From positions 1-34,455 of the forward strand of contig JACWAH010000013.1 of assembly GCA_014874365.1 (NCBI GenBank): DNA of 34,455 bases. Reading direction: 5' to 3'. Positions within the stretch are counted from its first letter, which is position 1; each line of letters starts with the position of its first letter. Positions 1 through 34,455 of this stretch are shown here, in pieces. Made by a program: the position numbers and the translations under genes. The notes under the pieces are model-generated. The model did no database searches and was not told where the DNA came from. It saw only the letters and a list, made by a program, of their open reading frames with translations. The stretch comes from Thermoplasmatales archaeon. Lineage in GTDB: Archaea; Thermoplasmatota; Thermoplasmata; Thermoplasmatales; Thermoplasmataceae.

Positions 1-1
1 A

Positions 2-1330
2 ACGCCTGAATTCTACACAATTGCCAGTTCATGGGCTGCACTTATCCCGCTTTCAAATGATCTGGAAAGCCTCGCTCTCTTTGCAGACTACCAGTATGTG
101 AACGGAAGTGACCTGTACATTTACCATTATTACAACACCATCCCGTATGACCCGCACAGCAAGGTATTTCAGACAGCCATGCCCGGTGTCCTCTTGCCAT
201 TTCACCTGAAGCTCTATTTCAATCTGTCATCTCCGAGCCTGGTTCTCCCTTTCGTATCTTACGATAATGCCAGTCAGACCCCGGCACAATCACCTTCAAT
301 AACTAATGATGGAATTATTGGTGGAGGAGGGGGGAACTGTACGGATTTGACTCAGGTCATAAACAGTACTTCCTTCTATGGTCCATCGCCAATCTCGCAG
401 GAAATCTTCCCTGTGCATGACAATGGCAGTTCACAACTTATGGTGTCCTACTCGGCTTATTCCATCAAGGAATCCTTTAACTTTACTGCCACGGAGGTAT
501 ATGACCAGAAATCTGTGCTTATGTCCAGTTCACCCTCGTTCGGCACAAAAGGTCTGCAAATTACGGCTAATGGTTTTCAGATGTTTGCGTACCCGCAAAA
601 ACATTATAACGCCAGCATGGTATATATGCAAAACGTCACATGGGCCCTTAGCCTGATCAAAAACACTTACTTTGCGTATACAAATGGAGCCTGTGGGTAT
701 TATGGGTATACGTACAACTTCTATCAGAGGATTGTCGCCATAACCAACAGTACACAAGGTTATTCAATTGATTCAAATCTCCAAGAAAACGCGAATAATT
801 CTAATGCTAACGACTTCCCTGGATGGAATAAACTGGCCACCCTGCTTGACCCTGTATCCACGTTCATTACAGGAGTGAACGTTGGCAAAGGCAAGACGAT
901 TACAAACGTAGAGGCCAATATCTCAGGATATACCAATGCAACTCAGGCAGAGCAGCAGGCAACAGATAGCTTCGAATCTTATGTGATCAATGGATTAGAA
1001 TCAACCGCTATTGATGCTGCGCTTGGACTTATACCGTATATCGGAGGAGTGATCTCAAGCGCATATTCAGTGTATAGTACAATCCAAAGTTATTATTCTT
1101 CCATGGAAGTCAACTCCACTATCGCAAATGCAATAACCTCCATAATGGTCTGGGTTAATTCAAGTTTGAACCTCACCACTTTGACGTTAACAAATTTTAA
1201 GCTTTATAATACTACTGGTTCTAACGTGAATGTTTATGCACTCTCCGGCGCAACAAGCACTTTGCAAATAAACGGTGAATACTATACCTTTACTGCCCCG
1301 GCCGACGTGTATGAGATAGAGAGCACTTAA
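2..1330 (+). CDS. Surface or secreted glycoprotein-like protein, C-terminal part (5' end outside window)
   Basis: The frame is open from base 2 with no stop before TAA at 1328-1330, so the gene begins upstream of the window; the GTG at 98 is only an internal codon. The visible part has about 17 Asn-X-Ser/Thr sequons in roughly 410 residues, is rich in Ser, Thr, Tyr and Asn, and has few charged residues. This composition is typical of exported, N-glycosylated archaeal envelope proteins. A Gly-rich linker (GGGGG) lies near base 325. Bases 1008-1080 encode a hydrophobic, Gly-containing stretch (LGLIPYIGGVIS) that could be a membrane-active or hairpin segment. No hydrophobic anchor ends the protein. 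I do not recognise the family; a thermopsin-like protease or cell-surface protein are possibilities without motif support. That it is exported is inference from composition. Confidence 0.75.
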   Translation, partial: TPEFYTIASSWAALIPLSNDLESLALFADYQYVNGSDLYIYHYYNTIPYDPHSKVFQTAMPGVLLPFHLKLYFNLSSPSLVLPFVSYDNASQTPAQSPSITNDGIIGGGGGNCTDLTQVINSTSFYGPSPISQEIFPVHDNGSSQLMVSYSAYSIKESFNFTATEVYDQKSVLMSSSPSFGTKGLQITANGFQMFAYPQKHYNASMVYMQNVTWALSLIKNTYFAYTNGACGYYGYTYNFYQRIVAITNSTQGYSIDSNLQENANNSNANDFPGWNKLATLLDPVSTFITGVNVGKGKTITNVEANISGYTNATQAEQQATDSFESYVINGLESTAIDAALGLIPYIGGVISSAYSVYSTIQSYYSSMEVNSTIANAITSIMVWVNSSLNLTTLTLTNFKLYNTTGSNVNVYALSGATSTLQINGEYYTFTAPADVYEIEST

Positions 1331-1650
1331 GTTGCACACCTGGCAGGTGATGGTGTTGCATTCTGCCATGAAGATGAAAGGGAAGTAATGTATTGCCTAG
1401 CCGTTACAATCCTCATGAGAAGGGTAGCAGTGAGTCCCTACTACCACAGCCCTTCCTCATACAGACCTCCGGCCGGACTGTGGTTAAAACTGTAGGACAG
1501 GCTCTGGCAGAACCGGCTTTTCATGGGAAACTACTATGATCAGCCCTTATACGGTTTTGCACCTAAAAGCCATTTTTTGAACTAATTTAGGTGCGGGTAG
1601 ACTATTTTAGGAGCAGGATCGACATTAAGTGCAAAGCAATTCGTTTAGTA
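1331..1650. other. Intergenic stretch, no gene seen
   Basis: No convincing reading frame lies here. The stretch contains a short imperfect stem, ACCACAG at 1442-1448 against CTGTGGT at 1479-1485, enclosing the palindrome TCCGGCCGGA, and an inverted repeat nearer the thermosome that is listed separately. No tRNA-like fold and no insertion-sequence ends were recognised. Confidence 0.5.
1559..1613. promoter_or_regulatory. Inverted repeat plus third half-site upstream of the thermosome
   Basis: GCACCTAAA at 1559-1567 is matched exactly by its reverse complement TTTAGGTGC at 1586-1594, with 18 bases between. A related third copy, TTTTAGGAGC, follows at 1604-1613. The cluster ends about 40 bases before the TATA-like box of the chaperonin gene. 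Archaeal chaperonin genes are commonly heat-regulated, so a regulator-binding site is a reasonable inference. A terminator for an upstream transcript is less likely because no T-tract follows. Confidence 0.4.
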
Positions 1651-1662
1651 ATAGTTATATAG
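1651..1662 (+). promoter_or_regulatory. TATA-like box of the thermosome gene
   Basis: ATAGTTATATAG lies about 30 bases before the ATG at 1690. There is no Shine-Dalgarno sequence in front of the ATG, so transcription probably starts close to the start codon, as in many archaeal leaderless genes. Confidence 0.55.
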
Positions 1663-1689
1663 AAGTTTATTTTTACCAAGACGATCGAC

Positions 1690-3324
1690 ATGCTAGGAGG
1701 ACAGCCAATTTTCATATTAAAAGAAGGAACGAAACGCGAATCAGGCAAGGATGCCATGCAGAACAACATTGAAGCTGCAAAGGCAATTTCGACGTCTGTA
1801 AGATCTACGCTTGGACCAAGGGGAATGGACAAGATGCTCGTTGATTCCCTCGGTGACATCGTAATCACAAATGATGGAGTAACCATACTCAAGGAAATGG
1901 ATGTAGAACACCCAGCTGCGAAAATGATGGTTGAAGTGTCCAAGACACAGGACAGTTTTGTTGGAGATGGAACAACCACTGCAGTAATTGTGGCCGGAGC
2001 ACTGCTTGCTGAAGCAGAGAGCTTGATAAAACAGAACGTACATCCAACAGTCATTGCGGAAGGATACAGGATGGCTTCTGCACAGGCTAAGAAGGTATTG
2101 CACGACATTGCGAAACCTGTCAAGATTGATGATAAAGCCCTTCTTACGAAGATGGCTGAAACGGCACTCAGCAGTAAGAGCGCCTCCGGAAGCAAAGTAA
2201 AGCTGGCGGAAATTTCCTATGAAGTAGTCAAAAGCGTAGCCGAAAAGACCGACAACAAATATTCAGTTGATTTCGACAACATACAGTTCGTCAAGAAGAA
2301 AGGCGGAGAGATAGACGACACTGAACTCATCTATGGTATAATAGCAGACAAGGAAAAAGTCCATCCGGGAATGCCGGATTTCGTGAAAGACGCAAAGATT
2401 GCGCTTCTTAACGCTGCGTTGGAAATCAAGAAGCCTGAATTCGACACAAACATCAGAATCGATGACCCTTCAATGATTCAGAAGTTCCTGCAGCAGGAAG
2501 AATCGATGCTGAGGGATATGGTAAAGAAAGTCAAAGCTACTGGGGCGAATGTGTTGATCACCCAGAAAGGTATTGACGACCTGGCACAGCACTTCCTTTC
2601 CAAGGAGGGAATATACGCTGTAAGGAGAGTCAAGAAGAGCGATGTAGAGAAAATTGCAAAGGCAACAGGAGCGACTATCGCAAGTTCAATAGATGAATTA
2701 TCTTCGTCAGATCTAGGATTCGCAGCACTAGTAGAGCAGAAGAAAATCGACGAAGACTACATGACATTCGTAACCGGTTGCAAGAACCCCAAGGCCCTTA
2801 GCCTGCTTATAAGGGGAGGCACGGAACATGTAGTCGACGAAATTGAGAGATCGATCACAGATTCAGTTCATGTTGTTGCTGCCGCAATCGAGGACGGAAA
2901 ATACACATCCGGAGGCGGATCATCTGCTGCGGAGATTGCATTTAGGCTTGGCGAATTTGCAAAGAAAGTGGGAGGAAGACAGCAACTCGCAATTGAGAAA
3001 TTTGCCAACGCAATGGAGGAGATACCCAGAGCCCTTGCTGAAAATGCTGGCCTAGACCCTATCGACATCCTCATAAAAATCAGGAGCAAGCATGCAGAAG
3101 GCCAGAAGTACCACGGGATTAACGTTTACGACGGCGAAGTTCAGGACATGATCAAGGCAGGAGTAATAGAACCCATCAGAGTCGGAGAACAGGCAATCGA
3201 GTCTGCAACAGAAGCAGCAGTAATGATCCTGAGAATCGATGACGTTATAGCAACAAGATCCGGATCCAAGGGGCCAGGAGGAGGAATGCCTCCAGGCGGC
3301 GGAGAAGGCGGTCCGGAAGACTAA
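1690..3324 (+). CDS. ths: Thermosome subunit (group II chaperonin)
   Basis: This 544-residue protein is a full-length archaeal chaperonin subunit, which assembles into a double-ring ATP-driven protein-folding cage in the cytoplasm. Seen in the sequence: the N-terminal [12 protein letters not shown] motif (residues 41-52), TNDGVTIL (60-67), the nucleotide-binding GDGTTT (92-97), and the C-terminal Gly/Met/Pro-rich tail ending [14 protein letters not shown]. Length is normal for the family. The ATG at 1690 fits the family N-terminus and the TATA-like box 30 bases upstream. The gene stands alone, with a hairpin and T-tract directly after its stop. Many archaea carry two or more subunits; which paralogue this is cannot be said from this window. 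Confidence 0.97.
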
Positions 3325-3359
3325 ACTCAATTTTTTGAGTTTACCAATTTCTTTTTTTC
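3323..3359 (+). terminator. Hairpin plus T-tract after the thermosome
   Basis: AAACTCAA (3323-3330) and TTGAGTTT (3335-3342) form a perfect 8-base stem with a TTTT loop, overlapping the TAA stop. A second T-rich run (CTTTTTTTCT) follows at 3351-3360. In archaea the T-tracts alone may suffice for termination; the hairpin could also stabilise the mRNA 3' end. Confidence 0.6.
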
Positions 3360-3510
3360 TACAGATTTTAAACGGGAAGATTTCGACACGTGTCTATCGT
3401 GTCATTTTTATTGCATTTCATTCGGCTGTGAAATTTATTAATGGATTCAGGTTTTTAAAATAATACCGGCGGGATCAGTCATTATTTCAAAAACCTTTAT
3501 CCAGGACATC

Positions 3511-3743
3511 ATGGCAACGCGAGGGCTTAATACGAACATTATGGAGCACTGGATTTCTCAGGTAAGGAGGAAGAGGCAGCCCCATTGTGTCTTGAAGCGA
3601 TTAAACTATGTATTTCAGGTCTCTACAGAACAGTGGCGCTCATCAAGTTAGGGAGTTCATATAGAAATCCAGGGAAATTCGAGGATAGCTTCTCAACCAT
3701 GGAAAAAGCGGTAAAGGAAAGCAGTGGCGGCACGCTGCCTTAA
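3511..3743 (+). pseudogene. Possible frameshifted small gene of unknown family
   Basis: An ATG at 3511 opens a frame starting MATRGLNTNIMEHWISQV. A neighbouring frame is open for 70 codons from 3531 to TAA at 3741-3743 without a good start codon of its own. That second frame has coding-like composition (for example APLCLEAIKLCISGLYRTV and SSYRNPGKFEDSFSTMEKAV). Joining the two near base 3560 would need one frameshift and would give a helical protein of about 75 residues. I do not recognise a family. It may instead be chance open frame in non-coding DNA. Confidence 0.3.
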
Positions 3744-3975
3744 TTTTCCCAGGCCTATAATACCGGTTGGCTTGAGACAGGAAAAAGAGCCTGCTGAATT
3801 CGTTAAGAATGATCCCTGAGAATGGCGGTGGCTCAGGGGGAGATTCAGAAAACCAATAGATCGATACCTTTACGCCCCAGAGGACTCGCGAAACGATCCG
3901 GGCAAACAAATGCACGCCTGCACCTTGCAGTGGGTCTTAATCAACAACATTGGACTAGTAGTAATTTAGAATGAC
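3744..3975. other. Intergenic stretch, no supported gene
   Basis: One plus-strand frame reads through much of this stretch with a single TGA, which could be more of a decayed gene, but nothing recognisable is encoded. An opposite-strand open frame at 3643-3915 has no family features. No RNA gene was seen. Confidence 0.4.
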
Positions 3976-3979
3976 AATT

Positions 3980-3990
3980 TAGTTATATTA
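3980..3990 (+). promoter_or_regulatory. TATA-like box of taw1
   Basis: TAGTTATATTA lies about 24 bases upstream of the GTG at 4008. The same core (AGTTATAT) precedes the thermosome. The spacing predicts a leaderless transcript starting at or next to the GTG, which supports that start over nearby out-of-frame ATGs. Confidence 0.5.
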
Positions 3991-4007
3991 AATGTATATG
4001 CGAGAGC

Positions 4008-4958
4008 GTGCAGAATTCCTATGTCCAGGTCTATAAGAAACAGCATTATGGAATGGTGGGAAAGCATTCTGCGGTAAAAGTGTGCCACTGGACAAAATCT
4101 CAGCTTAATGGCGGAGAGGGATGTTACAAGGATACTTTCTACGGAATCGGTTCGCACCAGTGCATACAGATGACGCCGGCAGTTAATTCCTGTACGGAAA
4201 ATTGCTCATTTTGCTGGAGATTCCAGGGTTTCGATTCTATGCACATATCGGATGAGGACGACCCGGAATTTATCCTGGAGAATTCAATTCTCCAGCATAA
4301 AAAACTCCTTTCCGGGTTTAAGGGAAATCCTAAAGTGAGCAGGGAAAGGTGGGAGGAATCGCAAAATCCCAAGCACATCGCTATATCCCTTACCGGTGAG
4401 CCAACTATTTATTCCAGGCTCGGGGAGTTCATAGAACTAGCCACCAGAAGAGGGTTCAGCACGTTTCTCGTTACAAACGGAACGCTGCCTATGGTACTTG
4501 AAAAACTGCACCCGCTCCCGACACAGCTATACGTTACGGTTGCAGGTCCGACTAAGAAGGTATTCAACGAAGTGCTGAATCCAGCCATTGGAAACGCATG
4601 GGAAAATTTCAACCGCACTCTTGAGCTTCTTCCATCGCTGGATACCCGGAAGGTTGTAAGACACACCCTTGTGAAGGACGTCAACATGCCATTCCTCGAC
4701 GAGTATGAGAAAATGGATAGGACTGCCTCACCGGATTTCATAGAGTCCAAGGGATACGTCCACGTAGGGCAGTCTATGGACAGGCTGTCGGCCTCTAATA
4801 TGCCACCACATGAGATGGTTGTCGAGTTCTCAAAGGAACTTGGGAAAAGACTCGGATACGTTTACACAGCGGAAAGAAAGGAAAGCAGAGTTACTCTTCT
4901 GAGTAAAGATCCTAACAAAGCGAAAATTGATTTCAGCAAGATAGCAATGCCTTCCTGA
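4008..4958 (+). CDS. taw1: tRNA 4-demethylwyosine synthase Taw1 (TYW1-like, radical SAM)
   Basis: Taw1 converts N1-methylguanosine 37 of tRNA-Phe to 4-demethylwyosine using pyruvate and S-adenosylmethionine, the first ring-forming step of wyosine synthesis. The radical-SAM cluster motif CTENCSFC gives C62, C66 and C69. C26, C39 and C52 also match the three cysteines known to hold the second iron-sulfur cluster in archaeal Taw1. This numbering holds only if the GTG at 4008 is the start, so it supports that choice. SLTGEPTIYSRL, the family's SAM-contacting region, follows mid-protein. At 316 residues it has the usual archaeal length and lacks the flavodoxin domain of eukaryotic TYW1. It is followed after two bases by thymidylate kinase, so the two are probably co-transcribed. 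Confidence 0.95.
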   Translation: MQNSYVQVYKKQHYGMVGKHSAVKVCHWTKSQLNGGEGCYKDTFYGIGSHQCIQMTPAVNSCTENCSFCWRFQGFDSMHISDEDDPEFILENSILQHKKLLSGFKGNPKVSRERWEESQNPKHIAISLTGEPTIYSRLGEFIELATRRGFSTFLVTNGTLPMVLEKLHPLPTQLYVTVAGPTKKVFNEVLNPAIGNAWENFNRTLELLPSLDTRKVVRHTLVKDVNMPFLDEYEKMDRTASPDFIESKGYVHVGQSMDRLSASNMPPHEMVVEFSKELGKRLGYVYTAERKESRVTLLSKDPNKAKIDFSKIAMPS

Positions 4959-4960
4959 TA

Positions 4961-5647
4961 GTGAAGCATTTGACTTTTATTGCAATGGAAGGAATCGACG
5001 GTTCAGGCAAAACAACAGTTTCAAGGAAACTCAAGTCCCTTTTGACAGAAAAAGGATACAAAGTATTCCTTACAGAGGAACCCACGGGCAGCCTGAAAGT
5101 TGATCCTGTCTTGGCAGAAAAGAGGGACGCAGAATCTGCTTACAAATTATTGATGTCATTTACCGAAGACAGGATAAAGCATTCCAGGATCATAAAGGAA
5201 AAACTGGATGCCGGGGAAATAGTGATATCAGACAGGTACTTCCTTTCCAGTGCGGCGTATCAAGGTGTTCTCCTGAAGGACCTTTATTCCAGCAACACCG
5301 AACTCCTGAATTTTCTTCTCACTCTCTCCTCTCCCATTGAGGCATGGCCAGACATCGTGATCCTGCTCGACATCGATCCGGATCTGTCGCTAGAAAGGAT
5401 CAAGGCAAGATCGGATATTTCAAAATTTGAAGACAGCCGATACCTGAAAAAAGTGAGGGATTTCTATCTTGCTCTTTCAGAAATACTCTCAAGCAGGGTT
5501 CCACGGTACAATGTTCAAAGTGGGTCCGATCATGACACAGTCAGGCCATTTTGGAATAATCTGAAAAAAATTGAAATAATCGATTCCAGCATAAGAAGGA
5601 AATATCTCCTCTCCAGGTGTGTCAGTGCGGTAGAAGATATGCTCTAA
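4961..5647 (+). CDS. tmk: Thymidylate kinase (dTMP kinase)
   Basis: The enzyme phosphorylates dTMP to dTDP for DNA synthesis. The P-loop GIDGSGKTT is at residues 11-19 and the DRY motif (SDRYFLSSAAYQG) near residue 96, followed by a variable lid region. The GTG at 4961 is preferred over the in-frame ATG at 4985 because the later start would remove the first beta strand (LTFIAME) that leads into the P-loop. At 228 residues it is slightly longer than usual, with an extra C-terminal helix-rich tail. It starts 2 bases after the taw1 stop and overlaps the convergent map gene by 4 bases at its 3' end. Confidence 0.95.
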   Translation: MKHLTFIAMEGIDGSGKTTVSRKLKSLLTEKGYKVFLTEEPTGSLKVDPVLAEKRDAESAYKLLMSFTEDRIKHSRIIKEKLDAGEIVISDRYFLSSAAYQGVLLKDLYSSNTELLNFLLTLSSPIEAWPDIVILLDIDPDLSLERIKARSDISKFEDSRYLKKVRDFYLALSEILSSRVPRYNVQSGSDHDTVRPFWNNLKKIEIIDSSIRRKYLLSRCVSAVEDML

Positions 5648-6525
5648 GCTGTAGTCACGATCACTTCGTCAGAAAGTACCAGAACGGTGTGTTCCGCCTG
5701 GGAAATTAACGCACCGGAATGCTCCCTAAATACAGGAAAAGACAATATCTGTTTTCTCCCAAGCGATTCCCTTAAAACCTTATCCGGTTTCTCAACCTTC
5801 CCCTCAAGCCATCTTGCTGCGAAGGGAAGAGTATTGAATTCCCTGTAGAACATTCCATTTTTATCAATATTCGGTCCATCAAGCATGTAGATATTGCCGG
5901 GCTGCCCATTGTGAATCATCCCTATGCCCGTGGAAGCAAATGGCTCAATGGCGATAAGGGAACCAGGCCTTATGGTGGTCATGTTCATGTCGTCATAATT
6001 AGGAATGAAAACTGTTGAGTGAAGGTCATTTCGTTCAATTCCATGCCCTCCAAGGTTCCTGATGGGTTTGAATCCGAAAGATGCAATCACTTCCTCGATT
6101 TTCGCACCAATCCTGGAAACTGCAATGTTTGGCCTGACTACCTTTAGCGCTGCTTTCAAAGCCTCCCTGGAAGCGTCAATTAGATTGGAATGTTTACCAC
6201 TTTCTCCGACCTCGACTGTTGCGGCATTATCTGAACAGTATCCATCGTCGCTGGCTCCTATGTCTACCTTGACTATATCGCCCCTGGTGAACGTCTTCTT
6301 GTCATTGATGCCTGGAGTGTAATGTGCTGCCTCACTGTTAATTGATAAATTGAGAGGAAAGGAGGGGACCATTCCCATTTCCCTGATCAGAGACTCAGTC
6401 TTCGTGGCCGTTTCCAATAAAGTGGTGCCAGGTTCAATAAGAGTCAAAGCGAGTTCCAGTGCCTTTTTTCCGGCAATACCCGCATTTCTAATTTTCTTTA
6501 TAGCATCGTTGTCAAGAATTGTCAA
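5644..6525 (-). CDS. map: Methionine aminopeptidase, type II-like archaeal form
   Basis: This cytoplasmic metalloprotease removes the initiator methionine from new proteins. The five expected metal ligands are visible: D88 (VDIGASDDG), D99, H161 (GGHGIER), E194 (AIEPF) and E278 (AEHTVLV). The substrate-side His in AAHYTP (H68) is also present. At 293 residues it has the length of archaeal type II enzymes, which lack the long eukaryotic N-terminal extension. A TATA-like stretch (minus-strand sequence near 6540-6556) precedes the ATG. Its 3' end overlaps the convergent tmk gene by 4 bases. Confidence 0.95.
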   Translation of the reverse strand: MTILDNDAIKKIRNAGIAGKKALELALTLIEPGTTLLETATKTESLIREMGMVPSFPLNLSINSEAAHYTPGINDKKTFTRGDIVKVDIGASDDGYCSDNAATVEVGESGKHSNLIDASREALKAALKVVRPNIAVSRIGAKIEEVIASFGFKPIRNLGGHGIERNDLHSTVFIPNYDDMNMTTIRPGSLIAIEPFASTGIGMIHNGQPGNIYMLDGPNIDKNGMFYREFNTLPFAARWLEGKVEKPDKVLRESLGRKQILSFPVFREHSGALISQAEHTVLVLSDEVIVTTA

Positions 6526-6664
6526 TGTAGATGCAGATTATATGCCATTAAATTATGTTTGTTCTTATTTTGGAGAAAACGTCCTGCAGCTCAAGCTGGA
6601 GTTCCCTGAATTAAAAGCAAATAAGAAGAAGCCGTAATATCAGCCTGAGGGCCGAGGATCCGAA

Positions 6665-7033
6665 TCACTGCGAATGTGTATAGTTTCCCATTGCCTTATC
6701 CAGTATTGTCGACTTCTGGGGCTTGACAACAAGAAAGTGGCTCTTTTCCGGGTTGACCGGTTTCAATATTTTTACGATTTCCTTGGTCTCTGTGTCAAAT
6801 TCGATCAATCCTAGTGGCAGCGTGCCTTTCGCCATAGATATGACCCACACAGATTCATCCTTCTCACCTGAAAGCGTGGGGCTGTAAAACATGATATAGT
6901 CGCCATAAACGAAAAGCGTGGATATCTGGCGCATTCCAAGCGAAAAGCTGTTTGCGGCGACCATCAGCAAATCCGGTATGCTTTCAAAGACCTCATATTC
7001 GAATTTCATAAACCTAAAAACACTTTCAGACAT
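6665..7033 (-). CDS. Hypothetical protein, 122 residues
   Basis: I do not recognise the family. The protein begins MSESVFRFMKFEYEVFES and reads as alternating hydrophobic strands (TLFVYGDYIMFYSP, ESVWVISM, LGLIEFDTETKEIVKIL, SHFLVV), suggesting a small soluble beta-rich fold. It has no signal peptide, no cysteine motif and no membrane segment. A second in-frame ATG lies nine codons in, so the start is uncertain. It stands alone between the divergently arranged Rieske gene and the map promoter. The even amino-acid use and the absence of a competing frame support it as real. Confidence 0.6.
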   Translation of the reverse strand: MSESVFRFMKFEYEVFESIPDLLMVAANSFSLGMRQISTLFVYGDYIMFYSPTLSGEKDESVWVISMAKGTLPLGLIEFDTETKEIVKILKPVNPEKSHFLVVKPQKSTILDKAMGNYTHSQ

Positions 7034-7155
7034 AATAACATTTCAGGAGAAAAGTGCCAGGAAACCTTCAATTGCATTTTGTAAATATCCAAATAGCCTG
7101 TGGGTCAAGATTAAGGATCAATACACCCGATTGTCATCCAGTACCGAAAGATAGA

Positions 7156-7165
7156 ATTTTAAACA
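7156..7165 (+). promoter_or_regulatory. TATA-like box of the Rieske-etfBA operon
   Basis: AATTTTAAAC lies about 25 bases before the ATG at 7186. No Shine-Dalgarno precedes that ATG, so a leaderless transcript is likely. Confidence 0.45.
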
Positions 7166-7185
7166 GTTACTAATTATGATAATGT

Positions 7186-7506
7186 ATGACTTGGTACAAA
7201 GTTCTCAAGGAAGACGCACTGAAGGATTCGGACATTTTCAAGGTCAAGGCTGGATCGAAGGAACTCATAGTTATGAAAACAGGAGGGAAGTTCTACGCAA
7301 CTTCCTTTTTGTGTACACATGAACAGTATGACCTGTCGGAAGGATTCATAGACGACGGGAACCTCATCTGTCCCAATCATTTTGCGATCTTCAAGCCCCA
7401 GGATGGTACAGTAGTGAGCAACCCTGAAGGATCTGGAGAAATAGGATCACTTGAATCCTACAAAGTCAAAGTGGAAAACGGCGACGTTCTCGTAGAAGTT
7501 GAATGA
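7186..7506 (+). CDS. Rieske-type [2Fe-2S] ferredoxin
   Basis: This small soluble Rieske protein carries electrons through a His2Cys2-bound [2Fe-2S] cluster. All four ligands are present: C43 and H45 in CTHEQ, C62 and H65 in CPNH. At 106 residues it is the size of dioxygenase-type ferredoxins, and it has no N-terminal membrane anchor, unlike the Rieske subunit of cytochrome bc complexes. The last four bases (ATGA) overlap the start of the EtfBA gene, so translation is probably coupled. The natural inference is that it exchanges electrons with the flavoprotein. A decayed paralogue lies at 14842-15072. Confidence 0.93.
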   Translation: MTWYKVLKEDALKDSDIFKVKAGSKELIVMKTGGKFYATSFLCTHEQYDLSEGFIDDGNLICPNHFAIFKPQDGTVVSNPEGSGEIGSLESYKVKVENGDVLVEVE

Positions 7507-9221
7507 AGATACTTGTATTCGTCAAGCAGATACCTGACATCAGCAAAGTCAAGCGGGATCCGGCTACCAACAGGATCGTAAGGGAAGGGGTTCCACTTCA
7601 GATCAATTCTTTTGACAAGAAAGCAATCGAGGAAGCAGTAAGGATTAAGGAACGATCCGGTGCAGAGGTGATAGCTGCTAGCATGGGACCGCCATCCGCG
7701 ACTGAAGTTCTCATCACCTGCCTGAAATTTGGCGCAGACTCCAGTTACCTGATATCGGACAGGAGGCTGGGGGGGTCTGACACATTGATAACTTCAATGG
7801 CCCTCTCTGCATTCGCAAAAAAGATCAAACCTGATCTGATTCTGTGCGGAAAATATTCACTGGACGGGGAAACATCCCAGGTCCCACCAGAAATTGCGGT
7901 ATTTCTTCAATATAACTTTAAGTCATCCGTTTCCAGGATTGACTTCAACGAAAACAGGGTGACTGTAACTCAGGACATGGAGACAGGATTCCTTACCTCG
8001 GGAACTTCCCTGCCGCTTGTGGTATCGGTCAGCGAGAAAATTAACAAGGCAAGATTCATTCGCCCTGGCGGGCCAGATCTTTCAGGTAAAATAACTACGG
8101 TGGACATGGATTTCCTTGGCATCTCTCTTAATGGTATACAGGACTCACCAACAGTTGTCTATGGAACAGAAAATGTGGAGAGCAGGAGGAACAATGTATT
8201 CATAGATGACCCGGATGAATTCATTTCAAAGATACTCGCAGAAAAAGGCAATTCCACGCCTGTAGAAGAAACGGTTGAGATTAATGGAATCGAAGATCTG
8301 CCGGAGAATGCAGGGGAAGCCTGGATTATTGCACTGGATAATCCAAGGACTGTTAAAGAAATTTCCAGCAGGGTGGCCGAACTATCAGGCCGGAAGAGAA
8401 AACTAAAAATCATCGGGAACCTTGAAGCAGATGAAATTAAGGGTTGTTCAGCGCACGAGTACATCAAGCTGGATACAAACTCAATTTCTTCAATTGCAGG
8501 TTATCTGGTTGAGAACATACTTACTGAAAAACCGGAATTTGTGATCTTTCCTTCTACGGTAAACGGTAGAGACATCGCCTCTTTTGTTGCCGCAAAGCTG
8601 AAACTGGGTCTGACCGCAGACTGCGTTGACCTCAAAATGGAAGATGGCAAGTTGATCCAGTATAAGCCGGCATTCGGAGGTGGAGTGCTTGCAAAGATAT
8701 ATTCGAAGACGCAACCAGCTCTTGCAACAGTGAGGCCTGGAATATTCAAAGCTAAAAACTGCAGGAACAAAATTGAGGTTACCGAGGTAAAGCTGAAAAA
8801 TGAACCTGATATGCAATTCGAAGGCATTCCGGAAACTTTCTTGCCACTAAATGATCGTCAGGTCGTTCTGGGGATAGGAAAAGGAATTATCTCCAAGGAA
8901 AATGTACCAAGAGCCTTGGAATTAGCCGACCTGCTGGACGCTTCAATAGGAGGAACAAGACCCATTGTGGATCTGGGCTGGCTGCCAAGACAGCAGCAGA
9001 TAGGATTGACCGGTGCTAGCATATCGCCGGCAGTATACATTGCACTGGGTATATCAGGGCATGATAACCACGTGGTTGGGATCAGGTATGCAGGGAAGGT
9101 TTTTGCAGTTAACAAAGACAGGAATGCCCCTATATTTTTGTATTCAGATTATGGCTATGTCGGAGACTCAATGGATTTTCTGGAAAGATTTATCCAAACT
9201 CTGGGCAAATCTAATAACTGA
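7503..9221 (+). CDS. Fused electron transfer flavoprotein EtfBA
   Basis: The protein joins ETF beta (roughly residues 1-250) to ETF alpha (roughly 270-572) in one chain. The beta part opens with MKILVFVKQIPD and keeps NSFDKKAIEEAVRIKE, which in ETF beta lines the AMP/FAD side. The alpha part has the C-terminal FAD-binding signature with GLTGASISP, YIALGISG, HVVGI and FAVNKD. ETFs move electrons from acyl-CoA and other flavoprotein dehydrogenases to the respiratory chain. Fused ETFs are known in archaea. The usual ETF-quinone oxidoreductase partners (FixC, FixX) are not in this window; the coupled gene is instead a Rieske ferredoxin. The 3' end overlaps the convergent membrane-protein gene by 11 bases. 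Confidence 0.93.
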   Translation: MKILVFVKQIPDISKVKRDPATNRIVREGVPLQINSFDKKAIEEAVRIKERSGAEVIAASMGPPSATEVLITCLKFGADSSYLISDRRLGGSDTLITSMALSAFAKKIKPDLILCGKYSLDGETSQVPPEIAVFLQYNFKSSVSRIDFNENRVTVTQDMETGFLTSGTSLPLVVSVSEKINKARFIRPGGPDLSGKITTVDMDFLGISLNGIQDSPTVVYGTENVESRRNNVFIDDPDEFISKILAEKGNSTPVEETVEINGIEDLPENAGEAWIIALDNPRTVKEISSRVAELSGRKRKLKIIGNLEADEIKGCSAHEYIKLDTNSISSIAGYLVENILTEKPEFVIFPSTVNGRDIASFVAAKLKLGLTADCVDLKMEDGKLIQYKPAFGGGVLAKIYSKTQPALATVRPGIFKAKNCRNKIEVTEVKLKNEPDMQFEGIPETFLPLNDRQVVLGIGKGIISKENVPRALELADLLDASIGGTRPIVDLGWLPRQQQIGLTGASISPAVYIALGISGHDNHVVGIRYAGKVFAVNKDRNAPIFLYSDYGYVGDSMDFLERFIQTLGKSNN

Positions 9222-9810
9222 ATCGTACGGCCCTGTGGTTCCTGGTTCTCTCCATATACTGAAGAGATAGACCCAGTAAAAATGTGGCTGCAGCTATTAC
9301 CTGCGCTGCTGTGCTATTCATGCCAGCAGTATAAAGGGCAAACCACATGAGCAATGCACCAATGACAGCCGCAAGAACATTCGTGATTCTATCATATAAC
9401 GCATAGGCAATTACGAAAGTTACCAGTCCTGCAATAACATCATACAGAAAATTAGGATAAATTACCGTCCCAACCAGATAAATAAGAAAGGCAATTACCG
9501 CCGGGAGTGCAATATGCACCAGGCCCTTAACAAGTACTGCCCCAGCGACCGCCCCAATGACAAGTATCAGGTAAAGCGGCAGGGAAGTTCCTGTAAAATC
9601 CTTGGAAAGATAGAGCGAAAAGACAACGCCAAAATATGCACCAACCATCATCAGAAGAGTTTTCCACGCAAAGGAACCCTTGAAGATCAGGAAAACCGAG
9701 ACAAGCACAATGAGCACTGTAGAGAGATACAAATATGGGGCTGGTAAAAAGTCAAAGATCTTGGATAGTCCTCCGGAATATTGAGTCAGGACAGTGAGGA
9801 GGTCAGACAT
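9211..9810 (-). CDS. Polytopic membrane protein of unknown function
   Basis: The 199-residue product is almost entirely hydrophobic, with about six or seven membrane segments (for example LYLSTVLIVLVSVFLIF, LPLYLILVIGAVAGAVL, VLAAVIGALLMWFALY). It ends in a short basic tail (QYMERTRNHRAVRFSY). I recognise no transporter signature. The small residues in the helices recall small integral proteins of the TMEM198/DUF4203 type, but that is only a resemblance. It converges on etfBA with an 11-base overlap at the 3' ends. The ATG at 9810 is the first start after the intergenic region. Confidence 0.75.
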   Translation of the reverse strand: MSDLLTVLTQYSGGLSKIFDFLPAPYLYLSTVLIVLVSVFLIFKGSFAWKTLLMMVGAYFGVVFSLYLSKDFTGTSLPLYLILVIGAVAGAVLVKGLVHIALPAVIAFLIYLVGTVIYPNFLYDVIAGLVTFVIAYALYDRITNVLAAVIGALLMWFALYTAGMNSTAAQVIAAATFLLGLSLQYMERTRNHRAVRFSY

Positions 9811-10661
9811 TAGTAAGACATCGTTTTAACTGTATATAAACATTGCTTCGCACGTGCCTCTGGAACATAATTATTCCGCCATTTAGTGCCCCTCCTTGTT
9901 TTTCGTGACTTTTACATTGCTCTCTTTCTGATGCACCTTTCGGTAATTTCCTTTTTTTCGGTACTTACGCATCAAATGGTAGACTCAGAATCACCAATGG
10001 CTCTCTGCTAGGATACCTCTTTCCCTTCGGGATATCGTGCTCTCGTCGAACTTTTTCTCACTTCAGAGAAGGCTCTTTACGAGGCTGGCCATCACACGCC
10101 GTAATGATCCTGGTCTACCCATTCCATGTATACTAGACATTGTATTTGCGTATTGCTCCCCGCCGGCATTTTGATCTCATCCCGATTTATAGAGTTCCTC
10201 GATCCGTACAGATATACTGATGAACTCCTTCCCCCTTGCCTTCGAAACTAGGTTCCCTGTTCTCCCGAATGCGATACCACATGCCTGAATAGTCCGAATA
10301 CTTTGGAATCAGCTTTATTGAGAATATCTTCCATTCATGAGCATAACTTCCAGAATCTCGATTTTTGTTCAATTAATTAAGAAAAATGTAAAAATGCATA
10401 AGAAAGCAGTGTTTTCCTTCGCTTTTCTCTGTTTTTCCAGGGAAATATTGAAAGCTTTCGCTCTTCATGTATGATTTTGATTGAATGAAGAGTGTACGCA
10501 AATCATGCGAACATGAATTTCACCCTCACCTTTCGTAAAAGGGTGACCGTCACATGGAAGAAGTGGAATATCCTCTTCATCACGGATATGAGTATTCCAC
10601 CATTGATCTTTTCCTTGAGATCTAGGGGTTTCCCCTCACTGACTCAATGGATAGTTTATGA
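9811..10661. other. Gene-poor accessory DNA, no supported gene
   Basis: About 850 bases have short frames only. One minus-strand frame at 10187-10372 (61 codons) reads with plausible composition but matches nothing I know and may be a relic. Two inverted repeats were seen: CTCTTCAT (10461-10468) with ATGAAGAG (10485-10492), and CACCCT with AGGGTG around 10518-10548. Neither clearly marks an element end. Together with the transposase relic just downstream, this looks like decayed mobile DNA. Confidence 0.5.
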
Positions 10662-10877
10662 TCCCTCACCGCATATTACAGGATATTGAAGCTGCTGAAG
10701 GCAAAAAAGATCAACAGCAAGATAAGCGTCAGGGATGCACTGCTGCAGCTTTCAAAGATATACCTAATGGACGTCGGTTACCGAACAATAATGGCAGAGA
10801 TACCGAAGAAAGTCAGGGGACTTGCAGAGATACTGGATCTAAAGTCAGATCAGTTCCCTAAAAGTGTGCCGAGTTAA
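10662..10877 (+). pseudogene. C-terminal relic of a DDE transposase
   Basis: After an in-frame TGA at 10659-10661, the frame reads through to TAA at 10875-10877. It encodes AYYRILKLLKAKKI, then ISVRDALLQLSKIYLMD, then MAEIPKKVRGLAEIL. This tyrosine-rich strand, leucine-rich helix and EIPKKV tail resemble the C-terminus of archaeal IS4/IS1634-type transposases. No catalytic residues or upstream portion remain in frame, so it is a fragment. Its C-terminus differs from that of the relic at 12110-12880, so two different elements are probably represented. The identification rests on remembered family pattern, not a search. Confidence 0.5.
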
Positions 10878-10954
10878 GGCTGTATTTTCAATAAGAAATA
10901 ATGTAAAAAAAGAATATTTTAATGACGATAGATTCCCCCCATTGTAACTATAAC

Positions 10955-10969
10955 AATATTTATATTATA
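10955..10969 (+). promoter_or_regulatory. TATA-like box of the 10987 gene
   Basis: AATATTTATATTATA is centred about 25 bases before the ATG at 10987, the expected position for a leaderless archaeal gene. Confidence 0.55.
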
Positions 10970-10986
10970 GACAATGATACACATGC

Positions 10987-11442
10987 ATGGACAACACAAT
11001 AACATTTACAAAAGATGGAATAAAGGTGAGAGAGACTGTTTCAAATCCGCTGATTCCAAACACAGAAAGGCAATCCATTGTTACATACGATAAAATAACG
11101 GAGTATAACCCACTTGACATTCATGTTGTCGGAATTGTTCCCAGAGTTGTTGACGGAACATTGAAAGAGATAGAGTTCAGACTTGGGGATGAAAGTGATG
11201 TTTCCTTTCATGATTTGGTTTGGTTCAAGTCTAAGGTTCCTGAAATACTTGCAGATGGAAAGGAGTGGAAAAAGGAAAGCATATACAAGAAACTGGAGCC
11301 GCAATTTAATCCATCCGACTATAAGAGATTGAAAAGTGGAGGGGCAAGAGGCTATGCCAACTTAACTACGGCACTGAACATGTTAAAGAAAGAGGATGTT
11401 CTGGAAAATCCAAGAAAGGGTATGTGGAAGTTAAGGAAATGA
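10987..11442 (+). CDS. Hypothetical protein with probable C-terminal winged-helix
   Basis: The 151-residue protein is not recognised as a whole. The C-terminal third (ANLTTALNMLKKEDVLENPRKGMWKLRK in outline, residues about 123-151) has the shape of a winged helix-turn-helix: recognition helix, then a basic wing ending in W-K-L. The middle has a hydrophobic strand (LDIHVVGIVPRVV) and an acidic segment. It has its own TATA-like box and lies 91 bases upstream of the RelE-type toxin on the same strand. It could therefore be a local regulator or an atypical third component of that locus. That link is inference from position only. It sits among transposase relics in accessory DNA. Confidence 0.7.
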   Translation: MDNTITFTKDGIKVRETVSNPLIPNTERQSIVTYDKITEYNPLDIHVVGIVPRVVDGTLKEIEFRLGDESDVSFHDLVWFKSKVPEILADGKEWKKESIYKKLEPQFNPSDYKRLKSGGARGYANLTTALNMLKKEDVLENPRKGMWKLRK

Positions 11443-11533
11443 GTATTTTCAGAAGTTTAGTTATGTTCCAGTCTTATGGTTTTGTTCTCGTAGTTTTGTC
11501 GCATCGAGACGATCATATGCGGTCTGGTGTAGG

Positions 11534-11794
11534 ATGGCGTATTCCGTAAAATCCACTGATGCATTCGAAAAGGAATTCTCCAAGAATCACAGAGACAAGA
11601 AGGAATGGTTACTTCGCATTGTTGAGAGATTGGAACAGGAACCACAGTCAGGAAAGCCATTGAGAGGTAAACTTCACGGGTTATGGCAGCTGAGGATAGG
11701 CTCTTTCAGAGTGTGGTATGAGATAAATGATGAAGAAAAGAAAGTAACGCTCAGAGCCATCCTTCACAAGGACGAAGCCAAGAAGTTCTATTAG
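11534..11794 (+). CDS. RelE/ParE-family toxin
   Basis: The 86-residue protein shows the family pattern along its full length: AFEKEFSKN near the N-terminus, helix RIVERLEQEP, then PLRGKLHGLWQLRIGSFRVWYEI (residues about 42-64 in outline), then a strand TLRAILHK. RelE-type members cleave mRNA on the ribosome and ParE-type members target gyrase; the sequence here does not decide between them. The usual His-Arg-Tyr end is replaced by LHKDEAKKFY. No antitoxin frame was found directly upstream. The probable antitoxin lies downstream on the opposite strand, overlapping by four bases, which is unusual. No clear TATA box was seen at the right distance. Confidence 0.85.
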   Translation: MAYSVKSTDAFEKEFSKNHRDKKEWLLRIVERLEQEPQSGKPLRGKLHGLWQLRIGSFRVWYEINDEEKKVTLRAILHKDEAKKFY

Positions 11795-11964
11795 AGTTCC
11801 TTGAGAAACTCTCTTACGCTTCTGACCTTGCCTTTTTGTATGTCCTGTTCACTTCTTTCCAGCTGGTCCATGACATACCCATTTTCAAGAGTCTCAATGG
11901 TGGCCTCAATGCTATCCAGATCAGATTTAGGTATGCTTACAAGTCTAGATTTGGTTGTAGTCAT
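11791..11964 (-). CDS. Probable RelB-like antitoxin, convergent with the toxin
   Basis: A 57-codon minus-strand gene starts at ATG 11964 and ends at TAA 11791-11793, inside the last codons of the toxin. The protein begins MTTTKSRLVSIPKSDLDS, giving a short DNA-binding-like strand-helix. It ends with EQDIQKGKVRSVREFLKEL, the acidic-then-basic helix pattern typical of RelB-type antitoxins that wrap RelE toxins. A TATA-like TATTAAAA and a palindrome lie upstream. A normal locus would have this gene just before the toxin on the same strand. The tail-to-tail order means the two are transcribed separately and their mRNAs can pair at the 3' ends. Antitoxin identity is a pattern-based call. Confidence 0.7.
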   Translation of the reverse strand: MTTTKSRLVSIPKSDLDSIEATIETLENGYVMDQLERSEQDIQKGKVRSVREFLKEL

Positions 11965-11985
11965 TATGCATACTCATATACTTTT

Positions 11986-12009
11986 AGATTTTAATACCTT
12001 TTGGTATGC
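11986..12009 (-). promoter_or_regulatory. Antitoxin promoter with palindromic operator candidate
   Basis: On the minus strand TATTAAAA (11988-11995 region) sits about 27 bases before the ATG at 11964. Directly upstream of it and touching it is the palindrome ATACC-TTTT-GGTAT at 11994-12007. A GTATGC at 12004-12009 is mirrored by GCATAC at 11968-11973 near the start codon. A palindrome on the TFB/TATA site fits autorepression by the antitoxin or toxin-antitoxin complex; that role is inferred. Confidence 0.45.
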
Positions 12010-12109
12010 TCTATGGCGGAAATCGACTGTCATGATTATGTCCAGAAGCCATCCTGATCGATTCGCTGATTGATCTATTCATTGATCCTATCTTTGCCCT
12101 ATTGTATCA

Positions 12110-12880
12110 CTACAATTCAATTAAAGTCTTTTCGAGCAGTGATTTCTGATCCTTTGTGAGTTCCACATGTGCATGTGACCCATTGCTGTAAGCGACTTCC
12201 TTTATTCCTGAAAGGATTCTTTCAGTCTCTGCATAGACAAATTGCACCTGTGAGCGATCATCCTCATCATGGAATATCCAAGGATGGAGGGGAATATCCC
12301 TGTCCTTGTCCCTTCCTCTGTTCTTGCATACACCGGTTGCATGGATGACCTGGAATGCATGAAAGCTTTCTCCATCACATCCTTCCCCTTGTATATCCTG
12401 AGTATCTCATCCGCACCGATCATGGTATTCGTGAATAGGACAAAGAATCCCATCCTTCCTGTTTTCGCCTGTATGGCATTGCGTCTCAGCCTGTATGTGA
12501 ACGATCCTTACGATGCTCTTAGGTCGAAGTACCTGGCCATGTTTCTTGCTGCAGAAATTGCAGTGTGCATCCTATCCTGAGCCGAATGCCTTGCCCTAGA
12601 GGGCCTTCAGATCTCTTTCCTTGTCCGATATACTGGAATAGAATGCCTGCATCCTGTCTGCCCTGCTCTGTACGGAGAAGTACACAACATATCGCAATGA
12701 GTCAATGTGGTGGCTCGTTACCGTTCTTTCTTGGCTGTTCTTTCGAATTCGCTTTATTGATCTCGCAGGATTATGATTCAAATAGCTGATTGCAACGCTA
12801 GAAGAATGTTCGTATACGGGCAGAACACAATTCCGATCCATAGCATCCCCATTGATCAGTACTGGAAAGTGAACCATAAT
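12110..12880 (-). pseudogene. Decayed DDE transposase (C-terminal half)
   Basis: Several minus-strand frames give consecutive pieces of one transposase. 12877-12596 contains RYVVYFSVQSRADRMQAFY and SSISDKERDLKAL. 12590-12202 contains GFFVLFTNT, MIGADEILRIYKGKDVMEKAF (the region with the catalytic Glu of the YREKD/IE type) and PVYARTEEGTRTGIF. After a frameshift near 12205, the C-terminus reads LSGIKEVAYSNGSH and ends at TAG 12110-12112. At least one internal TAA (near 12510) and two frameshifts break it, so it is inactive. The pattern matches IS4/IS1634-like archaeal elements. No terminal repeats were identified. Confidence 0.7.
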
Positions 12881-12923
12881 AATCTGGTGAAAACATATTC
12901 ATCAAAAAAATTAAAAGTTGATT

Positions 12924-13880
12924 CTATTCGCCGTTAGAATTTTGGTGACTGGAGCCAACCATGGAAAGGAATAAGGACTCGAGATCGGTTTTTTCCTCGT
13001 TGCACGTGAGCAACATGGAGTTATTCCTGATTGCAATAGAAGCGAGGTCGACCCTAATGTCTCGTGTTCCTGCTACCTTAATAGATATAGTATTCGGATT
13101 CTCGCTCGAAACTTTTACATTATCCACATTCTCCAATTTTCCAACCTCGTCTAGAATACTTTTATCCAGGCGACTGAACTCAGCCGTAAATGTACCAGCA
13201 AATTGTGACCTCTTCAGCAATTTTTCAGTCTCCCCCTCAACTAGATCCCGCCCCTTATCAATAATGGTAAGGGCTGTACAGACCTTTTGGACATCATGAA
13301 GCTGATGGGATGAAAGTAAAATCGTTCCACCCTGTTTCGCAATATTAACGAGTACTTTCCTCAGGCCTTCTGCAGCAACCGGATCCAGCCCTGAGGTGGG
13401 TTCATCCAGTATGAGTAATTCAGGCTCCCCGAGCATAGCGGTTCCTACACCAAGCCTGGCCAACATTCCCCTGCTGTATTTGCCCACTTTTCTGTTGCCC
13501 GCTTCTTCAAGTTCCAGGAGATTCAAAATTCGTGTTGCTTCATCCCCGCCGGTTTTAGAAGAGAGTCCGCGCATTTTACCATAAGTAACTAGAATTTCCT
13601 TCCCGGTAAAAAATGGGGGATATGCAGGAAGCTCCGGCGAAAAACCTATCTTAAGTTTGGTCAATGGATCCTCATAGGTGAGTTCTTTTCCAAAAACCAT
13701 TATAGAACCGGAATCTTTTCTCAGGAGGCTCATAATACACTTCATTGTGGTGGTTTTTCCGGCCCCGTTCACTCCAAGGAACCCATGCAAAGTGCCCGTT
13801 TTCACGATCATTGATACGTCGTGAACACCCACCAAAGGGGAATACATCTTACGGAGGTGATCTATCTTCAGTGCTTCCAT
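12924..13880 (-). CDS. ABC transporter ATP-binding protein
   Basis: This 318-residue cytoplasmic ATPase powers the permease encoded just upstream. Motifs in order: Walker A GVNGAGKTTT (residues 36-45), a Q-loop region near FSPELPAYPPF, a variant signature KYSRGML in place of LSGGQ, Walker B LLILDEPTSGLDP, and the H-loop LSSHQLHD. A C-terminal extension of about 100 residues after the ATPase core is common in ABC-2 exporters of the CcmA/NatA type. The ATG at 13880 is four bases after the permease stop, so the two form an operon. The substrate is unknown; drug, lipid or peptide export are typical for this class. Confidence 0.95.
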   Translation of the reverse strand: MEALKIDHLRKMYSPLVGVHDVSMIVKTGTLHGFLGVNGAGKTTTMKCIMSLLRKDSGSIMVFGKELTYEDPLTKLKIGFSPELPAYPPFFTGKEILVTYGKMRGLSSKTGGDEATRILNLLELEEAGNRKVGKYSRGMLARLGVGTAMLGEPELLILDEPTSGLDPVAAEGLRKVLVNIAKQGGTILLSSHQLHDVQKVCTALTIIDKGRDLVEGETEKLLKRSQFAGTFTAEFSRLDKSILDEVGKLENVDNVKVSSENPNTISIKVAGTRDIRVDLASIAIRNNSMLLTCNEEKTDLESLFLSMVGSSHQNSNGE

Positions 13881-13884
13881 GATA

Positions 13885-14742
13885 TCATCCCTTTACCTCA
13901 CTTCGTCGAAACAGGAAATAGCCAATAAAGAAAAAAATCACCAGATCAATTATGGTTCCGGTGACAAGATATGGGACAATAGTTGAAGTTGCTATTGTAT
14001 ACTGGGTGGACTTTCCAGGGGATATGAAGGGGAGAGTAGTGATTCCAGAAGGCGCCTGAATATAGTTGGAAAAGCTCAACATTATCAAATCAGTGTTGAT
14101 GAACGGTACGAAAGCCAGAAAGAGTTTAAATCCATAGTACTGGATCGCCTCTAGTGTTCCCAGAACAATTGCCAGGAATATTCCCAGCAGAATTCCAAAG
14201 GTTAATCCGGGGGATTTCGCAACACTACCTATGAAAAAGGAAATCGCAACAATAGACAACAGCAGAAGAGAGAAAATCAGGACAACGATCGGAAACCATA
14301 TCAAATAATCCTGCCCTCCGGCAGACAGGGATGCAGAAATCACAGCTGATGCCGTTACTGCTATTGATATCAGAACTGCGACTAATGTCTTCTCAAGGTA
14401 CTTACCCAAATAGACCTCTGATCTCGTTGCCGGCTGAGACGGCAGCGAGGTAATCGTTCCCTTGTCAAATTCCCAGGCTATTGAATCCGATGATATGATT
14501 CCACTAAGAATAAGTGGAAAGATACCAGAAACAAAACCGGTGATTATGGTATTTATAGCCCCAATCCACCATATATCTGCACTAATTCCAAGATTGGTTT
14601 TCCCGGATACAAATGGAGCGACATAACCAATGGAAAATGTTAGAACTATCGCGAAAAGTACCACGATTAATACTCTCACTTTCTTTGTGTCAGACTTAAA
14701 TTCGTAAGATGAAATAGCAAGAATCCTTTTGATAGACAGCAA
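13885..14742 (-). CDS. ABC-2 type transporter permease
   Basis: The 285-residue protein has about six membrane segments: one after a short basic N-terminus (VLIVVLFAIVLTFSIGYVA), then a cytoplasmic part containing SIAWEFDKGTITSLPSQPATRSEVYLGK in outline, which is the conserved ABC-2 region, then further helices. It partners the ATPase encoded immediately downstream. No ATG or GTG is available: an in-frame TGA lies directly before TTG at 14740-14742, so TTG is the likely start. No strong TATA box was found, and the upstream 100 bases separate it from a decayed Rieske paralogue. Confidence 0.9.
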   Translation of the reverse strand: MLSIKRILAISSYEFKSDTKKVRVLIVVLFAIVLTFSIGYVAPFVSGKTNLGISADIWWIGAINTIITGFVSGIFPLILSGIISSDSIAWEFDKGTITSLPSQPATRSEVYLGKYLEKTLVAVLISIAVTASAVISASLSAGGQDYLIWFPIVVLIFSLLLLSIVAISFFIGSVAKSPGLTFGILLGIFLAIVLGTLEAIQYYGFKLFLAFVPFINTDLIMLSFSNYIQAPSGITTLPFISPGKSTQYTIATSTIVPYLVTGTIIDLVIFFFIGYFLFRRSEVKG

Positions 14743-14841
14743 TCAAGTCACCAGCTTATTACGACAGATTTCAAAAGAGGCGCACCACCTGAAACATCAC
14801 GTGAATACTTACCGCATTGACGCAGACATTTTGAACATAAC

Positions 14842-15072
14842 CTAAATTTCAACCAGAATCGCCCCGTTTTCTATCTTTGCTTCATAAGATTTGAGTGCGG
14901 AAACTTTTCCAGGAGCTTCAGGCCATTCAACCACTGCTCCATTTGTTGGATTGAACTTTGCAAAATGATTAGAACATATAAGGATGCCATCTTCGATCAC
15001 CCCTCCTGAAAGATCACTTTGTTCATGCGTACGGCGACCAGACATTTTATATAATTTTCCATTAACTTTCAT
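14842..15072 (-). pseudogene. Truncated Rieske paralogue lacking one cluster cysteine
   Basis: From ATG 15072 the 76-residue frame aligns with the complete Rieske protein at 7186-7506; by hand I count about 42 identities in 76 positions. The alignment begins at Met30 of that protein, so the N-terminal strands are missing. The first cluster cysteine (C43 there) is Arg14 here: codon CGT at 15033-15031, one transition away from TGT. His16, Cys33 and His36, the other three ligands, remain. A normal [2Fe-2S] Rieske cluster is therefore unlikely. The frame has no internal stop, so it could be a recent pseudogene or a repurposed cluster-free domain. Its ATG overlaps the stop of an upstream relic as TGATG. 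Confidence 0.75.
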
Positions 15073-15322
15073 CAAATTAATTCCGTTCCCCCTATTTCAG
15101 CTTTTAGTATTTTACCTTTTTCCAGGGCCCTTTCATGACCCACTTTGCGCCATACCATGGATAGGGCATGCAGATCCTGCCACCTGTCAGGGAAACGTTC
15201 CTGCAGTCTTGCAATGATATCTGCAGATAAAGATTACAGCAAGGCTGAATTGCCGTATTCGTATATTGACCCTGCCTCCTTTGCATCCCCGTTTATGCAG
15301 TCATGTATACACAGCCATGCAA
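15072..15322 (-). pseudogene. Probable N-terminal transposase relic
   Basis: One minus-strand frame reads from about 15322 to TGA at 15074-15072 with a single internal TAA at 15236-15234. It encodes AGSIYEYGNSALL, stop, SADIIARLQERFPDRWQDL and HALSMVWRKVGHERAL. The pattern EYG, then a helix, then FPDRW, then an ALSMV-R helix resembles the N-terminal region of IS1634-like archaeal transposases. There is no plausible start codon at the 5' end. It could be the missing front half of the relic at 12110-12880, but the central catalytic region is absent between them, so a simple split is not supported. Confidence 0.45.
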
Positions 15323-15551
15323 ATTCTCAAGTCAGCTTTCCGTTGTTACATTTACCGCGCACACTAACCTCTTATTGCAGCCAAATAATGGCTTATTATC
15401 AAAGTGTGTTCTTAATTATCTACGCGTATCCACCCAATGTGAATGTGTATAAGTCCATGAAGCTGTTCAGAGATGTGGAGCAGATAACCGCAGGTCAACT
15501 ATCAGCTCCTAAAGGTTTACAAGGGCTCCTGCGGAAATCATCGCCCTTATC
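15323..15551. other. Intergenic stretch, no gene seen
   Basis: Nothing coding is supported here. A plus-strand open frame from 15145 to 15591 crosses it but has erratic composition and runs against the recognised relic and Nob1 frames. No RNA gene or clear terminator was found. Confidence 0.5.
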
Positions 15552-16028
15552 TCATTCCTTGCTTGATGAAAGGTATCGTTTTGTTTCGTGACCGCATATG
15601 GGACATATCTTCGTGGTAACCTCCCTTCCGCATCCACTGCACTTGTAGACCCACTTTAACTTCTTAGAAATCCCTTTCTTCTCAACGCTTTCTGCCTTAA
15701 TCCCCATGAACGAACAAACATTCAGTACGGAATAATCATCCGAGAGAACAGTTCCCTTAACCTCATATCCCAGTGCAATGACATCAATATCCGTATTTGA
15801 AAGGAATCGGAGATCACCAGATTTTTGTGCAGCTTCCTTTGCAACTGCCTTGGCGTCCCTGGATGGAGAACGTATCTCGAGGCTGTCTCTTATCTCTTCT
15901 ATTAAGCCGGCGAGCCTTCCTGTCTTGATTTCGTCCAGGACGGAACCAGTTGTTGCAACATTCCCAGAGAGCAGGTTTACCTTTCTGGAAAGTATTGCTC
16001 CCGTGTCCAAAATGTAGAGATCGGTCAT
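15552..16028 (-). CDS. nob1: rRNA maturation endonuclease Nob1 (PIN domain plus zinc ribbon)
   Basis: Nob1 makes the final cut at the 3' end of 16S rRNA during small-subunit maturation. The N-terminal PIN domain begins LYILDTGAIL, with the first acidic metal ligand at D8, continues with an acidic SVLDEI, and ends near TDIDVIALG and VLSDDYSV. The C-terminus has a zinc ribbon with CSGCG and CPICG. At 158 residues it matches archaeal Nob1. Its ATG overlaps the stop of nnr by four bases (ATGA), placing it last in a minus-strand operon with SOD, Ogg and Nnr. Confidence 0.95.
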   Translation of the reverse strand: MTDLYILDTGAILSRKVNLLSGNVATTGSVLDEIKTGRLAGLIEEIRDSLEIRSPSRDAKAVAKEAAQKSGDLRFLSNTDIDVIALGYEVKGTVLSDDYSVLNVCSFMGIKAESVEKKGISKKLKWVYKCSGCGREVTTKICPICGHETKRYLSSSKE

Positions 16029-17419
16029 CTGTTTTCGGCCTTCAACCTGGCATCATTAATGACATAAGGAATCCGGTCAAGGATATCCGTTACAGAGTAC
16101 CAGTATCCTTTTTCGGCAAAGCACAAATCTGCTGCCATTTTATTGACATAAGACGCGAACGAGGCTGCGTAAAGGTTAGGCATTCCCTTCGCGATGAAAC
16201 CTGCGACAAGCCCTGCAAGAACGTCCCCGGTTCCACCCATTGTCATCCTTGCATTCCCTCCTTTCGAGGTCAAAACAGACTCTCCATCGGTGATAATATC
16301 ATTATTTCCTTTCAACAAAACTACGCCCTTGAAAGCTTTGGCTGCTTTTACGGCATTCTTTTCGTCCGCCTTGTATCCAGTAAATATTTCGAACTCACCA
16401 TGGTGTGGAGTGACCACTGCATTTCGGCCCGCCAGCAGTTCCGGCTTCATACCTTTAAGTGTATTGGCATCGACAACAACTGGTTTTGACAGACTGCCAA
16501 TAATTTTTCTCATCAGGTTAAACTGTTCCTGGGACTTTCCCATACCAGGGCCAACCAGAACTGCATCAGCCTTCCGGATGTCCTCAACTGCACTATCGTC
16601 GAATTCGAATAGCATCAATTCAGGCGAATAGCCATAAAAAGCACTTAAACTGGATTTCGGGAGATAGACCTTAACGAGGTCGCAGCCGGATTTTAATGCC
16701 GAGAGCGAAGCCATTACCCCTGCGCCGAAGGATTGCCATCCTGCAATTACTGCAAGAGTTCCATTCATGCCTTTATGAGACGTTTCCTGGGGCAAGGGAT
16801 AATAAAGGAAATCGCCTGGGCCGCTCCTTGAGAAACAATCCTCTGGTATCCCAATGTCAACGACTTTTATCAGCCCGGAGTTTGCCTTATTCATCCCTTT
16901 TTTAGTATCCGTGAAAGTAACCGTTGTCACAGGTTTGACAGCTTCCTTACTTCCAAGACCTGTTGGAATATCAATGGAAATTATTTTTTTCCCCGACTTA
17001 TTTATGCTTCTCACGGCACTGAGCACGGGTTCCTGCAGGCTTATTCTGGAGCCTGTTCCAAGAATCCCGTCCACTATGAGATCTGCAGATCGTATTTCCG
17101 AATCCAGTTTGTCAAGCTGCTCCAATCTTCCGTCATAACCTGCCAGGGACCCCTTCGCCAGCTCAGTCTTTACTTTACCGGATGATGAAACAATAATCAC
17201 GCATGTATCATATTCCTTCTTCAGGAATGAGGCTGCCTTTAATCCGTCAGCTCCGTTATTTCCGCTTCCACACAGGAATAGGACTTTCGAACCTTTCTTT
17301 GCAGCCAGCCCGACTTCGTCTGCTACGGCTTTTCCTGCTCTTTCCAGTAAGACTTCCAAATCACCGTATAGTGATAAATAGTTAATCTCTGCCCTCCTGA
17401 TTGACGGAAAGTCCAGCAT
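16025..17419 (-). CDS. nnr: Bifunctional NAD(P)H-hydrate repair enzyme Nnr
   Basis: The protein repairs NADHX and NADPHX, hydrated dead-end forms of the coenzymes that arise spontaneously, faster in heat and acid. The N-terminal epimerase domain (about residues 1-210) has FLCGSGNNGADGLKAA and VDGILGTGS. The C-terminal ADP/ATP-dependent dehydratase domain (about 215-464) has VVDANTL, VTPHHGEFEIFTG and the GGTGDVLAGLVAG nucleotide-binding motif. At 464 residues it is the usual fused form. The ATG directly follows the ogg stop (TAA-ATG), and its end overlaps nob1. Confidence 0.95.
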   Translation of the reverse strand: MLDFPSIRRAEINYLSLYGDLEVLLERAGKAVADEVGLAAKKGSKVLFLCGSGNNGADGLKAASFLKKEYDTCVIIVSSSGKVKTELAKGSLAGYDGRLEQLDKLDSEIRSADLIVDGILGTGSRISLQEPVLSAVRSINKSGKKIISIDIPTGLGSKEAVKPVTTVTFTDTKKGMNKANSGLIKVVDIGIPEDCFSRSGPGDFLYYPLPQETSHKGMNGTLAVIAGWQSFGAGVMASLSALKSGCDLVKVYLPKSSLSAFYGYSPELMLFEFDDSAVEDIRKADAVLVGPGMGKSQEQFNLMRKIIGSLSKPVVVDANTLKGMKPELLAGRNAVVTPHHGEFEIFTGYKADEKNAVKAAKAFKGVVLLKGNNDIITDGESVLTSKGGNARMTMGGTGDVLAGLVAGFIAKGMPNLYAASFASYVNKMAADLCFAEKGYWYSVTDILDRIPYVINDARLKAENR

Positions 17420-18040
17420 TTACTTCAGCACCGTTCCGGTTTCCTCCTTCCACAGTATGAGGTCAAGTACTCCCGGTTGCATGCCGTATGACCTGGACAG
17501 TTCAATAAATTTCCTTTCTATCTCAAGATACTTTTTCCCCGTCAAAGTCTTCGGGATTTCCACTTCAAAGGAGCTTCTCAGCGATTTCAGTATGTGTTTG
17601 TCCAGGATTGCAAAATCAAAGACGCCGACATTCCTGAGGAAATGCGAAGCCTCCTTGTACCCTATTCCATATACACCGTTCACCAGGTATTCCCTCGCCT
17701 CCCATGGGTCCATTTGATTGACGATGGAAGGGAGCTCGTCTATTATCCACCTAGAATTATAGATATAAGCGCTCCTGGTATTGTAAAACCTGTATCTTGC
17801 CATCTTCAATGCATTCCTCAGGTCCATCTGGTCATAATGCAGGAACGGTTCCTTTCCAAGTGTTTTCTGCATCCTGATGCCAAGTTCCGCTGATGTGTTT
17901 GCAGCCATGATACAGAAACACAATTCAAAAAAAAGGTCTTCTTTACCAGCGGTCCTCTGGTTCCTGAAACTCTCAACCTTTGCAATAATATCTTCAGAAA
18001 GAAGGATCTTCCTATCCTTCTCCCCTCCGACTTTTTCCAT
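17420..18040 (-). CDS. ogg: 8-oxoguanine DNA glycosylase/lyase, archaeal Ogg2 type
   Basis: The enzyme removes 8-oxoguanine from DNA and nicks the backbone. The helix-hairpin-helix region reads LVNGVYGIGYKEASHFLRN, with the catalytic Lys at K129 and the catalytic Asp at D147 (AILDKHIL). At 206 residues it has the compact Ogg2 size without the N-terminal domain of human OGG1. The C-terminal lysine (ending VLK) is a feature of Ogg2 proteins, where the terminal residue helps recognise 8-oxoguanine. It starts 6 bases after the SOD stop and abuts nnr, so an oxidative-damage operon is likely. Confidence 0.93.
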   Translation of the reverse strand: MEKVGGEKDRKILLSEDIIAKVESFRNQRTAGKEDLFFELCFCIMAANTSAELGIRMQKTLGKEPFLHYDQMDLRNALKMARYRFYNTRSAYIYNSRWIIDELPSIVNQMDPWEAREYLVNGVYGIGYKEASHFLRNVGVFDFAILDKHILKSLRSSFEVEIPKTLTGKKYLEIERKFIELSRSYGMQPGVLDLILWKEETGTVLK

Positions 18041-18046
18041 GCAATT

Positions 18047-18661
18047 TTACTTAAAGACCTGGTAGCACTTGAGAGCTTTTGTATACCTGCTGTGGACTTC
18101 GTTCCAGCTCACGTTCTTCATGAACGCGTCAAGGTAGCCTGCCCTTTTAGGTCCAAAGTCGACGTAATAGGCATGCTCGTAGACGTCCAGGGCAAGCACA
18201 ACTATGGCGTTCCATATTCCGTTTGTATTATGTATGTCTGCGCCGACGTTTCTTAGCTTGCCTGTGTTCAGGTCGTACACAAGCAGGGCCCATCCCCTGA
18301 ATGCCGTTCCCGTGGCTTTGAAGTCCTCGACCCACTTTTCGTAGCTGCCAAAATCCTTCTCAATCGCTTTCTTCAGGTCTTCCGGGACAGAGCTTTTCTG
18401 GCTCTTCAGGTTCTCGAAATAAAGCTCATGAAGGAGGGCGCCGTCGTAGTTGAAAGTCTCTTCGAGCTTCAGTTCCCTGAAATCGCTATAGTTCTGGTTG
18501 GCTTTCGACCTGTCAGCAGACTGGAGTTTTTCCCATATCTCGTTGAGTTTGTTCACATACCCCTTGTAGTGGGTTTCAAAATGATACTCAATCTGCTGAT
18601 TAGATATACCGTCGAGTCCGCTTGGTTTTAGCTTGTCCTTATGTTCCCACTTTTCAGACAC
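18047..18661 (-). CDS. sod: Iron/manganese superoxide dismutase
   Basis: This converts superoxide to hydrogen peroxide and oxygen. Metal ligands are visible: first His in EYHFETHYKGYV with the gateway Tyr eight residues later, second His in LLHELYF, and the Asp and His in DVYEHAYY. The commonly conserved Trp in DVWEHAYY is Tyr here. At 204 residues it has normal length. The GTG at 18661 is the start; AGGTGA (18671-18666) precedes it by four bases as a Shine-Dalgarno. Fe and Mn use cannot be told apart by eye. It is the first gene of the Ogg-Nnr-Nob1 group. Confidence 0.96.
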   Translation of the reverse strand: MSEKWEHKDKLKPSGLDGISNQQIEYHFETHYKGYVNKLNEIWEKLQSADRSKANQNYSDFRELKLEETFNYDGALLHELYFENLKSQKSSVPEDLKKAIEKDFGSYEKWVEDFKATGTAFRGWALLVYDLNTGKLRNVGADIHNTNGIWNAIVVLALDVYEHAYYVDFGPKRAGYLDAFMKNVSWNEVHSRYTKALKCYQVFK

Positions 18662-18665
18662 TTAT

Positions 18666-18707
18666 TCACCTGCTTTAACATTATCACAAGGTTTAAAAAT
18701 TTAATTG
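18666..18707 (-). promoter_or_regulatory. Promoter and Shine-Dalgarno of the SOD operon
   Basis: On the minus strand an AT-rich TATA-like region (TTAAATTTTTAAAC, 18691-18704) is followed by AGGTGA at 18671-18666 and GTG at 18661. This is one of the few starts here with a clear Shine-Dalgarno, consistent with a leadered transcript and a weak GTG start. Confidence 0.5.
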
Positions 18708-18737
18708 TATGTAATGTTTACAAAATATATTTTCCAT

Positions 18738-18941
18738 TCACTGGCGATCCCAGAATACATCAAGGGGCTTGGCGAAGTAACTGGACCTGGATCTTGTAAT
18801 TCTGGGGTGCGAGTACAGCCATTCATCAAGACTCAGATCGTCAAGCGTCCTGGTCCGCGAGATTTCATTCTGGCAGTCCGAACAGATGAAGCCAGTGAAA
18901 ATCAAGGAATCACAGATCAAACAGTGCTTCTTGACGTCCAT
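18738..18941 (-). CDS. Small zinc-ribbon-like protein, 67 residues
   Basis: The protein begins MDVKKHCLICDSLIFTGF and continues CSDCQNE, so two CxxC pairs are separated by ten residues, the layout of a small zinc finger. The rest is an acidic then basic tail (SLDEWLYSH, ITRSRSSYFAKP). I do not recognise the family. It lies between GPN GTPase and SOD on the same strand, about 140 bases from the former and 76 from the latter, so it may have its own promoter. Paired cysteines in a frame this short support a real gene. Confidence 0.6.
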   Translation of the reverse strand: MDVKKHCLICDSLIFTGFICSDCQNEISRTRTLDDLSLDEWLYSHPRITRSRSSYFAKPLDVFWDRQ

Positions 18942-19083
18942 GCAACTTCAATCCATGCAGTAGATAAGCCTTTTTTCAATTATCAAAATTGAGTCAAGGT
19001 GTGTTTATTAAGGATTCTAAAACCTTAAAGAACCAGGTTGCATCATTTCGGAATAACAATTATTTAGATGATATACGATAATT

Positions 19084-19863
19084 CTAGTCATCTTTGTAAA
19101 GGGTGTCCGTGTCTTCCCCACCCATGAATGTCAGGGACATCTGCGAATATATGTCCTCAAAACCCTCCATATTTGTGGAGGAAGTGGGAAAAATCCTTGT
19201 CATGAGATCACTCTCCTTAAACGATTTGATTATCTCCAGGAAGTAATCTTTCACCACTTTCTGCTTCTCTGAGATAAAGCTTTCGTAAAGCAAATCCGGG
19301 TCTTTTTCCCAGTCCAGGATACTCTTTAGCTGCTCTTCGGTAATAAGATCCGATTTATTCAGCACAAAGAGCATCGGCTTGAAGAATCTGGAAAAAACAG
19401 AGCCGAACAACATTTTCTGTGATATGAATCCCGATGGCGAAGATGCAACAACTGAGTCCGCCAGGAAGCAGATCATTCCCTTTTCACCAGCAAGTGCATC
19501 CACAAGCAATGGACTTCCCTGCCTGAAACTGAAGAGTTCCACCTGGCCCGGGGTATCAAAAATTATGTAGTGATCATCCAGGTCAGCAAGCTGGTTATTC
19601 AACTCGTCAACATGATCCAGAATAAGGTCTGCAGCGACTACCTGGGCCCCGTTAGGTCCAAGAGAATATTCCCTCATGACACTTTCCAGCGAAATAATGT
19701 CCTTTACGTCGATATCTGGCGTATAAGGGGAGTATTCCGCACCGGGATCAAGGTTAACTATTGCGGACTCGAACTGCTGGTTTTGCAGCCATGAATTCAG
19801 CGAATTACAGAATGTTGATTTTCCGGTGCCAGCCGGGCCAGTTACAAATAAACCTCCTCTCAT
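19084..19863 (-). CDS. GPN-loop GTPase
   Basis: These GTPases are conserved in archaea and eukaryotes, where the relatives Gpn1-3 help assemble RNA polymerase II; the archaeal role is unsettled. Numbered from ATG 19863, the P-loop GPAGTGKS is at residues 9-16, the GPN triplet at 69-71 (SLGPNGAQ), the G3 motif is DTPGQVE and G4 is NKSD. The frame is open for a further 19 codons upstream, but those lie inside the DP2 gene and precede the first strand. ATG 19863, one base after the DP2 stop, is therefore the better start, giving 259 residues, the usual length. It is the last gene of the pyrG-SCP2-DP2 group. Confidence 0.95.
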   Translation of the reverse strand: MRGGLFVTGPAGTGKSTFCNSLNSWLQNQQFESAIVNLDPGAEYSPYTPDIDVKDIISLESVMREYSLGPNGAQVVAADLILDHVDELNNQLADLDDHYIIFDTPGQVELFSFRQGSPLLVDALAGEKGMICFLADSVVASSPSGFISQKMLFGSVFSRFFKPMLFVLNKSDLITEEQLKSILDWEKDPDLLYESFISEKQKVVKDYFLEIIKSFKESDLMTRIFPTSSTNMEGFEDIYSQMSLTFMGGEDTDTLYKDD

Positions 19864-19864
19864 G

Positions 19865-22800
19865 TTAAATCTCAAGCGTCCTGAACCCGGGTTCTTCCGG
19901 TTCACTTCCAAACGTATCATCTATCGTTCTCTTTATGTTGTCAATCCTCGCTTTCAGGTAATCTGGTACATTGTATTTTTCCGCGACTTTCACTGTTTCA
20001 TCCAGGTACTTTACTATGCCACCCTTATGCACGGTGAGATTAATCTTTTCCGAACCGCATTTGAGGCATTTACCAGAAAGCGGGATCCTCCTGAACTTCT
20101 TGTTGCATTTTGTGCACCGGAAAGTCTGGGAGAAAAAACCCCTGAAATTACCGTAAATATCAGGCAGGAAATGCGAGTTCAGCACACGTGCTGCCACGTC
20201 GTCCTCATCTACCGCCCTAATGATTGTGGCCAGTGTAAGCTGCCTTTCTATCTTTTCTTCCATGGTTCCAATGGTCTTGTAGGATGATACCATGACCCCG
20301 GAATTTATGTCATCTGTCCTGTTGGTAAACCCAAGACCTGTAAATGACCCTGTCTCCTCAATCATCCTCTTCATCGGCTTCATGTATGATTCTATTTCAG
20401 CAGGCTTAGCCTCCCTTTCAGCTGCCTTGTAAAATTCCAGCGGGTATGACCATAGTGTATCAACATTCAACGCCTCCTTGTCCACTTCCTCAGGATTGAG
20501 AAACTCTGTCAGGACAAGAGGTGCATCCATTAACCCTCCGGTTGTGGCCGGGAGGAAATCCCTGGAGAAATTAAGAAGCCCATCCAGAAGGAGCATAAGG
20601 CTGTCCTCATCACCGTCACAGTTTCTCCTTTTCGATGCATGGAAGAAAGGATGTGCGTAAGCTCCAGAGGCACTGGTGAATCCAATGATCCTGCCTGCAA
20701 TTCCACCTGAAGTGTGCGGTGCCAGTCCTATTATGGTTTTGCCGATGATGTCTTCCCTTGATTTGCAGGAATAGAAAGGTGGAAGCCGGTAATATCTGGT
20801 TAGCAGATCGTCGACCAGCCTGGAAACACTTAGGAGATAATCTCCTGCCCCGTATGGGACTATGATATCCTGGGGGAATATCTCATTCAACTTTCCTGGG
20901 ACATATCCAAGCTCTTCCGCTTTCTTATCTGAAAGGCCGATCTCCAATGGATCAAAATGAGTTATCGGTATATCAGAAACATCATATCTGCAGGTCCCGT
21001 CCTTGTTAACCGACACTCCGTTCTTCGCTCTCAAAAGACCTTTCTCCAGAGGCTCGCAGGTCTTGTGGCTGGACATCAGTTTCTTTACGCCCTTCAGCAG
21101 CTTGACTTCTTCTATGGTTACGCCTGTGCGCTCTTCCGCCGCTTTAATCAGGTCAGAAATGTTCACATTGACTTTTGTCTTCCTTTCAGACTTGGCAGTC
21201 TTCCCGCCGCATTTCTCGCAGAGCGGTGTGATCGTCAGGTTACCGCAGGAAACGCATATTCTTTGTAAAGCTTCAGAGTCATAATCACCCTTGGATGAGA
21301 GGTTCGCATCTCCAATTGAACGCCGCGAACTTCCAAAATCCTCGACTGGGAAGAGGACATGCACAAGAGGCTTCATCTTCCTGGCTCCTGCTTTTTCGGG
21401 TCTTCCCATTCTTGCTCCAATCCTGGTGGGTGACTTCGGGATGATGGTCATCCCGGAAAGTTTGCGTATTGTATCCATTATGTTGCCAGCATCCTCCATG
21501 GCGGTTTCTGAAGACAAAATTTTGCCTGATATTGTGATTCCCAGTGTGGAGATTAAGGCGAAGTATTCCTCTATCTTTACTTCCTTCCCAGTCAGGGTAA
21601 ATGTAATCCCCAGAGCTTTAAGGATATCTATTATTTCTTTCGTACCTTCAATTGTAATTGATTCGGTGCCAGCTTTCCCATTAAGAATGGCTAACCTCAG
21701 GCTGGTAAGTTGCTCGAAATCCAGGTCATGCCAGAAATAATCGAAGGCAGGATGCAATGGAATACCAAATTCCATTGAGATCTTCACAGCTTCAAACTGA
21801 TCGGGATCTCTATCGAGGAATTCTTTTAGGTCTTCCTTTCCTTCAATGAACTTTAGCCACCATTCCCTGCAGAACGAGGGTTTCTCAAGCTTATGATTAT
21901 TTTCCAGGAATTCGCCGTATCCGATCAGGATTTCTCCTATATCTGTGATCTCCACAACTTCTGATTTGACCTGCTTTGCCGTTTCCGCATCATTTACCCG
22001 AATGTGCCTGCCGTCCTTCAGTAAAACCATCGGGCCATCAATATATTCGCAAGGTGTGATTGCTGCAGCCTTTCCCGGCAACTCAACCTTGAGCTGGGAT
22101 CCTACTGCTATGAATCCGCCAAGTATTTCCATGGTTGCAGGGCTTATTCCAGCCGCCGCCAGTCCTGTCACCCTGCTCCTTCCGTATCTTAGGCGAAATC
22201 CACCAGGTCTTCCGGGGTGGCTGAACACCGGCCGACCTGCAATGATGTCCTTCAGGAATTTTTCCTCCTTCTTCTCGGTTCCGTTGCTCTTTTCCGGATC
22301 TGAAATGCTTTCAAGGAATGCCCACCCCTTCAGTTTCATGGTAGAGGTGTACTTCAGCACTTTCTTGGATTTCTGGATCAACCCTTCGCAAAGAACAAGG
22401 CACATCCCCCCTCTTATCTTATTGGTGGAGATGCGTTCCATGTCCCTGTGTCCGGATATCTCCTCATCTTCGCTCCCTTCTCCGTCAATCATGACGGGTA
22501 TGTTGGAAATTACCAGCCGAATTTCCTCCCTTGACGGAAGGTACTGAAGATGTTTCAGCCTGTTGTAACTCTGGACTTCTTCTATATATCTTTCAATCTC
22601 GGGTTCCGTGGCCTTATATTCGGATATTCCCAGATCCATCCTGACGATGTCTGCGATCAGGACGCTGAGAGCCTGGGCAGTTCCTCCCGCACCCCTGATA
22701 GGGCCGGAATAGATAACTGCAGCGTAGTTCTTACCAGAAAAATTCCGGATCTCAACCGATCTGATTCCTTCAAGCGGAGCTACAAGGATCCCTTCTGTGA

Positions 22801-23149
22801 GTATCGCCAGACCAACCCTTACGGCTATGTCAAGGGCATATTGTGCCCCCTTGTCTGAATTCTTCTTTGCAATAATCCTGGAAGCTTCAATGGCTACGTC
22901 TTCCCTGCTCTTGGTCGCGGACAGTTTTCTAATAATTTCCGCAAGTCCTTTCACTTCCAGCAAAGCTTCAATTCTCTCAGCCATGTCGGAAGCAAGAGGG
23001 ACTTCGACTCTTTCAGTTACGTCCATTCCCAATTTTCTTGCTTCAATCGCAATAGCATAAATTTTGTCAATATCAGAGGAAAGTCTTTTTTTATATTGAA
23101 CTATTTTTTCTTCGTCCAGTTTTTCAATTTCTTTAGGTTTGGGAATCAC
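19865..23149 (-). CDS. polC: DNA polymerase D large (catalytic) subunit DP2
   Basis: DP2 is the catalytic subunit of the archaea-specific replicative polymerase PolD. The active-site acidic motif (NCDGDED) is near residues 839-846. A CxxC...CxxC zinc site (CVSCG, CEKCGG) lies near 629-646 and another (CTKCNKK, CLKCG) near 1011-1031. The N-terminus has the family's SGPIRGAGGTAQALSVLI and FSHPGRPGGFRLRYGRSR stretches. At 1094 residues it is normal and carries no intein, although inteins are frequent at this gene in archaea. Its ATG overlaps the preceding SCP2-like gene by four bases. The small subunit DP1 is not in the window. Confidence 0.97.
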   Translation of the reverse strand: MIPKPKEIEKLDEEKIVQYKKRLSSDIDKIYAIAIEARKLGMDVTERVEVPLASDMAERIEALLEVKGLAEIIRKLSATKSREDVAIEASRIIAKKNSDKGAQYALDIAVRVGLAILTEGILVAPLEGIRSVEIRNFSGKNYAAVIYSGPIRGAGGTAQALSVLIADIVRMDLGISEYKATEPEIERYIEEVQSYNRLKHLQYLPSREEIRLVISNIPVMIDGEGSEDEEISGHRDMERISTNKIRGGMCLVLCEGLIQKSKKVLKYTSTMKLKGWAFLESISDPEKSNGTEKKEEKFLKDIIAGRPVFSHPGRPGGFRLRYGRSRVTGLAAAGISPATMEILGGFIAVGSQLKVELPGKAAAITPCEYIDGPMVLLKDGRHIRVNDAETAKQVKSEVVEITDIGEILIGYGEFLENNHKLEKPSFCREWWLKFIEGKEDLKEFLDRDPDQFEAVKISMEFGIPLHPAFDYFWHDLDFEQLTSLRLAILNGKAGTESITIEGTKEIIDILKALGITFTLTGKEVKIEEYFALISTLGITISGKILSSETAMEDAGNIMDTIRKLSGMTIIPKSPTRIGARMGRPEKAGARKMKPLVHVLFPVEDFGSSRRSIGDANLSSKGDYDSEALQRICVSCGNLTITPLCEKCGGKTAKSERKTKVNVNISDLIKAAEERTGVTIEEVKLLKGVKKLMSSHKTCEPLEKGLLRAKNGVSVNKDGTCRYDVSDIPITHFDPLEIGLSDKKAEELGYVPGKLNEIFPQDIIVPYGAGDYLLSVSRLVDDLLTRYYRLPPFYSCKSREDIIGKTIIGLAPHTSGGIAGRIIGFTSASGAYAHPFFHASKRRNCDGDEDSLMLLLDGLLNFSRDFLPATTGGLMDAPLVLTEFLNPEEVDKEALNVDTLWSYPLEFYKAAEREAKPAEIESYMKPMKRMIEETGSFTGLGFTNRTDDINSGVMVSSYKTIGTMEEKIERQLTLATIIRAVDEDDVAARVLNSHFLPDIYGNFRGFFSQTFRCTKCNKKFRRIPLSGKCLKCGSEKINLTVHKGGIVKYLDETVKVAEKYNVPDYLKARIDNIKRTIDDTFGSEPEEPGFRTLEI

Positions 23150-23475
23150 TTGAAAAGCTCTGTAAGGAAAAGCTTGTCGAAAAGCGATGCCTTAATCTTG
23201 ATTTTCTTCTCCATGTAGGCGGCCATCGGGTCAATCTGCCTTGCGATAATCTTGTTGAATGTATCAGAATCTACTGCTATTTCTATATCCGAAGCCTGTT
23301 TTCCTTCAACAACTTCACCTACCTTGCCGCCAGAAATCTGGAAATTATAGAACTCCTTGTCATCGAACGCAACAAGAAAACTCTTCTTTATAGTGCTGAG
23401 CTTCTTTGCAAACTTCTCGTCATTCTTGATCCGTTCGTTCACGCGATTCTTGAGTTCGTCAAGTACTTCCTTCAT
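23146..23475 (-). CDS. SCP2 sterol-carrier-like domain protein
   Basis: The 109-residue protein fits a stand-alone SCP2-type lipid-binding fold: an N-terminal helix, strands [27 protein letters not shown] and [16 protein letters not shown], then the amphipathic C-terminal helices ([19 protein letters not shown] in outline). SCP2 domains bind lipids or fatty acyl groups; the function of short archaeal versions is unknown. It overlaps pyrG upstream and polC downstream, each by four bases, so it is translationally coupled to replication and nucleotide genes. That position does not suggest a lipid role directly. Confidence 0.75.
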
Positions 23476-25064
23476 TTTGTTCCACCAGTTTTCTCCAGGG
23501 CTTTTAGAACCAGGAATTCATGAACTCTGGATGGGTTCAGGGGCCTGGATTTGAATTCGCTATGGTACTGCGTGGCAATAAAGTTTTCCCTATCCCTGAG
23601 TTCGAGTATCTCCATTCTTATCCCTTCCCTGTCTTTTCCTGAAAAGTGCATTCCGGCTTTCTCGAACCGTTCAATGTATGCCGGGTTAACTTCATACCGG
23701 TGCCTGTGCCTTTCTGCTGCTTCAGTTCCTCCATATAACTTTCCCGCAATGCTGTTCTTTTCAAGCACAACAGGATAGCTTCCGAGACGCATGGTGCCTC
23801 CCAGGTTTGTTACTTCAAGCTGCTCGGGAAGGAGGGCTATGACCGGGTTTTTGGTTGAAGGGTCAAATTCAGTGCTGTTTGCGTTTTCCAGCCCCAGAAC
23901 ATTCCTTGCAAATTCAATCACCGCTGTTTGAAAACCAAGGCAGATTCCGAGATATGGGACATTATGCTCCCTGGCGTACCTGACTGCCTCAATTTTTCCC
24001 TCAACGCCTCTATAACCAAAACCTCCCGGAACGAGTATTCCGTCCAGATTGGAGAGTTGGGATTTATCCATCTTGAGATTATCCGAATTGATCCATTCAA
24101 GATCAACTTCTATTCCATGCTTGCCGGTGACATGGATAAATGCTTCCCTGTGGCTTATGTACGCATCTGTCAGATCAATGTATTTTCCCACAATCCCGAT
24201 CCGCACTGAGGATTTTGGATGGGTAATATTCCTGCGAAACTCTTCCCACTTATCCTTGAACTGGAGTCCGCTGAGATTCATCTTTGTGAAAATATAGTCC
24301 AGGACGCCCTGCTGCCTCATGATCTCAGGGAGCAGATAAGGATTTTTCACGTCGCTGACGCTTATTATTCCCTCTTCCGGCACATCAGTGAATAGTGAAA
24401 TCTTCTTTCTGGCATCGAGGGAGAGGTTGCCTTTCAACCTTGCAAATATCATGTCTGGCTGAATACCTATACTTCGCAGTGCAGACACGCTGTGCTGTGT
24501 TGGTTTTGTCTTTTGTTCCAAAGACGGCCCGATTTCAGGGACAAGTGTGACATGGCCAAAAAGGATGTGATCGCCATCCCTCTTCATCTCTCTCAAGGCT
24601 TCCAAAAAAGGCATTGATTCGATATCCCCTGCTGTACCACCAACTTCAATTAAGACAACGTCGGCTCCTGACTTCTTAGACACGCCCCTCAACCACTGTT
24701 TGATTTCGTTGGTGATATGAGGAATGATCTGGACTGTGCTGCCAAGATATTCCCCTTTCCTTTCCTTCTCTATTACATTCTTGTAGATCTTCCCGGTCGT
24801 GATGTTATTGTTTCCTGTAAGGTTAACATCGATGAATCTCTCATAATTTCCCAGGTCGAGGTCCACTTCACTGCCATCGTCCAGAACGAATACTTCTCCG
24901 TGCTGGTAAGGATTCATTGTGCCCGCATCAAAATTCAGGTATGGATCAATCTTCACTGCACTGATCTTGAGCCCCGAATTTACCAGAAGATGCGAAAGGC
25001 TGGAAGTAATGGTTCCCTTTCCGAGGCCAGAAATAACTCCCCCGGTTATGGCGATGAACTGCAT
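23472..25064 (-). CDS. pyrG: CTP synthase
   Basis: The enzyme makes CTP from UTP, ATP and glutamine. The synthetase domain starts [20 protein letters not shown] with the P-loop-like GLGKG, followed by [21 protein letters not shown]. The C-terminal class I glutaminase domain (from about residue 290) has the nucleophile in GICLGFQ and the His/Glu pair in QYHSEF, where many homologues have QFHPEF. At 530 residues it is full length. It heads a four-gene minus-strand operon with SCP2-like, DP2 and GPN GTPase. Confidence 0.97.
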
Positions 25065-25079
25065 TCTGGATAAGCGTGA

Positions 25080-25094
25080 TTTATTTAATTAACC
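25080..25094 (-). promoter_or_regulatory. TATA-like box of the pyrG-polC operon
   Basis: The minus-strand sequence GGTTAATTAAATAAA lies 16-30 bases before the ATG at 25064, with no Shine-Dalgarno between, consistent with a leaderless start for the whole four-gene unit. Confidence 0.5.
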
Positions 25095-25115
25095 TTCTTC
25101 GGGGAAATATAGGGA

Positions 25116-26564
25116 CTATTTCCCTCCAGTATTCTCGAAGGGAACGCCATTTTCTCTTGAAATCGGTTGCCTTGCAAAAACAATGTTTTTCATCAGTGCT
25201 GTGAAGATCACCGATGTCGTGAGGAATACCAATCCTATCAGGTAAATATTGTTGAACGCTTGCGCCGTTGGGTATACCTGGTATCCATACGGACTGAGTG
25301 CTACGACACTGAACTTGGTTTCAACCACTCCTGCTATGGCAGCCGCAAATGCAGACCCAATATTCCTGAAAACAACGTTCATTCCAGTTGAAGCGCCAGT
25401 TTCCGCTCTTGGAGAAGAGACAATGAGGATATTTATAACGCCAACGAAAATGAACGACATTCCCACGCCGAGCAGAGTTACGTCTTCCAGCACGTCAGTG
25501 GTTGTCTCCCTGCTGTAATACAGGGCCAGGAAGGCGGCGAATAGCAAAACTGTCCCAATGAGAATCGCGGTTTTTGGGCCATATTTTTTTGTAACCTTTG
25601 CGGAAACCGGAGCAAACGCCATGGAAATCAGAGCCATGGGAAGCATAAGCAGCCCTGACGATACCACTGATAGACCGAAACCTAGAGGTACCGGATCCTG
25701 CAGCAGGGCAGGGACTGAATAGAAGAGGAAGAACATACCGGAAAGGGCGAACATTCCCGTAAAGTTGGAAAGGAACACGTTTCTGATTGCGAGCAGTTTC
25801 ATGCTTATGAAAGGCTGCTGTACTCTCAGCTCTACCAGTATGAAAAGCAGAATCAGGATTACAGACAGCGCAAATATTGTAAGGATCGATAAGGAATACC
25901 ACCCCCAGAATTGCCCTTCCGAAATGCCCAGAATTAAGAGCAAAACACCAGACGAGAGCAGGAAGACTCCTGGGTAATCCACCTTTTCGTCTTTCCTAAC
26001 CGAGGTATCTTTAAGGAATACAAAAGAGAAAACGGTAAGGCCAATGGCAACCGGAATCGCTGAGTGATAAGACCATTGCCAGCCATAATTCTGGGTAATC
26101 CAAGCGCCAAGTACCAGGCCGAGTGCCGCCCCTCCCATAAAAGTTGAACTGACAATTCCCTGAGCAAGTGGCAGTTCCTCCCTTGGAATCTGGTCATTCA
26201 ACAGGGCGAAAGCTACAGGAAACATACCCATGCCAAGACCCTGAACTGCCCTTACCGCAATGAACTGCGGCAAAGTCTGGGCGAACCCGCCAAAGGCCAC
26301 GGATATTGTATAAACCAGTGCAAGGATTACGAATATCCTTTTCTTTCCGTAAATATCAGCGACACGTCCAAATATTGCAGCGGATATTGTTCCTGAAATA
26401 ACATACGCGGTGATTATCCACGACAGATAATCATAATTTGTATTGAAATCGTGCTGTAGAATCGGGATTGCTGGAATAACCATGGTTTCCACATACATTA
26501 TGAGGATCCCCATGAAAGCCATAATCCCTATTGTAATGCCAGCATGTCTTGAGTATAAAAACAT
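25116..26564 (-). CDS. MFS transporter, DHA2-like drug exporter
   Basis: The 482-residue protein has about 14 membrane segments, the number typical of the EmrB/QacA (DHA2) branch of the major facilitator superfamily. Motif A appears as GRVADIYGKKR in the loop after the second helix, preceded by LSWIITAYVISGTISAAIFG, and RAVQGLGMGMFPVAF matches the family's fourth-helix region. Members export toxic organic compounds using the proton gradient, which would be large in an acidophile. It is a single gene. Directly upstream is an operator-like inverted repeat between the TATA-like box and the ATG, so repression lifted by a ligand is plausible. The substrate is unknown. Confidence 0.92.
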   Translation of the reverse strand: MFLYSRHAGITIGIMAFMGILIMYVETMVIPAIPILQHDFNTNYDYLSWIITAYVISGTISAAIFGRVADIYGKKRIFVILALVYTISVAFGGFAQTLPQFIAVRAVQGLGMGMFPVAFALLNDQIPREELPLAQGIVSSTFMGGAALGLVLGAWITQNYGWQWSYHSAIPVAIGLTVFSFVFLKDTSVRKDEKVDYPGVFLLSSGVLLLILGISEGQFWGWYSLSILTIFALSVILILLFILVELRVQQPFISMKLLAIRNVFLSNFTGMFALSGMFFLFYSVPALLQDPVPLGFGLSVVSSGLLMLPMALISMAFAPVSAKVTKKYGPKTAILIGTVLLFAAFLALYYSRETTTDVLEDVTLLGVGMSFIFVGVINILIVSSPRAETGASTGMNVVFRNIGSAFAAAIAGVVETKFSVVALSPYGYQVYPTAQAFNNIYLIGLVFLTTSVIFTALMKNIVFARQPISRENGVPFENTGGK

Positions 26565-26565
26565 T

Positions 26566-26598
26566 ATATCGAAAAACCGATATCGAATGAATATATGA
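26566..26598 (-). promoter_or_regulatory. MFS promoter with operator-like inverted repeat
   Basis: ATATCG (26566-26571) and CGATAT (26578-26583) form an inverted repeat with a six-base spacer. The right arm extends into the self-palindrome CGATATCG (26578-26585). A TATA-like ATATAT lies at 26591-26596, about 30 bases from the ATG at 26564. The repeat thus covers the expected transcription start, a position where a bound repressor would block initiation. No regulator gene is adjacent. Confidence 0.5.
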
Positions 26599-26647
26599 AC
26601 GTTCTGTAGGTGACTATTGATTAATAATCATTATTGATTCAGTCAGC

Positions 26648-27520
26648 TTAATCGCCGGCGGGGATTTTTATAGGAATCAACTCACCCTCTTTATACCGCA
26701 GAAATGCCGAAATTCCCATGGAGAGAACCATAAGCGCACCTCCAGCAATAGTAAAGATCGAAAGGACTTCATTTCCAATCACAACGGACGCTATTGCAGC
26801 AAACACTGGTTCCGCGACAAATATTATTCCTGCGAATCCAGGATCGATATACCTCAGTGCCATGTTCTGCGCATACATGGCAAAGGAACCCGCAAGAATA
26901 GCAGTAAATATGAGATTGAAGACCAGCGTGTAATTCCACCGGAGGAATTCCCCCGGATAAGCTGGAATCGCAGCGAAAGAGAATACTGAAACAAAAAGGA
27001 GCGTGTAAAACGTGAACGGCCAGATATCCGTTTTAGAAGAGTACTTGGAAACATAGACGATCTGCAACGCAAATGCGATTGCACAGATCACCGTGAGAAT
27101 GTTGCCAACCTGTATGTTCAGCTGGTTGAGAGCAAATGCCGACATTATAATCAGGCCTGCAAGTGAAAGGAAAGACAATCCAAAGTCCCATTTCTTAACT
27201 GTAACCTTGAGGTAAACAACAGAAAAGAAAGGTATCAAAATAACATAGAGGCCAGTTATTATTCCTGAATCCGCAGCAGTTGTGAATACCAAGCCAACTG
27301 TCTGGAAGAAATATCCCAGGAAAAGGAGTAGGCCAGAAGAGAATCCGGTAACAAGGTTCCATCTTCTTTTGAGTCTGCCCGATCTAATGGCAAGCGGAAG
27401 CAATAAGATGGCTGAAATGAGGAATCTCAAAGCAAGGAAGATGACAGGTGTCGTAAAGTTCATTGACTGCTTTACAAGAGGGAAAGTTATCCCCCAGAAC
27501 AACGTAACCAGCAGGAGCAT
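26648..27520 (-). CDS. EamA/DMT-family transporter
   Basis: The 290-residue protein has the ten-helix, two-repeat layout of drug/metabolite transporters: TLFWGITFPLVKQSM opens the first EamA repeat, and the second repeat ends with VAEPVFAAIASVVIGNEVLS followed by a last helix and a short basic tail. These carry small metabolites or amines; the substrate cannot be predicted. The ATG at 27520 is 20 bases after the geranylgeranyl reductase stop, so it is probably co-transcribed with it. Six codons upstream of this ATG are also open and family-like (KVPFIL) but have no start codon. Confidence 0.9.
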   Translation of the reverse strand: MLLLVTLFWGITFPLVKQSMNFTTPVIFLALRFLISAILLLPLAIRSGRLKRRWNLVTGFSSGLLLFLGYFFQTVGLVFTTAADSGIITGLYVILIPFFSVVYLKVTVKKWDFGLSFLSLAGLIIMSAFALNQLNIQVGNILTVICAIAFALQIVYVSKYSSKTDIWPFTFYTLLFVSVFSFAAIPAYPGEFLRWNYTLVFNLIFTAILAGSFAMYAQNMALRYIDPGFAGIIFVAEPVFAAIASVVIGNEVLSIFTIAGGALMVLSMGISAFLRYKEGELIPIKIPAGD

Positions 27521-27540
27521 CAGAATGAAGGGTACCTTGT

Positions 27541-28677
27541 TTATTTCCTTACCAGGAGATATTTCAGGATCTCCGGGTTCTTTGCTATTACTGATAAAAC
27601 CACCTTCGAAGGATAATCGATGTCTCCGACCCTATTTATGACTGAGGTGACTTCAGGTCGGGAAATCACTCTATACAGGCGTTCAAAAGTGTTGTCCGAA
27701 AGAGATGCGAAAAGTTTCTGAACGAGTCCGTCAAACCACAGTTCCAGACCAAGCTTCCTTTTCCATTTCCTCTGGTACTGTGAGAGCGTTCTTCTGTTTA
27801 CTGACTCATTCTCAAGAGCACTGGAGATCACCTGTGATCCGCACTGGGAAGAGATTATTCCCGTATAAATTCCACCGCCACTCAGCGGTTTCACGATGCC
27901 GGCAGCGTCTCCCACCAGGATAGACCGGTCACTGTAAGTTCTCTTTAGGTACGATATCGGAATTGCGCCTCCATTTATTCCCAGAATCCTGTCTTTTCCA
28001 AACCTGGAATTAAGGTTGTTGAAAAAATTCCTGGCTGTTGGATATAGCGATCCAGTCCCAATCTTCGTGAGGGGGCCTGCCGGCGTAGCCCATCCAAAAA
28101 ATCCCCCGGATGTTTTTGATCCAAGATATACGTCAACGCTTTCCTGATCCTGCATCTCATAAGCGGCATCCACTTGATACGCAGATACAATCCTTTTAGG
28201 CCTGAATCCATAAATGTCCTTCCTTACTCTGCTATTGACACCATCAGCACCGACTATGACTTTTGCCTTCTCCTCAACGAGTTTTCCTGCCTTCCTGTAT
28301 TTTACCTCGGTATAGTCAGCATGCTCCTTTACGCTTATTGCCCTGGAATCAATGCACAGGTCAGTTCCGGCGTCTATAGCCATTCTGGAAACGTCTTTAT
28401 CAAATTGTTCCCTGTCCATTACTATGGTTTTTTCTGACTTGCTTACGTGGGTTATCTCCCCACCCGGGAAATGAATGTTGGCGCCACTCACTTTATTCAC
28501 TCCCGCCTTAGTGTGCACAAGCTTCATCACTCTCTCAGAAACCAGGCCAGTACATTCCACAGGCCTTCCGACTTCTTTGTGTTCCTCAAGAAGAAGGACG
28601 TCAAAACCATGCCTGGAGAGATCATAGCCCATGTAGGAACCGGAAGGTCCGGCGCCAACTACTATGACATCTCTCAT
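27541..28677 (-). CDS. Geranylgeranyl reductase (archaeal lipid saturation)
   Basis: The enzyme reduces the double bonds of geranylgeranyl chains in ether lipid precursors, making the saturated phytanyl and biphytanyl chains of the membrane. The N-terminal FAD-binding Rossmann motif is VVGAGPSGSYMGYDL, followed by the family's EEHKEVGRPVECTGLVS, a cysteine-containing stretch conserved in this group. VGDAAGIVKPLSGGGIYTGI is the second FAD motif. At 378 residues it is of normal length. A TATA-like GTTTTTATC is about 25-30 bases upstream of the ATG. It shares a short intergenic region with the divergent deoxyhypusine synthase. Confidence 0.95.
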   Translation of the reverse strand: MRDVIVVGAGPSGSYMGYDLSRHGFDVLLLEEHKEVGRPVECTGLVSERVMKLVHTKAGVNKVSGANIHFPGGEITHVSKSEKTIVMDREQFDKDVSRMAIDAGTDLCIDSRAISVKEHADYTEVKYRKAGKLVEEKAKVIVGADGVNSRVRKDIYGFRPKRIVSAYQVDAAYEMQDQESVDVYLGSKTSGGFFGWATPAGPLTKIGTGSLYPTARNFFNNLNSRFGKDRILGINGGAIPISYLKRTYSDRSILVGDAAGIVKPLSGGGIYTGIISSQCGSQVISSALENESVNRRTLSQYQRKWKRKLGLELWFDGLVQKLFASLSDNTFERLYRVISRPEVTSVINRVGDIDYPSKVVLSVIAKNPEILKYLLVRK

Positions 28678-28796
28678 TATGGAAGATTCAAGATGCCGAT
28701 AAAAACTTGACTAAATGTTGGACTGGAACCCGCAAAACATGAAAGGTTTCCAAGGCAAACAAAGAAAACCTAATAGCATTCTCTAAATCTGGAATC

Positions 28797-29729
28797 ATGA
28801 ACAGAAAGGATCTTCTCCAGAGAAAAGTGAATGACTTTCATGTCAACGGAAAAACCACTCTCAAGGAGCTGGTGGATTCTTTTGGTGAGTCCGGCGGGTT
28901 TTCCACTGAGAAGGTTTACAGCGGGACCAAGATCCTTTCCGAGATGTTTTCCGAAACAAACACAACTTTCCTCTCATTCCCTGCCGACATAATATCTACC
29001 GGCTTAAGAGGAGTTATCTCAGATATTATCTCGAAAGGGCTCGTAGATGTCGTTATCACAACATGCGGAACACTGGATCACGACATAGCAAGGGCCTATG
29101 GTGCTTATTACTGCGGAGAGTTTTCCATGAGCGACATAATGCTGAGGGAACAGGGAATCAACAGATTAGGAAACGTTCTTGTTCCCGACGAAAGCTATGG
29201 AACCCTCATCGAGAATAACGTGCAACCGTTCCTGGAAGAGAAATACAGAGAGAAAAAAGAGTGGGCTCCCGTAGACCTTATAATGGATTTCGGAAAGACC
29301 ATGAAAGATACATCGTCAATACTGCATCAGGCTTCCGCAAAGAACATCCCAATTTTCGTGCCGGGAATCACGGACGGATCATTTGGTGCCCAGCTATGGT
29401 CTTTCTATGAAACGCACAGGGATTTTAAGATCAATATTCTGGAAGATGAGCACAGGCTTGCCGATATCATCTACGATTCAAAGAAATCTGGGGCACTCAT
29501 GATTGGAGGAGGGATATCTAAACATCATACAATATGGTGGAACCAATTCAGGAACGGGTTGGATTCTGCCGTTTACCTGACTACAGCACAGGAATACGAT
29601 GGTTCCCTGTCCGGTGCCAAACTTGAAGAAGCCATTTCATGGGGGAAACTCAAGCCAAAAGCCAGGTTCGTTAACATAACCGGTGAGGCAACTGTAATCC
29701 TGCCAATCCTTGTAGGCGGATTTCTTTGA
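28797..29729 (+). CDS. dys: Deoxyhypusine synthase
   Basis: The enzyme transfers the aminobutyl group of spermidine to a lysine of translation factor aIF5A, the first step of hypusine formation. The NAD-binding region includes VVITTCGTLDHDIARAYG and VPGITDGSFG. The catalytic lysine is in SWGKLKP (K284), after EYDGSLSGAKLEEAI. At 310 residues it has normal archaeal length. The ATG at 28797 fits the family start. It is a single gene, divergent from geranylgeranyl reductase. Confidence 0.96.
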   Translation: MNRKDLLQRKVNDFHVNGKTTLKELVDSFGESGGFSTEKVYSGTKILSEMFSETNTTFLSFPADIISTGLRGVISDIISKGLVDVVITTCGTLDHDIARAYGAYYCGEFSMSDIMLREQGINRLGNVLVPDESYGTLIENNVQPFLEEKYREKKEWAPVDLIMDFGKTMKDTSSILHQASAKNIPIFVPGITDGSFGAQLWSFYETHRDFKINILEDEHRLADIIYDSKKSGALMIGGGISKHHTIWWNQFRNGLDSAVYLTTAQEYDGSLSGAKLEEAISWGKLKPKARFVNITGEATVILPILVGGFL

Positions 29730-29740
29730 CTCAAAAGGTC

Positions 29741-30037
29741 TCAGATGAAATTCAGCCATAGCATTACCGGGTCGTCCTTTCCCTCCAGTTTAGTGGAAGT
29801 TTCTCCAAAGCTGCTTCTCGTAACGAACCTTGAGAAGAAAACCCGGTCGTCAATTAGAGTGCCGTACATTACGTGCTCCACTTCTTCACCGTTTGGCTTA
29901 TGTGAATTTGCCTCCGGGAAATCAGGGGTAAAACGCAGCGTAACTTCGTTACCATTAACAATCAACGTATAAGAGTAATTGGAACCCGCAAGTTCCTTCA
30001 GCTTAGCTAATCCTGTGGAAGGCAGATCCGGCTGCAC
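29741..30037 (-). CDS. Hypothetical protein, 98 residues
   Basis: The family is not recognised. The protein is mostly beta-like strands (YSYTLIVNGNEVTLRF, MYGTLIDDRVFFSRFV) and a hydrophobic end (VMLWLNFI), without cysteines, signal or membrane segments. A GTG at 30037 is the likely start, because a TATA-like box lies about 20-28 bases upstream and no in-frame ATG is available. It converges with deoxyhypusine synthase 11 bases apart and diverges from the cyclodeaminase-family gene. Confidence 0.6.
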   Translation of the reverse strand: MQPDLPSTGLAKLKELAGSNYSYTLIVNGNEVTLRFTPDFPEANSHKPNGEEVEHVMYGTLIDDRVFFSRFVTRSSFGETSTKLEGKDDPVMLWLNFI

Positions 30038-30053
30038 ATTTCTGTTATTCAGG

Positions 30054-30066
30054 ATCTATATTTATC
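30054..30066 (-). promoter_or_regulatory. TATA-like box for the 98-residue hypothetical gene
   Basis: The minus-strand AAGATAAATATAG spans 30054-30066, some 20-28 bases before GTG 30037. The same AT-rich core could serve divergent transcription toward the cyclodeaminase-family gene. Confidence 0.4.
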
Positions 30067-30198
30067 TTTGACTGACCTGGCAGGCCAAAATTTACCATCT
30101 CCATCCCGTTGATGGCTTATTCCAGTATTGGAATTGCTGTGATTTCTAATGAAGATATGGAGTGGAAGTCTTTATCTGAAACCATATTCTGCAGAAAC

Positions 30199-31119
30199 AT
30201 GCACTTTATCAGCGAGCGCGAAGTGAGGGAAAACCTGCAATATGGGGAGCTGGTTTCTGAACTGGAAAAGGCCTTTCTTAAGGTTGCAAAGAACGAAGTT
30301 TCATTTTATCCCCGGATAAGGGCTTCAAATGGTGGCATTACTATGAACATGCTGCCTTCCATTTTTCCAGACCATGGGGTAGCTGGGCTGAAGGTATACC
30401 TCAATAACGGAAAATCAACTAATTTCCAGTATCTGCTTTTTGACACATCCCGCCCATCACCAATAGCACTCATGGAAGCGAATTATCTCGGGCAGATAAG
30501 GACTGGCGCTTTATCCGCGCTGGCCACAAAGTTACTTTTCCATTCTGGAAAGATGAAACTCCTCATCGTGGGGAGCGGTTTCCAGGCAGAATCACAGCTA
30601 CTGGCGCATCATGGAATCTTTGAGCCTGAGGAGATATCAGTATTTTCAAGAAACAGGGATCATGCCTATACGTTTTCCAGGAAAATGGCAGGAATTACCG
30701 GGAAGGAAATAAAAGTGGAAGAAGATCTCGGGAAAGCAATAGAGAATTCCAATGTCATATGTTCTGCTACGAGTGCAAAAGAGCCAATTTTTAAGGCAGG
30801 TATGTTTCCGGACCAGTTCCACCTGAATCTGGTAGGATCGAACATATTGAGCAGGAGCGAGGCCGAATCCACAGTGTTCAAATCTGCGGATGATGTGTTC
30901 GTGGAAGATTTGGATCAGGCCAAACTGGAAAGTGCAGAAATAATCAACATTCTAAAAGAATCTCCGGGATTCAGAATTAACGAATTCAAGGAACTGGTAG
31001 AAAATCCCGGCAAGTACTCTTCGAGCCGGAAGACTGTCTTCAAATCTATGGGCAACGGGATAGAGGATCTGGTCGCAGCCAGCATTGTATGCCGGAACCT
31101 CGGTATTACTTCAGGCTAG
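30199..31119 (+). CDS. Ornithine cyclodeaminase / mu-crystallin family enzyme
   Basis: Members are NAD(P)-dependent enzymes such as ornithine cyclodeaminase, alanine dehydrogenase of archaea and related imine reductases; the substrate cannot be assigned here. The substrate-side region (YPRIRASNGGITMNMLPS) is followed by LGQIRTGALSALATKLL and a Rossmann motif LLIVGSGFQAESQL, then VICSATSAKEPIF and HLNLVGSN. An open extension reaches TTG 30109, but the family normally starts with a strand and helix like MHFISEREVRENL, and a TATA-like CTTTATCT lies about 25 bases before ATG 30199. That start gives 306 residues. It overlaps the convergent glycosyltransferase by 9 bases. Confidence 0.88.
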   Translation: MHFISEREVRENLQYGELVSELEKAFLKVAKNEVSFYPRIRASNGGITMNMLPSIFPDHGVAGLKVYLNNGKSTNFQYLLFDTSRPSPIALMEANYLGQIRTGALSALATKLLFHSGKMKLLIVGSGFQAESQLLAHHGIFEPEEISVFSRNRDHAYTFSRKMAGITGKEIKVEEDLGKAIENSNVICSATSAKEPIFKAGMFPDQFHLNLVGSNILSRSEAESTVFKSADDVFVEDLDQAKLESAEIINILKESPGFRINEFKELVENPGKYSSSRKTVFKSMGNGIEDLVAASIVCRNLGITSG

Positions 31120-32310
31120 CTTTTCGTAAATTTCTAGGAGTTTGTCTACGTGGTTTTCCACCGAATATCCTGAAGCTGTTGTCCCTGGGTCCAGATCTGT
31201 TCTGGAAAGCAGTAAGTCTACCAGTTCCGGAATTTCGTCTTCCTCGGTATATGCCCCCCCTGATCTACCATGGGCTATGTATTCATACTGTGAGGAATTC
31301 CTGGGAACAATGATCGGTGTTCCTGCCGCCATGGCCTCCACATCAACAGCGCTTTGATTCTCAAACAATGAAGGGTTAATGAAAACGTTAGCAGCCCTAT
31401 AGTAAAGGGGTTTTTGTTCTTCAGGTATGAACCCCTTAAATTCTACTTTCGCTTTTATTTTCTCCGAGAAATTCTTCAGCTCTGGCAGATGGGGGCCACT
31501 GCCACAAATAATGACAGAAAATCCCCTTTCCGACAGCTTCTTAGTCAGTCTTACTAGAACTTCAAGATTCTTTTCTGCTCCAATCCTGCCCATGTAAAGA
31601 ATAATTTTAGAAGATTTATGGATTCCAATTGCACTTCTTGCCTCATCCCGGGAAGGCAGATTCTTGAAGGCGGTCAGGTCTATTCCGTTGTCCTGCCTGA
31701 CCACGTTATTGAAACCCAGATTTTCCAGGATTGACTTTGTAAATTCGGACGGTGCAACCACGAATTTGAACTTCCTGTAAAACTTCACCAGGTAAAGGTT
31801 AAACGCCTCGGAAATCTTGGAAGACAGTCTGACTCCAAGATGGGTGTATTTTGCAAGTGCGACCGGGTCATTTATGAAAGTATGGAATGTCGCCAGAGGA
31901 TTTAACGAGATTCTGGTGGAAACCTTGCTCGCCAGATTGCCCATGGCTATTGGCGTATGAGAATGGATTATATCTGGATCAAATTTCATTGCAGCTTTAT
32001 ACGAAAAACGGGTGCTAATCGGTATTTTGTATTGTGGATACAGGGGAAAAGGCAGCCCCATCTGCCTTACCGTCTGAAAGCCATCAAAGTATTCCACTCC
32101 TGTCGAATTACCGGAGGCAAATACCCTGACTTCGAAACCTCTTTTCGAGAGTTCTGAAGCAACCTCTTTCACACGATAGGACACACCATCTACATTGGGA
32201 TGAAATGAATCAGTAAAAAGGGCAATTTTGCTTTTTCTCAACAAGAGGTTAAAACAGGAAAATATTTTATCATTTAGGTAAAGCAGGAATTTCCATCCGG
32301 GAACCGGCAT
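31111..32310 (-). CDS. Glycosyltransferase family 4 (GT-B fold)
   Basis: The 399-residue enzyme probably adds a sugar to a lipid or surface glycan on the cytoplasmic face. The N-terminal domain starts KIALFTDSFHPNVDGVSYRV (about residues 27-46), a typical GT4 opening. The C-terminal donor-binding domain has ILYMGRIGAEKNLEVLV, then VIICGSGPHLPEL, then VFINPSLFENQSAVDVEAMA, which contains the EX7E-type acidic motif. A hydrophobic stretch of about 25 residues precedes the first domain and may tether it to the membrane. Lipid mannosyl or glucosyl transferases of this shape are common. A TATA-like box is 21-30 bases upstream. Confidence 0.92.
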   Translation of the reverse strand: MPVPGWKFLLYLNDKIFSCFNLLLRKSKIALFTDSFHPNVDGVSYRVKEVASELSKRGFEVRVFASGNSTGVEYFDGFQTVRQMGLPFPLYPQYKIPISTRFSYKAAMKFDPDIIHSHTPIAMGNLASKVSTRISLNPLATFHTFINDPVALAKYTHLGVRLSSKISEAFNLYLVKFYRKFKFVVAPSEFTKSILENLGFNNVVRQDNGIDLTAFKNLPSRDEARSAIGIHKSSKIILYMGRIGAEKNLEVLVRLTKKLSERGFSVIICGSGPHLPELKNFSEKIKAKVEFKGFIPEEQKPLYYRAANVFINPSLFENQSAVDVEAMAAGTPIIVPRNSSQYEYIAHGRSGGAYTEEDEIPELVDLLLSRTDLDPGTTASGYSVENHVDKLLEIYEKLA

Positions 32311-32330
32311 TATAATTTTACCCGGTTATT

Positions 32331-32340
32331 GAATATATTA
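32331..32340 (-). promoter_or_regulatory. TATA-like box of the GT4 gene
   Basis: The minus-strand TAATATATTC is centred about 26 bases before ATG 32310, with no Shine-Dalgarno in between. Confidence 0.5.
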
Positions 32341-32438
32341 TGTTCGTGGATATATTAGAATCGACAGGAATCCTGTATAGACATAAATCCGGATTAATTT
32401 CAAAAAATGTAACGTTTATCTCATGTTTCCGTCGATTA

Positions 32439-32449
32439 GCATATATATC
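32439..32449 (+). promoter_or_regulatory. TATA-like box of the sedolisin gene
   Basis: GCATATATATC lies about 29 bases before ATG 32473. Two other ATGs in between (for example 32453) are out of frame. Confidence 0.5.
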
Positions 32450-32472
32450 CCCATGAGCATGGTTTTGGTCAA

Positions 32473-34455
32473 ATGAATAGAAGGGTTTTGCTCTTAGTAG
32501 TTTTGGCTATATCCTTTGCCATGATTTTTGGTGCTGTGCAATTTGGAATGCAGCACGTGGCGGGTAAGACCACAGAAACAAACGTGATTGATAACTCGGC
32601 AGCAGGCGTCATTACAAATCTGCCTCATGCTGGCGGTGTGAGCCATAATCTTAAGCTTACCGTAATGGTCACATTGAATTACAATAACCGGCTGATGCTG
32701 AATACCCTGCTTGGGGAATTACAGAATCCAAATTCTCCCATGTACCACCATTACCTCAGTTCACAGCAGTTTGATCAGTATTTTTCCCCGTCTTCAGGTG
32801 AGTATTACTCCTATGTCGCATATTTCCTCTCCAAGGGAATTTCAGTATCTACTTATTCCGACAGGGTCTCCATGACTTTGACGGGAACGGCGGCGCAGTT
32901 TGATTCGGTGTTTCACACAAGCATTTCTGATTTCAACATCGGTGGAAGGGAATTCTATGCACCTTCGACCCCTGTATCCCTTTCAGTTGGGCAGGCCGGA
33001 GACATATCCGGAATTGTTGGTCTGAGCGATCAGTTCCAGCCAAAGATCTCTCCACTCTTTACAGGTTCTGGTTCTTCAGAACTGCTGTACGGTGCAGACA
33101 TGCAGGCAGCTTACCAGTTGAACAAGATCTACCAGGCCAATGGATACCCTACCAATGAAACCATAGCAACAATACTGTGGTCAGGTACGGATTCATCCGG
33201 AGCGAATGTCGCGCCATATGTGCCGTCAGATATTTCTTACTATTTTGCACATAATCTACCGGCGGGAGAACCAATTCCTACGGTATACGGTTACCCAATC
33301 AATGGAGCACCGGTTCCGGGTCCTTCAGCAGCTAACGACCAGTCACAGGCTGATTATGAAAGTACACTCGATCTTGAAATGGCCGGAAGCGCAGCTCCTG
33401 GAGCAACAGTGGTTGAGGTTTACGGACCTTCTGCAACTGAAGCCGAGCTTGACGGAGCATTCGCTGCAATCCTGAATCCAAGTTACAACACTTCTGTGAA
33501 CAACGCACTTTCCCATGTTGTTGCCATATCAAATTCATGGGGAGGAACAGATTCGGTTGACAGCACTTGGAGTTCATATGAACAGCAGGCTGCAGCAAGG
33601 GGAATAACGGTTCTTGCCAGCACCGGTGATAATGGAAATACAGGCAGCGCGGCTCCAAGTTTCCCTGCTACTGTTGGATACAATTCCTATGGTACTCTGG
33701 CAGTTGGCGGTGCAGCAATGGTACTTACCGGCAGCACTTCGACCACTGGAACTGGAACCACCGGAATATCAACGCAATCGGTATGGTACAACACACCGAG
33801 TTCGGGAGATGGATCACAGGGAGGAGTCAGCTCCTCGTATTCTGAACCACTCTGGCAGACTTCAAGTTCGGATGCGAATTCAGTGATTACTGGTGCGTCA
33901 TCGATTACCGGAGTTTCTTCTGGAAGGGGTACGCCTGATATCGCTGCCGACGGTGCTAACATGGAAATCTACATAACCTATAGCGGTTCCAGCAGCTACC
34001 AGGAACTCTGGGGAACAAGTGTCGCTTCTCCCTTAGCCGCTGGAGTAGTCGCGGTTATGGATCATTATTTGGGCCAGAATGAAGGATTCATGAATCCGCT
34101 CGTCTACAAACTTGCGCAGGCCGAATACAATGGTACATATGCAAATTCCAAGCCATTCTATTTCATAAGCAACGGGTCCAACGGTGATTTCAGCGCCAAC
34201 AACGGATATTCACTTGCAGTAGGATGGGGATCCATAAACGCGTACAGTTTTGTTCTGGACCAATCATCGTCCAGCCCACCCCCGGCAAAGTACACAGTGA
34301 CCTTTACGGAATCCGGGCTTGCTTCTGGAACAAGCTGGTCAGTCACACTGGGTGGTAGTACATCAAGCGGAACCGGGAGCATATCCTTCTCGGAACCTGA
34401 TGGAACATACTCCTATTCAGTAGGGGCTGTAACCGGCTACACATCGTCGCCATCG
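32473..34455 (+). CDS. Secreted sedolisin (S53 acid protease) with C-terminal repeat-type module, 3' end outside window
   Basis: The frame runs open for 661 codons to the window edge. Residues about 5-30 are a signal peptide or anchor (VLLLVVLAISFAMIFGAV). Residues about 55-195 are a pro-kumamolisin activation domain (SPMYHHYLSSQQFDQYF). The protease domain follows with the expected catalytic Glu296 and Asp300 (ESTLD), oxyanion Asp386 (STGDNG) and Ser516 (WGTSVASP). These enzymes work at low pH and degrade protein outside the cell. In the calcium-site region near residue 578 the usual GWD reads GYS, so metal binding may differ. From residue 605 a YTVTFTESGLASGTSWSV module begins, a domain I associate with Thermoplasmata surface proteins. 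Confidence 0.93.
   Translation, partial: MNRRVLLLVVLAISFAMIFGAVQFGMQHVAGKTTETNVIDNSAAGVITNLPHAGGVSHNLKLTVMVTLNYNNRLMLNTLLGELQNPNSPMYHHYLSSQQFDQYFSPSSGEYYSYVAYFLSKGISVSTYSDRVSMTLTGTAAQFDSVFHTSISDFNIGGREFYAPSTPVSLSVGQAGDISGIVGLSDQFQPKISPLFTGSGSSELLYGADMQAAYQLNKIYQANGYPTNETIATILWSGTDSSGANVAPYVPSDISYYFAHNLPAGEPIPTVYGYPINGAPVPGPSAANDQSQADYESTLDLEMAGSAAPGATVVEVYGPSATEAELDGAFAAILNPSYNTSVNNALSHVVAISNSWGGTDSVDSTWSSYEQQAAARGITVLASTGDNGNTGSAAPSFPATVGYNSYGTLAVGGAAMVLTGSTSTTGTGTTGISTQSVWYNTPSSGDGSQGGVSSSYSEPLWQTSSSDANSVITGASSITGVSSGRGTPDIAADGANMEIYITYSGSSSYQELWGTSVASPLAAGVVAVMDHYLGQNEGFMNPLVYKLAQAEYNGTYANSKPFYFISNGSNGDFSANNGYSLAVGWGSINAYSFVLDQSSSSPPPAKYTVTFTESGLASGTSWSVTLGGSTSSGTGSISFSEPDGTYSYSVGAVTGYTSSPS

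Follow-up and report, generated by a model that had tools for sequence, protein, structure and literature searches.

The window, the whole stretch of 34,455 nucleotides analyzed here, contains two small genes that meet tail to tail: a RelE/ParE-type toxin gene on the plus strand and, on the minus strand, a 57-aa ORF that probably encodes its antitoxin (Table 1). The host is an acidophilic Thermoplasmatales-type archaeon. The window also encodes a thermosome, the large subunit of archaeal DNA polymerase II and other archaeal genes, and its close relatives were Thermoplasmatales and Thermoplasmata MAGs, I-plasma among them.

Table 1. Coordinates of the features of the convergent locus in the window.
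Feature	Position	Strand	Details
151-aa ORF, Mrr_N-like C-terminal part	10987..11442	+	Mrr_N match below Pfam cut-off
RelE/ParE-superfamily toxin	11534..11794	+	86 aa, intact; ATG 11534, TAG 11792-11794
4-base overlap of both stop codons	11791..11794		Spacing equal in other convergent copies
Predicted RelB-type antitoxin, toxin-binding (C-terminal) half, without RHH domain	11791..11964	-	57 aa; ATG 11964, TAA 11791
Conserved putative antitoxin promoter region GCATACCAAAAGGTATTAAAATCTAAAAGTATATGAGTATGCATA	11965..12009	-	TATA-like box ~30 nt before ATG; probably leaderless type
Breakpoint where homology to other units ends	12010..12010		~510-nt element beyond it absent from window

Toxin and antitoxin genes

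The RelE/ParE-type toxin named in the initial annotation was borne out by profile and fold searches. Its product matched PF05016 in Pfam (8.8e-9, 36.3 bits vs. 23) and RelE_StbE in NCBIfam (9.7e-7, 29.2 vs. 27.9), both above the curated cut-offs, and a profile search of the PDB returned RelE toxins (Rv2866, T. thermophilus and M. tuberculosis RelE). Moreover, RelE folds were the best PDB matches of the AF2 model (pLDDT 85), which matched 2khe with a TM of 0.83, 1wmi_A with 0.74, 3g5o with 0.73 and 3bpq_B with 0.69. Judged from sequence and model, its activity may be either RelE-like or ParE-like. On the upstream side of the toxin, where a conventional antitoxin was looked for, no antitoxin-like ORF was found; the nearest ORF there encodes the 151-aa Mrr_N-like protein.

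Profile searches had been proposed for both products; the toxin gave a match to RelE/ParE families, and the 57-aa ORF matched no family in Pfam or NCBIfam. Profile and fold searches of the PDB with the 57-aa family likewise gave no match, solved RelBs included. The RelB-like nature of this minus-strand product, also claimed initially, was instead supported by comparison with RelBs of the same archaeal family, in which ordinary co-directional relB–relE operons are present as well. The canonical RelB of these operons is an 86-aa protein encoded directly upstream of relE and consists of an RHH/VAPB_antitox-like N-terminal half and a C-terminal half. The 57-aa family aligned to the C-terminal half of the RHH-RelBs (hhalign E 9.6e-8; BLASTP 40% over 55 aa), and the AF2 model of the 57-aa protein showed three helices and no DNA-binding fold. 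By alignment and model, the 57-aa protein is predicted to be a RelB cut down to its toxin-binding part, with the DNA-binding half missing. As it lacks that half, it should neutralise the toxin and not autoregulate.

Homologues of the antitoxin were found in 30 of the 77 genomes of the family, and no relatives were found in the IMG/VR viral and PLSDB plasmid collections. Pairwise dN/dS was ~0.04 for the toxin, had a median of ~0.04 for antitoxins with an intact toxin and was 0.07 for antitoxins that have lost their toxin or lie beside a broken one; many of the dS values in these comparisons are saturated. Judged by its homologues and low dN/dS, the 57-aa ORF is a real gene.

The 57-residue homologues do not stay away from RelE genes, a possibility that the initial annotation had raised, and adjoin them in three arrangements. 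Five loci (L033, L036, L038, L039, and L043) carry a relB–relE–X triple in which X, the last gene, encodes a 55–61-aa homologue; at L038, X overlaps relE by 11 nt. X in these triples is a second RelB-like gene without a DNA-binding part that overlaps or abuts the relE end.

In ~eight loci in all, among them L120, L121, L124, and L132-L134, the toxin is absent and the 57-aa homologue occurs with a zinc-ribbon gene, which lies between the defence gene and the antitoxin and is co-directional with, and placed after, the 57-aa homologue. At these named loci and at L166, a 53–55-aa zinc-ribbon protein (CPxC...CSxCG) occupies the toxin's slot. Since the 57-aa protein is found there without a toxin, it may have another role in those loci.

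The head-on arrangement and its spread

The tail-to-tail overlap of four bases at the stops, as initially described, is present in the window (11791-11794). The same 2-nt spacing of the last sense codons was found in the convergent copies L045, L046, L047, L048, L073-L078, L081, L159, C22, and C23. The last two are further copies in the same genome and are named after their contigs; each lies at a contig end that cuts the toxin, and their antitoxins are 91–93% identical to that of the window. Close toxin relatives stand head-on to the antitoxin at equal spacing wherever both genes are present, and the geometry remains unchanged down to ~70% protein identity (L081). Convergent copies span many genera of the family, and the intact pairs have several distinct left flanks. 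Other families within the class carry copies too (G266 and G199), which suggests transfer.

Several copies are incomplete. The toxin is broken or shortened beside an open antitoxin at L017, L023, L025, L027-L029, L031, L079, and L082, the imbalance to be expected between a poison and its antidote if the 57-aa product is protective. One converse case was seen: at L076 the toxin is intact and the antitoxin opposite it has an in-frame stop. L083 is an exception, with a frameshifted toxin and an antitoxin reduced to its last codons, and L080 (G032) ends within the toxin. Among the relatives compared, a close and intact homologue of the toxin was never seen on a stretch without an adjoining antitoxin gene. 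Across the aligned copies, the convergent pair is a recurring fixed format and no local accident.

The two genes also differ in their upstream sequences. The antitoxins have an A/T box of 7–15 nt at the expected distance, and an SD-like motif is absent from all copies but one; in the aligned copies the promoter-like region ACCAAAAGGTATTAAAATCT lies ~30 nt 5' of the ATG. The toxins have no TATA-like run 19–38 nt upstream, the longest A/T run there being 2–6 nt, and several carry SD-like motifs at -8 to -13. The window toxin follows this pattern, with no TATA-like box and an SD-like GGTG 8 nt 5' of the ATG. By these sequence features, the toxin lacks a conserved promoter and the antitoxin has a conserved promoter-like box. 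The initial view that the two convergent genes need separate expression was upheld.

Defence-gene neighbours and a structured element

Of the 36 loci with a readable neighbour next to the toxin, 32 have that neighbour oriented toward the unit, a count in which some loci are near-duplicates, hence dependent, and a few ORFs are doubtful. Family matches among these neighbours were to type III Res, PLD-SNF2 helicase, type II methyltransferase/REase and AriA-like AAA proteins, and two neighbours that were searched had no family match. The toxin usually lies 3' of a defence gene that runs in the same direction; at L123, L131, and L152, the Res stop precedes the toxin or its remnant by 46–56 nt. In the window this position is taken by the 151-aa Mrr_N-like ORF, which is co-directional and separated from the toxin ATG by 91 nt. 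The ORF is a near-orphan, and the one distant relative found (L179, 25%) lies beside an apparent IS3-type transposase. With a near-orphan as left neighbour, the window copy has a tentative link to defence, supported by the position of this ORF and its weak Mrr_N match.

Elsewhere the order is defence gene, toxin, opposing antitoxin and, on the promoter side of the antitoxin, a conserved structured, apparently non-coding element of ~430–510 nt. In the alignment of copies, homology began ~10–16 nt 5' of the toxin ATG and reached ~+730 from the antitoxin end; no conserved sequence upstream of the toxin extends past these ~10–16 nt, and the left homology edge lies just 5' of the ATG. The element is ~510 nt long with a core of ~430 nt, is strongly conserved in sequence and was found in 28 of the 77 genomes of the family (e.g. 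L013:987-1500, on contig C22 of the host's own genome, and L118:12476-12994). It is either followed by the antitoxin at a fixed distance or abuts the 3' end of an opposite-strand gene. It was also observed, in fixed orientation, at the 3' termini of restriction or other defence operons, with or without the toxin–antitoxin pair.

The element folded better than shuffled sequences, with z values of -2.8 on one strand and -2.65 on the other. Its consensus fold comprised 106 pairs, 9 of them with compensatory changes, and the covariation term was near zero; with so few compensatory changes, the structure rests on energy, without proof from covariation. A search of Rfam returned 0 matches at the gathering cut-off and one chance-level match below it, and IMG/VR contained no exact match to a core motif of the element. 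Protein coding was considered and rejected: some copies contain long plus-strand frames, yet non-triplet indels shift the frame. From its sequence, the element is apparently non-coding.

The window copy has lost the element, of which no relic is left in the window, and retains both ORFs intact. The 34 bases from 12010 onward recur at C13:22066-22099, and 144 nt of the window (12084-12227) recur at the end of contig C26. These repeats at and after 12010 suggest that a repeat or insertion-sequence edge parted the pair from the element; Pfam confirmed no transposase family in the relic region 12010-12900.

Interpretation and relation to known systems

On these comparisons, the window pair is probably a genuine RelE-type toxin–antitoxin module that is convergent and part of a defence-associated unit. 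In such a unit, the toxin would be translated from read-through of the upstream defence operon, and the antitoxin would be made constitutively from a leaderless transcript of the opposite strand and would bind and neutralise the toxin. If the unit were lost, or if antitoxin synthesis collapsed upon infection or displacement, the toxin would be freed, and the cell would be addicted to the defence cassette or the cassette backed up by growth arrest. We suggest only tentatively a wider reading, which remains doubtful, that the element and the head-on RelE/RelB-half pair (or the zinc-ribbon gene) may form an exchangeable addiction-and-mobility cassette. Here the element would mark the 3' ends of restriction/defence operons across Thermoplasmatales-type archaea, the toxin would be the last operon gene and the antitoxin would be driven from the element side.

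The pair might also be decaying selfish debris, once dispersed by mobile DNA and now drifting away, with a functionless gene order and a window copy that is being lost. Many copies consist of a broken toxin or an antitoxin remnant alone, contigs C22 and C23 stop inside their copies, and at 12010, beside repeated sequence, the window copy is cut short. However, both window ORFs are intact, dN/dS is low for toxin and antitoxin among intact copies, and the geometry is constant to ~70% protein identity (L081), and we regard decay as unlikely. The initial annotation had instead suggested a local inversion in a relic-rich region as a possible origin of the arrangement. Canonical relB–relE operons do exist in the family, but an inversion of such an operon in this genome is practically excluded: the same geometry recurs in C22 and C23, across many genera and in families other than this one, and the 57-aa antitoxin, unlike canonical antitoxins, has no RHH half.

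Control by protein plus RNA, in which the converging mRNAs form a duplex and antitoxin transcription also silences the toxin mRNA, would fit the head-on order and the overlap of the stops, which every intact copy shows, and no obvious terminator was seen in the sequence between the genes. Nevertheless, the ORFs overlap by 4 bp only, and conservation at the protein level leaves no independent sign of RNA-level selection. Because the antitoxin is protein-coding and under purifying selection, RNA control would be an additional layer, to which we assign a low probability. The 57-aa protein might otherwise serve the defence genes or the element and travel with relE without being its antitoxin. Its retention with the zinc-ribbon gene in the toxin-free loci points in this direction, as does the position of its gene directly after the element at a fixed distance where both occur. 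This role is improbable in view of the homology to the toxin-binding half of the RHH-RelBs and the presence of a homologue in the relB–relE–X triples.

Read as a toxin–antitoxin module, the pair shares features with several known systems. It resembles aRelBE of Pyrococcus horikoshii (1WMI) and Methanocaldococcus jannaschii (3BPQ) in the RelE fold and the short helical antitoxin. Known aRelBE loci are co-directional operons, whereas the window genes converge and the window antitoxin has its own promoter-like box. The likeness to type II RelBE lies in the homology of the antitoxin to the RelB toxin-binding region; the N-terminal DNA-binding domain and the co-directional operon are absent. In PaaA2–ParE2 (5CW7), an antitoxin without a DNA-binding domain neutralises a RelE/ParE-fold toxin, and the window pair similarly combines a RelE/ParE-fold toxin, with a fold match to 5CW7, and an antitoxin without such a domain. 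The antitoxin and toxin of PaaR–PaaA–ParE share a transcript with a separate repressor, PaaR, whereas the window genes converge, and no separate repressor gene of the PaaR type was found next to them.

Convergent genes whose 3' ends meet are also known from the type I toxin–antitoxin loci fst/RNAII and bsrG/SR4, which have a 3' overlap (PMC3874152); their antitoxin is an RNA, in contrast to the conserved ORF with low dN/dS in the window. In archaeal PabI restriction-modification systems, the R and M genes, a toxin-like and an antidote gene, likewise stand tail to tail (PMC4615327), but they encode a restriction glycosylase and a methyltransferase rather than a RelE/RelB pair. Among open-access papers, no convergent type II RelBE locus was found, the search returning type I cases, reviews and unrelated papers instead. 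Solo antitoxins have been described in large-scale studies such as PMC2701414, whose main text does not contain the word 'convergent'.

A permanently convergent protein pair, with an antitoxin unable to repress its own operon, would depart from the type II rules of co-translation and conditional cooperativity. If the toxin is indeed coupled to the end of a restriction operon, abortive backup or addiction to a defence cassette could be achieved with simple genetic wiring. The structured element beside defence genes is the newest part of these findings, and its recurrence hints at a so far undescribed way to move or regulate archaeal defence genes.

Integron cassettes are marked by the tyrosine recombinase IntI and by attC R/L boxes at the cassette junctions, and attC is far smaller than the element. 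The core of the element (e.g. alignment A5 columns 401-455 and 530-586) contains two hairpin modules, with stems AATCAAAA/TTTTGATT vs. GGCTCAAA/TTTGAGCC, and both modules have the common internal motif GAGGGGT...GGGGTGAA.

Follow-up and report, generated by a model that had tools for sequence, protein, structure and literature searches.

Insertion-sequence-associated pseudogenes are a known class in bacteria and archaea. With regard to Rieske-type [2Fe-2S] proteins, both Cys ligands are reported to be indispensable in the archaeal ferredoxin ARF for the assembly and/or stability of the cluster (PMC2946596). In acidophilic Acetobacteraceae, a study of the bc1 complex describes a loss of Rieske ligands, with a structural role proposed for the proteins concerned (PMC10715153). 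Among the family Rieske ferredoxins, which include the gene at 7186-7506 of the DNA analysed here and those of three other genomes of the genus (G001, G002 and G003), most are followed by a gene for a fused electron transfer flavoprotein (ETF). In addition, the Rieske ferredoxins of ring-hydroxylating dioxygenases (PDB 1fqt, 2qpz and 3dqy) are among the closest solved sequence relatives of both Rieske copies discussed below, although those proteins differ in being intact and in acting as partners of oxygenases.

The window, that is, the whole stretch of 34,455 nucleotides that was analysed, contains an intact Rieske ferredoxin gene with all four ligands at 7186-7506 (+), used here as comparison copy, whose end is overlapped by a fused ETF gene at 7503-9221 (+). 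It also contains a second, broken Rieske gene on the opposite strand, in which the first ligand Cys is replaced by Arg (hereafter, the Arg copy). With its two halves joined, the Arg copy resembles the family Rieske ferredoxins in length, in domain and in three of the four ligands, with 33-52% identity; unlike them, it has a broken frame, an Arg in place of the first Cys, no adjoining ETF gene and a transposase fragment in place of its 5' side. From insertion-sequence-associated pseudogenes it shows no material difference, being a broken gene joined to transposase debris within a species-specific insertion.

Specifically, the C-terminal part of the Arg copy maps to 14842-15075 (-) and consists of 77 codons followed by a stop. 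It aligns without gaps to the intact gene, with 42 of 77 residues identical (55%), and on its own it matches the Pfam Rieske profile PF00355 with 30.1 bits (gathering score 20.3). The first ligand codon reads CGT (Arg), compared to TGT (Cys) in the intact copy, and the other three ligands are present. Cys occupies this place in all 45 aligned rows, the full CxH...CxxH pattern is found in 51 of 51 other Rieske rows, the intact copy among them, and none of these 51, read residue by residue, carries an Arg there. The Arg copy thus lacks one of the four ligands (CxH plus CxxH) that a functional Rieske [2Fe-2S] protein requires. Since the Cys ligands are essential in ARF (PMC2946596), by analogy a [2Fe-2S] cluster is not expected in the product of the Arg copy.

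Three-frame translation upstream of the C-terminal frame gave MVWRKVGHERALEKGKILKAEIGGTELI at 15158-15075 (-), followed by a TGA; MVWRKVGHERALEKGKILKAEIGGTELI aligned to MTWYKVLKEDALKDSDIFKVKAGSKELI of the intact copy with 13 of 28 residues identical. This N-terminal part of the same gene, lying in another frame (15072-15158, minus strand), comprises 28 codons and then the TGA at 15074-15072, which overlaps by one base the ATG at 15072 of the downstream C-terminal frame. When the two halves were joined, with an X at the break, the Pfam Rieske score rose from 30.1 to 44.1 bits and the match covered profile positions 2-87 of 88. A comparable result was obtained by tblastx against the loci of the three genus mates, in which the abutting segments 15158-15075 and 15075-14845 matched consecutive stretches of one intact Rieske gene in all three cases. 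Homology to the Rieske domain is therefore evident from the profile scores, while no single open frame of the Arg copy holds the complete domain. The rise in score upon joining points to a gene of nearly full length that has suffered a frame change, close to 15075, and the loss of a ligand.

These data agree with a preliminary description of the window, made from the letters alone, in its identity of about 55% to the complete Rieske protein, in the Cys-to-Arg change at the first ligand and in the retention of three of four ligands. Its statement that the frame has no internal stop holds for the C-terminal frame only and fails for the whole gene, whose N-terminal half ends in TGA. The N-terminal strands, which it took to be gone, are present directly upstream at 15158-15075 (-), in a different frame.

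On the 5' side, the Rieske reading abuts a fragment of an IS1634-family transposase with a stop inside (15146-15296, minus strand), corresponding to residues 62-109 of a 469-residue frame. These residues are encoded by positions 15296-15153, and over 15284-15146 the DNA is 89% identical to a copy in another genome (G019). The family was assigned by NCBIfam (135.1 bits, cut-off 100), with Pfam DDE_Tnp_1 as the matching domain. The match to the transposase ends at 15153 at the protein level and at 15146 at the DNA level, within the first two to four Rieske codons, and the ATG of the Rieske reading may itself be derived from the transposase. Because transposase sequence lies immediately upstream of the Rieske start, the native promoter and leader of the broken gene are probably gone.

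The Arg copy and the transposase fragment are both contained in an insertion of about 5.7 kb (9811-15551, no strand assigned) between the genes at 9214-9810 and 15552-16028. In G001, G002 and G003 the homologues of these two genes adjoin each other, the matches being roughly 50 to 310 bases apart, and the gene order is Rieske, fused ETF, 9214-9810 homologue and 15552-16028 homologue (the G002 contig stops inside the last of these). The insertion is thus absent from the same site in all three genus mates. When the insertion was compared with the genus-mate loci, blastn (E 1e-3) gave no match for its DNA, and tblastx (E 1e-4) gave the Rieske match only.

Further transposase debris is present in the insertion. 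The decayed 3' part of a transposase at 10653-10874 (+) is related to the 15146-15296 element and represents a different copy (35-41% identity). At 12084-12712 (-) lies the decayed 3' part of a different IS1634-family transposase, covering residues 328-529 of a 529-residue frame; it contains stops and frame changes, is 85.5% identical at the DNA level to a G019 copy and was also assigned to IS1634 by NCBIfam. The position of the Arg copy beside transposase relics, as earlier proposed, is accordingly borne out, both directly upstream and elsewhere in the insertion. The idea that the transposase pieces flanking the Rieske-ABC block are one element split by its cargo was rejected, since the two IS1634 pieces belong to different elements: their intact relatives share 28% identity over 101 residues, and neither intact transposase matches the piece of the other in the window (with matches considered to E 0.01 in one of the two comparisons).

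Between these pieces, the insertion also carries an ABC transporter ATPase gene (12924-13880, minus strand) and an ABC-2 type permease gene (13885-14742, minus strand), both with intact frames, the latter lying downstream of the broken Rieske gene in the place where an ETF gene would directly follow. ATPase and permease genes homologous to this pair (12924-14742) are adjacent in four of five relative loci (G017, G020, G015 and G016), with 27-48% identity. An orphan frame of 151 residues at 10987-11442, among the transposase relics, gave a weak match to Mrr_N (E 1e-4; 22.7 bits, below the gathering score of 29.5).

The search for relatives of the Arg copy covered increasing taxonomic distances. 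Within the family, a Rieske match was found in 66 of 77 genomes (E 1e-5), and nothing except the Arg copy itself exceeded 55% identity, so that the copy was seen in one genome of 77; such non-conservation is expected of a pseudogene. G001, G002 and G003 each gave a single Rieske match at E 1e-5 (the G002 genome being only 62% complete). In the order, a search of 117 genomes with the joined query (65 with a match at E 1e-10) returned none but itself above 52%. Of 300 genomes in the class, 48 gave a match at E 1e-8, and of 389 in the phylum, 24 did so at E 1e-16; the former contained nothing closer to the Arg copy, and the latter nothing closer than the genus and family members. No close relative was found among viral contigs and phages. 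Twelve plasmid records matched, the best 10 of the 12 being bacterial sequences with 34-38% identity, and genome contigs gave one 15-residue match of 80% identity, in Oceanobacillus.

The divergence of the Arg copy from the intact gene is concentrated at third codon positions. Differences at positions 1, 2 and 3 number 25, 17 and 47 in the C-terminal part (77 codons) and 14, 9 and 20 in the N-terminal part (28 codons). The comparison of synonymous and non-synonymous change with the complete gene, proposed in the preliminary description, gave by NG86 a dN of 0.359, a dS of 2.994 and a dN/dS of 0.12, which, with dS near saturation, averages the whole path and is silent on the last part of the branch. 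Six defined ratios for pairs including the Arg copy ranged from 0.10 to 0.18, dS being undefined in 5 of 11 such pairs and in all 10 pairs formed by the intact copy and a relative. Hence dN/dS was set aside as a test of current selection. The third-position excess and the ratio of 0.12 nevertheless fit a late death of the gene, and because the coding signature is found in both halves, now in different frames, the break looks young relative to the divergence.

Apart from the frame break, no stop occurs within the 105 codons of the two halves. In simulations of neutral change started from the intact gene, the probability that 105 codons stay free of stops was 0.56, 0.33, 0.14 and 0.03 at 0.05, 0.1, 0.2 and 0.5 changes per site, respectively; as this probability falls with the amount of change, only a fairly recent death sits comfortably with the data. 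Where a column is conserved in 90% or more of the rows, the Arg copy is changed in 10 cases out of 35. Twelve control rows were compared in this way: seven of them are changed at 0 to 2 of 35-36 such columns, and five distant, apparently intact ones (G091, G012, G021, G036 and G061) at 8 to 14 of 37-38. Except for the lost ligand and the broken frame, then, the Arg copy looks like a diverged gene and not like a rotted one.

All together, we consider it very probable that the Arg copy is an ordinary pseudogene of a Rieske-type [2Fe-2S] ferredoxin. Compared to intact homologues, it bears lesions of an inactivating kind (the frame break, the ligand loss and the transposase as 5' flank), and these three features, taken together, support the earlier suggestion of a gene caught early in decay. 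Counting against a pseudogene are the 105 codons without a further stop, the intact state of the adjoining ABC genes, and a change at conserved columns no greater than that of the five distant controls. A sequence that is diverged but not rotted would also be expected of a working gene with assembly errors, and this is the main rival. According to it, the organism itself would lack the break and possibly the Arg codon, and the gene would encode a second Rieske ferredoxin in working order; the bias among codon positions in either half and the small number of lesions would fit a gene that works or worked until recently, and in a genome assembled in 26 contigs the frame break may be an error. However, such an error would have to account for two independent lesions as well as for the 5' junction with a decayed transposase fragment, the Arg copy is without the usual ETF partner, and the neighbouring transposase pieces bear stops of their own. 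On balance, this explanation appears unlikely, and from the sequence we infer that both lesions are real and that the Arg copy makes no working ferredoxin.

Alternatively, the locus could have been kept as a Rieske domain devoid of a cluster and serving some other role, through the downstream frame alone or through translation coupled across the TGA/ATG at 15074-15070. The one base shared by stop and downstream ATG is in line with coupling, and the Rieske proteins with lost ligands proposed as retained in Acetobacteraceae (PMC10715153) make the idea not absurd, though unsupported here. It is, however, at variance with the restriction of the copy to a single family genome, with a downstream frame deprived of the N-terminal strands of the fold and with a transposase remnant on the 5' side. 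The preliminary description had left room for a domain kept without its cluster, and had raised the prospect of an Arg conserved in relatives; the 51 other rows contain no such Arg and no relative among the genomes searched exceeds 55% identity, so that the proposal gains no positive support and strikes us as very improbable. More speculative still would be a Rieske fold made as two coupled polypeptides and acting as a redox-dead partner or decoy for ETF, to which we attach hardly any credence. A different history of the locus, namely a recent tandem-type duplication of the 7186-7506 gene in this genome followed by fast decay, is highly unlikely. Both copies do lie on one 34 kb contig, and in a phylogenetic tree the grouping of the Arg copy with all four genus genes was not rejected (AU p 0.458); its grouping with the nearby copy alone, however, was borderline (AU p 0.051). 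Moreover, the genus-mate orthologues are 79-81% identical to the intact gene, compared to 55% for the Arg copy at near-saturated dS, which argues against a recent local duplicate unless change was very fast. The highest identity in the tree set (52% over 104 columns) belongs to a gene from another genus (G098), hardly above the rest.

The Rieske alignment comprised 46 rows, 6 of 52 having been left out (G084c, G061b, G036b, G081b, G137 and G165), and for the second of two trees, in which these groupings were compared, four further rows were omitted (G012, G021, G036 and G061). In the first tree, the end branch of the Arg copy measured 0.71, compared to a median of 0.074. At this divergence, the Arg copy is unlikely to be a recent duplicate of the 7186-7506 gene, and its sequence would fit either an old paralogue or a gene gained from elsewhere. 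Of the mobile-element-linked duplication suggested earlier, the link to mobile elements holds, in the form of a species-specific insertion with transposase debris, while a recent duplication is unlikely.

For the pseudogene, we propose that a diverged Rieske gene, whether an ancient paralogue or an acquisition from elsewhere, was brought along with, or left behind in, an insertion of this species that is rich in mobile elements. The bias among codon positions in the two halves suggests that purifying selection acted on it during the greater part of its history. Subsequently, in whatever order, a transposase fragment would have taken the place of the DNA preceding the gene, a change of frame would have split it in two and its first Cys ligand would have become Arg. 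The consequence is mostly one of annotation: neither the name of a second Rieske protein nor that of a cluster-free paralogue suits the locus, which marks an insertion, specific to this species, of debris from mobile elements between genes that adjoin each other in the genus mates.

The more useful observation concerns the intact Rieske gene and its fused ETF partner, a pairing that recurs across the family. In 23 of 29 relative loci, each examined with about 1.5 kb on either side, the Rieske gene has an ETF gene directly downstream; this count excludes locus L026, where the ETF match is on the opposite strand and away from the Rieske gene. We found no paper joining Thermoplasmatales, Rieske and electron transfer flavoprotein. 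The recurrence suggests that the intact-type Rieske protein is an electron carrier working with ETF, and in this genome the pair at 7186-9221 presumably does the work. In one relative locus (L009, from G013), a second ETF-like stretch (34-35% identity) flanks the Rieske gene on its opposite side, and one genome (G084) has three Rieske matches (L049, L050 and L051), one of them very distant. Elsewhere in the window, the gene content, with a thermosome-like protein at 1690-3324, reads as that of an archaeon.
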